This document shows positions 1-64,000 of a DNA stretch of 64,000 nt, piece by piece. A program made the translations under genes and the position numbers. A model generated the notes under the pieces. It was not told the DNA's origin, ran no database searches, and saw only the letters and a list, made by a program, of their open reading frames with translations. This stretch comes from Octadecabacter antarcticus 307 (lineage in GTDB: Bacteria > Pseudomonadota > Alphaproteobacteria > Rhodobacterales > Rhodobacteraceae): assembly GCF_000155675.2 (NCBI RefSeq), contig NC_020911.1:1168501-1232500 (forward strand), read 5' to 3'. The stretch's first letter is position 1; the number at the start of each line of letters is the position of its first letter.

Positions 1-1
1 G

Positions 2-703
2 GTGTTCTACGACGCCGCCGTGACGGATCTGTCGTTTGGTGATCGGGACATTGATTATGATGACGTTACACAGTGCGCTGAAGTTATGGAAGAATTCACT
101 GCGAAATACGCCCGCACTGATGAAACCCATGACCAAGCTTTGTTTGACGCCATCCCAGCGGACCGCCAGCGGACCGCGCGCGGCATTGAAGTCGGGCAAA
201 TCTTCTACTTTGGGACCAAATATTCTGACGCCATGGGTGCGACGGTGCAGGGGCCGGACGGCAAACCAACACCCGTTCATATGGGATCGCATGGCATCGG
301 CGTGTCGCGACTGTTGGGCGCAATCATCGAAGCCAGTCACGACGACAAGGGCATCATCTGGCCCGAAGGCGTGACGCCTTTCCACGTTGGCATCGTAAAC
401 CTGAAACAAGGTGACGCCGATGCAGACGCGGCCTGTCAGTCGCTTTACGCGGCCGTTGCGGCTTTGGGGCTCGAGGCGCTTTATGATGACCGCGACGAAC
501 GTGCGGGGTCCAAATTCGGCACGATGGACATGATTGGCCTGCCATGGCGTATTACTGTTGGCCCGCGTGGGTTAAAGAACGGCGTTGTCGAACTTACATC
601 GCGCAAAACGGGTGAAAGCGAAGAAATGCCACCAGAACAGGCGATTGCCAAGATCGGTGAAATTTACCGCGCCCATGGCTTGGGCAGCGGTCCATCAAAA
701 TAA
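2..703 (+). CDS. proS: Prolyl-tRNA synthetase, C-terminal part (5' truncated by window)
   Basis: Charges tRNA-Pro with proline in the cytoplasm. Only the last 233 codons or so are inside the window; the reading frame is open to the left edge, so the first codon here is not the true start. Visible parts are the end of the class II catalytic core ([20 protein letters not shown], then the motif 3 stretch [18 protein letters not shown] with its conserved arginine) and the C-terminal anticodon-binding domain from about residue 125. The end lies 11 bases before the lolC/E start, so the genes are probably co-transcribed. The compact C-terminus fits the short alphaproteobacterial ProS type. Confidence 0.95.
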
Positions 704-714
704 AAGGCAGCGTA

Positions 715-2031
715 ATGGCAGGCAAAACCGCCCCCTTTTCCCGTTTCGAATGGATGATCGCGTGGCGTTATATTCGTGCTAAACGCGCCGAGGGTGGCGT
801 CAGCATCATGACGTGGATTTCGCTGATCGGCGTTACGCTGGCGGTGTTCGCCTTGATTGCTGTTTTGGCTGTGCGAAGCGGCTTTCGCGCGGATTTCGTC
901 GACACCATTGTCGGGGCGAACGCGCACCTGACTGTGCGGCAGAATTTCACGGAAACCGTGACGGTGACGCAGGGCGACCAATCGGTCGATGTCACCCGCC
1001 GCGTGGATACAATTGCCAATGGGGACGCGCTTGCTGCGCAGTTGCGCGAGATCGATGGCGTCACCCGCGCAGCCCCGATCATCCGCGGCGAAGGTCTGGC
1101 AACGGTGGGCGCGCAAAGCAGCTTCGTGCAAGTTTACGGTATCACGCCCGACGATCTACGTGACATTCCGCTGGTGCTGAACCCGCAACGCGCATCTGGA
1201 TCAATTGATGATTTCGGCGATGGCGTTGCGCTGGGCTCGGGCGTGGCGAACAACCTTGGCGTCAGCGTCGGGGACCGGATCAATCTGCTGTCTGCCGAAG
1301 GCGTCAACACCGCAGCAGGTCGCAGCCCGCGTCGCAACACATTTGATGTTGTCTACATCTTTCAAACTGGGCGCTACATCACCGATATCAGCCGCGTTTA
1401 TCTGCCGCTGGAACAGGCACAAACATTCTACAGCCGCGACGGTGTCCACGACGAGATTGAGATTTATGTCGCCGATCCGGATCGCGTCGAAGAGTGGATC
1501 AGCCCGCTGTACCGTGAACTCGGACCCGAGGCGTTTTTGTATAGCTGGAAAGATAACGAAGGCGCCTATTTGCGCGCCCTCACGGTCGAGGACAACGTAA
1601 TGTTCGTCATCATGGCAATCCTCGTGCTAATCGCGTCAATGAACATCATTAGCGGATTGATTATGCTGGTGAAAAATAAGGGACGCGATATTGGAATCTT
1701 ACGCACAATGGGTCTGACAGAAGGGTCGATCTTGCGGATTTTCTTTATCTGCGGTGCGGGCCTTGGGACTGTCGGCACGATATTTGGCGTCGTGCTTGGG
1801 TGTTTATTTGCGGTCTACATCGATCAGATTTTTGCACTGGTGAATTACGTCGCGGGGGGCGGTGTTTGGGACCCATCAATTCGCGGTATCTATACCATTC
1901 CGGCGAAACTGGAACTTGATGATGTGCTCAGGGCTGTCGTGCTGTCCCTGTCGCTGAGCTGGATTGTTACGATTTTCCCCGCCCGTCGCGCCGCGCGGAT
2001 GGACCCAGTTGAGGCGCTGCGCTATGAATGA
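715..2031 (+). CDS. lolC: Lipoprotein-releasing ABC transporter permease LolC/LolE
   Basis: Inner-membrane permease of the Lol system, which extracts outer-membrane lipoproteins from the inner membrane and passes them to LolA. The 438 residues have the family layout: one membrane helix near residues 25-50, a large periplasmic domain, then three C-terminal helices (about 290-315, 340-370, 400-425) and the FtsX-like ending [10 protein letters not shown] single LolC/E-type permease is present, as is common in alphaproteobacteria where one protein forms both halves; the choice between the names lolC and lolE is arbitrary. Its stop overlaps the lolD start (ATGAATGA), indicating translational coupling. 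Confidence 0.93.
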
Positions 2032-2701
2032 TGTTACGCTGAAAGTTGACGGGCTGAAAAAGGCCTACAACATCGGCAAACCGGGCGAAGTGCAGGTGTT
2101 GCACGGTGTATCCCTACAGATCGGCAAAGGGGAGGTCGTGGCCCTCGTCGCACCGTCTGGTGCGGGTAAATCGACCCTGCTGCATATCGCCGGATTGCTG
2201 GATTCGCCGGACGACGGTACCGTTGCGATTGGCGGTGAGGATATGACCAAACTCGGGGATCGCAAACGCACGGCGGTGCGGCGCAATGATGTTGGATTTA
2301 TCTACCAATTTCACCACCTGCTGCCGGAATTTAGCGCACTTGAAAACATCGTGCTGCCGCAATTGGCCAATGGGATTACGCAAAGTGTGGCCGAAGCGCA
2401 CGCGCTTGATTTACTGACCCGTGTTGGGGTCGACACCCGCGCGGATCACCGCCCTGCGGCATTGTCTGGGGGCGAACAACAGCGGGTCGCGTTTTGTCGT
2501 GCTTTGGCGAACAAGCCAAAACTGCTTTTGGCGGATGAACCGACTGGCAACCTTGATCCTGGCACGTCGGATCAAGTGTTTGTGGCGTTGATGGAACTGG
2601 TGCGATCTTCGGGGCTTTCGGCCCTGATTGCGACGCACAATCTGGAACTGGCGGCGCGCATGGATCGCATCGTAAAGCTTGAGGCAGGATTGATCGCATG
2701 A
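2024..2701 (+). CDS. lolD: Lipoprotein-releasing ABC transporter ATP-binding protein LolD
   Basis: ATPase of the Lol complex in the inner membrane. I chose the ATG at 2024, which overlaps the permease stop and gives the usual N-terminus ([15 protein letters not shown]) at 225 residues; an in-frame upstream start at 1964 would add 20 residues translated from inside the permease gene. Walker A is APSGAGKST, the Q-loop region is [10 protein letters not shown], the signature is LSGGEQQR and Walker B is [12 protein letters not shown], all of the LolD/MacB type. It ends by sharing ATGA with the next gene, so three genes form one coupled operon. Confidence 0.95.
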
Positions 2702-3657
2702 AGATTTTTGTTTCTGAGATTGAAGAAGTCGCAAAGGCTGCGATGGTCGCGCACGGCGCGGGGGATTGGCAAGCGGAGGAGGTGGCAAAGGCTGTCGCGC
2801 GGGCAGAGGCGTTTGGCAACGTCATTTGCGGGCTCTACTACCTTGAAAGTTACTGCACGCAGCTGAAATCTGGTCGCGTGAATGGACAGGTCGACCCGAT
2901 CATTACACGCCCCAAAGCGGGCCAAGTGATTGCGGATGCGCGGTATGGATTTGCGCAACCGGCGTTCAGTCGTGGCTTGCCGCAAGCCTTGCAAGCAGCC
3001 CGCGAAAACGGCACCGTGACGCTAGCTGTGGCGCACGCGCATACCTGCACATCGCTTGGATTTTTTACCGAACAAATCGCAGCCGCCGGGCTGATAGGGA
3101 TCGGGTTCACCAATGCGTCGCCCGTCGTGGCACCACCGGGTGGCAACACGGCGGTGATCGGTACCAATCCGATTTCAATGTCCATTCCAGATGGTGGTAT
3201 GCACTGGGATTTCTCAACGTCAGCGGTGGCCTTGGGTAAGATTACAATGGCCAAAGCTGCGGGCGAAAAGATCCCACTTGGCTGGGCCGTGGACGCGGAT
3301 GGTAAACCGACAACTGATCCGGATGCTGCACTTAACGGCGCGTTGATCAGTGCTGGTGGGTACAAAGGCTGGGGCTTTGGGTTGATGGCAGAAGTACTGG
3401 CGGCGGGTATGACGGGCTCGGTGAATTCGTTGGATGTCAGTGGCTTGAAGCTACCCACCGGCAAACCGCATGATCTTGGGCAGTTCTATATTTTGATTGA
3501 ACCGGGTGCGGATTTTGGCGCACGGCTGTCGCGGGTCGCACAGGCGGTCGCGCAGCAGGACGGGGCACGAATTCCTGGCCAAAATCGCCAACCGATGACA
3601 CAGATAGATGTGCCCGATGCGCTCTGGTCAGCATCACTCGCCCTCGCGACGGGCTGA
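2698..3657 (+). CDS. Ldh_2-family NAD(P)-dependent oxidoreductase
   Basis: Member of the malate/L-lactate/ureidoglycolate dehydrogenase family (Ldh_2; YlbC/YiaK type), distinct from classical Rossmann-fold malate dehydrogenases. The family segments are visible: [15 protein letters not shown] near residue 45, [14 protein letters not shown], an [15 protein letters not shown] stretch where the catalytic histidine is expected, and [13 protein letters not shown] followed by IGTNPIS. At 319 residues it is slightly shorter than many relatives of 330-350. The substrate cannot be told from sequence; relatives act on 2-oxo acids, ureidoglycolate or cyclic imino acids. It is coupled to lolD by an ATGA overlap, although no functional link to lipoprotein release is known. 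Confidence 0.85.
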
Positions 3658-3743
3658 CAAACGCGTGAGCGTTACAACCTTTCATTGAGGTCGCCGGTTT
3701 CTTAGGGACAACGTGCGACCAACGAAATGAAAAGGTGTTTACT

Positions 3744-4385
3744 ATGCGTATTCTGTCCCTCGCATTGCTGATTGTTCTCGCGGCGGCGTCTGTCACGGCT
3801 GGCCCTGTCTCATTTGGCGATAGCTGGAGGGAACAGCGGCTGCAATTATTCAATTCCAACGATTATTCCTTTAATGGCGGCTCGCTCGATATTGTGTCGG
3901 ACGGTGCTGTGTCGCTCGCGTGGACCCGTACGGGCAGCGGCGACTGGGGCGCGCGTGCTGCATCGTGGAACTGGACGGTTGATCAATCCGTGCCGGCAAC
4001 CGATCTGCGGCTTAAGGGTGGCGATGATCGCAATATTTCGATCTATTTCGTGTTTTTACCAGAGGCTGACGCCGTGAATATGGACGGCGCGAACATCCGC
4101 CAGCTGAACGGCAATCCCAACGTGCGCATCCTGCAATACGTTTGGGGCGGCAACCATTCGCGCGGCGACGTGCAACAATCGCCCTATGCACCTGGTCAGG
4201 GTGCGAACGTGATGCTGCGTCAGGCCGGAACTGGCAGCAATTCCGAAAGCGTCGATCTTGCGCGCGATTTCGCGACAGCCTTTGGCAGCACGCCAGGTGC
4301 ATTGGTCGGTATTGCGGTATCTGCTGACAGTGACGACACAGATTCATTGATCCGCGCGTCGGTTTCCAATCTGGCCATACGCTAA
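3744..4385 (+). CDS. Secreted protein resembling DUF3047
   Basis: Exported protein of about 213 residues. The ATG at 3744 is preferred over the in-frame GTG at 3735 because AAGG sits eight bases upstream of it and the protein then begins with a clean signal peptide (MRILSLALLIVLAAASVTA, cleavage after about residue 19-20). The mature part is beta-rich, with DWGARAASWNWTVD, a run ending SIYFVFLP and an ILQYVWGG motif that resembles DUF3047 proteins from memory; this match is not verified. No catalytic residues can be assigned. It is convergent with the HExxH lipoprotein gene and stands alone as a transcription unit. Confidence 0.7.
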   Translation: MRILSLALLIVLAAASVTAGPVSFGDSWREQRLQLFNSNDYSFNGGSLDIVSDGAVSLAWTRTGSGDWGARAASWNWTVDQSVPATDLRLKGGDDRNISIYFVFLPEADAVNMDGANIRQLNGNPNVRILQYVWGGNHSRGDVQQSPYAPGQGANVMLRQAGTGSNSESVDLARDFATAFGSTPGALVGIAVSADSDDTDSLIRASVSNLAIR

Positions 4386-4433
4386 TCGCTGGACATGAAC
4401 GGCGGATTAACGCGCCTTTCGCAAATTCCATCG

Positions 4434-5111
4434 CTAGTCACAAACACCAAATAAATTAGCTTCTTCATAGACGCCAAGGACCTCAATGGGTCTTGGCGTT
4501 TGTGTTGGGTGCTGCACAGGCATCACTGCGGAAAGTGCTTGATATAGGCGTTCCGTTCGCTGTGCCGCTGGGGCCAAAGTGCGACAGCAAATGAATTCTT
4601 CAACCAATGAGGCCTGCTGTTCATATCCCATCGCAAGGAAGTCGATTTCATCAGTGGGATCAAACAGATACGGATCAACCCCAGGTTTGTGTTCGGCCAA
4701 TCCATGAAAGGGTGAATAGCCTGTGACGGCACGGTTTTGCCATTGCCAAACATGCGTCACCTCATGGGCGAAATACATCGCACCAACTAGATTTATCGTT
4801 TCAGGATACCCCATCAGGTAGTCCGGCAAGGTCCAATCAGGGCTGGTCAACACGTGGGTCCATGCCACGACTCCTGCGGTTCGGGTTTGGATGGTTGGAC
4901 CTGATGGCGGCGGGGCGATCTTTTCGCGACAAGTAATCTGCGGCCGTGTAGGATAAATGCGCGTTGTCACACCAATTATGCCGACCTCTAACAGTCTGAC
5001 GTCACTGGTGTTTAGCGTGTCACCCATGATTTGACCAAGCAAAAGATTTTCCGTGTCGGTCGTCCCGCGTGCGCAGGCAGACAGTATCAAGAAGGCAAGG
5101 AGAAGCCGCAT
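4434..5111 (-). CDS. Putative lipoprotein with HExxH metallopeptidase-like motif
   Basis: Predicted lipoprotein of 225 residues; I do not recognise a named family. The internal ATG at 5111 is taken as start because it begins directly with a lipoprotein signal (MRLLLAFLILSAC, lipobox LSAC); the longer form from 5147 puts 12 polar residues ahead of it. The key feature is AHEVTHVWQW near residue 115, an HExxH zinc-site pattern of gluzincin-like type, with a downstream MGYEQQASLVEEF stretch that could carry the third ligand. Peptidase activity is inferred from the motif only. The gene is a single unit convergent with the gene to its left in the window. Confidence 0.7.
   Translation of the reverse strand: MRLLLAFLILSACARGTTDTENLLLGQIMGDTLNTSDVRLLEVGIIGVTTRIYPTRPQITCREKIAPPPSGPTIQTRTAGVVAWTHVLTSPDWTLPDYLMGYPETINLVGAMYFAHEVTHVWQWQNRAVTGYSPFHGLAEHKPGVDPYLFDPTDEIDFLAMGYEQQASLVEEFICCRTLAPAAQRTERLYQALSAVMPVQHPTQTPRPIEVLGVYEEANLFGVCD
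4471..4507 (+). terminator. Candidate intrinsic terminator for the secreted-protein gene
   Basis: ACGCCAAG (4471-4478) pairs with CTTGGCGT (4492-4499), extended inward by ACC/GGT around one bulged G, followed on the plus strand by TTTGTGTT. The hairpin lies 85 bases past the stop of the secreted DUF3047-like gene and inside the 3' end of the convergent HExxH gene. The T-tract is imperfect, so this remains tentative. Confidence 0.4.
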
Positions 5112-5259
5112 AAATGAAATGCTATGCGCGCGCGGCTGGCGTGCCAAGAGCCCGAGTATAGAATGCGTATAAAAAGGGTGTGGTTCCCGTATGGCTGATC
5201 TGGATCAAAACGCTGCGCTGCGGTGTTGTTAGATTGGGGCAAAATAGAAGGATGCCATC

Positions 5260-5655
5260 ATGAAAACCCTATGGATTATGCCACTGCTTTTGGCAGGATG
5301 TGTTGAACAAGAATTGGACGTGGGCCCTGAGGCGGGGACGGCATTGTTCCAAGCCAATTGCGCGTCATGCCATTGGGCGGACGCCAGCAGCATGGGGGAT
5401 TTCGGGCAGAAGTTGTTCACAATGCCACCCGATTTGACGGTGTTGGCGGCAGACAATGGTGGCGTATTCCCGCGCGACTACGTGCTGGGGGTGATCGACG
5501 GATTCGAGCGAGGACCACACTTTAGCGCCGCGATGCCGGAATTCGGCGCGGGCGACATGGAGCCGACGGTTATTGTCGAAGAAAACGGGTTGGGCACACC
5601 AATTCCAGCGCGCCTGTTGGCGCTTGCGACGTGGTTGAAGACTGTTCAGGAATAG
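5260..5655 (+). CDS. Small lipid-anchored c-type cytochrome
   Basis: Predicted periplasmic electron carrier of 131 residues. It begins with a lipoprotein signal (lipobox LLAGC, acylated cysteine about residue 14) and has one haem c site, CASCH, at residues 34-38. The distal methionine is probably in FTMPPDLT or AAMPEFG. The layout matches single-haem class I cytochromes of the cytochrome c6/cbb3-type fold. There is no oxidase or dehydrogenase gene next to it, so its partner is unknown. Confidence 0.85.
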   Translation: MKTLWIMPLLLAGCVEQELDVGPEAGTALFQANCASCHWADASSMGDFGQKLFTMPPDLTVLAADNGGVFPRDYVLGVIDGFERGPHFSAAMPEFGAGDMEPTVIVEENGLGTPIPARLLALATWLKTVQE

Positions 5656-5669
5656 GGTGACGCGCTCGC

Positions 5670-5801
5670 CTATTTCGCCTTCTTACCCGCGATGACGATG
5701 CCGTCTTTGTTGGTGTTGCTGTTGGCCGTTGCGGCGACTTTGACCTTCTCTTTTTTCGGCTTTTTGGTTTCGCGCTTGTTCGCGCCGGTCCCTTTGGACA
5801 T
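5670..5801 (-). CDS. Small lysine-rich protein (43 aa)
   Basis: A 43-codon gene reading MSKGTGANKRETKKPKKEKV at its start and ending in GIVIAGKKAK. It has a textbook ribosome binding site, AAGGAG, seven bases before the ATG (plus-strand 5809-5814). About a third of the residues are lysine or arginine, suggesting RNA or DNA binding or a disordered role. I recall similar short proteins of the form MxKxxxxKKEtKKPKKEK as conserved hypotheticals in Proteobacteria, but cannot verify. The longer frame running to 5999 has no such binding site and is unlikely to be the true start. Confidence 0.7.
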   Translation of the reverse strand: MSKGTGANKRETKKPKKEKVKVAATANSNTNKDGIVIAGKKAK

Positions 5802-6221
5802 GGGGTGGCTCCTTATGGCTGCTCCCGATGGCGTTATGCCGGACGGGTCGATTTTCGTGATCGATGCGCAACGGAGGGCAGGGTTGCCTGACGGGGTGTT
5901 CGCGTCAGGGCGATGCGGCCTATGGGCAGCGGGCTTGCGCATCTCGGGGCGCGAGGGAGCCTGCATGGGAAGGGTGGGCTTTGGAGGGGTGTTTGGCAAG
6001 GGGTATGATTGGGAGCGTCGGGGCGCTAGAAGCTAGATTTATATCAATAAGCAACCTAGGCTCAGGACTCATAACCAAAATATATCGGTGGCGGCGAGCA
6101 TGATGGCGGAGAGGAAGACCGTTGGGCCTCTGTCGTAGCGTGTTGCGACGCGTCTCCAGTCTTTAATCCTGCCGAACATGCGCTCGATACGGTTGCGTCG
6201 TTTGTCGCGTCTCTTATCCAT

Positions 6222-6260
6222 TGCCCGGCAGTGCATTGCAAAGCAATGTCACGAAAGGGG
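6222..6260 (-). repeat. 39-bp palindromic mini-element inside IS5 remnant (type A, copy 2)
   Basis: On the minus strand the sequence starts CCCCTTTCGTGA, then a hairpin CATTGC-TTT-GCAATG, and ends ACTGCCGGGCA. It sits exactly between the codons for RKTTIKY and DKRRDKRRNRIERM of the transposase, which are contiguous in intact IS5 relatives, so it is an insertion. Confidence 0.7.
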
Positions 6261-6364
6261 TATTTGATGGTTGTCTTGCGTGATTTGCGTCTAGGGATAG
6301 AGGGGCGAGTTCCCTTGTCTATAAGGCCTTCTCGGAACCATTCAGCGTCATATCCTCGATCCGC

Positions 6365-6400
6365 TGCCCGGCAGTCGAAACACAGTTTCGATGAGAGGGG
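6365..6400 (-). repeat. 36-bp palindromic mini-element inside IS5 remnant (type A, copy 1)
   Basis: On the minus strand it starts CCCCTCTCA, has a perfect 7-bp hairpin TCGAAAC-TGT-GTTTCGA, and ends CTGCCGGGCA. It shares both termini with the copy at 6222-6260 while the stem sequences are unrelated. It occupies the junction where the central part of the transposase is missing. Confidence 0.7.
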
Positions 6401-6543
6401 ATCGAAATTGTCTTATTGTCTGGGGCCTGCTCGGCCAGTCCCATCATGATCCGGGCGAACACATCCATGTCACTCCAGCGCTTCCAACGATTATACAAAG
6501 TCTTCGGCCGCCCATATTCCGCAGGCGCGTCACACCACCGTAG

Positions 6544-6624
6544 ACGGGGCTCCGCCCGCTCATGCCTTGAAACGTCCACTGGACGTTTCATCGGGCCCGC
6601 GGCCCGAACCGTCATTCGCCCCGT
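6544..6624 (-). repeat. 81-bp palindromic mini-element inside IS5 remnant (type B)
   Basis: Bounded by the inverted repeat ACGGGGC (6544-6550) and GCCCCGT (6618-6624). Inside are two perfect hairpins in a row: AAACGTCCACTGGACGTTT (6570-6588) and TCGGGCC-CGC-GGCCCGA (6591-6607). It splits the transposase between NRNG and LRWCDAP, residues that are adjacent in intact IS5 transposases. Confidence 0.7.
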
Positions 6625-6751
6625 TGCGGTTAGTGAAAATAATCCCGCTCAGAACGCGTCTCTTAATGCCCACCGTCGAATAACGCTTAAAAATCCCATG
6701 TCTATCACTCCAATATCCCCCGACACATCCTGTCAGGAGCAAGGTTGCACA

Positions 6752-6812
6752 TGGGTCATTTCTCAGTGACAATTCTGACCTCTACTGGGTCAGTTGTGAG
6801 TGACATTCAACA
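6752..6812. mobile_element. IS21-like terminal repeat remnant
   Basis: Two related direct repeats, GGGTCATTTCTCAGTGACA (6753-6771) and GGGTCAGTTGTGAGTGACA (6787-6805), are arranged like the multiple terminal repeats of IS21-family elements. No istA or istB coding sequence is present, so this is only a leftover end next to the IS5 remnant. The family call rests on remembered resemblance. Confidence 0.45.
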
Positions 6813-7004
6813 TACCGGGTTGTACGATTGTTCGAAGCGGTGTTAGCGAATCATAGTCCGAAAAAGGTTGATTTGTACAACATCTGTACAATAAATCGGT
6901 GTTGTGCGGCGGTTAGCAGTGTTCAGCGATGAGAATCGGCTGAAAAAAGAGTCAAAGAAAATCAGTTACTTAATTCAGTAATGATTCTCTATGAGAGTAC
7001 GAAT
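6813..7004. other. Gene-free spacer between IS remnants and tRNA-Gly
   Basis: About 190 bases rich in A and T compared with the surroundings. I see no reading frame worth calling and no clear terminator or promoter. It probably belongs to the same mobile-DNA scar. Confidence 0.4.
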
Positions 7005-7079
7005 TGGAGCGGGCGAAGAGATTCGAACTCTCGACCCTAACCTTGGCAAGGTTATGCTCTACCCCTGAGCTACGCCCGC
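7005..7079 (-). tRNA. tRNA-Gly (GCC anticodon)
   Basis: Read on the minus strand the gene begins GCGGGCGTAGCTCAGGGGTA and folds into a full cloverleaf: acceptor stem GCGGGCG/CGCCCGC, D-arm AGCTCAGGGGTAGAGC, anticodon arm with loop TTGCCAA (anticodon GCC), T-arm GAGAGTTCGAATCTC. Discriminator U and an encoded 3' CCA are present (7005-7008). It decodes GGC and GGU glycine codons. It lies at the edge of the IS-remnant region, where tRNA genes often mark insertion points, but no attachment-site duplication is visible. Confidence 0.97.
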
Positions 7080-7163
7080 ATCCTATTCGTTCGCCGGATG
7101 TATAAAGTCTGGCCCAACCCCGCAAGAGCAAATGTCGCCATGTGCAGTTTTTTTTCAACGGTC

Positions 7164-7463
7164 CTAGACCGATGCAAACGCGAATGAAACCAAACAGAAA
7201 ATCGACACGAGGAACGACGCCAGCGTCAGCATCATTCCCCCGACGCGCAAGTTCATCTTGGGCGGAGACGCGGAAAAGCCGTAACCGTGCGCCGCGCGGC
7301 CCAACACCAAGAGCATCCCGACCACATGCAACGCGTTGGGTGCTGGGGTCTGGAATTCGACCAGCACCATCAGCAAAAGACCAAATGGCGCATATTGCGC
7401 ACAATTGGCCTGCGCACGCATGCGTTTCATCAGGCTTAGTGCGAATGATGTAGGGCCCAACAA
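7164..7463 (-). pseudogene. MAPEG-family membrane protein, N-terminally truncated
   Basis: The frame encodes the back half of a MAPEG (eicosanoid/glutathione-metabolism-like) membrane protein: MRAQANCAQYAPFGLLLM followed by LHVVGMLLVLGRAAHGYGF and a last membrane helix. Family members are about 130 residues with an extra N-terminal helix before the RAQANxAEY motif. Here only 99 codons remain from a TTG codon at 7463, and an in-frame stop at 7524-7526 precludes a normal first helix. It may be a relic or a short active form; decay is more likely given the neighbouring IS scars. Confidence 0.6.
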
Positions 7464-7683
7464 GGACGATGCGCTGCTCGCTAGGAAAAGTGTCTGTTTT
7501 CCATTGGGTTGCGGCGTCGAAATTTACTTATGCGCATGAGTTGTGAACGCGCTGGGCACGATAAAGCGCATCAAATAGGGCGTTGGTTGCGTGCTGCTAG
7601 GCGACAATTTGATTCTTCACGTCAGCGACGATGTTTCGTCGATGCACGCCACTCGTTTGGGGCAATGATGGCCGACACGCGCG

Positions 7684-8508
7684 CTAAATCGCTTGGGGGT
7701 CGTCTTCCGGCAGAGCATCTAAGTCGGAACGTGGCGTGAGACCCAGCGCGATGTCTTCGCTGTGGGCAATCACGCCGCCCTTTGTCAGCAACAAAAGCCC
7801 GTAGGCCGCTGGTTCGTCGATTGAAAGCGTGCTGTCGGGACGAAGCAGATCAAGCGGCGCTTGATGGCAAGTGCTTTTGAACATGGTAAACGCCACGCCA
7901 CGCGCTTGACCTGAAATGGTCCGGTGGACGTGGCCACAAAAAAGATGCGCAGGTGCTGCGCGCAACCGATCAAGCAGTTCATCACCGTTCACCAGCGCAA
8001 TTGCATCCATCCCCGGCAAGCCAACGGGATGGGGTGGGTGATGCGCAAACACCAGCGCCATGCGCCCACCAGCACCTGCAAGCGCTGCATCGAGCCATGC
8101 CAGGCGACCCGCGCACAACCGACCGGAATGGGCGGGATTTGCGGCGGCGTCATGGGTGTCCAGCGTGATGATGCGGTGGTGCGCTAAATCAATAATGCGC
8201 TGCACGTGGCCTTGCGGTGTCACTGTGGCTTCGGGAAACGCAGCGCAAAACCGCGTGCGTTGGTCGTGATTGCCCAGCATATAGGTAACGGGGATGGGGC
8301 AGTCATGCAGCAGATCGCGCAGCTTGTCATATTCTTCCGCACGGCCGGAATGGGTCAAGTCCCCCATTAGAATCAAGGCCCTAGCGTCTGGATGATCGCC
8401 CAGTGCCGCGTCTAACGCCTGTTGCAGCCGCGCGGTGGGATCAAGCCCGATGATGGTCTTGCCCGCCCCGCGCAGGTGCAAGTCGGTGAGAACGAGAATC
8501 TTATCCAT
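7684..8508 (-). CDS. Metallophosphoesterase of CpdA/Icc type
   Basis: Calcineurin-like phosphoesterase of 274 residues, related to class III cyclic-nucleotide phosphodiesterases. The metal-binding blocks are present in order: DLHLRG (about residue 8), GDLTHSG, GNHDQR, HHPPHPVG and GHVHRT. The ATG at 8508 is chosen because it starts directly before KILVLTDLHL and overlaps the end of the upstream VOC gene by 8 bases; a longer frame to 8634 lies inside that gene. Cyclic AMP is the likely but unproven substrate. It is the last gene of a three-gene coupled operon. Confidence 0.85.
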   Translation of the reverse strand: MDKILVLTDLHLRGAGKTIIGLDPTARLQQALDAALGDHPDARALILMGDLTHSGRAEEYDKLRDLLHDCPIPVTYMLGNHDQRTRFCAAFPEATVTPQGHVQRIIDLAHHRIITLDTHDAAANPAHSGRLCAGRLAWLDAALAGAGGRMALVFAHHPPHPVGLPGMDAIALVNGDELLDRLRAAPAHLFCGHVHRTISGQARGVAFTMFKSTCHQAPLDLLRPDSTLSIDEPAAYGLLLLTKGGVIAHSEDIALGLTPRSDLDALPEDDPQAI

Positions 8509-8923
8509 TTGTTGTACCTTTGGCCGCCATGGCACCGATGGCTTCTGCGAACTCGACCAGATCCCAGCGGTTGCCAAACGGATCGGTGAAAACCGCGACG
8601 GTGCCGTAGAGCTCGTGGCGGGGGGCTTCTTCAAATGTTATTCCAGCGGCCAAATAGGCGGCGTGGTCGCGCGCAAAATTGTCAGTCTCAAGGATCAACC
8701 AAACGCGCCCACCGCCTTGGCGGCCTATCGTGGCGATCTGTTCTGGCGTTGTGGCTTTCGCGATCAGGAATGCGGTTTCGGCCCCCCTTGGTGCAACTTT
8801 GACCCAGCGTTTGTGACCTTGGTCGGTGTCCTCGATCAGGTCGAACCCCAACTGGCCGACAAAGAATGCGATCCCTGCATCGTAGTCGGGCACGAGGATC
8901 GACAGGCTGGACAGGCGTTGCAT
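8501..8923 (-). CDS. VOC-superfamily (glyoxalase/bleomycin-resistance fold) protein
   Basis: Protein of 140 residues with two beta-alpha-beta-beta-beta halves typical of vicinal oxygen chelate proteins: LSSLSILVPDYDAGIAFFVG at the start and a second half ending AVFTDPFGNRWDLVEF. The substrate is unknown; this DPFGNxW subtype is common among uncharacterised lyase or dioxygenase-like proteins. Its start codon shares an A with the stop of the upstream oxidoreductase (TAATG), and its end overlaps the phosphoesterase start, so all three genes are translationally coupled. Confidence 0.85.
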   Translation of the reverse strand: MQRLSSLSILVPDYDAGIAFFVGQLGFDLIEDTDQGHKRWVKVAPRGAETAFLIAKATTPEQIATIGRQGGGRVWLILETDNFARDHAAYLAAGITFEEAPRHELYGTVAVFTDPFGNRWDLVEFAEAIGAMAAKGTTNG

Positions 8924-10002
8924 TATTGTGGAACCGTCAAAGTGATTTTACCGACGTGGATTTTAGCGCTGAACGCCGCCTGCGCCGCGTGAATGTCGCG
9001 CAAATCGTAGTTTGCGGCGATCTGGGGGCGCAGTTTGCCCGCTTGCACATACCCAATCAGGTCCGCAAAAACCGACGCGGGTTGGAATGTGCTGCCAAAC
9101 AGCGTCAGGTCGTTCAAATACAGCGTGCGCAGGTCCAGATCGACAATCGGCCCGGCAATCGCCCCCGCCGTCACATAGCGTCCGCCGCGTTTCAAACTGT
9201 CCAGCAACGCAGGCCACGCAGGGCCACCGACCAGATCAATCACCACATCAAACTGGCGCGCCGGCAGGGTCGCATTACGGGCTAATATGTGGTCGGCCCC
9301 AAGTGCCTTGACCGCGTCCGCCTTGGCGGGTTGTGTCATGGCCCAAACGTCGGCCCCACGCAGTCGCGCCAATTGAACCGCTGCCGCCCCGACGCCGCCG
9401 GATGCACCGGTTATGAGAACGCTCTCACCCCCGACGGACGCCCGTTGCAACATGTTTTCGGCAGTGGAAAACGCGCAAGGAATCGCGGCCCATTCAGGGT
9501 CCGACAACGTATCGTCAACGACGTAGGCTTCGGCGGCGAAGGTTTTGTTATATTGGGCAAATCCGCCGTTATATTCGGACCCGAAGGTGTCGGTCATAAA
9601 GGCTGCGCCACCAGTGCCGGTGGATTGCATTGTACGCACGATCACCCGCTCACCAATGCGCCTCGCGTCCACATCCGCACCGACGTCAACAATATAGCCG
9701 CAACAATCCGCGCCTTGGATGATCGGAAACGGCAGGGGGGTGCCAGACCAGCCGCCGTCTGTATTCCCGTCGGCGTCATTGCTGGCCGATACATCGTCTG
9801 TCGCGCCGGTGACGGCCTTTGAATACCAGCCAATCCGCGTGTTAATATCTGTGTTGTTCACGGCTGCGGCGGCGACTTTGATCACGACTTCATCGGGTCC
9901 AGCGCTGGGCACAGGCAGGTCATCACGCCACACCAACATCTCGGGCCCGCCATGGCCTAGTGTTGCAACGCCGGACATGGTTGTCGGTAAATCGAGTGTC
10001 AT
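8923..10002 (-). CDS. Zinc-type alcohol dehydrogenase-like / quinone oxidoreductase
   Basis: Medium-chain dehydrogenase/reductase of 359 residues. It has an N-terminal GroES-like domain and a C-terminal Rossmann domain with the cofactor loop GASGGVGAAAVQLARLRGADV (about residue 200; conserved GxGGVG core), followed by GADHILAR and VVIDLVGG. The structural-zinc cysteine cluster of true alcohol dehydrogenases is absent, which favours the NADPH:quinone oxidoreductase or enoyl-reductase branch. A residue stretch around 70-80 (DDVSASNDADGNTDGG) is an unusual acidic insertion. First gene of the operon with the VOC protein and the phosphoesterase. Confidence 0.85.
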   Translation of the reverse strand: MTLDLPTTMSGVATLGHGGPEMLVWRDDLPVPSAGPDEVVIKVAAAAVNNTDINTRIGWYSKAVTGATDDVSASNDADGNTDGGWSGTPLPFPIIQGADCCGYIVDVGADVDARRIGERVIVRTMQSTGTGGAAFMTDTFGSEYNGGFAQYNKTFAAEAYVVDDTLSDPEWAAIPCAFSTAENMLQRASVGGESVLITGASGGVGAAAVQLARLRGADVWAMTQPAKADAVKALGADHILARNATLPARQFDVVIDLVGGPAWPALLDSLKRGGRYVTAGAIAGPIVDLDLRTLYLNDLTLFGSTFQPASVFADLIGYVQAGKLRPQIAANYDLRDIHAAQAAFSAKIHVGKITLTVPQ

Positions 10003-10025
10003 TTTGGCCCCACTTATTAGAGACC

Positions 10026-10066
10026 ACCCCGCGGGGCGGCCACAAAATTTAAATACAAATTTTGTC
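10026..10066. repeat. Double palindrome between pyc and the oxidoreductase gene
   Basis: A perfect GC palindrome CCCCGCGGGG (10027-10036) is followed by ACAAAATTT (10042-10050) and AAATTTTGT (10057-10065), a 9-bp stem with a 6-base loop. It begins one base after the pyc stop. It may act as a 3' hairpin for pyc but has no downstream T-run on the minus strand; its AT-hairpin plus GC-palindrome build resembles the palindromic elements elsewhere in the window. Confidence 0.55.
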
Positions 10067-13000
10067 TCATTCCAACTCCACCAATAAATCCTTGGCGTCG
10101 ATCTGGCTGCCTGCCGCCACGTGAATGGCTTTGACGATCGCTTTGCGTTCGGCGTGGATGCCAGTTTCCATCTTCATCGCTTCGATGGTCAACAATAAAT
10201 CGCCCTCTTTGATCTTCTGTCCGGCCGTGACCACAACGCTGGCCACAACGCCGGGCATGGGGGCGCCGATGTGGGCGTCATTGCCAAGTTCGGCTTTGGG
10301 GCGCTGCTTGATCGCCGCATCGGCCAAACGGTTTGGCACACGGATGGTGCGGGGTTGGCCGTTAAGCTCAAAGAATACCTTTACCTCGCCCTCTTCATTG
10401 GTTTCAGCCACCGCCTGCAGAAGGATTTCCAAGGTCTTGCCGGGGTCGATTTCAGCAGAAATTTCTTCGGCGGGTTCCATGCCATAAAAGAACGTGCGCG
10501 TGGGCAGGGTGCGCACGGGACCGTAGGTTTCATGGCGCTGGGCGTAATCGGTATAGACCTTAGGATACATCAGATAGCCGTTCAGGTCTTCATCGTCGAT
10601 GACCTTACCATCCAGTTTGGCGGACAGCTCCGCGCGCATGGCCTCTAGATCGACAGGCTTCAAATGTTTGCCGGGCCGGGAAAGGTTCGGCTTTTCGTCC
10701 TTCAGGACCTTATTGACGATTGTATCAGGGAAACCGCCGGGGGGTTGGCCAAGGTTGCCGCGCATCATGTCGATCACTGAATCGGGGAACGACACATCAG
10801 TGTTGGGGTCTTCGACCTGCGCGCGCGTCAGGTTCTGGCTGACCATCATCAGCGCCATATCACCTACCACCTTGGAAGACGGCGTGACCTTGACGATATC
10901 CCCGAACATCTGGTTCACGTCGGCGTAGGTCTGCGCCACTTCGTGCCAGCGTTCTTCAAGGCCCAAGGACCGCGCTTGCGCCTTGAGGTTGGTAAACTGA
11001 CCACCGGGCATTTCGTGCAGATACACTTCGGACGCGGGGGCCTGCAGGCCGGATTCGAACGCCGCATAATGCGCGCGTACAGTTTCCCAATAGTTGCTGA
11101 TTTCCCGGATGGCCGCGATATCAAGGCCGGTGTCGCGCTCCGTGCCTTTCAACGATTCAACAATCGTTCCCAAGGTCGGCTGCGACGTGTTGCCAGAAAA
11201 GCTGTCCATCGCTGCGTCGATACAATCAACGCCAGCCGCCGATGCTGCCAGCACGGTCGCAATGGCCGCACCACTGGTGTCGTGGGTGTGGAAATGGATC
11301 GGCAGGCCGACCTCGTTTTTCAACGCCTTAATCAACACGGACGCGGTGTTGTGTTTCATCAAGCCGGCCATGTCTTTTAGGCCCAACACATGCGCACCGG
11401 CCTTTTCCATCTCTTTGGCCATGCCGACATAGTATTTCAGATCATATTTGGATCGGGTCGGGTCCAGCATATCGCCTGTGTAGCAAATCGTGCCTTCGCA
11501 GACCTTGCCTGCATCAATCACCGCATCCATCGCCACGCGCATGTTTTCGACCCAGTTAAGACTGTCAAACACGCGGAACACATCAACGCCTGATACGGCT
11601 GCTTGGCGCACAAATTCCTGCACCACGTTGTCGGGGTAATTGGTGTATCCGACGCCGTTGGACGCCCGCAACAGCATCTGCGTCATGATATTGGGCATCT
11701 TGGCACGGATGTCGCGCAGCCGCTGCCACGGACATTCCTGCAAGAAACGATAGGCGACATCAAACGTCGCGCCACCCCAACATTCCATCGAAAACAGACC
11801 CGACATATTGGCGCCATAGGTTGGCGCGACGCGGATCATATCAATCGAACGCATCCGCGTAGCGAGCAAGGATTGATGCCCGTCGCGCATGGTGGTGTCG
11901 GTGATCAGCAGGTGTTTTTGGTCGCGCATCCAGTCGGCCACGGCTTGCGGGCCTTTTTGATCCAGAATTTGGCGTGTGCCACTGGGGATGTCTTTGCTGC
12001 GCATGGCGGGCGCTTTGGGCGCGATCGCTTCGGCACCAGGTTTTGGGCGGCCAGCCGTTTCGGGATGCCCGTTGACGGTGATGTCGGCGATATAGGTCAA
12101 GATTTTCGTCGCGCGGTCGCGGCGCGGTTTGAAATCAAACAGGCTAGGCGTCTCATCGATGAATTTGGTGTGGTATTCGTTGTTCAGGAACGTCGGGTGT
12201 TTCAGCAGGTTTTCAACGAACGCGATGTTGGTCGACACGCCCCTGATGCGGAATTCACGCAACGCGCGGTCCATCCGCGCAATCGCAGCTTCGGGGGTTG
12301 GCGCCCATGCGGTGACTTTCGTCAGCAAGCTGTCGTAATAGCGCGTGATCACAGCGCCGGAATACGCAGTGCCCCCATCAAGCCGGATACCCATGCCCGT
12401 GGCGCTGCGGTAGGTTTGGATGCGGCCATAATCGGGGATGAAATTGTTTGTCGGGTCTTCGGTTGTAACACGACATTGCAGCGCGTGACCGTCGAGTTTT
12501 ACGTCATATTGGCTGGCACATCCCGTGGCTTCGACCAGCGATTTGCCTTCGGCGATTTTGATCTGTGCTTGCACGATATCGATGCCGGTGACTTCTTCGG
12601 TCACGGTGTGTTCGACCTGCACGCGCGGATTGACTTCGATAAAGAAGAATTCGCCAGAATCCATATCCATCAGGAATTCGACGGTGCCTGCACATTCGTA
12701 ATTCACGTGTTCGCAAATCTTTTTGCCCAAGGCGCAAATCTGTTCGCGCTGTGTGCCCGACAAATATGGCGCAGGCGCACGTTCGACGACTTTTTGGTTG
12801 CGGCGCTGCACGGAACAATCGCGTTCCCACAGGTGGTAAATGGCATCGTGACTGTCGCCAAGGATCTGAACCTCGACGTGACGCGCGCGCATGATCATCT
12901 TTTCAAGGTAACCTTCGGAATTGCCGAATGCGGCCTCAGCCTCGCGGCGGCCTTCCAGCACCTTTTCTTCCAATTCATCCTCGGACATGATCGCGCGCAT

Positions 13001-13510
13001 GCCGCGCCCACCACCGCCCCATGACGCCTTGAGCATCAGCGGATAGCCGACTGCGGCCGCCTCTTTCTTAATTGCCGCCATATCATCACCAAGAACTTCG
13101 GTGGCGGGGATCACCGGCACACCTGCATCCATGGCGACGCGGCGCGCGCTGGCTTTGTCGCCAAGCTGGCGCATGGTTTCGGCCCGTGGACCGATGAATT
13201 TGATGTTGTTGGCGGCGCAGGCATCTACGAAATCCGGATTTTCGGACAGCAGGCCATACCCGGGGTGGATCGCGTCGGCACCACATTCTATCGCAACGCG
13301 AATAATCTCATCAATACTAAGGTAGGCGGCCACGGGGCCAAGCCCCTCACCGATGCGATACGCCTCATCCGCTTTGAACCGGTGCAACCCGAGTTTGTCT
13401 TCTTCGGCATAGACCGCAACAGTTTTCTTACCCATCTCATTGGCGGCGCGCATGATGCGGATGGCGATTTCACCCCGATTTGCGATTAGGATTTTCTTGA
13501 AATCAGCCAT
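10067..13510 (-). CDS. pyc: Pyruvate carboxylase
   Basis: Single-chain biotin enzyme making oxaloacetate from pyruvate, bicarbonate and ATP (anaplerosis). The 1147 residues match the full-length family. The biotin carboxylase part begins KKILIANRGEIAIRIMRA and carries the ATP-grasp glycine loop GGGGRGMR. The carboxyltransferase part starts near residue 540 with LLITDTTMRDGHQSLLATRM and contains the metal-site stretch HFHTHDTSG. The C-terminal carrier domain has EAMKMET with the biotinylated lysine at about residue 1113. A single cytoplasmic enzyme in its own transcription unit. Confidence 0.97.
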   Translation of the reverse strand: MADFKKILIANRGEIAIRIMRAANEMGKKTVAVYAEEDKLGLHRFKADEAYRIGEGLGPVAAYLSIDEIIRVAIECGADAIHPGYGLLSENPDFVDACAANNIKFIGPRAETMRQLGDKASARRVAMDAGVPVIPATEVLGDDMAAIKKEAAAVGYPLMLKASWGGGGRGMRAIMSEDELEEKVLEGRREAEAAFGNSEGYLEKMIMRARHVEVQILGDSHDAIYHLWERDCSVQRRNQKVVERAPAPYLSGTQREQICALGKKICEHVNYECAGTVEFLMDMDSGEFFFIEVNPRVQVEHTVTEEVTGIDIVQAQIKIAEGKSLVEATGCASQYDVKLDGHALQCRVTTEDPTNNFIPDYGRIQTYRSATGMGIRLDGGTAYSGAVITRYYDSLLTKVTAWAPTPEAAIARMDRALREFRIRGVSTNIAFVENLLKHPTFLNNEYHTKFIDETPSLFDFKPRRDRATKILTYIADITVNGHPETAGRPKPGAEAIAPKAPAMRSKDIPSGTRQILDQKGPQAVADWMRDQKHLLITDTTMRDGHQSLLATRMRSIDMIRVAPTYGANMSGLFSMECWGGATFDVAYRFLQECPWQRLRDIRAKMPNIMTQMLLRASNGVGYTNYPDNVVQEFVRQAAVSGVDVFRVFDSLNWVENMRVAMDAVIDAGKVCEGTICYTGDMLDPTRSKYDLKYYVGMAKEMEKAGAHVLGLKDMAGLMKHNTASVLIKALKNEVGLPIHFHTHDTSGAAIATVLAASAAGVDCIDAAMDSFSGNTSQPTLGTIVESLKGTERDTGLDIAAIREISNYWETVRAHYAAFESGLQAPASEVYLHEMPGGQFTNLKAQARSLGLEERWHEVAQTYADVNQMFGDIVKVTPSSKVVGDMALMMVSQNLTRAQVEDPNTDVSFPDSVIDMMRGNLGQPPGGFPDTIVNKVLKDEKPNLSRPGKHLKPVDLEAMRAELSAKLDGKVIDDEDLNGYLMYPKVYTDYAQRHETYGPVRTLPTRTFFYGMEPAEEISAEIDPGKTLEILLQAVAETNEEGEVKVFFELNGQPRTIRVPNRLADAAIKQRPKAELGNDAHIGAPMPGVVASVVVTAGQKIKEGDLLLTIEAMKMETGIHAERKAIVKAIHVAAGSQIDAKDLLVELE

Positions 13511-13987
13511 GGTGCGGTCCCCTCATTTTGCAGTTGCAGCATTTATGAAGATTTATGTGCAAGTGTAAACTGCTTAGGACGGGTCAACTTAGTGCTGAGA
13601 ATTGCACCTGTGGCGGGCGGTGCGCACCTGCGGTGTGCGCGACAGCAAGACAGAAGGGGCGCTGCCCCCGCTTCGCTCCCCCGGGATATTTTTGAGACAA
13701 AGACAATTGCAGTCCTTTGCTTTGCGCCGTTAAACGTTTTCTTTTCCGTACTGACAGGAAAGACACCATTGGTCATATTGATCGGCCAAGATGGATATGA
13801 AGGACGTGTTGAATTTGGGATGCGCCGCGTTGCGGATCAAGTGGACGCCCCTTACGGCAGATGTTCTTCGACGTTCATTCAGCGCTGGGCTGCGATGTGC
13901 CATTGGGCGATTTAACGGCAAACTAGTTGTGAACATTAAGTGAACATGGGCTTTTCTTGATCACGCTTTAGCGCTAGGTTGCCGCCC
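13511..13987. other. Spacer between divergent pyc and the helicase gene
   Basis: About 480 bases with no convincing gene. It must hold both divergent promoters. Its left half contains a palindromic repeat (13622-13705, listed separately). A short frame from 13791 (47 codons, MDMKDVLNLGCAALRIKW at its start) has no recognisable similarity and is not called. Confidence 0.5.
13622..13705. repeat. Dispersed triple-hairpin repeat, copy 1
   Basis: Modules in order: an imperfect hairpin around GCGCACCTGCGGTGTGCGC, then GGGGC-GCT-GCCCC (13656-13668), a short TTCG-containing turn, and the tail CCCCGGGATATTTTTGAGAC with AAAGACA. The same order and the same tail recur at 38463-38541 in this window. Confidence 0.75.
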
Positions 13988-16489
13988 ATGAGCCAATATT
14001 CTGACGAAGATGCCTTTGAGGCCGCCGCCGCCCCCAGCACGAGGGCCCAACCGTCGCTGTCCCAACGGGCGACGGCCGCACCCCATGTGGATTATTTTGC
14101 GGGCTTGAACCCCGCACAGCGTCAAGCGGTTGAAACGCTGGATGGTCCTGTTTTGATGCTCGCGGGGGCTGGCACGGGTAAGACCAAGGCGCTGACCTGC
14201 CGGATTGCGCATCTGATGGCCACAGGCCGCGCCCGTCCGGATGAAATTTTAGCGGTGACGTTCACCAACAAAGCCGCGCGCGAAATGAAGAACCGCATCA
14301 GTGGGCTAACGCAAGGCGCGTCCGAGGGGATGCGCTGGCTTGGCACGTTCCATGCGATCTGCGTGAAACTGTTGCGCCGTCATTCGGAACTGGTCGGTTT
14401 AAAGTCTAGTTTTACGATTTTGGACACGGACGACCAGATGCGCCTGCTAAAGCAGCTTTTACGCGCGTCCGATATTGACGAAAAACGCTGGCCGCCACGC
14501 ATGCTGGCAGGAATCATTGATGGCTGGAAGAACAAGGCGTGGACCCCGGCGCAAGTTCCGGTGGCTGAAAGCAGTGCCTTTGACGACAAAGGCGTCGATC
14601 TATACGCCGCCTATCAGCAACGCTTAAAAGACCTGAACGCCTGCGATTTTGGCGATTTGTTGTTGCATATGGTAACGATTTTCCAAACCCACGCTGATGT
14701 GCTGGCGACCTACCAACGCTGGTTCAAATACATCCTCGTGGACGAATACCAAGACACCAACGTCGCGCAATATTTGTGGCTCCGCCTGCTCGCCCAAGGG
14801 CATAAAAACATCTGCTGCGTGGGTGATGATGACCAATCAATTTATGGCTGGCGCGGCGCGGAAGTCGGCAACATCCTGCGGTTCGAAAAGGACTTTCCGG
14901 GCGCGCATGTGGTGCGTTTGGAACAGAATTACCGTTCAACGGGGCATATTCTGGGCGCGGCGGCTGGCGTGATTGACGCCAACAAGGACCGCCTTGGCAA
15001 GACGCTGTTCACCGATGGGGAAGACGGTGAAAAGGTACGCTTGATCGGCCATTGGGACGGTGAGGAAGAAGCGCGTTGGATCGGTGAAGACATCGAATCC
15101 ATGCAACGTGGCACCCGTGGGCTCGACGCTATGCCGCTAAATTCCATGGCCATTCTCGTGCGCGCATCACATCAGATGCGCAGCTTTGAGGATCGGTTCC
15201 TGACTATCGGTTTGCCCTACCGCGTCATCGGAGGGCCACGGTTTTATGAACGCATGGAAATACGCGACGCGATGGCGTATTTTCGGCTGGCCGTCAGCCA
15301 AGACGATGATCTGGCGTTTGAACGCATCGTCAACACACCCAAACGCGGGCTTGGCGACAAGGCGGTGCAGACGATCCAGATGACGGCGCGTAGCAACGGC
15401 GTGAACCTGATTGAAGGCGCGCGGCTTTGTGTCAACGGTGGCCTGATTAAGGGCAGGGGCGGCAATGCCCTGCGCGATCTGGTGCAGGGGTTGGATCGCT
15501 GGCATGGGCAATTGCACTGCCGATCAAACGGGGCGACACGCCGTGAACTACTAGACGATGAAGACTCCGTCATTGATGATGGCCCCACCGTTGAGGTCTT
15601 TGACGGCGCATCTAACGTGAACCACGTTGAACTGGCCGAGGTGATATTGGACGAATGCGGCTACACCGCGCATTGGAAAAACGAAAAAACACCCGAGGCA
15701 CCGGGTCGCCTTGAGAACTTGAAAGAACTCGTTAAAGCCCTTGAAAACTTTGACAGTTTGCAGGGTTTCCTTGAACATATCAGCCTTATTATGGACAATG
15801 CCAAGGACGAAGAGGACGACAAAGTCACCATCATGACGCTGCACGGCGCCAAGGGTCTGGAATTCCCGTCGGTGTATTTGCCGGGCTGGGAAGACGGGTT
15901 GTTTCCGTCACAGCGCAGCATGGACGAAAGCGGGCTAAAAGGTCTCGAGGAAGAACGGCGTCTGGCCTATGTCGGCATCACGCGCGCCGAAAAACATTGC
16001 ACGATTTCGTTCACATCCAGCCGTCTTGTGTATGGCCAATGGCAATCCCAAATGCCGAGCCGGTTTATTGATGAGCTGCCCGAAGAAAACGTTGAGGTTC
16101 TGACGCCGCCGGGCCTTCATGGCGGCGGGTTCGGGGCGGCCGGCATGTCGGCACAGGCAAATCCGGCCAGCGAGGGCATGGCGTCCACGTTGCACGAAAA
16201 GATGGCCAAGGCTGACGTCTACAATTCCCCCGGATGGCGACGTTTGCAAAGCCGATCCCAGCAGCGGCCCATGACCCAACCCAAAGAATCCCGCAACGCG
16301 GTGATCGATCTGAAGGCCACGTCGTCGTTCACCACCGGAGAACGCGTGTTCCACCACAAATTCGGCTACGGTGAGGTGATGGAAATTGAGGGCGACAAGC
16401 TGTTGATTGAATTCGACAAAGCTGGCGAAAAGAAGGTCGTGGCAAAGTTCATCGTCAGTGCCGACAGCGCTAATGATGTGCCTTTTTGA
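13988..16489 (+). CDS. uvrD: ATP-dependent DNA helicase UvrD/PcrA
   Basis: Superfamily 1A 3'-5' helicase acting in nucleotide excision and mismatch repair. The ATG at 13988 is preferred to an in-frame TTG nine bases earlier; this gives 833 residues. Motifs in order: Q-motif LNPAQRQAVE, Walker A GAGTGKT, motif Ia TFTNKAAREMKNRI, Walker B DEYQDTN, motif III DDDQSIYGWRGA, motif IV near LEQNYRSTGHIL, motif V TLHGAKGLEFPSV and motif VI RRLAYVGITRAEK. The C-terminus (VFHHKFGYGEVMEIEGDKLL) is the Tudor-like domain that binds RNA polymerase in PcrA/UvrD. An extra acidic segment around residue 520-540 is present. Confidence 0.95.
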   Translation: MSQYSDEDAFEAAAAPSTRAQPSLSQRATAAPHVDYFAGLNPAQRQAVETLDGPVLMLAGAGTGKTKALTCRIAHLMATGRARPDEILAVTFTNKAAREMKNRISGLTQGASEGMRWLGTFHAICVKLLRRHSELVGLKSSFTILDTDDQMRLLKQLLRASDIDEKRWPPRMLAGIIDGWKNKAWTPAQVPVAESSAFDDKGVDLYAAYQQRLKDLNACDFGDLLLHMVTIFQTHADVLATYQRWFKYILVDEYQDTNVAQYLWLRLLAQGHKNICCVGDDDQSIYGWRGAEVGNILRFEKDFPGAHVVRLEQNYRSTGHILGAAAGVIDANKDRLGKTLFTDGEDGEKVRLIGHWDGEEEARWIGEDIESMQRGTRGLDAMPLNSMAILVRASHQMRSFEDRFLTIGLPYRVIGGPRFYERMEIRDAMAYFRLAVSQDDDLAFERIVNTPKRGLGDKAVQTIQMTARSNGVNLIEGARLCVNGGLIKGRGGNALRDLVQGLDRWHGQLHCRSNGATRRELLDDEDSVIDDGPTVEVFDGASNVNHVELAEVILDECGYTAHWKNEKTPEAPGRLENLKELVKALENFDSLQGFLEHISLIMDNAKDEEDDKVTIMTLHGAKGLEFPSVYLPGWEDGLFPSQRSMDESGLKGLEEERRLAYVGITRAEKHCTISFTSSRLVYGQWQSQMPSRFIDELPEENVEVLTPPGLHGGGFGAAGMSAQANPASEGMASTLHEKMAKADVYNSPGWRRLQSRSQQRPMTQPKESRNAVIDLKATSSFTTGERVFHHKFGYGEVMEIEGDKLLIEFDKAGEKKVVAKFIVSADSANDVPF

Positions 16490-16493
16490 ACGG

Positions 16494-16882
16494 CATTCCA
16501 CCAATTACACCGATGTTCTGATCACGCCATCGCCTGACAGCTCGGCCCAGTGGTGTCCAAGGTTGGAAGCGCATCGGGGCAATGCAATATGACCGCTTGA
16601 GAGCGGCCCCTATGTCATAACGAATGATGCGTCGATTATCGCGGTCCCCGCCACAAGACGTGTCATCTCAAAAGGGGGCTGGCCTACGTTTGAGCAGAGT
16701 ATTTCAGTAAGGGCCAGCCAAGTTTGCCTATGCCGCCCTTGGTGAAATCGATGGGCTGGGCGTTGCACCATGACAGCGAAAGCAGGGTGGCGTTGGTTGA
16801 TTTGGCGTCTGCGCGCAACGCCGCGCTAATGGCCGATGAAAACATCCGTATTATCCACGGCATGCACAACAAACACGCCTAG
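16494..16882 (+). pseudogene. DUF6157-family gene, broken by frameshifts
   Basis: Pieces of one small protein appear in successive frames directly after uvrD: HSTNYTDVLITPSPDSSAQ, then AMQYDRL, an ITNDASIIAVPATRRVIS stretch followed by KGGWPTFEQSIS, then QPSLPMPPLVKSMGWALHHD and SESRVALVDLASARNAAL ending at the TAG at 16880. This order matches, from memory, DUF6157 proteins, which begin TTNYxDTFI and contain GWxIHHDxEGRVAL near the end. At least two frame changes separate the pieces, so no complete product is possible. Function of the family is unknown. Confidence 0.55.
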
Positions 16883-16886
16883 GGCA

Positions 16887-17519
16887 TCATATCGCCGCGG
16901 TGAACAAATTTGGAAACACCACCGGAACCAGCGTCAGCACCAACACCGCCGCCATGATGATGTTAAAGGTGCGCAAACGTCTGGGCGACGTCAAAAACCG
17001 CCGCATTTGTTGGCCCAAGGCCGTCCATGACGCGATGCAGGGCATGCTGACCGTGCCGAATGACAGCGCCACAATCCCAACAGCCCACAGCGCGCGTGAT
17101 CCGTCTAGGGCGGTGGCATAGGTGGTGATTGCGTAGACGCTCATTGACCATGCCTTTGGGTTCACCCATTGGAACGCAGCTGCCTGCAAGAACGTCAGCG
17201 GCACACCTGCGGTTTGTGGTGCGTCCGCCAGTTTTGGCGCCGCCGTTGCGATTTTCCACGCCAGCCACAACAGATAGGCAATCGACACGATTTTCAGAAT
17301 GCGGTCGGTGACAGGGAAGGCGTCGAATATCTGCATCAACCCGACGCCGACCAGCGCGATCATCACGGTGAACCCAATCGTGACACCAAACATATGCGGC
17401 AGCGTGCGCCGCACACCAAAATTTGCCCCCGACGCCATCAGCATCGCATTGTTCGGCCCCGGCGTCACGGTGGCGACAAAGGCAAAGCCCAACAGGGCGA
17501 GGAAAATATCATAGCTCAT
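16887..17519 (-). CDS. LysE/RhtB-family amino-acid exporter
   Basis: Inner-membrane efflux protein of 210 residues and about six helices. The ATG at 17519 starts MSYDIFLALLGFAFVATVTP, with the family hallmark TPGPNNAMLMASGANFG immediately after; the longer frame to 17744 adds a basic stretch overlapping the divergent gene and is rejected. A second hallmark, QWVNPKAWSMS, lies near residue 120. The substrate is unknown (lysine, threonine or homoserine in relatives). It is transcribed divergently from an Lrp-type regulator, a frequent exporter/regulator arrangement. Confidence 0.9.
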   Translation of the reverse strand: MSYDIFLALLGFAFVATVTPGPNNAMLMASGANFGVRRTLPHMFGVTIGFTVMIALVGVGLMQIFDAFPVTDRILKIVSIAYLLWLAWKIATAAPKLADAPQTAGVPLTFLQAAAFQWVNPKAWSMSVYAITTYATALDGSRALWAVGIVALSFGTVSMPCIASWTALGQQMRRFLTSPRRLRTFNIIMAAVLVLTLVPVVFPNLFTAAI

Positions 17520-17592
17520 GAACGCAATAATATACGGCTCAATGCGCAATGAAATTGCCAAACTGCGCCGAATTACGTTAAGCTGACAATCT

Positions 17593-18045
17593 ATGACACT
17601 AATTGATCCCATTAACGCGCGGATATTGCGTGAATTACGCAAAGACGGGCGGATCAGCAACCTCGCGCTGGCCGACAAAATCGGCCTGTCGCCGTCGGCC
17701 TGTCTGCGACGAGTGCAAGACCTTGAACGGCGCGGCGTCATCACAGGCTACCGTGCCCGCCTTGATCCCACGCAAACCGGACAGGACTATGTGGTTTATG
17801 TCGCTGTCGGGCTGGCCGAACATTCAAAAGCGGCACAGCTTGGGTTTGAACGCGCGATGGACCGATTTGATGAGGTCGCTGAATGCCACAACATTGCCGG
17901 TGCATTCGAATATCTGCTGCGGGTCGAAACGGCAAATTTGGCGTCGTATAAAACATTTCACACCGACCGCCTCGGGACTGTGCCGCATGTGCGATCCATC
18001 ACCAGCTACATGGTCATGGGATCCCCGAAAGATATGCGCGCCTGA
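17593..18045 (+). CDS. Lrp/AsnC-family transcriptional regulator
   Basis: DNA-binding regulator of 150 residues. The N-terminal helix-turn-helix reads ILRELRKDGRISNLALADKI with recognition segment LSPSACLRRVQDLERRGVI; the C-terminal ligand-binding RAM domain includes AFEYLLRVETANLASYKTF. It is divergent from the LysE-family exporter with 73 bases between starts, so it most likely controls the exporter in response to an amino acid. The 3' end lies close to the terminator of the CcsR-like array, which runs toward it from the other strand. Confidence 0.92.
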   Translation: MTLIDPINARILRELRKDGRISNLALADKIGLSPSACLRRVQDLERRGVITGYRARLDPTQTGQDYVVYVAVGLAEHSKAAQLGFERAMDRFDEVAECHNIAGAFEYLLRVETANLASYKTFHTDRLGTVPHVRSITSYMVMGSPKDMRA

Positions 18046-18060
18046 CATACCTCCAGACAC

Positions 18061-18099
18061 AAAAAAAGCGACGAGACCCGGGAGGAGGTAGGTCTCGTC
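18061..18099 (-). terminator. Last CcsR-like hairpin doubling as intrinsic terminator
   Basis: On the minus strand the 9-bp stem GACGAGACC/GGTCTCGTC closes a 12-base loop containing CCTCCTCCC and is followed, after GC, by seven T (plus-strand A run 18061-18067). It should end the DUF1127-array transcript 16 bases before the 3' end of the convergent Lrp gene. Confidence 0.85.
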
Positions 18100-18108
18100 A
18101 CTTTCATG

Positions 18109-18192
18109 TGTGGGCCACATCTCTGGGAGGAGAAAGCAGGCCCGGTCTTATGTGGGCCACATCTCTGGGAGGAGAAAGCGGGCCCGGTCTTA
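18109..18192 (-). repeat. 42-bp tandem duplication within the CcsR-like array
   Basis: Units 18109-18150 and 18151-18192 are identical at 41 of 42 positions; the single difference is an A/G change on the 3' side of the stem (plus-strand GCAGGCCC versus GCGGGCCC). Each unit contains one GGGCC-based hairpin with a CTCCTCCC loop. Confidence 0.95.
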
Positions 18193-18337
18193 GTCGCTAA
18201 TCAAGTGCGGCGGTGTCAGGGAGGAGGAAAGACACCGCCGCGTCTTGATCGCAGCGCCCTTCCCTCGGGAGGAGGAGAGTGGGCGCGATCACGGGGCATC
18301 TTCCGGGAGGAAGAGAAGGCCCCGATTCCGGAATTTC

Positions 18338-18556
18338 TTATGCTTTGACGTAGGCTGCCTCGCGGGCAACAGCTTGTAATGTATGCTGGTTTAAGCCCAG
18401 ATCGTTCAATTCACGCTTGGTCAGTGATTCCAATTCGCGCAAGGTTTCGCGATATGTCTGGTACTGACCAAAGCGGATTGCCAACGTGTTGCGCAGATTG
18501 GCAAAGTGCGAGACGGCTGATGTGCCAAAGATGCGCGTGTCAGATGTGTGTGCCAT
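18338..18556 (-). CDS. DUF1127 protein, CcaF1-like small RNA-binding protein
   Basis: Small basic protein of 72 residues (74 if translation starts at the ATG at 18562). The ATG at 18556 is preferred because AAAGAGA lies at a suitable distance upstream. The C-terminal half is a DUF1127 domain: YRETLRELESLTKRELNDLG followed by LNQHTLQAVAREAAY. In Rhodobacter sphaeroides the DUF1127 gene upstream of CcsR1-4 (RSP_6037, CcaF1) encodes an RNA-binding factor affecting maturation of those sRNAs; here the same order, gene then CCTCCTCCC hairpins, supports an equivalent role. Expression is probably stress-controlled. Confidence 0.85.
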   Translation of the reverse strand: MAHTSDTRIFGTSAVSHFANLRNTLAIRFGQYQTYRETLRELESLTKRELNDLGLNQHTLQAVAREAAYVKA

Positions 18557-18631
18557 GTTCATTCTCTTTCAAGGTTTGACCCTGATTATGGGTCTGCAAA
18601 TCCAGCGCCGTATTGCGCCTTCGAGAACCAT

Positions 18632-18659
18632 AAATAGGGAATTGCTGCACCTGCACAAT
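18632..18659 (-). promoter_or_regulatory. Candidate RpoH-type promoter of the DUF1127/CcsR-like operon
   Basis: Minus-strand ATTGTGC (18653-18659) and CCCTATTT (18632-18639) are 13 bases apart, resembling the heat-shock sigma pattern CTTGAAA with CCCCATNT. Transcription would begin near 18625, leaving a 5' leader of about 65-70 bases. R. sphaeroides CcsR expression depends on RpoHI/RpoHII, which makes the match plausible but it is not strong. Confidence 0.35.
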
Positions 18660-18845
18660 CCCCCGCCGCATCAATGCTGCTATGCAGAATGTGCATGGTT
18701 AACGACTTGAAATTGTTTGGGTTAGCGCGATCAAGGGTTTTGACGCGGGGTAACTCTGCAAAATGCCCAAAACATCGGCGCTGTTGTCTTAACGATAGGC
18801 GGTCTAAGAACGCGGCGATAATGGTGACGAAAAGGCAGTTGGACC

Positions 18846-19946
18846 ATGGCACTTACAAACGAGACGATTTTGGCAGCGCTAAAGACGATCGGTCTGGCCG
18901 ACGGCGGCGATCTGGTGTCGCGCGATATGATTCGCGCGCTCAGCATTGCCGACGACAAGGTGCGCTTTGTCATCGAAGCCCCAGATGCGGCGATGGCCAG
19001 CCAGATGGAACCGATCCGTCAAGCCGCCGAAATGATTGTCGCGAAAATGGATGGCGTGGCCTCGGTGTCTGTGGTGCTGACAGCGCACAGTCCAAACAGC
19101 GGCCCATCCAAGCAGCCGCCACCGCCCGCAGACAAGGCACCGCCAAACCTGACCATTGGTCGCCACCCAACCCCGCAAGCGGGCCCCGAAGGGGTGCCCG
19201 GTGTCGCCCGTATTGTGGCTATTGGCTCCGGTAAGGGTGGCGTTGGTAAATCAACGGTCTCAAGCAACCTTGCGGTGGCACTGGCCAAACAAGGTCGCCG
19301 TGTCGGTCTGCTCGATGCTGATATCTATGGCCCTAGCCAGCCGCGAATGATGGGCGTGAACCAGCGGCCCGCAAGCCCGGACGGCAAAACTATTATTCCG
19401 CTGCGAGCCCACGGTGTAACAATGATGTCGATTGGCCTGATGACCGACCCGGGCAAGGCCATTGTCTGGCGTGGCCCGATGCTTATGGGCGCGTTGCAGC
19501 AGATGTTGACGCAGGTCGAATGGGGTGAACTGGATGTTTTGTTGGTGGATCTGCCCCCCGGTACGGGCGACGTGCAACTGACGCTGTGCCAGAAAACTCA
19601 CCTGACCGGGGCGATTGTTGTGTCCACCCCGCAGGACGTGGCGCTCATTGATGCGCGCAAGGCGATTGATATGTTCAACACGCTCAAGACGCCGATCCTC
19701 GGGTTGGTTGAAAACATGTCCACATATATATGTCCGCAATGCGGCCACGAGGCGCATCTGTTCGGTCACGGCGGCGTTAAGAAAGAGGCTGAAACCATCG
19801 GTGCCCCGTTCCTCTGTTCACTGCCGATTGATCTGGACACGCGGTTGGCAGGCGATACTGGCACGCCGATTGCGGCGGGTGATGGGCCAATAGCGGACGC
19901 CTATGCGACCCTCGCCAAGCGGTTGATCGATGGCGGCTTGGGCTAA
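18846..19946 (+). CDS. apbC: Mrp/ApbC-type iron-sulfur cluster carrier ATPase
   Basis: Cytoplasmic P-loop NTPase of 366 residues that carries and delivers Fe-S clusters. An N-terminal MIP18-like (DUF59) domain covers about residues 1-80, a proline-rich linker (PPPPADKAPP) follows, and the NTPase domain has the deviant Walker A GSGKGGVGKST near residue 130. The cluster-binding CxxC pair is in CPQCGHEAHLFGHGG. The catalytic region DLPPGTGDVQLT is typical. It starts about 290 bases from the divergent DUF1127 gene and is followed 4 bases later by the GNAT gene, suggesting co-transcription. Confidence 0.93.
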   Translation: MALTNETILAALKTIGLADGGDLVSRDMIRALSIADDKVRFVIEAPDAAMASQMEPIRQAAEMIVAKMDGVASVSVVLTAHSPNSGPSKQPPPPADKAPPNLTIGRHPTPQAGPEGVPGVARIVAIGSGKGGVGKSTVSSNLAVALAKQGRRVGLLDADIYGPSQPRMMGVNQRPASPDGKTIIPLRAHGVTMMSIGLMTDPGKAIVWRGPMLMGALQQMLTQVEWGELDVLLVDLPPGTGDVQLTLCQKTHLTGAIVVSTPQDVALIDARKAIDMFNTLKTPILGLVENMSTYICPQCGHEAHLFGHGGVKKEAETIGAPFLCSLPIDLDTRLAGDTGTPIAAGDGPIADAYATLAKRLIDGGLG

Positions 19947-19949
19947 CGT

Positions 19950-20459
19950 TTGCAAATCCGTCCCGCCACCGATGCCGATTGGCCCGCGATCTGGGGTGTC
20001 CTGCGTCCGGTGTTTCGCGCTGGTGAAACCTACGCCATTGATCGCGACATATCCGAAGATGCGGCGCGCGCCCTATGGATGGACGCGCCCGCTGCGACCT
20101 ATATCGCTGAGGATCGTTTTGCTCAGGACTGTTTTGTCCAAGACCGGGCGGTTTTGGGCACCTACTTTATAAAGACCAACCATCAGGGCGGCGGACGCCA
20201 CGTTTGCAACAGTGGTTATGTCACTGCGCGGGCGGCGCAGGGCAGGGGCATCGCCGCCAAGATGTGCGACCACTCGCAACTGGCGGCCCGCGATTTGGGC
20301 TACACCGCGATGCAATTCAATATGGTGCTGGCGTCAAACGCAGGGGCGGTGCGTCTGTGGCAACGGCTGGGCTATGATATTGTTGGCACATTGCCGTTGG
20401 CATTCAATCATCCGATCCTCGGATTGGTTGATGGCCTTGTGATGTGGAAAGCACTGTAG
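19950..20459 (+). CDS. GNAT-family N-acetyltransferase
   Basis: Acetyl-CoA dependent acetyltransferase of 169 residues with unknown acceptor. The start is a TTG at 19950, which gives the classic N-terminus MQIRPATDADWPAIWGVLRP; no ATG is suitably placed. The acetyl-CoA binding motif A appears as YVTARAAQGRGIAAKM (core QGRGIA) and motif B as LGYTAMQFNMVLASNAGAVR with LWQRLGYDIVGTLP. Fold and length are normal for the family. It is four bases downstream of the Mrp stop, probably in the same transcript. Confidence 0.88.
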   Translation: MQIRPATDADWPAIWGVLRPVFRAGETYAIDRDISEDAARALWMDAPAATYIAEDRFAQDCFVQDRAVLGTYFIKTNHQGGGRHVCNSGYVTARAAQGRGIAAKMCDHSQLAARDLGYTAMQFNMVLASNAGAVRLWQRLGYDIVGTLPLAFNHPILGLVDGLVMWKAL

Positions 20460-20629
20460 CAGCTGCGCATTGCGGGAAATCGTGGTACTGGCGCACCAAT
20501 TGCGAATCAAACCCCCTAAATAGACCTGTGATTCGGTAATAAATGGCCGTAATTCAGCCCAACCAGCTGCAACTTGATAACCAAACTGGAGAGAATCCGG
20601 GAAAATATGGAACATTTTTTTCGCACGGA

Positions 20630-20705
20630 TAATTATCCATATGCTGTGGGTTATGGCTCAATAACCACATAATGTGCTGTTCGTCCACAGCGTTGTCCAC
20701 AACCT
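20630..20705. promoter_or_regulatory. Cluster of DnaA-box-like 9-mers
   Basis: TTATCCATA (8 of 9 to TTATCCACA), TCGTCCACA (7 of 9) and TTGTCCACA (8 of 9), plus a reversed ATAACCCACA-like site, occur within 75 bases ahead of the mraZ leader. Chance cannot be excluded. They could bring the cell-wall cluster under DnaA control. Confidence 0.3.
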
Positions 20706-20762
20706 ATTGTATTTCGATGACCCCAGAAACACCATCTAGTACCATGTATTCCCAGAAAATCC

Positions 20763-20791
20763 TTGGCGTAACGTGAATTCCCGTGCATAAA
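20763..20791 (+). promoter_or_regulatory. Candidate sigma-70 promoter for mraZ leader RNA and dcw cluster
   Basis: TTGGCG (20763-20768), a 17-base spacer and CATAAA (20786-20791) form a fair sigma-70 match. Initiation near 20798 would give about 210 nt to the end of the leader terminator. Confidence 0.45.
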
Positions 20792-20797
20792 GGTTGC

Positions 20798-21010
20798 AAG
20801 AAGACGGGCAGACAATACGGGGCACTAAACGACCCCACCAACCGCAAGGTTAGGTTTCATACAGGCACCCATTTTCTTGAACGAAGAGAGCAGGCGCGCG
20901 AGCGAGCAGACATCCCCCCAGGTGGCGCGCGCAGCTGGACTTACCCGGAAACGGGACGAGGGCGGTGGATCAGGCAGTGGCAGCAGTCTGATCCGCCGTT
21001 TTCCGTTTTA
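20798..21010 (+). ncRNA. UpsM-like leader sRNA upstream of mraZ
   Basis: The 590 bases between the GNAT gene and mraZ hold no gene. A promoter-like sequence at 20763-20791 and a strong terminator at 20963-21010 define a transcript of roughly 210 nt that stops about 45 bases before mraZ. In Rhodobacter sphaeroides an abundant RNA of similar size, UpsM, comes from the mraZ 5' UTR by partial termination. An internal GC-rich hairpin with GCGCGC arms (about 20895-20935) is also visible. Identity with UpsM is by position and architecture, not by sequence comparison. Confidence 0.55.
20963..21010 (+). terminator. Intrinsic terminator in the mraZ 5' leader
   Basis: An 11-bp stem, CGGTGGATCAG (20963-20973) with CTGATCCGCCG (20988-20998, one U-G pair), closes a 14-base loop and is followed by TTTTCCGTTTTAAAT. 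Read-through past this point is needed for the entire cell-division cluster, unless another promoter exists after it. Confidence 0.8.
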
Positions 21011-21053
21011 AATCAAGTATTTTCGGGGGACGAGTGGCAGGAGCTGCGGGACA

Positions 21054-21569
21054 GTGGGTCTGAGTTTCAGAGGCGAATTCAACCAAAAGGTTGACGGTAA
21101 GGGACGCATGTCGATCCCCGCTGATTTTCGCGTTGTACTCACCGACGGCGATCCGCGCTGCCCTGAAAATCCACTCCCCCGCATGGTCGTGTTGCACGGT
21201 CCGCACCTGAAAAATTGCCTTCATGCCTACACGATTGAGGCCATGGAAGAGATTGAAGACGGTATCAAAGCCCTGCCGCGCGGCTCTGACGCGCGCAAAC
21301 GCGCGTCGCGGATGATCCTTGGCAAATCGTGGGACACCGAAGTCGACAAAGACGGACGCATCGTCCTGCCCCAACGCCTGCGGCAACAAATCGGGCTGAC
21401 GGGCGAGGCAACAATGGCCGCCATGGGCGATTTCTTTGAAATTTGGAATACAGAGACCTACGCTGAGGCCGAAGCCGCAGAAGCGGCCGCTATGGAAGAA
21501 GAATTTGACGGTGATTTTGACCCGCTGTCCCTGATTGATCCACCGAAAAATCCATCGGGAAGCGTGTGA
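21054..21569 (+). CDS. mraZ: Division/cell-wall cluster transcriptional repressor MraZ
   Basis: DNA-binding protein with two AbrB-like halves that represses the dcw cluster in Escherichia coli. The start is a GTG at 21054 giving MGLSFRGEFNQKVDGKGRMS, with GGAG about 12 bases upstream. The repeated family motif is visible twice: KGRMSIPADFR in the N-terminal half and DGRIVLPQRLRQQIGL in the C-terminal half. At 171 residues it is longer than the E. coli protein owing to an acidic tail. First gene of the cluster, three bases from rsmH. Confidence 0.93.
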   Translation: MGLSFRGEFNQKVDGKGRMSIPADFRVVLTDGDPRCPENPLPRMVVLHGPHLKNCLHAYTIEAMEEIEDGIKALPRGSDARKRASRMILGKSWDTEVDKDGRIVLPQRLRQQIGLTGEATMAAMGDFFEIWNTETYAEAEAAEAAAMEEEFDGDFDPLSLIDPPKNPSGSV

Positions 21570-21572
21570 ACG

Positions 21573-22550
21573 ATGGGGACCACTGATGACACCCCCCCCC
21601 ATATTCCTGTTCTGATTGGGCCACTGATTGCGGCCTGTTCGCCGATCTCTGGCACGTGGTTGGACGCTACATTCGGCGCGGGCGGCTATACGCAGCGTCT
21701 CTTGGCGGCTGGTGCCGACAAGGTGATCGGCGTCGATCGCGATCCGGCAGTATTCAAAATGGCACAATGGGCAGCAGATAATCCTGCAATTACCCTCGTG
21801 GAAGATACATTTTCCAACCTTGACACGATAGCGTCTGACCTAGACGGGATCGTTCTCGATCTCGGCGTATCGTCCATGCAGATCGATCAAGCAGAGCGTG
21901 GGTTTTCATTCATGAGGGACGGTCCGCTCGATATGCGGATGGGACAGGAGGGGCAAAGTGCGGCTGACATTGTCAATGAAGCGGACGAAACCGATCTTGC
22001 TGACATTTTATATATCTATGGGGAAGAACGTGCATCACGCCGTATTGCCCGTAAGATCGTTGAGCAAAGAGATCGTGAACCTATCACAACAACACTCCGT
22101 CTTGCCAAGCTGATCGAGGGTTGTTTGCCGCGATCAAAACAAGGCCAAAGCCATCCTGCGACACGGTCGTTTCAGGCCATTCGGATCGCGGTGAACGACG
22201 AATATGGCCAACTTGCCGAAGGATTGGAAGCTGCTGAACGGGCCTTGAAACCAGGCGGTTACTTGGCCATCGTGACGTTCCATTCAGTTGAGGATCGTAT
22301 GGTTAAACGGTTCTTGCAGCAACGCGGCGGCGGCATGGGCAACGCCAACCGGTATTCTCCTGTGCTTGAGACCGAAAAACCGAGCTTTGAGATCATTACG
22401 AAAAAGGCCAAAGCGGCCGACGAAGATGAAGTTGCACAAAACCCAAGGTCGCGCTCGGCCAAGCTGCGGGTGGCGCGGCGCACGGACGCGCCCGCTGGGG
22501 CGCTAGATCGATCAAAAATCGGCATGCCACAATTGAAAGCCATCCGTTAA
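21573..22550 (+). CDS. rsmH: 16S rRNA (cytosine-1402-N4)-methyltransferase RsmH
   Basis: S-adenosylmethionine-dependent enzyme (formerly MraW) that methylates C1402 in the ribosomal P site. The 325 residues have the usual start [15 protein letters not shown], the cofactor loop [14 protein letters not shown], the acidic tip VDRDP, and the catalytic-region blocks [10 protein letters not shown] and [13 protein letters not shown]. The insertion domain characteristic of this family follows. The last base of its stop is the first base of the ftsL start (TAATG), so the genes are coupled. Confidence 0.95.
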
Positions 22551-22930
22551 TGCGTTCAATATTCTACATAATTTCCGGTTTGATGGTGATCGGCCTTGCG
22601 TATTGGGCCTATCACGAAAACTACGAAACGCAGGCGTCTTTGGGTGATGTGCGCAGTTTGCACCGACAGATCGGGACGGCCTATGAACGGCTAAACATGC
22701 TTGAGGCCGAATGGGCCTATTTGAACCGTCCGGACCGGCTTCGCGACTTGGCCGAATTGAACTTTGACCGTCTTGGGCTGCTGCCCCTGATGCCCGACGC
22801 GTTTGGGCGCATCGATCAGGTCGCCTACCCGACTGACCTCATCTTCGACCTGTCAAATTCCGTCGAAGTGTCCAGCGACAACGCCCCCAAGATCGACTCT
22901 CCCCTTATTGATTCGGAGCTGACCGAATGA
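22550..22930 (+). CDS. ftsL: Cell division protein FtsL
   Basis: Bitopic membrane protein of 126 residues linking the FtsQ/FtsB/FtsL complex to septal synthesis. An N-terminal helix (IFYIISGLMVIGLAYWAY) is followed by a coiled-coil segment (SLGDVRSLHRQIGTAYERLN) and the conserved leucine-zipper end LNRPDRLRDLAELNFDRLGL. Recognition rests on topology and the position between rsmH and ftsI, as FtsL sequences diverge widely. It ends in an ATGA overlap with ftsI. Confidence 0.88.
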   Translation: MRSIFYIISGLMVIGLAYWAYHENYETQASLGDVRSLHRQIGTAYERLNMLEAEWAYLNRPDRLRDLAELNFDRLGLLPLMPDAFGRIDQVAYPTDLIFDLSNSVEVSSDNAPKIDSPLIDSELTE

Positions 22931-24708
22931 TTCGCACCCCACTGCGACCGCTGGCCCGTATCCTGAAAGCCCGCGATCAGGGTCAAAATACCGATGCGAT
23001 TGAAGCGGAAAACGTCCGCCTTCGCCATGAAGACGACCACGACCGCGACCGCAATCGTGCCGAAGGGCGTTTGTTGGTCATGGGCATCGCATTTTTCTGT
23101 GCTTTTTTGGCCATCGGCGCGCGTATGGGCATGCTTGCCGGATCCGTTCCCGAAGAACCAATAGCGCAGGCATCAGGGTCGCCTATTATCGGGCAACGAT
23201 CTGATATTGTTGATAGAAACGGTCGTGTTTTGGCGATGAACCTTGATACGCACAGCCTTTACGCACAAATCCCCGACATGATTGACCCTGCAAAAGCGGC
23301 GCGTGATCTGGCGGAAATTTTCCCTGAACTGGTAGAAGAAGACCTGTTCGCTGATTTCACTGGTGGACGCCGTTTTCTGTGGATCAGGCGCCAAATTTCT
23401 CCAGAACAGATGCAAGCCGTGCATGATATTGGCGATCCTGGCCTGTTATTCGGTCCGCGCGAAATGCGCCTTTATCCGAATGGATCAGTCGCGGCACATA
23501 TCCTAGGCGGGGCCACATACGGGCGCGAAGGTGTGAATTCCGCCGAAGTCATCGGTGTTGCGGGCGTCGAAAAATTCTTCGATGATTTCTTGCGTGATCC
23601 CGCCAACGAAGGCGCACCATTGGAATTGTCAATCGACCTGACCGTGCAGGCGGCTAGCGAACGGGTGTTGCAAGGTGGCATGATGTTGATGTCCGCCAAA
23701 GGCGCGTCGTCGGTGTTGATGGATGTCCACACGGGCGAAATTATCTCAATGGTTTCGCTGCCCGATTTTGATCCCAACGACCGCCCCCGCGTCCTGACGA
23801 GCGGCGACCAGTCCGACAGTGTGTTGTTCAACCGCGCGGTGCAGGGCGTCTATGAACTGGGCAGTGTTTTCAAGATATTCGCAGTGGCGCAAGCGATTGA
23901 GATTGGCCTGATCGAAGCCAGCACAATGATCGACACACAGGGGCCTCTGGCATGGGGCCGTTTTCGCATCCGCGATTTTCACGATTACGGTCCGCAGCTG
24001 AGCGCCGAGGACGTTATAATAGAGTCGTCCAACATTGGCACGGCCCGCATTGCGATGATGATCGGTGCAGATCGCCAGCGCGAATTCCTCGGCTCGCTCG
24101 GCCTACTTGTGCAAACCCCGGTTGAAATGATCGAGGCCCCAACAGGCGATCCATTGCTGCCCGCCAATTGGTCGGAAATTTCCGCCATGACAATATCTTA
24201 CGGTCATGGGCTGTCATCCTCTATTGTCCACCTTGCCACTGCGTATGCCAGTCTGTTGAACGGCGGTTATCGCGTTGAGCCCACAATCGTGCGCCAAGAC
24301 GGGCCGCGACACGGGCCCCGTGTGGTCAGCGAACAGGTATCCACGACAGCCCGCGATATGCTGCGTGCCACTGTCGTTCGCGGCACAGCATCGTTTGGCG
24401 ATGTGCAGGGCTATGAGGTCGGCGGCAAGACCGGAACAGCAGATAAACCGCGCTCCACGGGGGGCTATTATGATGATCGCACCATTGCGACATTCGCGTC
24501 GGTTTTCCCCGCCAACGATCCGCGATACGTGTTGATCGTGACGCTGGACGAACCATCTGTCGAAGCGCTCGGTGAACAGCGTCGCACCGCCGGTTGGACA
24601 GCCGTACCCATCGCTGCCGAAATGATCCGCCGCGTCGCACCGCTTTTGGGCCTGCGTCCAGACGTTGAAACCCTGACCCCAACCGGTGTAACACTTACGT
24701 CGAATTGA
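22927..24708 (+). CDS. ftsI: Septal peptidoglycan transpeptidase FtsI (PBP3)
   Basis: Class B penicillin-binding protein that crosslinks septal peptidoglycan; it acts with FtsW. The 593 residues have a cytoplasmic basic tail, one membrane helix (about 47-70), a dimerisation domain (GQRSDIVDRNGRVLAMNLDT) and the transpeptidase domain. Active-site motifs are present: SVFK (from YELGSVFKIF, SxxK), SSN (ESSNIGTARIA) and KTG (GGKTGTADKP). Overlaps ftsL by four bases. Confidence 0.95.
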   Translation: MIRTPLRPLARILKARDQGQNTDAIEAENVRLRHEDDHDRDRNRAEGRLLVMGIAFFCAFLAIGARMGMLAGSVPEEPIAQASGSPIIGQRSDIVDRNGRVLAMNLDTHSLYAQIPDMIDPAKAARDLAEIFPELVEEDLFADFTGGRRFLWIRRQISPEQMQAVHDIGDPGLLFGPREMRLYPNGSVAAHILGGATYGREGVNSAEVIGVAGVEKFFDDFLRDPANEGAPLELSIDLTVQAASERVLQGGMMLMSAKGASSVLMDVHTGEIISMVSLPDFDPNDRPRVLTSGDQSDSVLFNRAVQGVYELGSVFKIFAVAQAIEIGLIEASTMIDTQGPLAWGRFRIRDFHDYGPQLSAEDVIIESSNIGTARIAMMIGADRQREFLGSLGLLVQTPVEMIEAPTGDPLLPANWSEISAMTISYGHGLSSSIVHLATAYASLLNGGYRVEPTIVRQDGPRHGPRVVSEQVSTTARDMLRATVVRGTASFGDVQGYEVGGKTGTADKPRSTGGYYDDRTIATFASVFPANDPRYVLIVTLDEPSVEALGEQRRTAGWTAVPIAAEMIRRVAPLLGLRPDVETLTPTGVTLTSN

Positions 24709-24738
24709 AGATGGGCTTCTAACCAATCGAGGTCGAAC

Positions 24739-26250
24739 ATGAACCCCCAAGCTGAACACAAAACGTCATCACTGGCCGCCCTTGGACTGCGTGGGCAAGG
24801 TGGGCGCGAAGCGACGATTACCGGCCTGTCCGTTGACAGCCGTGACGTCAAAGTCGGGACATTGTTTTTTGCCCTTCCCGGCACAAAAGTCCACGGTGGT
24901 GACTTTATTCAGTATGCCCTGCGGATGGGCGCCACAGCGATCTTGACGGATGCACAGGGCGCTCAGATTGCAGCCAACGAACTGGCCGAAAGCACTGCCG
25001 CGCTCATCATTGCCGAAGATCCGCGCGGCGCATTGGCGTTGACCGCGTCGTTGTGGTTTGGGGCGCATCCTGAAACGATGATCGCGGTGACGGGGACAAA
25101 CGGCAAAACTTCCGTATCGACGTTTGCGCGCCAAATCTGGATTGAAATGAACCTCGCGGCGGTCAATCTTGGCACGACAGGTGTCGAAGGCGCGTGGACC
25201 CATCCGCTGAAACACACAACGCCTGAACCGATCACACTGCACCGCACCCTCGCGCACGCAAAATCGAACGCCATCACCCACGTCGCGGTGGAGGCGTCAT
25301 CGCATGGGCTGGATCAGCGTCGTCTGGACGGGGTCGTGCTGTCTGCCGCGGGATTCACGAACTTCTCGCATGATCACCTTGATTATCACAAAACGTTTGA
25401 AGCGTATTTTGACGCCAAGATGGGGCTGTTTACACGATTGCTGCCCGAAGACGGCGTCGCGGTGATCAACATTGATGACCCAAAAGGCCCCGAGGTCGTG
25501 CAGATCGCGCAAAACCGCGGGCTGGAAACCATCACCGTTGGCCGCCACCCCGATGCGCGCTTGAAATTGACTGGCCAGCGGTTTGATTCCACGGGCCAAG
25601 AAATTCTGTTTGATTGGCAGCGGGCCAGTCACTCGGCGCGCCTAAAGCTGATTGGCGGGTTTCAGGCGGACAACGTGTTGCTTGCCACTGCTTTGGTCAT
25701 CGCGGCAGGTGGTGACCCGGAAGAAGTGTTCGACACACTGCCTTATTTAACTACTGTTCGGGGCCGCATGCAGCACGCAGCGACGCGGCGCAATGGCGGG
25801 TCGGTTTTCGTTGATTACGCCCACACGCCCGATGCCGTGGCCACCGCGTTGATGGCGATGCGCCCGCATGTGATGGGTAAACTCATCGCAATTGTTGGTG
25901 CGGGGGGCGATCGCGACACAGGCAAACGCCCGCTGATGGGGCAGGCGGCAGCACAAAACGCTGACATGGTGTTCGTGACCGATGATAACCCAAGATCAGA
26001 AGACCCGGCCACCATTCGCGCCGCTGTCATGGTGGGTGCGCTGGAAAACGCCGCTGGAAAAAGTGTGATCGAAGTCGGTGATCGCGCCGAAGCCATTCTG
26101 CGCGGCGTTGATGCCCTCGGCCCCGGTGATGCGTTGCTGATTGCGGGGAAAGGCCACGAAAGCGGACAAATCATCGGTGATGACGTGCTGCCGTTTGACG
26201 ATGTGGAACAGGCAAGCGTCGCAGTTGGCGCGCTGGACGGAGACCTTTAG
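24739..26250 (+). CDS. murE: UDP-MurNAc-tripeptide synthetase MurE
   Basis: Cytoplasmic Mur ligase adding the third amino acid to UDP-MurNAc-L-Ala-D-Glu. The 503 residues show VDSRDVKVGTLFFALPG near the start, the ATP loop TGTNGKTS (about residue 117), NFSHDHLDYH, and the substrate-specifying motif DNPRSEDP, which marks meso-diaminopimelate as the amino acid. A KGHESGQI motif follows. It is immediately followed by murF with no gap between stop and start. Confidence 0.96.
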   Translation: MNPQAEHKTSSLAALGLRGQGGREATITGLSVDSRDVKVGTLFFALPGTKVHGGDFIQYALRMGATAILTDAQGAQIAANELAESTAALIIAEDPRGALALTASLWFGAHPETMIAVTGTNGKTSVSTFARQIWIEMNLAAVNLGTTGVEGAWTHPLKHTTPEPITLHRTLAHAKSNAITHVAVEASSHGLDQRRLDGVVLSAAGFTNFSHDHLDYHKTFEAYFDAKMGLFTRLLPEDGVAVINIDDPKGPEVVQIAQNRGLETITVGRHPDARLKLTGQRFDSTGQEILFDWQRASHSARLKLIGGFQADNVLLATALVIAAGGDPEEVFDTLPYLTTVRGRMQHAATRRNGGSVFVDYAHTPDAVATALMAMRPHVMGKLIAIVGAGGDRDTGKRPLMGQAAAQNADMVFVTDDNPRSEDPATIRAAVMVGALENAAGKSVIEVGDRAEAILRGVDALGPGDALLIAGKGHESGQIIGDDVLPFDDVEQASVAVGALDGDL

Positions 26251-27735
26251 ATGTCCCAAGATACCACTCCAAATACGAACCCAGATACGACTCATGACAC
26301 AATCCTATGGACATCCGATGATGCCGACGCCGCGACAGGTGGGCAATCCACCACCAAATGGGACGCCACGGGCGTGTCTATCGACACCCGCACCATCCAA
26401 TTGGGCGATTTGTTTGTCGCACTCACGGCAGAACGCGACGGACATGATTTTGTCGCGTCAGCACTCGCCAAAGGCGCTGCCGCTGCCATTGTGACCCACC
26501 GCCCCGCTGGTGTGGCTGACGATGCACCACTGCTGATTGTAGCGGATGTTCTGGCGGCACTCGGCGCGCTGGGGCAGGCGGCACGGGCGCGAACATCTGC
26601 CAAAGTCCTCGCCATCACTGGCTCCGTCGGTAAGACGTCTGCAAAAGAAATGGCGCGCGCAGTTTTGTCGCACCAAGGCCGTGTTCACGCCGCGCAAGCC
26701 AGCTACAACAACCACTGGGGCGTGCCCCTGACGCTGGCGCGTATGCCCGCTGATTGCGACTTTGCCGTCATCGAAATTGGCATGTCAAACCCCGGTGAAA
26801 TTGCGCCGCTGTCGCGCTTGACGCGACCAGATGTGGTGATGATCACGACCGTGGGTGCCGCTCACCTTCAGGCGTTTGACGACATTTCAGGCATCGCGCG
26901 CGAAAAAGCCTCAATCATCGACGGGCTATCATCGGGCGGCGTTGCGGTGCTGAACGCGGACATCGACTCCAGCCAGGTGCTGCAAAACTACGCCTCAAAA
27001 CGCCAGGTCACACAGGTATTGTTCGGGCAGATGTCGCGCACGTGGAAACTGGAACACGTGGCATTGGCGCAAGGCCAGACCTTGGTGCAGGCCGATACGC
27101 CCAATGGTCCGCTGATGTTCAAATTGTCCACCGCAGGACGCCATTTTGCGATGAACGGGCTGGGCATTCTGGCCGCCTGCGCCGCCCTTGGTGCGGACCC
27201 TGTTCTGGCGGCGATAGACCTTGGCCATTGGGTGCCCCCCGCAGGGCGTGGCACCCATGAAGTCGTCACGTTTGATCCCGCGATGGAACATGAAACGCTG
27301 ATCCTGATGGATGATGCGTTCAACGCCAACCCGACATCAGTGACCGCCGCTTTGGAAGTCCTTGCCGCGTATCAACCGCTCGACAATGTCGGCCGTATCG
27401 TCAAAGGGCGGCGTGTCGCGATCCTTGGCGATATGTTGGAACTCGGCCCGCATGAGAACGCGATGCACAGCGATCTCGCCAACGATCCGTCCATGCCCGT
27501 GCTGCATCTGATCCACTGCGCTGGCCCGCGCATGCGCCACCTCTATGACGCATTGCCCGACACTCAGCGGGGTCAATGGGCTGAAACGGCTGATGGTCTT
27601 GTGCGCAAAGCAGCCCAGTTGGTGGATGCTGGCGATATCGTGCTGGTCAAAGGCTCTAAGGGATCAAAAATCAGCCTTGTCGTTGACGCCATTCGAAAAC
27701 TGGGGCATCCCGATGCACCTAAAGGTTCCATATGA
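26251..27735 (+). CDS. murF: UDP-MurNAc-pentapeptide synthetase MurF
   Basis: Adds D-Ala-D-Ala to complete the cytoplasmic pentapeptide precursor. The 494 residues include VSIDTRTIQLGDLFVALTAE near residue 37, the ATP loop TGSVGKTS, the YNNHWGVPLTL segment, and LMDDAFNANPTSVTAAL, all characteristic of MurF. The N-terminal first 20 residues are polar and repetitive (DTTPNTNPDTTHDTI), an extension not usual in the family; no internal start has a better binding site. Starts at the base following the murE stop. Confidence 0.95.
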   Translation: MSQDTTPNTNPDTTHDTILWTSDDADAATGGQSTTKWDATGVSIDTRTIQLGDLFVALTAERDGHDFVASALAKGAAAAIVTHRPAGVADDAPLLIVADVLAALGALGQAARARTSAKVLAITGSVGKTSAKEMARAVLSHQGRVHAAQASYNNHWGVPLTLARMPADCDFAVIEIGMSNPGEIAPLSRLTRPDVVMITTVGAAHLQAFDDISGIAREKASIIDGLSSGGVAVLNADIDSSQVLQNYASKRQVTQVLFGQMSRTWKLEHVALAQGQTLVQADTPNGPLMFKLSTAGRHFAMNGLGILAACAALGADPVLAAIDLGHWVPPAGRGTHEVVTFDPAMEHETLILMDDAFNANPTSVTAALEVLAAYQPLDNVGRIVKGRRVAILGDMLELGPHENAMHSDLANDPSMPVLHLIHCAGPRMRHLYDALPDTQRGQWAETADGLVRKAAQLVDAGDIVLVKGSKGSKISLVVDAIRKLGHPDAPKGSI

Positions 27736-27775
27736 ACCGACACGATCTAGTGATTGAGCGACGGGATTTAAGCAT

Positions 27776-28858
27776 ATGTTGTATTGGCTAACGGCACTCT
27801 CGGATGGCGGCGACATCTTCAACCTGTTTCGCTACATCACATTTCGCGCTGGTGGCGCGTTCCTGACGGCGTTGATTTTTGGTTTTGTCTTCGGCCCGTC
27901 GTTGATCCGCGTGCTGCGCGCGCGCCAAGGCAAAGGCCAGCCAATCCGCGATGATGGCCCTGAATCGCATTTCGCCAAAGCAGGCACACCGACCATGGGT
28001 GGGCTGCTGATCGTCGGCGCATTGCTGACCTCCACACTACTCTGGGCGCGCCTTGATAACCCCTTCATCTGGATGGTTTTATTCGTCACAATGTCTTTCG
28101 CCCTGATCGGGTTCGCCGATGATTATGCCAAAGTCTCCAAACAAACGACCGCTGGGGTCTCAGGTCGCTTGCGCCTCATTCTTGGCTTTGTCATCGCGGG
28201 CATCGCCGCCTACTGGGCCGCGCAATACCACCCCGCCGAACTGCAAAACCAACTGGCATTGCCGGTCTTCAAGGACACGCTGATCAACCTCGGCGTGCTG
28301 TTCATCCCGTTTTCTATGATTGTGATCGTGGGGGCCGCCAACGCCGTCAACTTGACCGATGGCCTTGACGGGCTGGCCATCATGCCCGTGATGATTGCCG
28401 CTGGTACCTTCGCCATCATCGCCTATTTCGTCGGCCGCACTGACTTTACCGCTGAACTCGGCCTGCATTACGTCGCCGGAACCGGTGAACTCGCGATCTT
28501 TGCGGCAGGGCTTATCGGCGGCGGCCTTGGCTTTTTGTGGCACAATGCGCCGCCCGCCGCCGTCTTTATGGGCGACACCGGATCACTGGCCCTTGGCGGC
28601 GCGCTCGGCGCAATCGCAGTGGCCACAAAACACGAAATCGTCCTCGCCATCGTTGGCGGTCTTTTCGTGTTCGAGGCGATGTCGGTGATCATCCAGGTCC
28701 TCTACTTCAAACGCACCGGAAAACGCGTCTTCCTCATGGCCCCGATCCATCACCACTATGAGAAAAAGGGCTGGTCCGAGCCGCAGATCGTCATCCGCTT
28801 CTGGATCGTGTCCCTGATCTTGGCAGTAATTGGGCTCGCCACACTAAAAGTGCGTTAA
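27776..28858 (+). CDS. mraY: Phospho-MurNAc-pentapeptide transferase MraY
   Basis: Integral membrane enzyme of 360 residues that moves phospho-MurNAc-pentapeptide to undecaprenyl phosphate, making lipid I. Key loops: [11 protein letters not shown] near residue 75, [13 protein letters not shown] with the catalytic aspartates, [14 protein letters not shown], and the histidine loop [15 protein letters not shown] near the end. About ten membrane segments are evident. The next gene of the canonical cluster, murD, lies about 2.3 kb downstream behind an inserted islet. Confidence 0.96.
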
Positions 28859-28885
28859 TCCCCGCGAAACGTCAGTTTTGCGGAG

Positions 28886-28925
28886 TGCGCGGCAGCGAAT
28901 GGCAAAGCCAATCGCCGAGCAAACA
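28886..28925. repeat. Possible further type A palindromic mini-element
   Basis: TGCGCGGCAG (one mismatch to the TGCCCGGCAG end of the elements at 6222 and 6365) is followed by a hairpin CGAaTGGC-AAA-GCCAaTCG, with the same AAA loop as the copy at 6222. The other terminus is not well conserved, so membership is tentative. It lies just after mraY. Confidence 0.35.
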
Positions 28926-28957
28926 CCCTGTCCAGCCAGACGCTAAACTCTCCCCAC

Positions 28958-29365
28958 CTAAACCGGCATATCTCCCCCGAAATCATCCTCCTTGTCCGCA
29001 AAGCGTGCCAACCACGCCTCGGCCTTGGCCTCATCCGCCATGTCAAAACACTTGATCTCCAGTCCCGGGATCAACGCGCCTTCAATTCTGGCCGCCGTTT
29101 GCAACCAGCCGATGTCGGTCAGCACCGCGCAGCGGCTAAAGTGTTTGATCAGGGAAAACAGCTTTGGCAGGCGCATCATCTCAGCCGCCAGCGCGCCGCC
29201 CGTTGGCATTGAAAACGACGGTATTTTATACATCATAACGCCGTTGCTGATGTCCTGTGATGCCTCAAACAGTTCATCAAGCCCTGCGGCCATCATATCA
29301 CTGTCAAGGATCGCGCTCAGTTCAATATCAACGCGGTTCGGGCCAGTCTTATGGATCAATAACAT
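28958..29365 (-). CDS. STAS/SpoIIAA-like protein
   Basis: Cytoplasmic protein of about 135 residues in the SpoIIAA-like (STAS) fold group: MLLIHKTGPNRVDIELSAIL at the start, VMMYKIPSFSMPTGGALAAE in the middle and WLQTAARIEGALIPGLEIK near the end. The ATG at 29365 is chosen because AGAGG stands eight bases before it; the frame continues to 29380. The DxS phosphorylation-type site of anti-sigma antagonists is not evident, so a membrane- or lipid-associated role as in other SpoIIAA-like proteins is as likely. It points against the cell-wall cluster and is an inserted islet. Confidence 0.75.
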   Translation of the reverse strand: MLLIHKTGPNRVDIELSAILDSDMMAAGLDELFEASQDISNGVMMYKIPSFSMPTGGALAAEMMRLPKLFSLIKHFSRCAVLTDIGWLQTAARIEGALIPGLEIKCFDMADEAKAEAWLARFADKEDDFGGDMPV

Positions 29366-29606
29366 AGGGTGTCCTCTCACATGGGTTACACCGCTACCCT
29401 ACACCTATCTCGCCCGCGCCACACTAATCTAGCGCAAACTGCGGCTTTACCGATCCTGCCGCTTTATCCGCCCGAAACCTGCTGCGCGCTTGGACCTCGG
29501 GCTGGGCAATCAAACAGAACGCGCGATCTCGCGGCCCATCTACCGTTTCGCCCCTTTTCAACCGTGGGTTACACGGTAAGGTGCCAATGAGAAGCGGAGT
29601 GATTTG

Positions 29607-31000
29607 ATGATGTGGGCAACGATACTGGCTGGCCTTGAGACGTATTCTGCTGAAATAGCATCCGTTACGGGAATTGGAGTGCTGCTCGGTTGGGTGTTTA
29701 AGCCTTGGCGTAAATCGAAGAAGACAGACCTGTCGGATGAAACCATTGAAAAAATCGCCCCAGCCCAAGTCAAAGACGGCACAACGCTCACAGTCCCAGA
29801 ATTCATCCGCCTGCGCCGCGAACTCAAAGCCGACCTAGAAGACGAACTCACCCGCGCCGACGAAACCGAAAAGACCCGACTCCGCGCCCGCATCACCGAA
29901 CTCGAATCCCAAATCGCCAATCCAGACGCAGCGCTTGCAGAGCTACAAAAATTATCAAAGATCTACGCGCCGAACTTAAAGGGTCCTCGAATGATCCAAA
30001 ATTCGTTGCTGCGCTAAAAGCTTTTGAAGAGGGTCGATTTGTAAACGCCGACGGCATCTTCGCAGAAATCGAAGCCCGCAATGACCTCGCCGTCCAAGAA
30101 TCCGCCCGCGCCGCATTCGGTCGCGGCGAAGTGGCCGAAGCCGAGTTGCGATGGGCAGACGCCGCAGACCACTACGTCAAATCTGCCAGACTCCATGAAA
30201 CCTTTGCCGCCTTGCGCAAAGCCAGCGAATTTCTCGGGCGGGCTGGGCGCTACACTGATGCCCATAAACACAGCAGCGATCTTGTGATCTTCGCAAAGGC
30301 GAATGAGCCGCAAGAGCATATAGCAAACGCGTTAAATGAGAACGCTGTCCATCTGAAGGCAATGGGTCAATACGCCGAGGCTGAAAAGCTCTTCCGTCAA
30401 GCGCTCGACATTAACCGCGCCACGATTGGGGAGGCGCATCCGAACTATGCAATCGGCCTTAACAACCTCGCGATGGTGGTTAAGGCGCAGGTGCGATTGG
30501 ATGAGGCTGAAACGCTCTTGCGCCAAGCGCTCGACATTACCCGCGCCACGATTGGGGATGGGCATCCGGACTATGCAATCCGCCTCAACAACCTCGCGGG
30601 GGTGGTTAAGGCGCAGGGGCGGTTGGACGAGGCTGAACCGCTCTTCCGCCAAGCGCTCGACATTGACCGCGCCACGATTGGGGAGGCGCATCCGGACTAT
30701 GCAATCCGCCTCAACAACCTCGCGGGGGTGATTCAGGCGCAGGGGCGATTGGCGGAGGCTGAAACGCTCTTCCGTCAAGCGCTCGACATCGACCGCGCCA
30801 CGATTGGGGACGGGCATCCGGACTATGCGACCCACCTTCACAACCTCGCTGTGTTATTGGTCAAACTGGATCGGCCGGAGGAGGCACGGCCGATGTTTGT
30901 GCAAGCCTTGGCAATCTTCCAAGCGATCCTGCCTGCGGATCATCCAAACATCGCTGGCGTCGAAAACCACATCGCCAATCTCCCCCCCGCCGCCAATTAA
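29607..31000 (+). pseudogene. TPR-repeat protein gene with a -1 frameshift at an A5 tract
   Basis: Two abutting frames together make one protein. The first (29607-30017) has GGAG eight bases before its ATG, a membrane-helix-like start (ILAGLETYSAEIASVTGIG), and a coiled coil. After ELQK at about 29949 the continuation IIKDLRAELKGS is found one frame back, leading into four near-identical 42-residue kinesin-light-chain type TPR units (FRQALDIDRATIGEAHPDYA and variants) ending at 31000. Restoring one A in the run at 29947-29951 rejoins the frames. It could be a dead gene, a phase-variable one, or a sequencing error. Function unknown, probably a protein-binding scaffold. Confidence 0.75.
30380..30885 (+). 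repeat. 126-bp tandem repeats coding for TPR units
   Basis: About four copies of a 126-bp unit, each containing GCGCTCGACATT (or variant) then CGCGCCACGATTGGGGA. The DNA is much more alike between units than TPR structure requires, which points to recent unit duplication or gene conversion. Confidence 0.85.
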
Positions 31001-31189
31001 CCTTTCCCATCAAATCCAGCCATACACACACCCGCCGTGTACCGCCTGTGTACGCGTGGTGTACGCTGTATGCCTTTGCCCAAATTCCGTTAACCTATCT
31101 TGCGCAACGCGGTGTAAAACGCCATTAATCGCCCAACAACAGGGCAAGATTCAGGGCCAAATTCAGGGCCAAATTTAGGGACGTAAATC
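31001..31189 (+). promoter_or_regulatory. Spacer before murD with short direct repeats
   Basis: Contains three GTGTAC words (about 31038-31065) and a 12-base tandem repeat, CAGGGCCAAATT, twice in a row and once degenerate (31151-31178), ending just before the murD ribosome-binding region. Since the islet separates murD from mraY, a murD promoter is expected here; no strong -35/-10 pair was identified. Confidence 0.35.
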
Positions 31190-32587
31190 ATGATTCCAGT
31201 ACAGGGTTTTTCCGGTAAAACCGTCGCCGTTTTGGGGCTGGGGCGGTCCGGTCTGGCGGCTGTCGCGGCCTTGCAAGCTGGCGGCGCAAACGTGGTCGTT
31301 TGGGATGATGCTCCGGATGCCGAAACCAAGGCGGGCGATGCCGGTGTGACGCTGAAAGACCTCACAAAACACGGCGCTTTCAAGGACATAGCCTGCCTCA
31401 TCACCTCCCCCGGTATTGCGCATCTTTACCCCGCGCCGCACCCCGCAATTGCGCGCGCCATGGCCGAAGGCTGCCCTGTGGACAATGATATCGGTCTGTT
31501 TTTTCGCAGTTTCGCGACGTCCGAATGGGATGAATTTGACAGCATCCCCAAGGTCATTGCCGTCACCGGATCCAACGGCAAATCCACCACGTCCGCGCTG
31601 ATCTATCACATCCTCGAACACGCTGGCCGACCCGTCCAGCTGGGCGGCAACATTGGACGCGGCGTTCTCGACCTCGACGAAGCCCACGACGGCGAAGTTA
31701 TTGTATTAGAATTAAGCAGTTACCAGATCGACCTCGCCCGCGCACTGACGCCGGACGTCGCCGTTTTCACCAACCTAACCCCCGATCACCTAGACCGCCA
31801 CGCAGGCCACGGCGGCTACTTCGCCGCCAAGCGCCGCCTGTTTGCCGAAGGCGGCCCCGACCGCGCGGTGATTGGTGTCGATGAAGCGGAAGGCCACTAT
31901 ATCGCCAATCAACTGTCCGAGGGGCCGAGCGATGATCGCGTGATCCGCGTGTCGTCTGGGCAAAAACTTGATGGTATCGGTTGGTCCGTGTTCGCGCGCA
32001 AAAGATTCCTGAACGAATATCGCAAGGGGCGGCAGGTCGGATCGATTGATCTGCGCGCCATCGCTGGATTGCCTGGGGTGCACAACCACCAGAACGCTTG
32101 TGCTGCTTACGCCGCGTGTCGGGCGTTGGGGATCGGGCCGCGCGTGATCGAGGCCGCGCTGATCAGTTTCAAAGGGTTGCCGCACCGCAGCCAGTTGATC
32201 GCGGAACATGCTGGCGTGCGGTTTGTGAACGACAGCAAAGCGACAAATGTGGATGCAGCGGCAAAGGCATTGGCGGCGTTCGACAAGGTGCGCTGGATCT
32301 GTGGTGGCTTGGAAAAAGACGGTGGGTTGGATGCCTTGCTGCCCGCACCAACGGTCGTAAAGGCCTACGTGATCGGGCGTGAGGCAGCGGCGTTTGCGAT
32401 GAAGCTCAAGGGGCTGGATGTTGAGGTCTGCGGTGATATGGCAACAGCGGTGACACAGGCCGCGGCGGACGCGCAGGCGGGCGAAACAGTACTGTTAGCC
32501 CCCGCTGCCGCGTCTTTTGATCAATACGATAATTTTGAGCGACGTGGTGATGATTTTGCGGCCTGCGTGGCCGGATTAAATGATTAG
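31190..32587 (+). CDS. murD: UDP-MurNAc-L-Ala-D-Glu ligase MurD
   Basis: Mur ligase adding D-glutamate. The 465 residues start [20 protein letters not shown], with [13 protein letters not shown], the ATP loop TGSNGKST near residue 125, [10 protein letters not shown], and [17 protein letters not shown] typical of MurD. The C-terminal domain ends in [19 protein letters not shown], the MurD signature that includes the SFDQF-like motif. Follows the TPR islet and precedes convergent rsmJ. Confidence 0.95.
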
Positions 32588-32595
32588 CGCGCAGT

Positions 32596-33198
32596 TCATC
32601 CAACCATAAAAATGTCATAGCGCGTTGATTTTCCAAGTATTTGATGGGAACAGGCCCGCCCTACATTGATTGGATCAGCCTTCGAGGGCCATTTGAGAAC
32701 CACGCGATTTCGCGCACACCCAAGTGCCAGACGCACCAGATCAGCGGCATCTTCGTCCGTTCCGACGATCGCGCGCACTTGGCGCAGTTCGCGTTTTACC
32801 AGTGCCGAATTTTTGCGAGGTGGATGCATGGGATCAATTAGAACAGCCTCGCCCGCAAGATCCGGCAGCAGGTCTTTCGCATCGCCTTTCAGTAGCGTCA
32901 TGCGGCCAATTATTTCGCGAAATTCGCCACCCTCTGCCAAGGCGCGGGCCATGCCATCCGCCAGCAAAGCGTGCATTATATCCGAGCGTTCAATCATCAC
33001 GACCTGCGCGCCCAGCGACGCCAGCAGAAACGCGTCGCGCCCCAAACCAGCCGTGGCATCGACAATCATCGGTGTCTTGCCAGCCCGCAGCCCCATGGCT
33101 TTGGCCAATGCCTGTCCGCGTCCACCGCCAAATCGCAGGCGATGGGCGACAGCTCCGCTGACAAAATCGACCCGCAATTCTGCCGCCGCTTTGGTCAT
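32596..33198 (-). CDS. rsmJ: 16S rRNA (guanine-1516-N2)-methyltransferase RsmJ
   Basis: Class I SAM-dependent methyltransferase of 200 residues. The ATG at 33198 shares ATGA with the upstream gene's stop and begins MTKAAAELRVDFVSGAVAHR, the RsmJ/YhiQ start. Further signatures are RRxGGGxGQ-like RFGGGRGQALAKA, VDATAGLGRDAFLLASLG for cofactor binding, and LIDPMHPPRKNSALVKRE for catalysis. On the opposite strand to the surrounding cell-wall genes, coupled to the YhiN-type flavoprotein, as also seen in gene neighbourhoods elsewhere. Confidence 0.88.
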   Translation of the reverse strand: MTKAAAELRVDFVSGAVAHRLRFGGGRGQALAKAMGLRAGKTPMIVDATAGLGRDAFLLASLGAQVVMIERSDIMHALLADGMARALAEGGEFREIIGRMTLLKGDAKDLLPDLAGEAVLIDPMHPPRKNSALVKRELRQVRAIVGTDEDAADLVRLALGCARNRVVLKWPSKADPINVGRACSHQILGKSTRYDIFMVG

Positions 33199-34379
33199 GG
33201 CGCACCCGTCGCAATCGCCATGCCTGCGGCATAACCGGACGACCACGCCCATTGGAAATTATACCCCCCAAGCCAGCCTGTGACGTCGACCGCTTCGCCG
33301 ATGAAATACAGGTGCGGTGTGGCTTTGGATTGCATGGTTTTAGACGATAATTCGTTGGTATTCACGCCGCCAACAGTGACTTCGGCGGTGCGGTAGCCTT
33401 CGGTGCCGGATGGTTTGAGGGACCAGTTTTGCAGGGACGCGGCGAGGTCGGCGATGCGCGCATCCGCCAGATCACCGACGTTTCCTGTTAGGTCCAGTTC
33501 GCCGCCCAGAAAGTCCACAAGACGCGCGGGGAGGTGCACTGCGAGAGCGGTTGTGAGCGCCTTTCGCCCGTCTTGCGCGCGCTGGGTTTTCAGCGCAGCG
33601 GTGATGTCAAAATCGGGCGCGAGCGCGACCCGCACGTCTTCGCCCATCTGCCAATAACTCGACGCTTGCAGCACGGCGGGGCCCGACAGCCCGCGGTGGG
33701 TAAACAGCAAGGATTCATCAAAAGTTGCGCCGTCTGCCGTGATTAAACGCGCAGGCGTGGCGGTGCCCGCAATCGGTTTGAATCTATCGTCCGAAAACGT
33801 GAACGGCACGAGGGCAGGGCGCGTGTCGGTAACGGCCAGCCCGAATTGTTCTGCGATTTCATAGGCTAGTCCGGTCGCGCCCATTTTTGGAATGGATTTG
33901 CCGCCCGTCGCAACCACCAGATTGTCAGCTTGTACCAGTGTGACCTGTCCAAGGCGTTTCAGGGCAACGTGGAAGTGTGTGCCATCGTGGCGAATAGTGC
34001 CGACCTCGGTTTGCAACCACAAATCAGCTGTCGGTGCGATCTCAGCCAGCAACATCGCGATGATGTCTTTGGCTGATGTATCGCAAAACAATTGGCCCAG
34101 CGTTTTTTCATGCCATGCGATGCCGTGACGATCCACGAGGTCAATGAAATCCCATTGGGTGTAGCGCGCCAGCGCGGATTTCGCGAAATGCGGATTCTGG
34201 CTGATAAAGTTGGTGGGCGTGGTGCCAAGGTTGGTGAAATTGCAGCGCCCGCCGCCTGAAATGCGGATTTTTTCTGCCGGGGCTTTGGCGTGATCCACGA
34301 CCAGCGTGTTCGGCCCCGAAAAGGCCGCGCAGTGCAGTCCGGCGGCGCCCGCGCCAAGGATAAGAGTGTTCACATGCAT
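33195..34379 (-). CDS. YhiN/HI0933-family FAD-dependent flavoprotein
   Basis: Predicted NAD(P)/FAD-dependent oxidoreductase of 394 residues (TIGR03862-like BaiN/YhiN group). The ATG at 34379 starts MHVNTLILGAGAAGLHCA, a dinucleotide-binding loop at the very N-terminus; a longer frame from 34436 lies in a palindromic region. Other family blocks are ISGGGRCNFTN, the LVVATGGKSIPKMGATG segment and the C-terminal YFIGEAVDVTGWLGGYNFQW. Its physiological reaction is unknown. Overlaps rsmJ by ATGA. Confidence 0.9.
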   Translation of the reverse strand: MHVNTLILGAGAAGLHCAAFSGPNTLVVDHAKAPAEKIRISGGGRCNFTNLGTTPTNFISQNPHFAKSALARYTQWDFIDLVDRHGIAWHEKTLGQLFCDTSAKDIIAMLLAEIAPTADLWLQTEVGTIRHDGTHFHVALKRLGQVTLVQADNLVVATGGKSIPKMGATGLAYEIAEQFGLAVTDTRPALVPFTFSDDRFKPIAGTATPARLITADGATFDESLLFTHRGLSGPAVLQASSYWQMGEDVRVALAPDFDITAALKTQRAQDGRKALTTALAVHLPARLVDFLGGELDLTGNVGDLADARIADLAASLQNWSLKPSGTEGYRTAEVTVGGVNTNELSSKTMQSKATPHLYFIGEAVDVTGWLGGYNFQWAWSSGYAAGMAIATGAP

Positions 34380-34395
34380 GCAGTTGAGGTGCCTT

Positions 34396-34439
34396 GAAAT
34401 GACCCCTCGCGCAAGGGGGCGAAATAACGACGTCATTTC
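34396..34439. repeat. Nested palindrome ahead of the YhiN-type gene
   Basis: GAAATGAC (34396-34403) pairs with GTCATTTC (34432-34439) and encloses a second hairpin CCCCT-CGCGCA-AGGGG. It lies upstream of the flavoprotein start and between two divergent units, so it could be an operator or a remnant palindromic element. Confidence 0.5.
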
Positions 34440-34519
34440 ACTGGAATCGCGGGGCTTTTCACGTTACACATGGTATCAGACCCGGAAAACGGGCGTATTG
34501 AGGCAGTAAGGCAGTCGCC

Positions 34520-35686
34520 ATGACAGAAATGGTTTTCGGAGCGATCCCTGTGCAATCAGGTGATCCTGTTCTTCCACGTTGGTGGCGAACGGTGGATAAA
34601 TGGACGCTGTCCTGCGTCCTTGCATTATTTGGTATTGGATTGTTGTTGGGGCTGGCCGCGTCGCCGCCCTTGGCCGCGAAAAATGGGTTTGAGCCGTTCC
34701 ACTATGTACAACGCCAAGCCGTCTTTGGGTTCATTGCTATGGTGGCATTGATCGTCACGTCGATGATGTCACCCACATTGGTGCGCAGATTGGCTGTGCT
34801 TGGCTTTGTGGCGTCTTTTATTGCGTTGATGGGCCTGCCGCTCTTTGGTACCGATTTTGGCAAAGGGGCGGTGCGGTGGTATTCGCTTGGGTTTGCATCA
34901 TTGCAGCCGTCCGAATTTCTTAAGCCTGGATTTGTTGTTGTGGCCGCATGGTTTATGGCTGCGAGCCAAGACGTTGGTGGACCACCCGGTAAGACATACT
35001 CGCTAATCTTGACGCTTGTGATCGTGTTGTTCTTGGCGATGCAGCCGGACTTTGGTCAATCCGCACTGTTCCTGTTTGGCTGGGGGGTCATGTATTTTGT
35101 CGCCGGCGCGCCGATCCTGGTGCTGGTCGGTTTGGCGGGCATTGTGACCTTTGGTGGCACGCTTTTGTATTCCAATTCCGAACACTTCGCGCGTCGCATT
35201 GACGGGTTTCTGAACCCTGATATCGACCCCACCACACAGATTGGTTATGCCACAAATGCGATCCGCGAAGGTGGGTTCTTTGGCGTAGGAGTCGGTGAAG
35301 GGCAGGTGAAATGGTCGCTTCCCGACGCCCACACGGATTTCATTATCGCAGTGGCGGCAGAAGAATACGGTCTGATCTGTGTGTTGGCGGTGATCACGTT
35401 GTATTCGATTGTTGTTGTGCGATCCCTGATACGCCTGATGAAAGAACGTGACCCGTTCATCCGGCTGGCGGGCTGCGGTTTGGCCTGTATGGTCGGGGTT
35501 CAGGCGATGATCAACATGGGCGTGGCTGTCCGACTTTTGCCTGCCAAAGGTATGACGTTGCCGTTCATAAGCTATGGCGGTTCATCTGTTATCGCGTCCG
35601 GCATTGCGGTTGGCATGCTGCTGGCGTTCACGCGCACGCGTCCACAGGGCCAGATCGGTGATATCTTGCTGCGGCGGGGGCGGTAG
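34520..35686 (+). CDS. ftsW: Septal peptidoglycan glycosyltransferase FtsW
   Basis: SEDS-family polytopic membrane protein of 388 residues polymerising lipid II at the septum with FtsI. About ten helices are visible. Conserved loops are GAVRWYSLGFASLQPSEFLK (residues about 115-135), QPDFGQSALFLFGWG, and the catalytic-loop region around VGVGEGQVKWSLPDAHTDFI followed by AEEYGLIC. The end carries LPFISYGGSS, another SEDS hallmark. It begins a short run with murG and murC. Confidence 0.95.
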   Translation: MTEMVFGAIPVQSGDPVLPRWWRTVDKWTLSCVLALFGIGLLLGLAASPPLAAKNGFEPFHYVQRQAVFGFIAMVALIVTSMMSPTLVRRLAVLGFVASFIALMGLPLFGTDFGKGAVRWYSLGFASLQPSEFLKPGFVVVAAWFMAASQDVGGPPGKTYSLILTLVIVLFLAMQPDFGQSALFLFGWGVMYFVAGAPILVLVGLAGIVTFGGTLLYSNSEHFARRIDGFLNPDIDPTTQIGYATNAIREGGFFGVGVGEGQVKWSLPDAHTDFIIAVAAEEYGLICVLAVITLYSIVVVRSLIRLMKERDPFIRLAGCGLACMVGVQAMINMGVAVRLLPAKGMTLPFISYGGSSVIASGIAVGMLLAFTRTRPQGQIGDILLRRGR

Positions 35687-35689
35687 ACG

Positions 35690-36784
35690 ATGGCTGATCC
35701 ACTTCTGATTATCGCGGCGGGCGGCACGGGCGGGCATATGTTTCCGGCGCAGGCCTTGGCAGAGGCGATGTTGGCGCGCGGATGGCGGGTGAAACTGTCG
35801 ACCGATAGTCGTGGTGCGCAATATATTGGTGGCTTCCCCCATAGGGTAGAAATCGAACAGGTCAGATCGGCGACGTTCGCGCGTGGTGGTTTGCAGGCGA
35901 AACTAGCGGCGCCGTTTACCATTGTGGGCGGCATTTTTTCGGCGATTTTCAAGATGCTGCGTGACAGGCCTGCGGTTGTTATCGGCTTTGGCGGCTACCC
36001 GACCATTCCGGCGATGTCTGCTGCTTGGATTCTGCGCAGACCAAGGATGATCCATGAACAAAACGGCGTGCTTGGCCGCGTGAACCAGATATTTTCCAAA
36101 CGGGTCGACAAAGTCGCCTGTGGCACGTGGCCAACCATTATGCCCGAAGGTGTAACAGGTGTGCCGGTCGGAAACCCTGTTCGCAGTGCGATCCTTGAAC
36201 GCGCGGGGGCAGGCTATATTGCACCCGGTGATTACCCGATGTCGATCCTTGTAATGGGCGGCTCGCAGGGGGCGCGCATACTAAGCGACGTGGTCCCTCC
36301 AGCGATTTCTGCTTTACCAAGCGCCATTCGCCGCAATATCCGCGTCAGCCATCAGGCCCGCAGCGAAGACCTTGACCGTGTGGCACAATATTATGCTGAC
36401 GAAGGCATTCCCGCCGATGTGCAGACGTTTTTCAATGACGTGCCGACCCGCATGTCCGAAGCGCAACTGGTGATCGCCCGGGCGGGCGCGTCGTCCATTG
36501 CAGATCTCAGCGTCATTGGTCGCCCGTCGATACTTGTGCCCTATGCGTTGGCCGCGGCGGATCATCAGACAGCGAATGCCCAGCAATTGGTTTCTGCGGG
36601 GGCCGCGATCATGATTGCAGAGGAAAACCTGCATGTTGAAAGCCTGTCAGAGCAAATTGCGGCTGTATTGGATGACCCCAAAGCGGCGCTAAAAATGTCA
36701 CTTGCCGCACTTGGCTGTGGCAAACCTGACGCGACAGAAACGCTTGTTGCTATGACCCTGAAGTTGAGTGAGACGACACCGTAA
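35690..36784 (+). CDS. murG: Lipid II synthase MurG
   Basis: GT28 glycosyltransferase that transfers GlcNAc from UDP-GlcNAc to lipid I at the inner face of the membrane. The 364 residues have the two glycine-rich loops, [17 protein letters not shown] at the start and [17 protein letters not shown] in the C-terminal domain, plus [12 protein letters not shown] and the sugar-nucleotide motif [20 protein letters not shown]. Starts three bases after the ftsW stop. Confidence 0.96.
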
Positions 36785-36831
36785 CAGCGAAGCCGAAAGA
36801 ACAAGATCGACAGATGGACGGAAGCCATAGC

Positions 36832-38229
36832 ATGAACGCAGCAACAAAAATCTCCCTCGACGTTGGCCCGATCCACTTTGTTGGTATTGGTGGCATTGGA
36901 ATGTCGGGCATCGCTGAGGTGCTGTTGTCGCATGGCTACGTTGTGCAGGGGTCCGATCTGAAACAAACTCCGATTACCAAACGCCTGCAAAAGCTTGGAG
37001 CGTTTGTCTTTGAGGACCAGCGGGCCGAGAATATTGAGGACGCCGAGGTTGTCGTGATTTCCAGCGCTATCAAGCCCGGCAATCCCGAACTGGACGCGGC
37101 CCGCCAGCGTGGCCTGCCCGTCGTGCGCCGCGCGGAAATGCTGGCCGAACTGATGCGGATGAAATCCAATATTGCTGTGGCAGGAACCCACGGCAAAACC
37201 ACAACGACCACAATGGTCGCGGCACTTCTGGAAGAAGGTAAGTTCAACCCGACAGTGGTGAACGGCGGCATTATCCACGCCTACGGATCAAATGCCCGTG
37301 TTGGGAGCGGCGAATGGATGGTTGTCGAAGCGGATGAGAGCGACGGCACATTTAACCGCCTGCCAGCGACCATCGCAATTGTGACCAACATTGACCCAGA
37401 ACACATGGAACACTGGGGCACGATCGAAAATCTGCACGCGGGGTTTTATGATTTCGTGTCCAATATTCCGTTTTATGGGCTGGCCGTGTGCTGCACGGAC
37501 GACAGCGATGTGCAAACGCTGGTTGGCAAAATCACCGACCGACGCGTTGTGACATATGGATTTAACGCGCAAGCTGACGTGCGGGCGATCAATTTGACCT
37601 ACAAAAAGGGCGTCGCGCATTTTGATGTGGTTTTGCAGAACGAAGACTTAACAATCAAAGATTGCGCACTGCCGATGCCGGGCGATCACAACGTCTCCAA
37701 CGCATTGTCGGCCATCGCGGTGGCGCGTTATCTGGGTATGAAGGCCGAAGAAATCCGCGCCGCATTGGCCGCGTTCAAAGGTGTTGGGCGCCGCTTTACC
37801 CGTGTGGGCGAAGTTGGCGGCGTCACCATCATCGACGATTACGGCCACCACCCGACTGAGATCTCGGCTGTGCTGAAAGCCGCACGGCAAGCGTCAGACG
37901 GGCGCATCCTTGCGGTGCACCAACCGCATCGCTACACCCGCCTGCACCATCATTTTGCGGATTTCTGCGCGTGTTTCAACGATGCCGACGTCGTCGCGAT
38001 CACCGAAGTTTTTGCCGCCGGAGAGGACGTCATCGAAGGTGCGACACGTGATGATCTGGTCGCAGGCCTAATCCGTGCCGGACACCGTGATGCCCGCGCA
38101 ATCACCAATGAAGCGGACCTTGTGGCGCTGGTGAAAGAACAGGCGAAACCGGGCGATATGGTCGTCTGCCTAGGTGCAGGATCAATATCGGGCTGGGCCA
38201 ATGCCTTACCGGATCTGTTAAAGGCGTGA
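36832..38229 (+). CDS. murC: UDP-MurNAc-L-alanine ligase MurC
   Basis: First Mur ligase of the pathway. I favour the ATG at 36832, preceded by GGAAG at seven bases, over the in-frame ATG at 36814; this gives 465 residues. Hallmarks are [19 protein letters not shown], the ATP loop [10 protein letters not shown] (about residue 117), [31 protein letters not shown] and HQPHRYTRL near residue 355. Its stop overlaps the GTG start of the next small gene. Confidence 0.95.
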
Positions 38230-38450
38230 CATATGAATGGTTGATCCTTGGTGCGATCCTGATCGCCGCCCTGCTGCCAATGATCAAATGGCTGCGTCGG
38301 TTTTTGTGGGCGTTTTCTACCGCGTTCGTCGTTATGATGTTGATCCACATGCAACACAATCCGGCTGAGGCGACGCTGGCTTTGGGCGCAATGAGCGGTG
38401 GTTTGATGTTTGCGCGTCCCGTGCGCCGTATGGTGCTTGGCGGGCTGTAG
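38226..38450 (+). CDS. Small membrane protein in the dcw cluster
   Basis: A 74-codon gene beginning with a GTG that overlaps the murC stop. It encodes two or three hydrophobic segments ([33 protein letters not shown]) separated by basic turns. I do not recognise a family. The overlap with murC supports translation, and it may support the membrane phase of precursor synthesis, but that is a guess from position. Confidence 0.6.
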
Positions 38451-38462
38451 TGAGCAGGGTCA

Positions 38463-38541
38463 AATTGGCTGCGCCAATCTGACCGCAGGGGCGCTGCCCC
38501 GTCCTTCGGACTCCCCGGGATATTTATGAGACGAAGACAGA
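38463..38541. repeat. Dispersed triple-hairpin repeat, copy 2
   Basis: Three perfect hairpins in a row, ATTGGC-TGC-GCCAAT (38463-38477), GGGGC-GCT-GCCCC (38488-38500) and GTCC-TTC-GGAC (38501-38511), followed by TCCCCGGGATATTTATGAGA and CGAAGACA. Ends 12 bases before the first DUF2484 start codon, so it forms much of that gene's upstream region. Same architecture and tail as 13622-13705. Confidence 0.8.
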
Positions 38542-38553
38542 CTGGAAGTCCGC

Positions 38554-38808
38554 ATGAATTGGTTGATTATCGCTGCCATCACTTGGGTGTTTGTCGCCAC
38601 TGCCACGGCGCTGTTGCCGATGCGGTGGCAGTACGGGCCGGGGATTACGTTGTTGGTGCTTGCACCAGTGCTGATTATCTGGCTTGGCCATGATTTTGGC
38701 TGGGGTTGGAGCATTGCGGCCTTGCTTGCGTTCGCATCGATGTTTCGCAACCCGCTGAAGTACATCTATGCCCGTGCACGTGGCCAAATTCCGGAGAGTT
38801 CTAAATGA
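38554..38808 (+). CDS. DUF2484-family membrane protein (first copy)
   Basis: Small inner-membrane protein of 84 residues with three hydrophobic segments: WLIIAAITWVFVATATALL, ITLLVLAPVLIIWLGHDFGW and WSIAALLAFASMF, ending FRNPLKYIYARARG. I recall DUF2484 genes between murC and murB in Rhodobacteraceae, and the FRNPLxY ending fits. Function unknown. Overlaps the second copy by ATGA. Confidence 0.75.
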   Translation: MNWLIIAAITWVFVATATALLPMRWQYGPGITLLVLAPVLIIWLGHDFGWGWSIAALLAFASMFRNPLKYIYARARGQIPESSK

Positions 38809-39056
38809 TCGCAGTCGGTTTGGGGTTTGGATGGCTGGTGGCCGCCAACGTGCTGGCGATGGTGCCGAGCCGCGATAACCTGTGGTCGCGGGCCTATGTT
38901 TTGATCGCGATCGGCATTCCGCTGCTGGGCTATATTACCTACACGAACGGACCGTGGATTGGCCTTTTGTTCTTGATCGCAGGATGCAGTTTGTTGCGCT
39001 GGCCATTGGTCTATTTAGCGCGTTGGCTGCGCGGTGCATTCGGTCGGACAGATTGA
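38805..39056 (+). CDS. DUF2484-family membrane protein (second copy)
   Basis: An 83-residue membrane protein with the same layout as its upstream neighbour: an N-terminal helix (GLGFGWLVAANVLAMVPS), two more hydrophobic segments, and an ending LLRWPLVYLARWLRG that aligns with FRNPLKYIYARARG of the first copy. The pair probably arose by tandem duplication and both are coupled by the ATGA overlap. Function unknown; likely linked to murein synthesis by location. Confidence 0.72.
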   Translation: MIAVGLGFGWLVAANVLAMVPSRDNLWSRAYVLIAIGIPLLGYITYTNGPWIGLLFLIAGCSLLRWPLVYLARWLRGAFGRTD

Positions 39057-39115
39057 ACGTCTGGGCCACGATGCTCTGACTTGGCAGGAGTGGTATCTCG
39101 CGCTAAACGGTTCCC

Positions 39116-40051
39116 ATGACGTTGACTGATTTACCAATCGTGCGCGGGGTTTTGACCCCGAACCGTGACCTGTCCGATTTGACGTGGATGCGGGTTGGCG
39201 GGCCTGCAGATGTGTTGTTTCAGCCTGCGGATGAAGATGATTTGCGCAGTTTTCTGGCCGCTTTGCCTTTCGCCGTCCCGGTGTTTGTTATGGGGGTTGG
39301 GTCCAACCTGATCGTGCGCGATGGCGGGGTGCACGGCGTGGTGATCCGGCTGGGGCGCGGGTTCAATGGGATCGAGTTCGCGGATAATATCGTGCGGGCG
39401 GGGGCGGCGGCGCTAGATGCGCATGTGGCGCGTAAGGCGGCCGCACTTGGGCTGAACCTGACATTCCTGCGCACAATACCCGGGTCCATCGGTGGTGCGG
39501 TTCGGATGAACGCGGGCTGTTATGGTGACTATGTGGCTGACGTACTGCAAGACGTGCGCGTCGTGATGCGGGACGGATCGGTGCAAACGCTGGCGGTCGC
39601 TGATCTTGATCTTCAATATCGCTCATCAGCCTTGCCCGATGGTGCGGTCATCGTGTCTGCCACGCTGAAAGCCGCGCGCGAAGATGCGCAGGTCCTTGAA
39701 GACCGCATGGCTGCGCAGCTCGCCAAGCGGGATGAAACCCAACCGACCAAGGATCGCACCGCCGGCAGCACGTTTCGTAATCCGGTAGGGTTTTCCAGCA
39801 CTGGACAGGCGGATGACACCCATGATCTGAAGGCGTGGAAGGTCATTGACGACGCTGGTATGCGCGGCGCCGCCCGTGGCGGTGCCGTCATGAACACCAA
39901 ACATCCCAACTTTCTGACCAATGCTGGTGGTGCAACTGCCGCAGATCTGATCGGATTGGGCGAAGACGTCCGAAAAAAGGTTTACGAAACCAGTGGACTA
40001 ACGCTAGAATGGGAAATTATGAGGGTTGGTGAACCGACCCCGCAAGGTTGA
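39116..40051 (+). CDS. murB: UDP-N-acetylenolpyruvoylglucosamine reductase MurB
   Basis: FAD enzyme making UDP-MurNAc from the enolpyruvyl intermediate. The 311 residues include the FAD-binding stretch [38 protein letters not shown], the catalytic-region GSTFRNP, and the C-terminal [20 protein letters not shown]. The length and absence of the E. coli-type C-terminal extension place it in the shorter type II MurB class. Follows the DUF2484 pair by about 60 bases. Confidence 0.95.
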
Positions 40052-40172
40052 CTGCCTTTGCATAAGCGAAAAGGTCAAAGCCCCGACAGGCAGGGGTTCG
40101 GTAAATGCGACGATTGACGACTAACAATTGTCATAAATGACGGGCCGATAAAGGTCCGCGAAAGAGGATAGC

Positions 40173-41105
40173 GTGTCGAGCAGGACACCTAAAACCATAG
40201 CCGTCCTGTTGGGCGGCCCGTCGAGCGAACGTGAGGTATCCCTCAGTTCGGGCAGAGAATGTGCGACCGCGTTGCGGACCGCTGGGTTTAATGTTGTCGA
40301 AATTGATGCGGGTGTGGATCTTGTTGAACAACTGAAATCGGTCAAGCCGGACGTGGTGTTCAATGCGCTGCATGGTCGCTGGTGTGAAGACGGCGTCGTG
40401 CAGGGTGTGCTGGAATGGTTGCGCATTCCCTATACCCATTCCGGCGTGTTGGCGTCGGCCATGGCAATGGACAAACAAAAAACCAAAGAAATTTACCGCG
40501 CACATGGGTTGCCATTTGTAAGCAGCGTTTTGGCAACCAAAACTGAGATCGAGGCTGCGCATGTGATGACGCCGCCCTATGTGGTGAAACCCTACGACGA
40601 AGGTTCAAGCGTTGGTATTTATTTGGTGATGGAGGGCGACAGGCCACCCGAATTGGCTGCTGATTTGCCAGACCTGATGATGGTCGAAGTTTATGCGCCA
40701 GGTCGAGAGTTGACGACTGCTGTATTGGGTGCGGGGGCCGAATATTCCGAAAGTCGCGCGCTGACCGTCACCGATATCGTGGTTGATGGCTGGTATGATT
40801 ACGCTGCGAAGTACGAGATTGGTGGGTCAACCCATACGATCCCCGCGAATCTGCCGGACGACATTTCGCGGGCTTGCATGGACTATGCAGTTAGGGCGCA
40901 TGATGTCCTTGGTTGTCGTGGGTTAAGCCGCACAGATTACCGTTGGGACGAAAGCCGTGGCCTTGACGGGTTGATCCTGCTGGAAACCAATACCCAACCG
41001 GGCATGACGCCGACATCTCTGGCGCCAGAACAGGCTGCGTTTTGTGGCATCAGCTTTCCTGATTTGATGACTTGGATGATAGAGGACGCATCATGCAACC
41101 GCTAA
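40173..41105 (+). CDS. ddl: D-alanine--D-alanine ligase
   Basis: ATP-grasp enzyme supplying D-Ala-D-Ala to MurF. The 310 residues show [20 protein letters not shown] at the start, [33 protein letters not shown], the ATP-binding [13 protein letters not shown], and [20 protein letters not shown] near the C-terminus. The start codon is a GTG at 40173. The ftsQ start lies inside its last codons, overlapping by 13 bases. Confidence 0.94.
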
Positions 41106-41977
41106 GGGCACAACGACTAAAAGCGCGCCACCGCGATCCTGCGCCGTCACGTTGGGGCTATCGCTACCAACGTCTGATGCTGACGCCAGGCTTTCGAAAA
41201 CTGCTTAAAGTCGGCGTGCCGTTATTGGTTGTCACGGGTCTGGTCGCGGGGTGGACAGCGCGCGAGCCGAACCGCCAAATGATCGCAGACGCCTATTACA
41301 CCACCAAAACCCGCATTCAGCAGCGTGACGAATTCATGGTCAAAGTCATGACCGTTGATGGTGCAGACGACACGCTTTCTAGTGATATCCGTATGGTGCT
41401 GCCGTTGGAATTCCCAACGTCTAACTTCGATCTCGACCTCGAAGAGATGCGCCAGATTGTCGCCGCGTTGCCTGCCGTCGCTGATGCGACGTTGCGGGTG
41501 CGGCCTGGTGGCATATTGCAGGTCCAAGTCACACAGCGCATCCCCGTTGCGGTGTTTCGTGCCCCCGCTGGATTGAAATTGATCGATGCGAGCGGTGTTC
41601 TGGTCCAAAACATCATTCTGCGTGCGGATCGATCCGATTTGCCGCTGGTCACAGGGGATGGTGCGCGCAAAGCATTGACTGAAGGGCTTGAGATTTACGC
41701 CCGCGCAGGCCCTCTGGCACCGCGCATGCGCGGTGTTGTTCGCATGGGCGAACGCCGTTGGGATGTGATCCTAGACAGCGGACAGCGCATTCTGTTGCCA
41801 ACAACGAATCCCGTCGCGGCGTTCGAACGCGTCGTCGCCTTGAATCAAACGCAGGACTTGCTGGAACGGGATGTGGCAGTCGTCGACATGCGCCACCCCG
41901 CCCGCCCGACAATTCGATTGAATGAACAGGCCTTGGCAAATCTGCGCCAAATCAACGCCGAACAAGAACAAGAATAG
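41093..41977 (+). CDS. ftsQ: Cell division protein FtsQ
   Basis: Bitopic divisome protein of 294 residues. The ATG at 41093, with AGAGGA eight bases upstream, is preferred over an in-frame TTG at 41072. A basic cytoplasmic tail, one helix ([18 protein letters not shown]) and a periplasmic part follow. The periplasmic part holds a POTRA-like domain and the FtsQ block with [20 protein letters not shown]. The C-terminal motif [16 protein letters not shown] fits the family. Confidence 0.9.
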
Positions 41978-41988
41978 GTGTGTAAAAC

Positions 41989-43335
41989 ATGAGAGATCTG
42001 TACCAATCCCAACGCGCCATGCGCAACATGCGCCAAGCGGCGATGCAGCGCGGCGTCATTGCGATCCTCGATGTGGGCAGTTCAAAAATTGCCTGCCTTG
42101 TGCTGCGTTTTGATGGGCCCGAACAGTTTGGCGCCAAGGAGAGTGGTGGCGACGGGGTTGGGTCCATGGCGGGGCAATCGTCATTCCGTGTGATTGGTGC
42201 CGCGACGACCCGTTCGCGCGGGGTCAGATTTGGTGAAGTCGAGGCCATGGCCGAAACCGAACGCGCCGTGCGCACTGCGGTGCAAGCTGCGCAGAAAATG
42301 GCGAACGTGCGTGTCGATCATGTGATTGCGTGTCTGTCGGGCGGGCGCCCACGGTCTTACGGGCTGGAAGGGCAAGTCGATGTGCACGGGCAGGTTGTGA
42401 CCGAAGGTGATATTGGCCGCGTGCTGGCCGAATGTGAGGTTCCCGATATTGGCGAAGGGCGCGAAGTTTTGCACGCGCAGCCGATCAACTTCGCACTTGA
42501 TCACCGCTCCGGCCTTGCCGATCCGCGTGGGCAAATCGGTGCTGCGCTGACCACCGACATGCACCTTATGACCGTTGAAGCCAGCATTATCGAAAACCTT
42601 CTCTATTGTATCAAGCGCTGCGATCTCGAATTGGCTGGCATCGCGTCATCGGCCTATGCGTCCGGCATTTCATCGCTGGTGGAGGACGAACAAGAACTGG
42701 GTGCTGCCTGCATTGATATGGGGGGCGGATCGACGGGGATTTCCATCTTCATGCGCAAACATATGATTTATTCGGATTCTGTACGCATGGGCGGCGATCA
42801 CGTTACGTCCGACATTTCCATGGGCCTACAAGTTGCCCCCGCGATGGCGGAACGGATCAAAACATTCTACGGCGGCGTTCTGGCCACTGGCATGGACGAC
42901 CGCGAGATGATAGAAATTGGCAGCGACACTGGTGATTGGGAACGTGACCGCCGTACTGTGTCACGCGCCGAACTGATCGGCATTATGCGACCCCGAGTCG
43001 AAGAAATTCTTGAAGAAGTGCGCGTCCGTTTGGACGTGGCGGGTTTTGAACACCTGCCAAGCCAGCAGATTGTTTTGACTGGCGGTGGTAGCCAGATCCC
43101 GGGCCTTGATGGTTTGGCGACCAAAATCCTCGGCCAGCAGGTTCGGCTGGGTCGTCCGTTGCGTGTGCAAGGTTTGCCACAGGCCGCGACGGGGGCCGCT
43201 TTTTCAGCTGCGGTGGGGCTCAGCCTCTTTGCGGCACATCCACAAGACGAATGGTGGGACTTCGATATCCCCGCCGAAAAATACCCAGCGCGATCGTTCA
43301 AACGAGCGGTTCGCTGGTTCCGAGAGAACTGGTAA
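41989..43335 (+). CDS. ftsA: Cell division protein FtsA
   Basis: Actin-like ATPase that tethers FtsZ filaments to the membrane. The 448 residues begin with a basic, methionine-rich segment and then the phosphate-1 loop AILDVGSSKIACLVLR. Further ATPase elements are the FtsA-specific 1C domain (QPINFALDHRSGLADPRGQIG), phosphate-2 IDMGGGSTGISIFM, and the adenosine loop IVLTGGGSQIPGLDGLA. The C-terminal helix SFKRAVRWFRENW is the amphipathic membrane anchor. The usual order ftsQ-ftsA-ftsZ is kept. Confidence 0.95.
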   Translation: MRDLYQSQRAMRNMRQAAMQRGVIAILDVGSSKIACLVLRFDGPEQFGAKESGGDGVGSMAGQSSFRVIGAATTRSRGVRFGEVEAMAETERAVRTAVQAAQKMANVRVDHVIACLSGGRPRSYGLEGQVDVHGQVVTEGDIGRVLAECEVPDIGEGREVLHAQPINFALDHRSGLADPRGQIGAALTTDMHLMTVEASIIENLLYCIKRCDLELAGIASSAYASGISSLVEDEQELGAACIDMGGGSTGISIFMRKHMIYSDSVRMGGDHVTSDISMGLQVAPAMAERIKTFYGGVLATGMDDREMIEIGSDTGDWERDRRTVSRAELIGIMRPRVEEILEEVRVRLDVAGFEHLPSQQIVLTGGGSQIPGLDGLATKILGQQVRLGRPLRVQGLPQAATGAAFSAAVGLSLFAAHPQDEWWDFDIPAEKYPARSFKRAVRWFRENW

Positions 43336-43511
43336 TACGCAATATTTCGCTGATCACGCTACATGCGGCGGAAAATCACTGAAACAGGCCCACATTTTGC
43401 GCCTTTTTCGCAGTTTCTTCGTGACCACCATGGCAACTGTCGTTAGGATCATGGAAACACTACGATAAGAACGCTCGTTGGGACGGGCCAACAATACAGG
43501 CGGACAGCACA
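43336..43511 (+). promoter_or_regulatory. ftsA-ftsZ spacer, probable ftsZ promoter region
   Basis: The 176-base gap is longer than others in the run and presumably carries ftsZ regulation. I could not identify a convincing -35/-10 pair or a CtrA site. Confidence 0.3.
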
Positions 43512-45101
43512 ATGACATTGAACCTTTCCATGCCCGGGCAGGACGAACTAAAGCCACGCATCACCGTATTCGGTGTTGGGGGCGCCGGCGGTAACGCCGT
43601 AAACAACATGATCGAGCAGCAGCTTGAAGGTGTTGAATTCGTTGTCGCCAACACGGACGCGCAGGCGCTCCAGCAATCGCGTTCACCCGCAAAAATCCAA
43701 ATGGGTGTCAAAGTCACCGAAGGTTTGGGTGCCGGCGCGCGTGCAACCATCGGTGCCGCTGCTGCCGAGGAAAGCATCGAACAGATTGTTGACCACCTCG
43801 CTGGCGCGCACATGTGTTTCATCACCGCAGGCATGGGCGGAGGCACCGGAACCGGTGCGGCCCCGATTATCGCACAAGCTGCCCGCGAACTTGGTGTACT
43901 TACCGTTGGCGTCGTGACCAAGCCGTTCCAGTTTGAGGGCGGCAAGCGCATGAAGCAAGCGGATGATGGCATCGAGGCATTGCAGAAGGTCGTTGACACG
44001 CTGATTATCATTCCAAACCAGAATCTCTTCCGTCTGGCCAACGAAAACACGACCTTCACCGAAGCTTTTGCGCTTGCGGATGACGTTCTTTATCAAGGCG
44101 TTAAAGGTGTCACTGATCTGATGGTCCGTCCTGGTCTTATCAATCTCGACTTTGCAGACGTGCGCGCTGTGATGGACGAAATGGGGAAAGCCATGATGGG
44201 TACGGGCGAAGCAGAAGGCGCAGATCGCGCTGTTCAGGCCGCCGAGAAAGCCATCGCAAACCCCCTGCTCGACGAAATCTCGCTCGAGGGCGCACGTGGC
44301 GTGTTGATCAACATCACGGGTGGCTACGACCTAACGTTGTTCGAACTCGACGAAGCTGCAAACAAAATCCGCGAAAAGGTCGACCCGGAGGCGAATATCA
44401 TCGTCGGGTCCACGCTGGATACAAGCATGGAAGGCAAGATGCGCGTGTCTGTTGTGGCCACTGGCATCGATGCGGCAATTAAAACCAACGATATGCCGGT
44501 TCCACGCCGCCCAATGTCTGCGCCTTTGACGCAACACGTATCTGCTGAAACGCGGATCGATGAATCTGTTGTCGCAGCACCAATTGCTGCCGAAGTTGCA
44601 GCGCAGGCTGCGCCTGAACCGACGTTGTTTGACGAAACAGGCGCCGCGAAACCGCAGGAGCCTATTTTTAAGGAGCGAACGTTTGACGCCCCTGCTGCTG
44701 CAGCCGCAGCCGGTTCCGATTTGCCACCAGCCGCCTATCAGCCGCGTCAGGAAGTGGAGATCGAAGCAGCATCCGATGCGTTCGTGGCCCCGCAGCGCCC
44801 TGCAATTGGCACGCCGTCGCAAGAAACGCTTGATCGTCTGCGCACAGCCGCAGCACGCAGCATGCCTGCAGCTGCACCTGTCGCAGAACCGATGGAGTCC
44901 GAAGAGGATGCAAAGCCACGCATGGGTGGGCTTAATAGTCTGATCAACCGCATGACCGGTCACAACGAAGGCCACGCCAGAGAACGCCCGCAGCCCCCCG
45001 TCGCATCATTGCGCGAAGAGGGACCTGCTCCGACAACGCAAGCCGATGCCGATCAAGAGCGGATCGAAATTCCGGCCTTCTTGCGTCGTCAAGCGAACTG
45101 A
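43512..45101 (+). CDS. ftsZ: Cell division protein FtsZ
   Basis: Tubulin-like GTPase forming the division ring. The globular part spans about residues 10-320: [14 protein letters not shown], the tubulin signature [10 protein letters not shown] near residue 105, and the T7-loop region around [11 protein letters not shown] with catalytic aspartates. Residues about 330-510 form a long alanine/proline-rich linker, longer than in E. coli (529 residues in total) as often in alphaproteobacteria. The C-terminus ends [11 protein letters not shown], the conserved peptide that binds FtsA. Confidence 0.97.
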
Positions 45102-45135
45102 ATTTGATCTGACGTCGGGTCACGATTTATCTAAA

Positions 45136-45161
45136 GGGGCTGCCTTCGGGCGGCCCTTTTT
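45136..45161 (+). terminator. Intrinsic terminator after ftsZ
   Basis: GGGCTGCC and GGCGGCCC form an 8-bp stem (one U-G) around a TTCG tetraloop, followed by five T. It lies 35 bases past the ftsZ stop and should separate ftsZ from lpxC. Confidence 0.85.
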
Positions 45162-45315
45162 CACTCCATAACAGGAGCTTGCTGCGCTGCGGCGTAACAA
45201 GTCGGCAGTATTGTGCCGGATTGTTACGCCCATGTTTCAGACCGTTGCAAAGCGTGTGTTGAGAGAATGCACACAACGTCTTAAGTAATTCACAGCGAAT
45301 TTGAGGAAAAGAAAC

Positions 45316-46236
45316 TTGCAGACGACGATTGACACTACTGTGGCATTTGAAGGCGTAGGGCTCCATCTTGGGCAGCCCATGTCTGTCATTGTGCGACCTG
45401 CGCCTGCGGATCATGGGATCGTCTTTCGCCGCACGGATGTTGAAGCTAGCAAGGCCGACGTCCCTGCGCTTTGGCACCGCGTCACTGTCTCTCCGTTAAA
45501 CACGCGGATACAAAACGCTGCTGGAACGTCTGTTTCCACCATTGAGCACATCATGGCAGCGCTCGCTGGATGCGGTTTGCACAACGCACTGATTGAGGTG
45601 ACGGGGCCAGAGGTTCCTATCCTTGACGGGTCCGCGGCGCAATTCGTCGAAGGTTTCCTGCGCGCTGGCATCCGCCATCTGAACGCGCCACTGCGTGTGA
45701 TTGAAGTGCGCAAGTCGGTTGTCGTAAAAGTGGGTGATGCGCAAGCACGGCTAGATACGGCAGATACACTGCACATTCGGTTCGAAATTGATTTCACGGA
45801 TCGCGCGATCGGCCATCAGAAAAAAACTTTGAATATGTCCAACGGCGCGTTCGTACGGGAACTGAGCAACAGCCGCACCTTCTGTCGCTCGTCCGACGTT
45901 GACGCGATGCGCGCGCAGGGCTTGGGTCTTGGCGGCACGCTTGAAAACGCAGTCGTGGTGGATGGTGCGGACGTCCTCAGCCCCGGGGGGTTGCGCCACA
46001 AGGATGAGGCGGTGCGCCATAAAATGCTGGACGCGCTTGGCGATTTGTATACCGCAGGCGCGCCGATTTTGGGCTGCTATACGGGGTCCAAGGCGGGCCA
46101 TGCGGTTACCAATGCATTGCTGCGTGCGCTGTTTGCAGACCCTGATGCTTGGGGTTGGCGCGATGCCGACGTTGCAATTACGGCACGTCTGCCAGGTGTT
46201 GGACTACGTTGGACCGACCTGCCAGTCGTTGCGTAG
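45316..46236 (+). CDS. lpxC: UDP-3-O-acyl-N-acetylglucosamine deacetylase LpxC
   Basis: Zinc enzyme for the committed step of lipid A synthesis. The likely start is a TTG at 45316 with GAGGAAA six bases upstream, giving the family N-terminus MQTTIDTTVAFEGVGLHLGQ and 306 residues; a TTG at 45301 is the alternative. Signatures are STIEHIMAALAGCGL with the first zinc histidine, VPILDGSAAQF, and RHKMLDALGDLYTAG with the second histidine and the aspartate ligand. Placed after ftsZ as in many Proteobacteria. Confidence 0.94.
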   Translation: MQTTIDTTVAFEGVGLHLGQPMSVIVRPAPADHGIVFRRTDVEASKADVPALWHRVTVSPLNTRIQNAAGTSVSTIEHIMAALAGCGLHNALIEVTGPEVPILDGSAAQFVEGFLRAGIRHLNAPLRVIEVRKSVVVKVGDAQARLDTADTLHIRFEIDFTDRAIGHQKKTLNMSNGAFVRELSNSRTFCRSSDVDAMRAQGLGLGGTLENAVVVDGADVLSPGGLRHKDEAVRHKMLDALGDLYTAGAPILGCYTGSKAGHAVTNALLRALFADPDAWGWRDADVAITARLPGVGLRWTDLPVVA

Positions 46237-46395
46237 TCGAGGCCTAAATGGTGCAGATTATCGGCTCTAATACCAGAGCAGCCATCAAACCTGCGCTACC
46301 GCACGCAAAAGGCATTTTGCACCCTAAATTTGTGTGCTAGACCAATTCCAATCGAAGCTGGTCTTCGAACAATTATCGTGAGCGGGGGCGCCTAC

Positions 46396-47250
46396 ATGTC
46401 AGGCCGCAGCAGAATCTGCAGAATTCGAAATGGTCTGGCCACAGGCGTGATTTCGCTTGGCCTATTGGCGGGCTGTAATTCATTTGACAGCCGCGCGGCG
46501 GGGGCGCTTGACACGTTTTCCGCACAGCAAATTTTTGAACGCGGTGAATTTGAGCTTGAAAGTGGGCAAGCCGACGATGCGGCGTTTTTCTTTGGCGAAA
46601 TCGAACGCCTTTATCCGTATTCTGAATGGGCGAAACGCGCGTTGATTATGCAGGCGTTTTCCTATCATCGTGACACAGATTACCCTAATTCTCGCGCCGC
46701 CGCGCAGCGCTATATCGACTTCTATCCGGTCGACGAAGACGCTGCCTATGCACAGTATTTACTGGCCCTGAGCTACTACGACCAGATAGATGAAATTGGC
46801 CGCGATCAGGGCCTGACGTTCCAAGCATTGCAGGCTTTGCGCGTTGTGATTGAACGCTATCCTGACAGCGAATATGCGCAGTCTTCAGTGTTGAAATTCG
46901 ACCTTGCCTTTGATCACCTTGCCGCGAAAGAGATGGAAATTGGGCGTTATTATCTAAAACGGGATCACTTCGCAGCCTCTATCAACCGATTCCGCATCGT
47001 CGTGGAAGATTTCCAAACCACGTCCCACACGCCAGAAGCTTTGCATCGCTTGGTCGAAAGTTATCTGTCACTTGGCCTAGTTGAAGAAGCCCAAACCGCG
47101 GGTGCGATCCTCGGATTTAATTACCAGTCAACCGAATGGTACGAGGACAGTTTTGTGCTGCTCACTGGGCAGGGGCTTGAGCCGAGATCAATCGGGGACA
47201 ATTGGTTGTCCGCCGTCTATCGTCAGATGGTTCGCGGCGAATGGCTCTAG
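46396..47250 (+). CDS. bamD: Outer-membrane protein assembly factor BamD
   Basis: Lipoprotein of the BAM complex folding outer-membrane beta-barrels. The ATG at 46396 is chosen; it leads to a lipoprotein signal with lipobox LLAGC (cysteine near residue 27), whereas the frame from 46330 adds 22 residues. Mature protein is made of TPR-like helices typical of BamD: QQIFERGEFELESGQADDAA, AQYLLALSYYDQIDEIGRDQ, and YPDSEYAQSSVLKFDLAFDH. Ten bases from recN. Confidence 0.93.
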   Translation: MSGRSRICRIRNGLATGVISLGLLAGCNSFDSRAAGALDTFSAQQIFERGEFELESGQADDAAFFFGEIERLYPYSEWAKRALIMQAFSYHRDTDYPNSRAAAQRYIDFYPVDEDAAYAQYLLALSYYDQIDEIGRDQGLTFQALQALRVVIERYPDSEYAQSSVLKFDLAFDHLAAKEMEIGRYYLKRDHFAASINRFRIVVEDFQTTSHTPEALHRLVESYLSLGLVEEAQTAGAILGFNYQSTEWYEDSFVLLTGQGLEPRSIGDNWLSAVYRQMVRGEWL

Positions 47251-47259
47251 GCGGGCAAC

Positions 47260-48909
47260 ATGCTCCGCAGCCTTGATATTCGTGACATGCTCATCATCGA
47301 CCGGCTGGAACTTGCGTTTCAACCGGGCCTAAATGTGCTGACGGGTGAAACTGGCGCAGGTAAGTCTATCTTGTTGGATTCGCTGGGCTTTGTTCTTGGT
47401 TGGCGGGGCCGCGCAGAACTGGTGAGGCAGGGTGCTGATCAGGGTGAGGTCATCGCAGAGTTTGATTTGGCTGAAAATCACGCCGCGTGGGATGTGCTGC
47501 GCGAGGCCGGATTCAGGTATGATGACGCGCTGATTTTGCGACGGATCAATGGCCGCGATGGGCGCAAAACCGCTTGGATAAATGATCGACGGGTGAGTGG
47601 CGACATTTTGCGTGCGGTGTCCGAAACACTGGTTGAATTGCACGGACAGCACGATGATCACGGGTTGCTGAATCCGCGTGGGCACCGGGTTCTTCTCGAT
47701 GACTTTGGTAATCTGGCGCCGCGTTTGGCCGCAGTCCGCGCCACTTGGAAAGATCTATCAGCGGCCAAAAAGACACTTGCAGCGGCAGAAATGCGCGTCG
47801 CAGAATTAGAGGCCGAGGAAGAGTTTTTGCGCCATTCTGTTGCGGAACTTGATGGGTTATCGCCAAGCGCTGGTGAGGATGCGGAACTCGATAAACAGCG
47901 CCGAAAAATGCAGGCAGCCGAAAAGATCGGTGAGGATATTCATAAAGCATATCAATCGCTTGGAATAAACGGGGCTGAAGGCCAGCTTGGCGATGCGATG
48001 CGCTGGTTGGGCGATGCGGCGGGGCAAGCGGACGGCACGTTGGAAGCGCCGTTGGCTGCCCTAGAGCGGGCGATGATTGAGCTTGGTGAGGCGCAGTCAG
48101 GTGTAGAAACCTGCATAGCGGAACTCGCGTTCAATCCCCATGATCTTGAGCAAGCCGAAGAGCGCCTTTTTGCGATCCGTGGTCTTGCCCGCAAGCACAA
48201 TGTTTTGCCGGATGAACTGGGCCCTTTTGCGGACTCCCTGCGTGGCCGGCTGGGAGCGTTGGATCGTAGTGCGTCCGATCTTGCCGACCTACGGGCGGTA
48301 CTGGCAACTGCGCAGGCGATGTATGATGCAGCGGCTGGCAGTTTAAGCGATGCGCGGCGCAAGTGGGCCACGAAGCTGGACAAGGCGATGGCCAAGGAAC
48401 TGGCACCGCTTAAGATGGAACGCGCTGTTTTTGCTACTGAAATCACGTCTGCGGATGCGGGGCCTGACGGCGCTGATACGGTGTCTTTTACTGTTGCCAC
48501 AAACCCCGGCGCACCGGCTGGACCGATCGGTAAAATCGCATCTGGTGGTGAATTGAGCCGTTTTTTGCTGGCATTGAAAGTCTGTCTTACGGCGACGGAG
48601 TCGGGCCTGACATTGATTTTTGATGAGATTGATCGCGGCGTTGGCGGTGCGACGGCGGATGCCGTCGGGCGCCGTCTGTCGCAATTGGCGTCACAAGGGC
48701 AGGTCTTGGTTGTGACCCACAGCCCGCAGGTTGCGGCCTTGGGTGATCATCATTGGCGTGTTGAAAAGCGCCAGACAAAAGACGCGACGCTGTCGACGGT
48801 TGTTGGCCTTGTTGGCACGGATCGTGTCGATGAAATCGCCCGCATGTTAAGTGGGGATCGCATCACAGATGAGGCCCGCGCAGCGGCGATTGCGCTGCTG
48901 CCGGTCTAA
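47260..48909 (+). CDS. recN: DNA repair protein RecN
   Basis: SMC-like ATPase in double-strand break repair. The 549 residues have the N-terminal Walker A LTGETGAGKSILLDSLGFVL, a coiled-coil central region (about 160-350), the signature IASGGELSRFLLALK and Walker B LIFDEIDRGVGGATADAVG, then VLVVTHSPQVAALGDHHW. Coiled-coil length is normal for RecN. No LexA-type operator was seen upstream, and tight spacing suggests transcription with bamD. Ends the cell-wall/division block. Confidence 0.95.
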   Translation: MLRSLDIRDMLIIDRLELAFQPGLNVLTGETGAGKSILLDSLGFVLGWRGRAELVRQGADQGEVIAEFDLAENHAAWDVLREAGFRYDDALILRRINGRDGRKTAWINDRRVSGDILRAVSETLVELHGQHDDHGLLNPRGHRVLLDDFGNLAPRLAAVRATWKDLSAAKKTLAAAEMRVAELEAEEEFLRHSVAELDGLSPSAGEDAELDKQRRKMQAAEKIGEDIHKAYQSLGINGAEGQLGDAMRWLGDAAGQADGTLEAPLAALERAMIELGEAQSGVETCIAELAFNPHDLEQAEERLFAIRGLARKHNVLPDELGPFADSLRGRLGALDRSASDLADLRAVLATAQAMYDAAAGSLSDARRKWATKLDKAMAKELAPLKMERAVFATEITSADAGPDGADTVSFTVATNPGAPAGPIGKIASGGELSRFLLALKVCLTATESGLTLIFDEIDRGVGGATADAVGRRLSQLASQGQVLVVTHSPQVAALGDHHWRVEKRQTKDATLSTVVGLVGTDRVDEIARMLSGDRITDEARAAAIALLPV

Positions 48910-48937
48910 TCAACGGGTTCGCGCATGTGTCTTGTCT

Positions 48938-50311
48938 TCAATCTAGGCGCACAACTTTGCCGGGGTTAAGAATATTTAGCGGGTCCATTGCCCGTTTGAT
49001 CTGCCCCATAACGTCCCAGCCAGCGCCGTGCTCGGCTGCCATATACGGCAGTTTTCCTAGACCCACGCCGTGTTCGCCTGTCACTGTTCCGCCAAGCGCC
49101 AAGGCGCGCTCTGCCATGCCTGCAGATAGGTCGACCGCTGCGCGTTTTTCGTCCGCGTTGTCGGGGTCGATCAACAGAATTGCGTGAAAGTTGCCGTCAC
49201 CGACATGGCCCAAAATGGGTGCGGGGATCGGGGCGGCGTCAATGTCGGCTTGGGTTTCTGCCACCGCTTGCGCCAGTTTGCTGATCGGCACACAGACATC
49301 GGTGACAATTGCCGTGGTATTTTTGCGTGATGCAATGATGGCCCAATACGCGTGGTGGCGCATTTGCCAAAGACGGGTGCGGTCTTCGGGTTTTGACGCC
49401 CATGAAAACGCCGACCCGCCGCAGTCTTGTGCGATATCGCCGAACCGTTCTGCCTGCTCAGCCACGCCCGCGTCTGATCCATGGAATTCAACCATCAGGT
49501 GTGGGGTCACGAGAAAGTCTGCTCTGGAATAGGCGTTCACCGCGGCGACGCTGGCGGCGTCCAGAAATTCAATCCGCGCCATTGGTATCCCCATGGCAAT
49601 GGTGGCAGTGACGGCCTGCACTGCCGCGTCGATTGTGTCAAAGGCGCAAGTGGCGGCGGCGATGGCTTCGGGCTGGCCTTGCAGTTTCAGGGTCAGTTCG
49701 GTGATCAACCCTAACGTACCCTCAGAGCCAACCAGCAGTGCCGTGAGGTCATAGCCCGCTGATGATTTGCGCGCGCCAGATCCAGTGCGGATGACACGCC
49801 CATCGGCCAAAACGACTTCAAGCGCCATAACATTGTCCCGCATGGTGCCATAGCGCACAGCGGTGGTACCGCTGGCCCGCGTTGCGGCCATGCCACCGAG
49901 TGTTGCGTTAGCGCCGGGATCTACTGGAAAAAACAGCCCCGTTGCGCGCAAATCTTCATTCAGCGCTTCGCGGGTGATGCCAGGTTGAACGCGCACGGTC
50001 ATATCTTCGCTATGCACCTCAAGCACTTGCGCCATATGGCGAAAATCTACTGTGATGCCGCCTTGGGTCGCCAATGTATGCCCTTCCAGCGAGGTGCCAG
50101 CACCGTAGCCGACCACGGGGCAGCGATGTTGCGCACAGATTTTCACAATTTGCGAAACCTCTTGCGTGGTGCGTGGATAGGCGACGGCGTCTGGTGGTGT
50201 CGGATCAAAGTGTGTCTCGGACTGGCCATGTGCTGCCAGATCGGACTTGGACAGCGACAGCCGATCGCCTAACACTGGGGCAAGCGCGCGAAGGGCGGCG
50301 TCAATGGACAT
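48938..50311 (-). CDS. GlcD/D-lactate dehydrogenase-type FAD-linked oxidase
   Basis: FAD-dependent 2-hydroxyacid oxidase of 457 residues. The FAD-binding (PCMH) half has PVVGYGAGTSLEGHTLATQG and DPGANATLGGMAATRASGTT; the C-terminal FAD-oxidase domain ends HGVGLGKLPYMAAEHGAGWD then PLNILNPGKV. Motif GGTVTGEHGVG is the catalytic-histidine region. Relatives oxidise D-lactate, glycolate or D-2-hydroxyglutarate, and sequence does not settle which. Partner GlcE/GlcF genes are absent nearby, which favours a single-subunit D-lactate dehydrogenase. Confidence 0.9.
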   Translation of the reverse strand: MSIDAALRALAPVLGDRLSLSKSDLAAHGQSETHFDPTPPDAVAYPRTTQEVSQIVKICAQHRCPVVGYGAGTSLEGHTLATQGGITVDFRHMAQVLEVHSEDMTVRVQPGITREALNEDLRATGLFFPVDPGANATLGGMAATRASGTTAVRYGTMRDNVMALEVVLADGRVIRTGSGARKSSAGYDLTALLVGSEGTLGLITELTLKLQGQPEAIAAATCAFDTIDAAVQAVTATIAMGIPMARIEFLDAASVAAVNAYSRADFLVTPHLMVEFHGSDAGVAEQAERFGDIAQDCGGSAFSWASKPEDRTRLWQMRHHAYWAIIASRKNTTAIVTDVCVPISKLAQAVAETQADIDAAPIPAPILGHVGDGNFHAILLIDPDNADEKRAAVDLSAGMAERALALGGTVTGEHGVGLGKLPYMAAEHGAGWDVMGQIKRAMDPLNILNPGKVVRLD

Positions 50312-50381
50312 GGAATTCTCCCCGTTGGTTTGCTAAACGTTACGGCACCGTAGCGCCCGAGTGAAGAAGGAAGGGGACGAT

Positions 50382-52070
50382 ATGGCGGAGCCGCAGAAAT
50401 CGCCGATTGGGCAGGGGGTCGATGACGCCTTAACGGCCTGTCGTGGTGGCTGGCATGTGATCCGCACCCGTGGCCCCAGCCAAGTACAGTTCTGGTTTAT
50501 TGCGCTGCTTGTCGGCATCGCGGCCAGTTTCGCTGCGATTGGGTTTCGTTTCGGGATTGAGACGTTTCAGGCGTGGCTTTACCAGACTGACGACGTGGCA
50601 TATTTGCGATCTAACGCGGCGCGGCTGGATTGGTGGTGGGTATTACTGATCCCTATGGCTGGCGGGCTCGCTGTCGGGGTAATCTTGAACAGGTTCACCG
50701 ATGACGGGCGCGTGCGGTCTGTGGCTGATGTGATTGAGGGGGCCGCGCTTTATGATGGGCGGGTCGAGGCGCGCAAAGGCCTTATGTCAACGCTCGCGTC
50801 CTTCGTCACACTGTCAACTGGTGGATCGACAGGCCGCGAGGGTCCGGTGGTACATCTGGCTGCAATCATATCGACTTATGTCAGCCGCCTGATCCGCGCC
50901 GATGGCATAACCGGGCGCGACCTGATGGGCTGCGCTGTTGCTGCCGCCGTGTCTGCCAGCTTTAACGCCCCCATCGCGGGCGCGCTTTTCGCGCTTGAAG
51001 TTGTGCTGCGCCATTTTGCGGTACACGCCTTTGCACCGATTGTGATCGCGTCCGTGGCTGGCACCGTTATCAACCGTTCGGTTTATGGCGACGTCACCGA
51101 ATTTCTGATCCCAAACCAGAACGTGCTGGCGTTTTACGTCGAACTTCCAGCGTTCCTGATCCTTGGATTGCTGTGTGGTTTGGTCGCCGTGGTGCTGATG
51201 CGGGCAATCTTTTGGGCCGATACAATGGGCACCGCGTTGCAGACCCGCTGGCGCATTCCGCGCTATTTGCGGCCAATGATTGCGGGCACATTACTTGGGG
51301 CATTGGCGATCTATTATCCGCATATAATCGGCGTTGGCTATGAAACCACGTCCGACGCGTTGACTGGCCGCTTGGTGATGCACGAAGCGATTGTGTTTGT
51401 GTTTATCAAGATCATTGCGGTCGCGATTACGATGGCGGGGCGCATGGGTGGCGGGGTGTTTTCACCATCTTTGATGGTCGGTGCGATGACAGGTCTGGCG
51501 TTCGGCATGGTCGCGACTGGCATTTTTCCCGACGTATCAGGCGAAGGCACGCTCTATGCACTCGCAGGTATGGGGGCTGTGACGGCGGCAGTATTGGGAG
51601 CGCCGATTTCGACCACACTGATCGTGTTCGAACTGACGGGCGATTGGCAAACGGGCATTGCGGTGATGGTGTCGGTGTCACTGTCGTCCGCACTGGCGTC
51701 AAAACTGGTGCACCGCAGTTTCTTTCTCACACAGTTGGAACGGCGCGGCGTGCATTTGGCAGCGGGTCCGCAGGCTTATCTTTTGGGCACGTTCAGAGTG
51801 GCCAGCGTCATGCGCGCCAAGGACCACCCAAAAGCAGCCGACCCGCAAACCTGCGCGGCGCTGATCCTTGAGGGTACCTATATTTCCCAAGATTTGATGC
51901 TGGACCAAGCGATGCCAATCCTTGAGGCGACGGGATCAAGCTTTATTCCCGTTGTAATCCCCGCAACCGACGAAGGCCCACCAGAACTGCGCGGTGCATT
52001 GTTCCAAGTTGATGTCTTACGCGCGTTCAACCGTGCCTTGGCCGCGACAGCGGCGGAAGAACATTCTTAA
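50382..52070 (+). CDS. ClC-family chloride channel / H+-Cl- antiporter
   Basis: Membrane protein of 562 residues. The ATG at 50382, just after a purine-rich AAGGAAGGGG, is preferred over the GTG at 50361. Selectivity motifs are present: GSTGREGPVVHLAA (GREGP with the gating glutamate), GGVFSPSLMVGAMTG, and GAPISTTLIVFELTG. The C-terminal region (from about 450) resembles a CBS-type regulatory domain in position though the motif is weak. Presence of the gating glutamate does not by itself distinguish channel from antiporter. Confidence 0.92.
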   Translation: MAEPQKSPIGQGVDDALTACRGGWHVIRTRGPSQVQFWFIALLVGIAASFAAIGFRFGIETFQAWLYQTDDVAYLRSNAARLDWWWVLLIPMAGGLAVGVILNRFTDDGRVRSVADVIEGAALYDGRVEARKGLMSTLASFVTLSTGGSTGREGPVVHLAAIISTYVSRLIRADGITGRDLMGCAVAAAVSASFNAPIAGALFALEVVLRHFAVHAFAPIVIASVAGTVINRSVYGDVTEFLIPNQNVLAFYVELPAFLILGLLCGLVAVVLMRAIFWADTMGTALQTRWRIPRYLRPMIAGTLLGALAIYYPHIIGVGYETTSDALTGRLVMHEAIVFVFIKIIAVAITMAGRMGGGVFSPSLMVGAMTGLAFGMVATGIFPDVSGEGTLYALAGMGAVTAAVLGAPISTTLIVFELTGDWQTGIAVMVSVSLSSALASKLVHRSFFLTQLERRGVHLAAGPQAYLLGTFRVASVMRAKDHPKAADPQTCAALILEGTYISQDLMLDQAMPILEATGSSFIPVVIPATDEGPPELRGALFQVDVLRAFNRALAATAAEEHS

Positions 52071-52408
52071 AGCTGTTCAACCGTGACGTTATCAACGAAA
52101 AATGCCATATAATCTTTGATCTGTGCGACGTCGCCTTTCGGGTCTTCGTAGGACCAAGCAGCGTCTTTGTATGTTCCACTTTTTGCAACCAGATCATAAT
52201 ATGTGGCTGTCCCCTTGTGTGGGCAGGTGGTCGTGGTTTCGGATTTGTCGAAAAAAGCCATCGAAATGTCGGTACGCGGGAAATAAATCACGAACGGCTG
52301 ATCGCCCTCTATCAGTTTTAACGCATCGTCGCTTTCCCCAAGAACGGCACCCGCCGCACGGACAACCCATTTGCCTGATGCAGGCTGAATTTTGATGTGA
52401 TCTGACAT
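52067..52408 (-). CDS. DUF427 domain protein
   Basis: Small protein of 113 residues; the ATG at 52408 starts MSDHIKIQPASGKWVVRAAG and fits the family N-terminus, while a longer frame to 52489 adds 27 residues. The DUF427 core is visible: VIYFPRTDISMAFFDKSETT, then TTCPHKGTATYYDL and AWSYEDPKGDVAQIKDYMAF. The CPHKG motif is the most conserved part. Function is unknown; a beta-tent fold is expected. Its stop overlaps the end of the convergent ClC gene by four bases. Confidence 0.88.
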   Translation of the reverse strand: MSDHIKIQPASGKWVVRAAGAVLGESDDALKLIEGDQPFVIYFPRTDISMAFFDKSETTTTCPHKGTATYYDLVAKSGTYKDAAWSYEDPKGDVAQIKDYMAFFVDNVTVEQL

Positions 52409-52506
52409 AAGTAACGTCTCCCCCAAAGGCGATTTTTCCGTGATCCCCGTGACCATGGATTTTAGCCCAGTCGCCCGATTTTCGGGCAACTTTGGCGATT
52501 AATAGG

Positions 52507-54303
52507 TTAAAGCGGCGCACACGCGGCGATCAGCCAATCCAGTGCCGCCCCATCCACACGCGGGCCGATTTTTTTCAGTGTATCAGAATGATAGCGATCA
52601 ATCCATGCGCGTTCGTCGCTAGACAGCAAGGTCACGTCAATCAGTCGACGGTCCAGCGGAACAAAGGTCAAGGTTTCGAAATCCAGCATGTCACGCGCAT
52701 CACCGCCCGTGATTGCGTTGGCCGCAGTCACAACAATCAGGTTTTCAATGCGGATTCCAAACGCTCCTTCGCGGTAATACCCCGGTTCATTGGACAGGAT
52801 CATCCCAACTTCTAGCGCGGTCTTGGCGCGACGCGACAGACCCTGTGGCCCTTCGTGCACGGATAAATATGCACCGACGCCGTGGCCTGTCCCGTGATCA
52901 TAATCCAGTCCCGCCAGCCAGAGCGGATAGCGCGCCAAAGCATCCAGATCACTCCCCGCCACGCCCCCCGATTTAAAGTAGGGAAACCGCGCACGGCTAA
53001 TCGCAATCATGCCTTGCAGTACGCGCGTGTAGCATGCCTTTTCAGTCGGGCCGACGTCGCCAATTGTAATTGTGCGTGTGATGTCGGTGGTGCCGTCCAG
53101 ATACTGCCCGCCGGAATCAACCAGCAGGAGTTCGCCAAGGTTTACGGAACGGTTGGTGTCTTCATTCACGCGGTAATGCACGATTGCGCCGTTGGGCCCT
53201 GCGCCGCAAATAGTTTCAAACGAAATGTCGCGTAATGCATTGGTATCGCGCCTAAACCCTTCGAGCGCTGTGACAACATCGATCTCCGTCAAACCGCCTT
53301 TCGGGGCCTCGCCGTCAAGCCACGCTAGGAACCGCACCATCGCTGCGCCGTCACGCAGATGCGCGTCGCGGGCACCCTTGATTTCTGCGCTCGTTTTGCG
53401 GGCTTTCGGCAATACACAGGGGTCTTGCCCAACGATAATCTTGTCGTGTGCAAGGGCCTCTTGAATTGCAAATGGTGCGCGATCGGGGTCAAGCCTGATG
53501 GGTCCTGTCGTTGCGACAAGTGTCGCAACCATCTGTCCAGCTGCTACAACCGTCACGTTCTCATTTAACGTCAGATCCGCCGCCTGTGACTGCTCACAAA
53601 ATAGCGCAACATCGGCGTCGGACTTTAACAGTGCCATTGCGTGGGGTACCGGATTGCGGGCAATGTCTGTGCCGCGAATGTTCAGCAACCAAGCCACGGA
53701 ATCTGGCGAAGTGATGAACGCGGCCGCCTGCCCGGCGTCGCGTAATTCTGCCGCCAACCGCGTAATTTTGCTTCGGGATGTTTCACCGGCCATATCATCG
53801 GAATAATCAATGAACGGCGCAAGGGGCGGGGTAGGGCGATCCGACCAGATAACATCAACCAAGTTGTCCATTGGAACCAACGCAATGCCGGTCCCGCTCA
53901 GTCCGATTTGCAAGGCTTCGATCTGCGCCATTGTGTGCAGCCACGGATCAAACGCCAGTTTTGAGATGCCGCTTTGGTCTTTCAACCAGTCGGCCAATTG
54001 CGTTTCGGGCCAATGAACGGGCGCGAACACATCTGCCACTTGGCTGTGGACTTGAACGCGGTAGCGCCCGTCAATGAACACGCCCGCGACGTCGGCAAGA
54101 ACACAGGCAAAGCCCGCCGACCCGGTGAACCCCGTCAGCCAAGCCAGTCGATCATCGCACGGCGCTACATATTCGCCCTGAAACCGATCTGCGCGCGGCA
54201 CCAGAAAACCGTCAATCTTTCGCACCAGCATTTCAGCGCGGAGTGCTGTCAACCGCGTTGGCCCCGTTTCGGGGGATGAGGTTACTTCAAACGTCTGAAA
54301 CAT
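52507..54303 (-). CDS. Aminopeptidase P-family (Xaa-Pro) metallopeptidase
   Basis: Three-domain aminopeptidase P of 598 residues. The first two creatinase-like N-terminal domains precede a pita-bread catalytic domain. Metal ligands appear in LLVDSGGQYLDGTTDITRTI (two aspartates), GHGVGAYLSVHEGP (histidine), ILSNEPGYYREGAFGIRIEN (two glutamates, the last in RIEN). Removes N-terminal residues preceding proline in peptides; cytoplasmic. Length fits the long eukaryote-like APP1 type found in many alphaproteobacteria. Separate from the neighbouring cobalt genes. Confidence 0.93.
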   Translation of the reverse strand: MFQTFEVTSSPETGPTRLTALRAEMLVRKIDGFLVPRADRFQGEYVAPCDDRLAWLTGFTGSAGFACVLADVAGVFIDGRYRVQVHSQVADVFAPVHWPETQLADWLKDQSGISKLAFDPWLHTMAQIEALQIGLSGTGIALVPMDNLVDVIWSDRPTPPLAPFIDYSDDMAGETSRSKITRLAAELRDAGQAAAFITSPDSVAWLLNIRGTDIARNPVPHAMALLKSDADVALFCEQSQAADLTLNENVTVVAAGQMVATLVATTGPIRLDPDRAPFAIQEALAHDKIIVGQDPCVLPKARKTSAEIKGARDAHLRDGAAMVRFLAWLDGEAPKGGLTEIDVVTALEGFRRDTNALRDISFETICGAGPNGAIVHYRVNEDTNRSVNLGELLLVDSGGQYLDGTTDITRTITIGDVGPTEKACYTRVLQGMIAISRARFPYFKSGGVAGSDLDALARYPLWLAGLDYDHGTGHGVGAYLSVHEGPQGLSRRAKTALEVGMILSNEPGYYREGAFGIRIENLIVVTAANAITGGDARDMLDFETLTFVPLDRRLIDVTLLSSDERAWIDRYHSDTLKKIGPRVDGAALDWLIAACAPL

Positions 54304-54352
54304 GCGCGCGTCCTCGCTTCTTTGGTTCTTAAATACCCAGATTGCGCAGCGA

Positions 54353-56227
54353 TTAGCCCGCCTTGCGCATTCCCAGTGCCCGCGCCCGTTTGCGTGGGTC
54401 TGGTTCGAACAATCCTGCGAGCTGTTCTGTCATCGCGCCAGCCAATTGTTCCACGTCGGTGATGGTGACGGCCTTATCATAGTAGCGCGTCACGTCGTGT
54501 CCGATGCCGATTGCGATCAGTTCAACTGCTTTACGTTTCTCAACCATGGCGATCACGTCGCGCAGGTGTTTTTCCAAGTAATTTGCGGGGTTAACGGATA
54601 ATGTTGAATCGTCAACAGGGGCACCATCGCTGATCACCATCAGCACTTTGCGCGCCTCTGGACGTGCGACCATGCGCCGGTGCGCCCATTCCAGCGCCTC
54701 GCCGTCGATGTTTTCTTTCAGCAGGCCTTCTTTCATCATCAGCCCGAGATTGTCGCGGCTGCGACGCCACGGTGCGTCGGCGCGTTTGTAAATGATGTGG
54801 CGCAGATCGTTCAAACGACCTGGTTGTTGCGGGCGACCTTCGGTCAGCCAACCTTCGCGGCTTAGCCCGCCTTTCCATGCCTTCGTCGTGAAGCCGAGGA
54901 TTTCAACCTTCACCGAACATCGTTCCAACGTACGTGCCAAAACATCGGCGCAAATCGCGGCAATCGAAATCGGGCGCCCGCGCATGGAACCCGAATTATC
55001 CAGCAGCAACGTCACGCAGGTATCACGAAATTCGGTGTCTTGTTCGACTTTGAACGACAGTGGCGTCGTCGGGTTAGCTACGACCCGCGCAAGGCGGCCT
55101 GCGTCCAAAATGCCCTCTTCTTGGTCAAACGACCAACTGCGGTTTTGTTGTGCCTGAAGGCGGCGCTGCAATTTATTCGCCAGCCGCGAAACGGCCCCCT
55201 TGAGCGGTTCCAATTGCTGATCGAGGTATGCCCGCAGGCGTTCCAATTCAGCGGGTTCGGCCAAGTCTTCGGCGCCGATTTCTTCGTCGTGATCCGTTGA
55301 ATAGACAATATAATTCGGGTCGGCGTCGGATATGGGCTGCGGTGCGGGGGGCTCTATTGGGGCCTCGCCCTCGGGCATGTCGGCTTCTTCCGCCATCTCG
55401 GATTCCGCAGAATCGTCCATGGACACCTGCGCTTCGGCGGCGTCTTGCTGTTCTTCCTGGCTTTGTTCGGGCGAACCTTCGGTTTCGTCTTCATCACCGT
55501 CGTCTTGTCCGGCGCTGTCGGGCTCGTTCTCATCTTCGTCGTCAGCGTTGGCGTCGTCATCTTCATCGCCGATATCGTCAGGATCGTCGCCCAACTGATC
55601 GCCGTAACCCATGTCAGAAATGATCTGGCGTGCGAATTTTGCGAACGCCGCTTGGTCTTCCAGCGTGTCGTCTAATCCTTCAAGCGTGCCGCCTGCGTTT
55701 TCTTCGATAAACCCGCGCCACAAGTCCATGACGTTGGCGGCGCCCTTTGGCATGTCGCGCCCCGTCGCAAGATGGCGGATCAGGTATCCGGCGGCAGTCG
55801 CCAGCGGAGCCTCTGATGCTTCGCGGATTTGATCGTAGCCTTTGCGGATCGCCTCATTGCCGATCTTGGCGTCGATGTTGCCCGCGGTACCCGGCATGTG
55901 GCGCGCGCCCACTGCCTCGACCCGTGCGTGTTCCATCGCGGTATAAAGATCCTGCGCCATCTGGCCCTGCGGCATATATTTCGCCGCGATCTTGGCGTTG
56001 TGGAATTTATGGCGTAGCGCAAATGCATCTGCCGTGCCGCGCGCGATCAGAACTTCGTCGCGGGTCATGCGGCGGGATACCTGTGGCAAGCGCACGGTTT
56101 CCGCCGTCGCACCGGGGGGGTCCACGGTGAATGTCACGGACAATTCAGGATCATTCGCCATGACCTTAGTCGCCTCGGCGAGGGCTTTTTTGAACGGATC
56201 TGCTGGGTTGTCGGATGGTTTGTTCAT
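54353..56227 (-). CDS. cobT: Cobaltochelatase subunit CobT
   Basis: Large subunit partner of CobS in the CobN-CobS-CobT complex inserting cobalt into hydrogenobyrinic acid a,c-diamide in aerobic cobalamin synthesis. The 624 residues have an N-terminal domain, a long acidic low-complexity stretch (about residues 215-305, runs of D/E such as [20 protein letters not shown]), and a C-terminal von Willebrand A domain with the MIDAS motif [10 protein letters not shown] near residue 415. The acidic insert is normal for CobT. It follows cobS on the same strand at about 90 bases, but no cobN is in the window. Confidence 0.94.
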
Positions 56228-56315
56228 TGCTTACTTTCCGCGGTCTCATCGAACCCAATGGGTGTCGCCGCAAATTTTTGCGAAAACTGGCCATTGGGGA
56301 GGGATGAGCAAGCCG

Positions 56316-57305
56316 TCATCCCAAGCTCAAGCTCGCCGCTGACTCCGGTAGTTCCTCATCAAAACATCGCTGATAAAACTCCGCAACGGTCTGGCGCTCC
56401 AACTCGTCGCACTTGTTCAAGAAGCTCAGCCGGAACGCATAGCCCACGTCTTGGAAAATTCGCGCGTTTTCGGCCCATGCGATGACGGTCCGTGGTGACA
56501 TCACTGTCGACAAATCACCATTCATGAACGCGGTGCGGGTCAAGTCGGCGACCGTGACCATCTGCGAAATAATCTTGCGGCCTTTGTCGCTGTTATACGT
56601 CGGTGCCTTGGACAGAACGATCTGGGTTTCAGCGTCGTGGGACAGGTAGTTCAACGTCGCGACAAGTGACCAACGGTCCATCTGCGCTTGGTTGATCTGC
56701 TGGGTGCCGTGATACAAACCCGTCGTGTCACCCAAACCAACGGTGTTGGCCGTGGCGAACAGGCGGAAGTATGGATTTGGTTCAATGATCTCGTTCTGGT
56801 CCATCAGCGTCAGTTTGCCATCCGCCTCAAGCACGCGTTGGATCACGAACATCACGTCAGCGCGGCCCGCGTCGTATTCGTCAAACACAATTGCGACGGG
56901 ATTGCGCAGCGCCCATGGCAAAATGCCTTCGTGGAATTCAGTCACCTGGACGCCGTCGCGCAGTTTGATCGCGTCTTTGCCGATCAGGTCGATCCGCGAG
57001 ATGTGCGAATCCAAGTTCACCCGCACCGTGGGCCAGTTCAGCCGTGCGCCAACCTGTTCGATGTGCGTCGATTTACCGGTGCCGTGATACCCCTGCACCA
57101 TGACGCGACGGTTGTAGCCATAGCCTGCAAGGATCGCCAACGTCGTGTCGGGATCAAATTTATAGGTCGGATCAATTACAGGCACGCGGTCAGTTGCGCC
57201 CTTTGGGAAGGCCTTGACCTTCATATCCGTGTCGATGCCGAACACCTCACGGACCGAGATTTCCTCAGTTGGTTTCATCATCGGGTCAAGATTTCCGTCG
57301 GCCAT
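56316..57305 (-). CDS. cobS: Cobaltochelatase subunit CobS
   Basis: AAA+ ATPase of the aerobic cobaltochelatase. The ATG at 57305 gives [20 protein letters not shown] and 329 residues; a frame to 57419 is rejected because it is hydrophobic and not family-like. Walker A is [18 protein letters not shown], Walker [16 protein letters not shown], and sensor region is [20 protein letters not shown]. Forms an operon with cobT downstream. Confidence 0.94.
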
Positions 57306-57439
57306 ATCGGTGCCTTTGCTTATCAAAATGTGCGCAATCGCTTTGGGGTTCGGGATGCAACATATAGCGATGGGCCGCAAGGGGAAGGGGGCATTCGCTG
57401 ACTTGTGCCCAAGGACCATGATGTCATGGTAAAGATGAG

Positions 57440-57726
57440 ATGAGGACCGCCGCTACATAACGACGCGACAAGACATCGAAAACTTGATCCACAGGGTCGC
57501 GCTGCGTGACCGCAGTGCGTTTGAGTCGCCTTATTCCGCAACCTCGGCGAAACTATTCGGCATCATCCTGCGTGTCATGAGAGACCGTGCTGAAGCCGCG
57601 GGCGGTGCCTACTTGGACGGGGACACCTGCGGCGACTTCGCGGTGCGTTTTGACGTTGCGCTAAATACAACGCGAACCTGGCTGCGCCGCAGCCTGATAA
57701 GTTTGAAAGACCGTTTGAGCAAATGA
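57440..57726 (+). pseudogene. ECF sigma factor gene with large internal deletion
   Basis: The frame has the region 2 beginning of an ECF (SigK-like) sigma factor, DIENLIHRVALRDRSAFESP and YSATSAKLFGIILRVMRDRAEA, then jumps directly to region 4, GGAYLDGDTCGDFAVRFDVA followed by TRTWLRRSLISLKDRLS. Complete relatives are about 170-190 residues; here only about 95 remain, lacking sigma 2.3-2.4 and the linker. The stop overlaps the ATG of the next frame, as expected of a sigma/anti-sigma pair. No proper start codon is visible. The product could not bind a -10 element. Confidence 0.65.
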
Positions 57727-57932
57727 GCGATGAGAGCATCATACTAAGGCACGACATTCCGCGCGACGATGTGCTCGCTGCGGAACTGAGTCTCGGGCTG
57801 CTCACAGGGGATGAGTTGGCGCAGGCCACACGCCGCGCGCGCATCGATCAGACATTTGCGGGTCTGGTGGAAGATTGGGATATCCATTTCAGTATTCTGA
57901 CAAACGACACAGCACCTGCCCGAAGTCATTGA
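57723..57932 (+). pseudogene. Anti-sigma factor, N-terminal fragment
   Basis: Codes for 69 residues, MSDESIILRHDIPRDDVLAA then ELSLGLLTGDELAQATRRAR and LVEDWDIHFSIL, the cytoplasmic start of an RskA-type anti-sigma factor with its AxxxLGLL helix. Full proteins are about 230 residues with a membrane helix; here a stop follows soon after NDTAPA. ATGA overlap with the sigma remnant supports the pairing. Both genes appear to have decayed together. Confidence 0.6.
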
Positions 57933-58099
57933 AGGGCTTGAGTTCAAAGACGGGATCAAGCACCTTTGCAACTCCGCCTAATCAGACCGTCACCAACTTT
58001 TGGACATAACTCGTTCGTAGTTTGGAAAAGTCATAATGTTGTCATCCGAAACGCGCGTCGATAGGCTATAGGCCTATAAGATGATGTGGGACATTGACG
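57933..58099. other. Spacer with no recognisable gene
   Basis: About 165 bases between the anti-sigma remnant and the glycosyltransferase gene. Nothing supportable is seen beyond probable promoter sequence for the latter. Confidence 0.4.
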
Positions 58100-59347
58100 A
58101 TGAAGCTGCTTTTTGTTCATCCTGTCTTTGCCGGTCAGTTTCATCGGCCAATCTGCTACCTGCGAGCGAACCATCCCGAATACGAAATCACTTTTCTGTC
58201 GAGCAGCGAACACCAATCGGGCAAAAAGCGAATGCTCGGCGAAACAGCCCTTAAGATCGACGGTGTCATGCATCAGTATTTCAAATTCCAGACGGGACTG
58301 AAACACAAGGGTGCCGCTTCAGTGCAGCGTTTCGCTGATGAGATTTTTCAAGGCAAGGCTGTCAATGATTCTTGTAACGGTCTGAAGTCTAAGGGATATC
58401 AGCCAGACGTTATCATTTGCCATGGCCGCTGGGGCGCAGGTCTTTTCCTAAAGGATGTCTATCCCGACGTTCCCCTTTTGCTATATTCGGAATTTTTTTC
58501 GACGGCCGCAAATGCCCGACTCTGCAATCCCTCCCAAGACACTTTACCTCATGAGACCGCATTATTCTATCGGCTGGCGAATGCGACTAACTTGATTTCA
58601 CTTGATGCTGCTGATCACGTCATCACGCCAACGCAGTATCAAAAACAAAGCCACCCGACTGAATTTCAGAGTAAGATTTCAGTGATTTTTGATGGGGTCG
58701 ATGCGGGCGTTGTGCGTCCAGGCGATGTGCAACAGCTCAAAGTTGGAGATCACAACTTGACCTTGAAGGACGAAATCGTGACATATGTCACCCGAAATTT
58801 TGAGCCGTATCGCGGTTTTGAAACTTTCATCAAAGTGATGGAGATTGTTCAACGTCAACGATCGAGGGCCCATATATTGGTCGTCGGTGGGACCGGTGGA
58901 AAGGGCTATGGCTTTGCAGAAGCCGGTGAGGACTATCTCAAACATGTGTTGGACAATGCGTCCCTCGATCAATCACGCCTGCATTTCATGGGGCCACTGA
59001 GCTATGATGCTTATCTGGAGATGCTGCGTTTTTCTCAGGTTCATGTCTATCTGACTGTGCCTTTTGTGCTGTCATGGTCATTGATCGAAGCGATGTCTGT
59101 GGGCTGCGCAATTGTCGGATCACGTACGCCACCAGTTGAAGAAGTGATTTTTAATCTCAAAACTGGACTGCTGGCTGATTTTTATTCCCCAGATCAGGTA
59201 GCAACTCAAGTCCTGACGTTGCTTGACGATCCGGTGCAACAACGACGTTTAGGTGACGCTGCGCGACAGCGAATCATAGATGACTTTTCAATTGAAGTAG
59301 TTGGGCCTCGTTTTGTCTCGCTGCTCAATCACCTGAAGGGACAGTAA
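58100..59347 (+). CDS. Family 4-like glycosyltransferase
   Basis: GT-B fold glycosyltransferase of 415 residues. The ATG at 58100 (MKLLFVHPVFAGQFHRPICY) is preferred to the TTG at 58094. The N-terminal acceptor half includes ICHGRWGAGLFLKDVYPDVP; the C-terminal donor half has VTRNFEPYRGFETFIKVMEI and LSWSLIEAMSVGCAIVGSRT then PPVEEVI, the GT4 ExxxxxxxE-type site. Base composition and codon choice look more A/T-rich than neighbours, and it sits between decayed genes and an IS end, so it may have been acquired. No other polysaccharide genes are adjacent, and acceptor is unknown. Confidence 0.85.
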   Translation: MKLLFVHPVFAGQFHRPICYLRANHPEYEITFLSSSEHQSGKKRMLGETALKIDGVMHQYFKFQTGLKHKGAASVQRFADEIFQGKAVNDSCNGLKSKGYQPDVIICHGRWGAGLFLKDVYPDVPLLLYSEFFSTAANARLCNPSQDTLPHETALFYRLANATNLISLDAADHVITPTQYQKQSHPTEFQSKISVIFDGVDAGVVRPGDVQQLKVGDHNLTLKDEIVTYVTRNFEPYRGFETFIKVMEIVQRQRSRAHILVVGGTGGKGYGFAEAGEDYLKHVLDNASLDQSRLHFMGPLSYDAYLEMLRFSQVHVYLTVPFVLSWSLIEAMSVGCAIVGSRTPPVEEVIFNLKTGLLADFYSPDQVATQVLTLLDDPVQQRRLGDAARQRIIDDFSIEVVGPRFVSLLNHLKGQ

Positions 59348-59386
59348 CGCCCCTGTCATGACACCACTTATTTACCCTTGGCATTG

Positions 59387-59448
59387 GCTTTGTTGCACAA
59401 ATCGGCTGAGTGGATTCTTATATTGAATCCAGCGTGGTCACTGGCGAT
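59387..59448. mobile_element. IS5-type end remnant
   Basis: Begins GGCTTTGTTGCACAAATCGG, a typical end of IS5/IS903-type elements, and continues for about 60 bases that look like subterminal sequence, but no transposase follows. It marks a former insertion just downstream of the glycosyltransferase gene. Confidence 0.6.
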
Positions 59449-59917
59449 CATAAGCAGCTGGACACTTCGTCCAGACGCCAGATCCCCACTGTGACGCTAC
59501 GGCAGCCATTTGGGACATATCTTTGATGATGGCCCAACCCCCACAGGCCTGCGCCATTGTTTGAACGGTGTCAGCTTGGTGTTCCGCGCGGCCTAACGCC
59601 CCCCCCCGGCACAAAATCAGCACGGGTGGTGATTGCCTGTGCCGGATATCCTTCTATCAGGACATCTGAGATGAGGGATTTTTCGGCTTTTGCAGGGCGT
59701 TGTTATGATCGCTCTGGCGTTCGGTATCGCTGGCGTTGGTTTGCCGCGGGACCTTCTGTATAGAGTTCGGCCCCCATTGTGCATTTTGACAGTCTTTGGC
59801 GCCACCCGACGTCGACTGTCGACTGACACGAAACAAACCTTTTCCCCTAGGCGAACCCGATGCCATATGCCCGCCCCAAAGTCCCCGCATATCGATCTGA
59901 AATCAATCGGAGGTTCT
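59449..59917. other. Gene-poor stretch after IS end
   Basis: About 470 bases. A short minus-strand frame (59438-59623) encodes [20 protein letters not shown] and [20 protein letters not shown], which reads protein-like but matches nothing I recognise and may be the tail of a lost gene. A frame on the plus strand from 59690 joins the next gene but is judged an artefact of a late start. Confidence 0.4.
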
Positions 59918-60451
59918 ATGCGACCATCACTGCGCAAATATTTTGGATTAACAGAGGGTGAACGCGCGCGCGTGTTGGCGTTTGCGCTGGTCGGCACGTG
60001 TAGTGCGACGCTTGGGTACCTTGCGGTTCTGCATCTGGACAGCGATTCGTCCTTTGATGGCCTTAGCTGGTATCAGACTTGGCTTGTCGTCGCATCAGGG
60101 CTTGGCGGGATGATCGCGCTGTTCTTGTCTGGCGATCGGATGGGGCAGCCGGGATCTGCGGGTGCTACGCGCGCGGTGGCGGGCGCGCTGTGGGTCACGT
60201 TCATCGGCGCATTGATCGGTGGGACATTGGGCCTGCCGCTTTACGGCACAATGTTCGGCCCGTTTATTGTGGTCGTGACCCTGATGGCGGCACCGCTGCT
60301 GGCGATGTTATGGGCTGTTAACCTTTTCGGCACCCACATTCTGATGGGCATCTATCAAAGCGAACGCGATACCATCTTCACGCCCTCGCGGATGAACCCA
60401 CCAGACCACCCTGACAGCAAAAGCCTGCGACTTCAGGAGCGTTTAACCTAA
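59918..60451 (+). CDS. Conserved-type membrane protein, four helices
   Basis: Inner-membrane protein of 177 residues. The ATG at 59918 has GGAGG about six bases upstream and begins MRPSLRKYFGLTEGERARVL; the frame is open further back to 59690 but that part is not protein-like. Four hydrophobic segments (ALVGTCSATLGYLAVL, WLVVASGLGGMIALFL, LWVTFIGALIGGTLGL, FIVVVTLMAAPLLAMLWAV) are followed by a cytoplasmic tail. No family recognised. It is convergent with the J-domain gene, which ends one base beyond its stop. Confidence 0.7.
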   Translation: MRPSLRKYFGLTEGERARVLAFALVGTCSATLGYLAVLHLDSDSSFDGLSWYQTWLVVASGLGGMIALFLSGDRMGQPGSAGATRAVAGALWVTFIGALIGGTLGLPLYGTMFGPFIVVVTLMAAPLLAMLWAVNLFGTHILMGIYQSERDTIFTPSRMNPPDHPDSKSLRLQERLT

Positions 60452-60452
60452 A

Positions 60453-61085
60453 TCAAGTTCTGAAATGGCGGCTGGTTTTGATCTGCTCCCACGCCCAAAC
60501 AACTTCGGCCAATTGTTCTTCTTGTGAACGATCACCGCCGTTCATGTCTGGGTGCAAGACTTTGATCAGCTTTTTGTAAGCTTTGCGGATTTCAGGCTTG
60601 GCCCAGTGATCCTTGGCTTCCAGAATATCAATGGCTTTGCGTTCTGTTGCCGGCAGCTTGCGCGTCGATCCGGTGATGGATTTGCCCGGATTCTGCGTCG
60701 CATTCACCCCGAGCACCTGATGGGGATCATCCACACCCAACCGCGCCCAAGCGCGCTGTTCATCTGACTTTTTCATCGACGACGTTTTACGTTCCCAAAC
60801 AAGATCTTTGGTTCGCTGGGCGTTAATTTCGGCCTCTGTGGTGCCATCAAAAAAATTCCAACCAAGATTGTATTCGCGCACGTGATCTTTGCAGAACCAG
60901 TAAAAATCATCGAGCACGTCAGGGTTTTTGGGCGCACGGTATTTGCCCGCCTCCTGACAGTCGGGTTTTTCACACACACGGTTTGATGTCTCGGATGCGC
61001 CGGACATGCCACGCCGCCCGCGTGGATTCTTTTTTTTGCTTGCCGAAACCGACATATTAAACCCAAAGGGATCATCTTTAGACAT
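60453..61085 (-). CDS. J-domain protein (DnaJ-like)
   Basis: Protein of 210 residues with a C-terminal J domain (about 150-208) reading IRKAYKKLIKVLHPDMNGGD, which has the essential HPD tripeptide for stimulating Hsp70. The N-terminal part includes two cysteines in CEKPDCQEAGKYRAPKNPD and a conserved WFCKDHVREYN segment, possibly a small metal-binding element. No glycine/phenylalanine or zinc-finger domain of true DnaJ. It is divergent from bolA, a neighbourhood common in alphaproteobacteria. Confidence 0.9.
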   Translation of the reverse strand: MSKDDPFGFNMSVSASKKKNPRGRRGMSGASETSNRVCEKPDCQEAGKYRAPKNPDVLDDFYWFCKDHVREYNLGWNFFDGTTEAEINAQRTKDLVWERKTSSMKKSDEQRAWARLGVDDPHQVLGVNATQNPGKSITGSTRKLPATERKAIDILEAKDHWAKPEIRKAYKKLIKVLHPDMNGGDRSQEEQLAEVVWAWEQIKTSRHFRT

Positions 61086-61159
61086 GGCTACACCTTTCCG
61101 ACTCGGACATTAGATCATAGAAGATATGTGCGAGGATTGAAGGGGCAGAGGAGATAATA

Positions 61160-61414
61160 ATGGGTTTAGACACCGAAATTCGCACTGCTTTGGACGTGGC
61201 ATTTGCGCCCACGTCGCTGGCGGTCATCAATGAAAGCCACAAACACGCTGGTCACGCAGGTGATGACGGGTCCGGTCAAAGCCATTGGCGGGTCGAAATT
61301 GTGTCTATTTCATTTGCTGGTCAGTCGCGCATTGCCAAACATCGCGCGGTTCACACAGCGCTTGGGCCGAATATCATCGGACGCATCCACGCCCTGTCGC
61401 TGCAGATTTCTTAA
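61160..61414 (+). CDS. BolA-family protein
   Basis: Small protein of 84 residues with the class II KH-like fold. The BolA block is clear: LAVINESHKHAGHAG followed by SHWRVEIVSISFAGQSRIAK and HRAVHTALGPNIIGRIHALS. Conserved histidines (SHKHAGH, HRAVH) are the ligands shared with monothiol glutaredoxins in [2Fe-2S] complexes, so it probably acts in iron or redox sensing. Starts with MGLDTEIRTALDVAF. Divergent from the J-domain gene. Confidence 0.93.
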   Translation: MGLDTEIRTALDVAFAPTSLAVINESHKHAGHAGDDGSGQSHWRVEIVSISFAGQSRIAKHRAVHTALGPNIIGRIHALSLQIS

Positions 61415-61423
61415 ACGGCGCTG

Positions 61424-61969
61424 TTATTCAGCCTTCAAATGGCTATCGTCGTCCTTCGGTGACTGTGCTCCTGTACGACGTTTGTCCCACGGGAATGCGA
61501 ACGGGGCTTTAAGGGTTTCGCTCACGCGGTCGTCTGCGGCCAGTGCAGGCTGCGGGTCATCCATCGCTGTGGGTGATTGCGCGGTTTTGCCAGTCGAATT
61601 TTCAGGTGTTGGTTGATCGGACGGTGCTGGTGCTGCGTCATCTTCAATGTCTGTCTTGGCCGCGGCTGGGTCTTCAAGAACCAATGCTTGATCTTCAATC
61701 AATGCAGCAACTTTAGGCGCCTCCGCGTGCTGAAGTTCTAAAGCGCGGCGAAAGACTAACATGTTCTGAAACGACGTCGATTTTTTGGTCAAACCGAACC
61801 GTTCTTCAACGGGCAGGGTGTCCGTGCGCTGGTATTCCCAGCCTTGCGCCCCGAGATCATTCATCACCAACTGTAGCGCATTGGCGAAGCGCGCAGGCGT
61901 GCCCTTGATGCCCTTAGCCTTAAGTCCGCGCATCGGCGCAGGCACAACTTTATATTCAAAACCTGTCAT
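61424..61969 (-). CDS. DUF4177-type protein with long acidic tail
   Basis: Protein of 181 residues; the ATG at 61969 starts MTGFEYKVVPAPMRGLKAKG, the typical DUF4177 opening, and the frame to 62002 adds 11 residues. The domain ends with LGAQGWEYQRTDTLPVEERF and SFQNMLVFRR at about residue 80. The rest, roughly 100 residues rich in A, P, D and E, looks disordered. Function unknown. Convergent with bolA by 9 bases. Confidence 0.8.
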   Translation of the reverse strand: MTGFEYKVVPAPMRGLKAKGIKGTPARFANALQLVMNDLGAQGWEYQRTDTLPVEERFGLTKKSTSFQNMLVFRRALELQHAEAPKVAALIEDQALVLEDPAAAKTDIEDDAAPAPSDQPTPENSTGKTAQSPTAMDDPQPALAADDRVSETLKAPFAFPWDKRRTGAQSPKDDDSHLKAE

Positions 61970-62118
61970 AACGTCCCTCAGCAGCGCAATATCTGTATTC
62001 ACCAGTTCGTATCAAGAATGCCCTGCAACGCGAAGACAACAAGGATTTTTTCAAACACCATCTGCGGTGGGGAACGCAGCTGCGCGCCCCCATATCTACG
62101 TTACCTATACGGCAATCA

Positions 62119-63627
62119 TTATTTGAGCTTTTCAGATATCAGCTTGTTGACTGCGCCAGGATTGGCCTTGCCACCCGTGGCTTTCATCACCTGACCAACA
62201 AACCAGCCTGCAAGTTTCGGGTTCTCTTTTGCCTTGGCAACTTGGTCGGGATTGGCGGCGATGATTGCATCGACTGCCGCCTCAATCGCGCCGGTGTCTG
62301 TGACCTGTTCCATGCCTTCAGTCTTCACGATCTCAATCGGATCACGGTCTGATGTATAGGCAATTTCGAAAACGTCTTTGGCGATCTTGCCACTGATTTT
62401 GTCTGATTTGATCAAGGCTACGATCTGACCCAATCGGGTTGCAGAAATAGGGCTGTCGGAAATATCTTTATCGTCTTTTTTGAGACGGCCAAACAACTCG
62501 TTGATCACCCAGTTTGCCGCCAGTTTGCCGTCATTGCCCTGCGCCACGGATTCAAAGAAGCCCGCGTTATCGACGTCAGCAGTCAAAACACTGGCGTCAT
62601 AATCTGACAGTCCAAAGTCTTTAATGAACCGCGCCTTTTTGGCGTCTGGCAGCTCGGGCAGGGACGCGGCAATATCATCGACCCAGGCCTGTTCAATTTC
62701 AAGCGGCAACAGATCGGGGTCGGGGAAATAGCGATAATCATGCGCTTCTTCCTTGGATCGCATTGATCGTGTTTCGTTCTTGTCGGCATCATACAGCCGC
62801 GTTTCCTGAACGATCTTGCCACCGTCTTCTATGATCGCAATTTGACGGCGTGCCTCAAAATCAATTGCCAGTTGGATGAACCGCATGGAGTTCATGTTCT
62901 TGATCTCACATCGGGTGCCAAGATCACCAAAATCGCCAGAGGCTTGGAATTTTTCGTAGTCACCGGGGCGGCAGACAGAGACGTTTACATCCGCACGCAA
63001 GTTGCCGTTTTGCATATTGCCGTCGCAGGTGCCGAGGTAGCGCAAGATCTGGCGCAGCTTCACGACATAGGCGGCGGCTTCTTCGGGGCCACGGATGTCT
63101 GGAAAACTGACGATTTCCATCAAGGCGACGCCTGTGCGGTTCAGGTCCACAAATGACATCGCGGGGTCCATATCATGGATAGATTTACCCGCGTCTTGTT
63201 CCAGATGGATGCGTTCGATGCGCACGTTTCGCGCGGTGCCGTCGTTCATTTCTACCAGTACTTCGCCGGTGCCGACGATGGGGTGGTACAACTGCGAAAT
63301 TTGGTAGCCCTGCGGCAAATCAGGATAAAAGTAGTTTTTGCGGTCAAACGCGCTGTTTAGATTGATTTGCGCCTTTAGGCCAAGGCCAGTTTTCACCGCG
63401 TAGGCCACACATTCTTCGTTGATCACTGGCAACATGCCCGGCATGCCCGCGTCGACGAAGGCGACGTTGCTGTTGGGTTCTGCGCCGAACTGCGTTGAAG
63501 CGCTGGAAAATAATTTGGCTTTCGTTGCGACCTGCGCGTGGACTTCCAGACCGATCACGAGTTCCCAATCGCCGGTGGCTCCGGCAATGGTTTTCACTTT
63601 TGGGGTCTCATAGGTGAGGTCAAGCAT
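62119..63627 (-). CDS. gatB: Aspartyl/glutamyl-tRNA amidotransferase subunit B
   Basis: Subunit of GatCAB, which converts Glu-tRNA(Gln) and Asp-tRNA(Asn) to the amidated forms. The 502 residues are full length: [40 protein letters not shown] and the kinase site [19 protein letters not shown], a helical domain with [20 protein letters not shown], and a C-terminal YqeY-like tail ending [18 protein letters not shown]. No gatA or gatC adjoins it here, so the subunits are dispersed. Confidence 0.96.
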
Positions 63628-63824
63628 ATCGCGCTCCGCATCTGGATGTTTTGTCAGTCTTTGTGCTTGAATAGGCGCTCAAGGGCCCAGCTTCAAGATG
63701 GCTTGCAGCGGCGGCGTAGCGGTTCGGGTTTGCTCGCACACAATATCTGGTGTGGCATGGCGAAAAAGAGCTCGCAGCGCCGCAACATTGCACAGATTTG
63801 TTGCAATAATCGAACCACCGCGCA

Positions 63825-64000
63825 ATGGTTCGGGCGATGTTTGTTATCAGAGCTCTCCTGGGGGGGATTCTTGCGATCATTATGGGGACCTCCGCGCTGG
63901 CCGAATGGCCTGTGGGCGGACCCGAGACGCAGACACGCCCCCTAAGCCGTCATGACGCGGCACAAGTACGCACAGAAAGTGCGCGCGCGGTGTTGGCGGC
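63825..64000 (+). CDS. Secreted protein, 5' part (runs off window)
   Basis: The frame is open from an ATG at 63825 (or 63837) to the window end. It begins with a signal peptide: MVRAMFVIRALLGGILAIIM then GTSALAEW, with cleavage predicted after ALA. About 34 residues of a mature region follow (PVGGPETQTRPLSRHDAAQV), too few to recognise a family. Divergent from gatB, with 197 bases between starts. Confidence 0.5.
   Translation, partial: MVRAMFVIRALLGGILAIIMGTSALAEWPVGGPETQTRPLSRHDAAQVRTESARAVLA

Follow-up and report, generated by a model that had tools for sequence, protein, structure and literature searches.

RNAs of the CcsR type are known stress RNAs in which the number of hairpins varies. 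In the portions of the literature drawn on here, RNAs of two, three, or four hairpins with variable stems and an anti-SD loop are grouped as one family in which the module number varies (PMC3927594), and “cuckoo” RNAs are defined by 2 to 4 hairpins in a 2015 model (as cited in PMC4504443). In the CIN1 group, hairpin RNAs are paired with a DUF1127 gene, and processing by CcaF1/RNase E is described (PMC10253847, PMC8625941, PMC7866481). The operon of Rhodobacter sphaeroides is described as RpoHI/RpoHII driven, with CcaF1 as an RNA-binding protein taking part in CcsR maturation (PMC10253847). In NfeR1, a three-hairpin relative, redundant loops are shown to silence specific mRNAs (ntrB) by covering the ribosome-binding site (PMC10746234). 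With regard to carbon storage, the passages available give CTGCNNNGCAG as the PhaR site of R. sphaeroides (PMC12542648) and report that PhaR (AniA) of Sinorhizobium meliloti represses the small RNA MmgR (PMC12542648, PMC8401924).

Here, we describe an array of this known CcsR/ar14 (“cuckoo,” CIN1) kind in the window, i.e., the whole stretch of 64,000 nucleotides analyzed. The preliminary description had proposed a CcsR-like identity and a covariance-model search as the way to check it. Run with Rfam, this search finds both CcsR1 (RF02791; E value, 1.8e-8; 40.9 bits against a gathering cut-off of 65.3) and ar14 (RF02344; E value, 5.8e-7; 45.1 bits against 58.8), in agreement with that identity, but both scores lie below the cut-off, and at gathering cut-offs the array gives no match.

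Six hairpin modules behind a DUF1127 gene

The array follows a small-protein gene of the DUF1127 type (positions 18338 to 18562, minus strand; 74 codons; PF06568 E value, 5.1e-7), which is CcaF1-like and has relatives in other genomes; its start is probably the second ATG, at 18556 (MAHTSD...), shared with most relatives. The first TCCTCCC begins 26 nucleotides past the stop codon, which places a DUF1127 gene directly upstream, as in CIN1. All six modules lie on the minus strand: module 1 (18293 to 18323) with the loop CTTCCTCCC at 18305 to 18313, module 2 (18247 to 18290) with CCTCCTCCC at 18267 to 18275, module 3 (18199 to 18250) with CCTCCTCCC at 18219 to 18227, modules 4 (18154 to 18185) and 5 (18112 to 18143) with TCTCCTCCC at 18167 to 18175 and 18125 to 18133, and module 6 (18061 to 18101) with CCTCCTCCC at 18080 to 18088. 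The apex motif can be written (C/T)TCCTCCC, and the six motif hairpins behind the DUF1127 gene are as first described, three being exact CCTCCTCCC (modules 2, 3, and 6) and three differing by one change (modules 1, 4, and 5), so that every hairpin carries CCUCCUCCC or a near form of it, as in CcsR/CIN1/cuckoo RNAs. The GATC of module 3 overlaps the end of module 2. The locus is bordered on the array side by an Lrp/AsnC-type gene (17593 to 18045, plus strand) and on the other by an Mrp/NUBPL-type ATPase gene (18846 to 19946, plus strand).

Counted over the whole window with up to one mismatch, the nine-letter motif occurs 11 times against a shuffle mean of 9.26, which is not above chance. The nonrandom signal is the clustering of six motifs within 234 bp on one strand. 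Genome-wide, 17 pairs of TCCTCCC spaced by 25 to 55 are observed, 15 of them inside DUF1127 arrays, versus none for a reversed-pattern control. The last hairpin had been taken to double as the terminator; it is indeed terminator shaped and runs into T7, but it is missing from the output of a consensus terminator scan, its predicted loop of 10 being above the limit of 8 set there.

Folded as a whole, the stretch forms six hairpins with every motif at or across an apex. When modules 1, 2, 4, and 5 are folded singly, base pairs take up two or three letters of the seven-letter TCCTCCC, and the loop is therefore not fully open in these four. The stem of module 3 is kept across the genus with compensatory changes: in an alignment of 13 genus sequences (one of which, G006, is shorter in the loop), 97.4% of cells are paired and 5 of 18 pairs have changed on both sides. 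None of 500 shuffles reached this covariation, and sliding the partners abolishes it. The number of pair types in this alignment did not exceed that of the shuffles, being reached in 481 of 500. Across 590 modules from 96 arrays (79 from the family and 17 from the genus), the motif sits at the hairpin apex in 99.7% and is on average 98% unpaired. When modules of the same array trade their right arms, the stem score in this set falls on average from 9.4 to 4.7. For the window's own modules the scores are 7, 5, 11, 5, 5, and 14 versus 8, 2, 10, 5, 8, and 3 after the exchange, a contrast that is weak or absent for some of them. Stem variation with retained pairing, as in CcsR/CIN1/cuckoo RNAs, is thus observed both in the 13 module 3 sequences and in the 590 modules, and the expectation that relatives would keep the loop while their stems vary holds. 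Judged by these alignments and folds, the six predicted hairpins are real RNA structure. What needs amending in the original picture of unrelated stems around a conserved loop is the first half: the loop is conserved and stems vary, but modules 4 and 5 are a tandem copy, and relatives within the genus keep the stem of module 3.

Six modules is an ordinary array size. Within the genus, arrays hold 3 to 7 exact-motif modules (17 genomes), to which inexact ones add one or two in some cases by eye. In a wider family sample, which we take to be Rhodobacteraceae, at least three exact modules are found in 88 of 198 genomes, and the 79 deduplicated arrays, drawn from the 71 array-bearing genomes for which loci were obtained, range from 3 to 26 modules; the suggestion that module number depends on the organism is borne out by this range. 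The 2-to-4-hairpin range, which six modules exceed, is accordingly a limit of the 2015 cuckoo model rather than of biology. Among named records the three-module pattern returns at least 120 stretches, with 12 modules in Paracoccus kondratievae and 10 in Falsirhodobacter sp.; the titles of the 80 records listed carry alphaproteobacterial names, apart from a few reading only “bacterium” or “Pseudomonadota.” In viral sequences, the same pattern, searched without a control, returns at least 120 stretches, with a single match in 79 of the 80 listed.

Tandem duplication is visible within the array. Modules 4 and 5 form a 42-bp tandem copy with 97% matches and a flank identity of 94%, and the relatives G002 and G008 have a single module where the window has both; by this comparison, module 5 is a recent tandem copy of module 4. 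In the 26-hairpin array (G182), a 140-bp unit of three hairpins is present in 6.5 tandem copies.

Four more arrays, each a DUF1127 gene with four hairpins, are present in the genome (C2, about 1086739, 1955601, 1992363, and 3698846), the last with one hairpin carrying CTCTTCCC. Three of these paralogues share about 1.3 to 1.4 kb at 93 to 94% identity, and the fourth shares approximately 0.7 kb at 86%; the paralogous arrays represent a dispersed, possibly mobile segment. The shared 1.3 to 1.4 kb takes in part of an adjoining divergent open reading frame (ORF) that reads as S24/UmuD-like, and ORFs that read as transposase-like lie near one paralogous array.

A candidate link to polyhydroxybutyrate control

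PhaR is a repressor that leaves the DNA once polyhydroxybutyrate (PHB) granules form. With moderate confidence, we favor the reading that the array is an anti-SD array silencing chosen mRNAs, that it is probably repressed by PhaR in this family, and that, for most of the relatives compared, the phaR mRNA is itself a likely target. The DUF1127 gene and the six hairpins would be cotranscribed, the 3′ part of the transcript would be cut into small, stable hairpin RNAs, and, by base pairing at GGGAGG/GGAGG ribosome-binding sites, their loops would block the translation of chosen mRNAs, with the dose set by module number. The operon being probably under PhaR repression, release of PhaR from DNA upon granule formation would mean that the RNAs are made during carbon storage. 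This reading builds on what can be read from the DNA, namely the array, its structure and covariation, the conservation of the promoter box, the phaP hairpins, and the complementarity at phaR, from which we infer transcription, processing, PhaR binding, target silencing, and dose. Precedents for it are the repression of MmgR by PhaR (AniA) and the silencing of ntrB by NfeR1 loops.

A more ambitious version, which appears possible but rather doubtful, is a PHB-responsive double-negative loop. Here, PhaR would repress both the array operon and phaP, the phaP 3′ end would supply the same hairpins, and the released RNAs would cover the phaR GGGAGG and shut PhaR off, so that carbon storage would switch in a committed way; array length, from 3 to 26 hairpins and changed by tandem duplication, would tune the strength.

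Turning to the promoter, a PhaR-type box, TTCTGCATAGCAGCA, lies at 18675 to 18689 on the minus strand, with one mismatch to TGCTGCNNNGCAGCA. It contains the published R. sphaeroides site CTGCNNNGCAG, present as CTGCATAGCAG within these positions, as would be expected of a PhaR regulon member. A second conserved element, TTGTGCAGGTGCAGCA (18643 to 18658, minus strand), starts 31 bp after the start of the first and overlaps a possible -35, TTGTGC, which is followed after 16 nucleotides by a possible -10, TATTTA (18631 to 18636, minus strand; by eye); a sigma-70 scan of the promoter gave no site. The genome encodes PhaR (PF07879 E value, 2.6e-27; TIGR01848 above cut-off). With at most one mismatch, TGCTGCNNNGCAGCA is found in 51 of the 65 family array promoters (those of the 79 deduplicated arrays that gave a usable upstream region), compared to 0.02 for shuffles and 1 of 440 other 300-bp stretches from the same loci. 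For 43 of the 60 family promoters with at most two mismatches, the start of the second element lies 30 to 31 bp past that of the first box. Conservation is looser in the genus, where only 8 of 17 array promoters have the box with at most one mismatch and six more have it with two; of the exceptions, G003 has three mismatches, G006 has lost the box, and G007 is masked there. Among named records labeled as family, the box is present at 14 of 16 arrays. In 60 other named records, mostly of the Rhizobiales type, it lies within 700 bp upstream in 11, which exceeds a background of 12 in 680 chunks but is far below the family share. The group labels were set from record titles, and two of them read only “bacterium” or “Pseudomonadota.”

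Two such boxes stand in the promoter of phaP in this genome, and one in that of phaR. With up to one mismatch the box fits 62 sites, many of which are repeats of one word that probably sits in insertion sequences, and of the 15 listed sites whose surroundings were inspected, several lie inside or beside genes without a known PHB link. Also among the sites listed are one before a 3-hydroxybutyrate dehydrogenase gene (TIGR01963) and those before seven DUF1127 genes, namely that of the window, those of three array paralogues, and those at C2:2024424, 1099194, and 2036394. The site at C2:2024424 is an exact box before a fifth DUF1127 copy (C2:2024143) that has no TCCTCCC array behind it. At C2:1099194 and C2:2036394, the genes are paired and DUF1127-like, with the PhaR-type box approximately 53 bp before the first ATG and without TCCTCCC hairpins.

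A rival reading, on balance unlikely, is that an ordinary CcsR/cuckoo array is driven by a stress sigma factor alone, that the box serves an unrelated regulator or is part of the promoter architecture, and that the hairpins behind phaP use the same loop independently. It would accord with the RpoHI/RpoHII drive described for the R. sphaeroides operon in the part of the source available (PMC10253847), and TTGTGC-N16-TATTTA, as picked by eye, could be a sigma-factor site; against it, the same palindrome stands before phaP, phaR, and the 3-hydroxybutyrate dehydrogenase gene and matches the published PhaR site. The distribution of PhaR itself bears on both sides. A PhaR profile match is found in 29 of 30 genomes searched, G167 being the exception, and the comparison with the box covers 27 of the 30 (G106 has no array in the family survey, and the array loci of G042 and G071 were not included). 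The box is within one mismatch in 19 of the 26 PhaR-bearing genomes with an array, and the second element is present in 24, whereas G167, the sole genome without a PhaR match, lacks both elements (four mismatches to the box), which speaks against a sigma factor acting alone. In its favor, the box is poor in seven of the 26, with four mismatches in G060, three in G034, G057, and G084, and two in G094, G132, and G170. In G060, the first box is as poor as that of G167 despite PhaR, with the second element kept, and in G084 the second element is absent despite PhaR, as in G167.

The hairpins behind phaP bear on the favored reading of a PhaR-repressed silencing array. Two TCCTCCC pairs in the genome lie outside arrays, at C2:65098 and C2:1586984, and the latter falls between phaP and phaR as two hairpins in the 3′ region of the phasin gene (C2, about 1586965 to 1587046); Rfam ar14 matches this pair with an E value of 0.0029, below gathering. 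Counting this genome, 10 of 19 in the genus have the pair, always upstream of phaR, a number that is not unbiased because the 10 loci were selected by a match to the pair pattern itself, the remaining nine genomes lying outside the comparison. Among 29 family genomes whose loci were found through PhaR and not through the motif, a TCCTCCC hairpin stands behind the ORF upstream of phaR in 17, all of them among the 22 genomes whose upstream ORF is phasin-like (simple word test), and the reversed-motif control finds 4 of 29. The hairpin begins 20 to 35 nucleotides after the phasin-like stop codon in 13 of the 17, as the first module behind DUF1127 often does.

Complementarity to the loop points to phaR as a candidate target. 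GGGAGG, which matches the loop with one G more than the 16S tail pairs with, is present in the ribosome site of phaR at 30 of 39 loci, compared to 0 of 35 for phaP in the same loci and 12 of 494 for other ORFs (12 of 67 among those with a strong SD). When only GGAGG-bearing sites are considered, it occurs at 30 of 35 phaR sites versus 12 of 28 for other ORFs. Start codons were picked by best pairing to the 16S tail, for which we assumed the usual sequence, and Fisher values for the phaR site are not independent evidence because the loci are related. This genome itself has TGGAGGG at phaR, where the duplex is weaker (-9.5 versus a median of -12.6 kcal/mol), and pairing of the loop to the ribosome sites of the 45 ORFs in the window gave no clear target.

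This concentration at one gene makes it improbable that the array is a general sponge, its many loop copies titrating ribosome sites or a protein that binds RNA (Hfq or the DUF1127 product) instead of silencing specific mRNAs. The existence of a 26-copy array would suit such a role, as would the RNA binding of R. sphaeroides CcaF1 and its part in CcsR maturation, as given in the passages available (PMC10253847). Long complementarity is, however, concentrated at phaR, absent at phaP, and rare elsewhere, and the available account of NfeR1 has its redundant loops act on specific mRNAs (PMC10746234), so the multicopy competitor or sponge put forward in the preliminary description is not the best reading. 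That the hairpins serve only to stabilize or terminate the DUF1127 mRNA is very improbable: the last one does run into a T tract, but T5 runs are found behind 48 of 96 last modules and behind only 3 of 494 interior ones, and the loop sequence is kept while stems change with compensation; for mere stability, the loop would not have to be fixed.

Against the silencing array under PhaR repression we count the RpoHI/RpoHII drive in R. sphaeroides, the TGGAGGG at this genome's own phaR, the Rfam scores below gathering, the retention of the box within one mismatch at no more than 8 of the 17 promoters in the genus, its poor state in 7 of 26 PhaR-bearing genomes, the reliance on loss of PhaR in one genome, and the partly paired motif in four of the six module folds. 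If the reading is true, the PhaR box, the phaP hairpins, and the phaR site would place CcsR-type RNAs inside the carbon-storage control circuit of this large family, and this circuit would give a direct test of the effect of array length.

Comparison with described systems

Conservation of the PhaR-type box, the paralogous arrays, the phaP hairpins, and the complementarity at the phaR site go beyond the preliminary description. Among the matches listed, no paper ties PhaR to CcsR, CcaF1, or DUF1127, a weak absence given that subscription papers were mostly outside the coverage. In the passages seen of the respective sources, MmgR (ar8) of S. meliloti resembles the window array as a regulatory RNA with a PhaR (AniA) link, itself affecting phasins (PMC8401924, PMC12542648). 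Unlike the array, MmgR is a 77-nucleotide trans-encoded RNA, and those passages do not describe it as arranged in tandem downstream of a DUF1127 gene or a phasin gene (PMC8401924).

The “cuckoo” RNAs of Rhizobiales (ar14/NfeR1/SmelA075/SmelA099; RF02344) share with the array, as far as the excerpts go, adjacent hairpins with an identical anti-SD loop and variable stems. They differ in having 2 to 4 hairpins, whereas the DUF1127-linked arrays have six here and as many as 26 in one relative; and NfeR1 is described as controlled by LsrB and NtrC (PMC10746234). From R. sphaeroides CcsR1-4/CIN1 (RF02791), the array differs in its six modules versus four RNAs and its Rfam score below gathering, and a PhaR box goes unmentioned for CcsR1-4 in the passages behind this comparison. 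In the same passages, the two share their overall plan: a DUF1127 gene, followed by hairpins with the CCUCCUCCC motif and a 3′ Rho-independent terminator.
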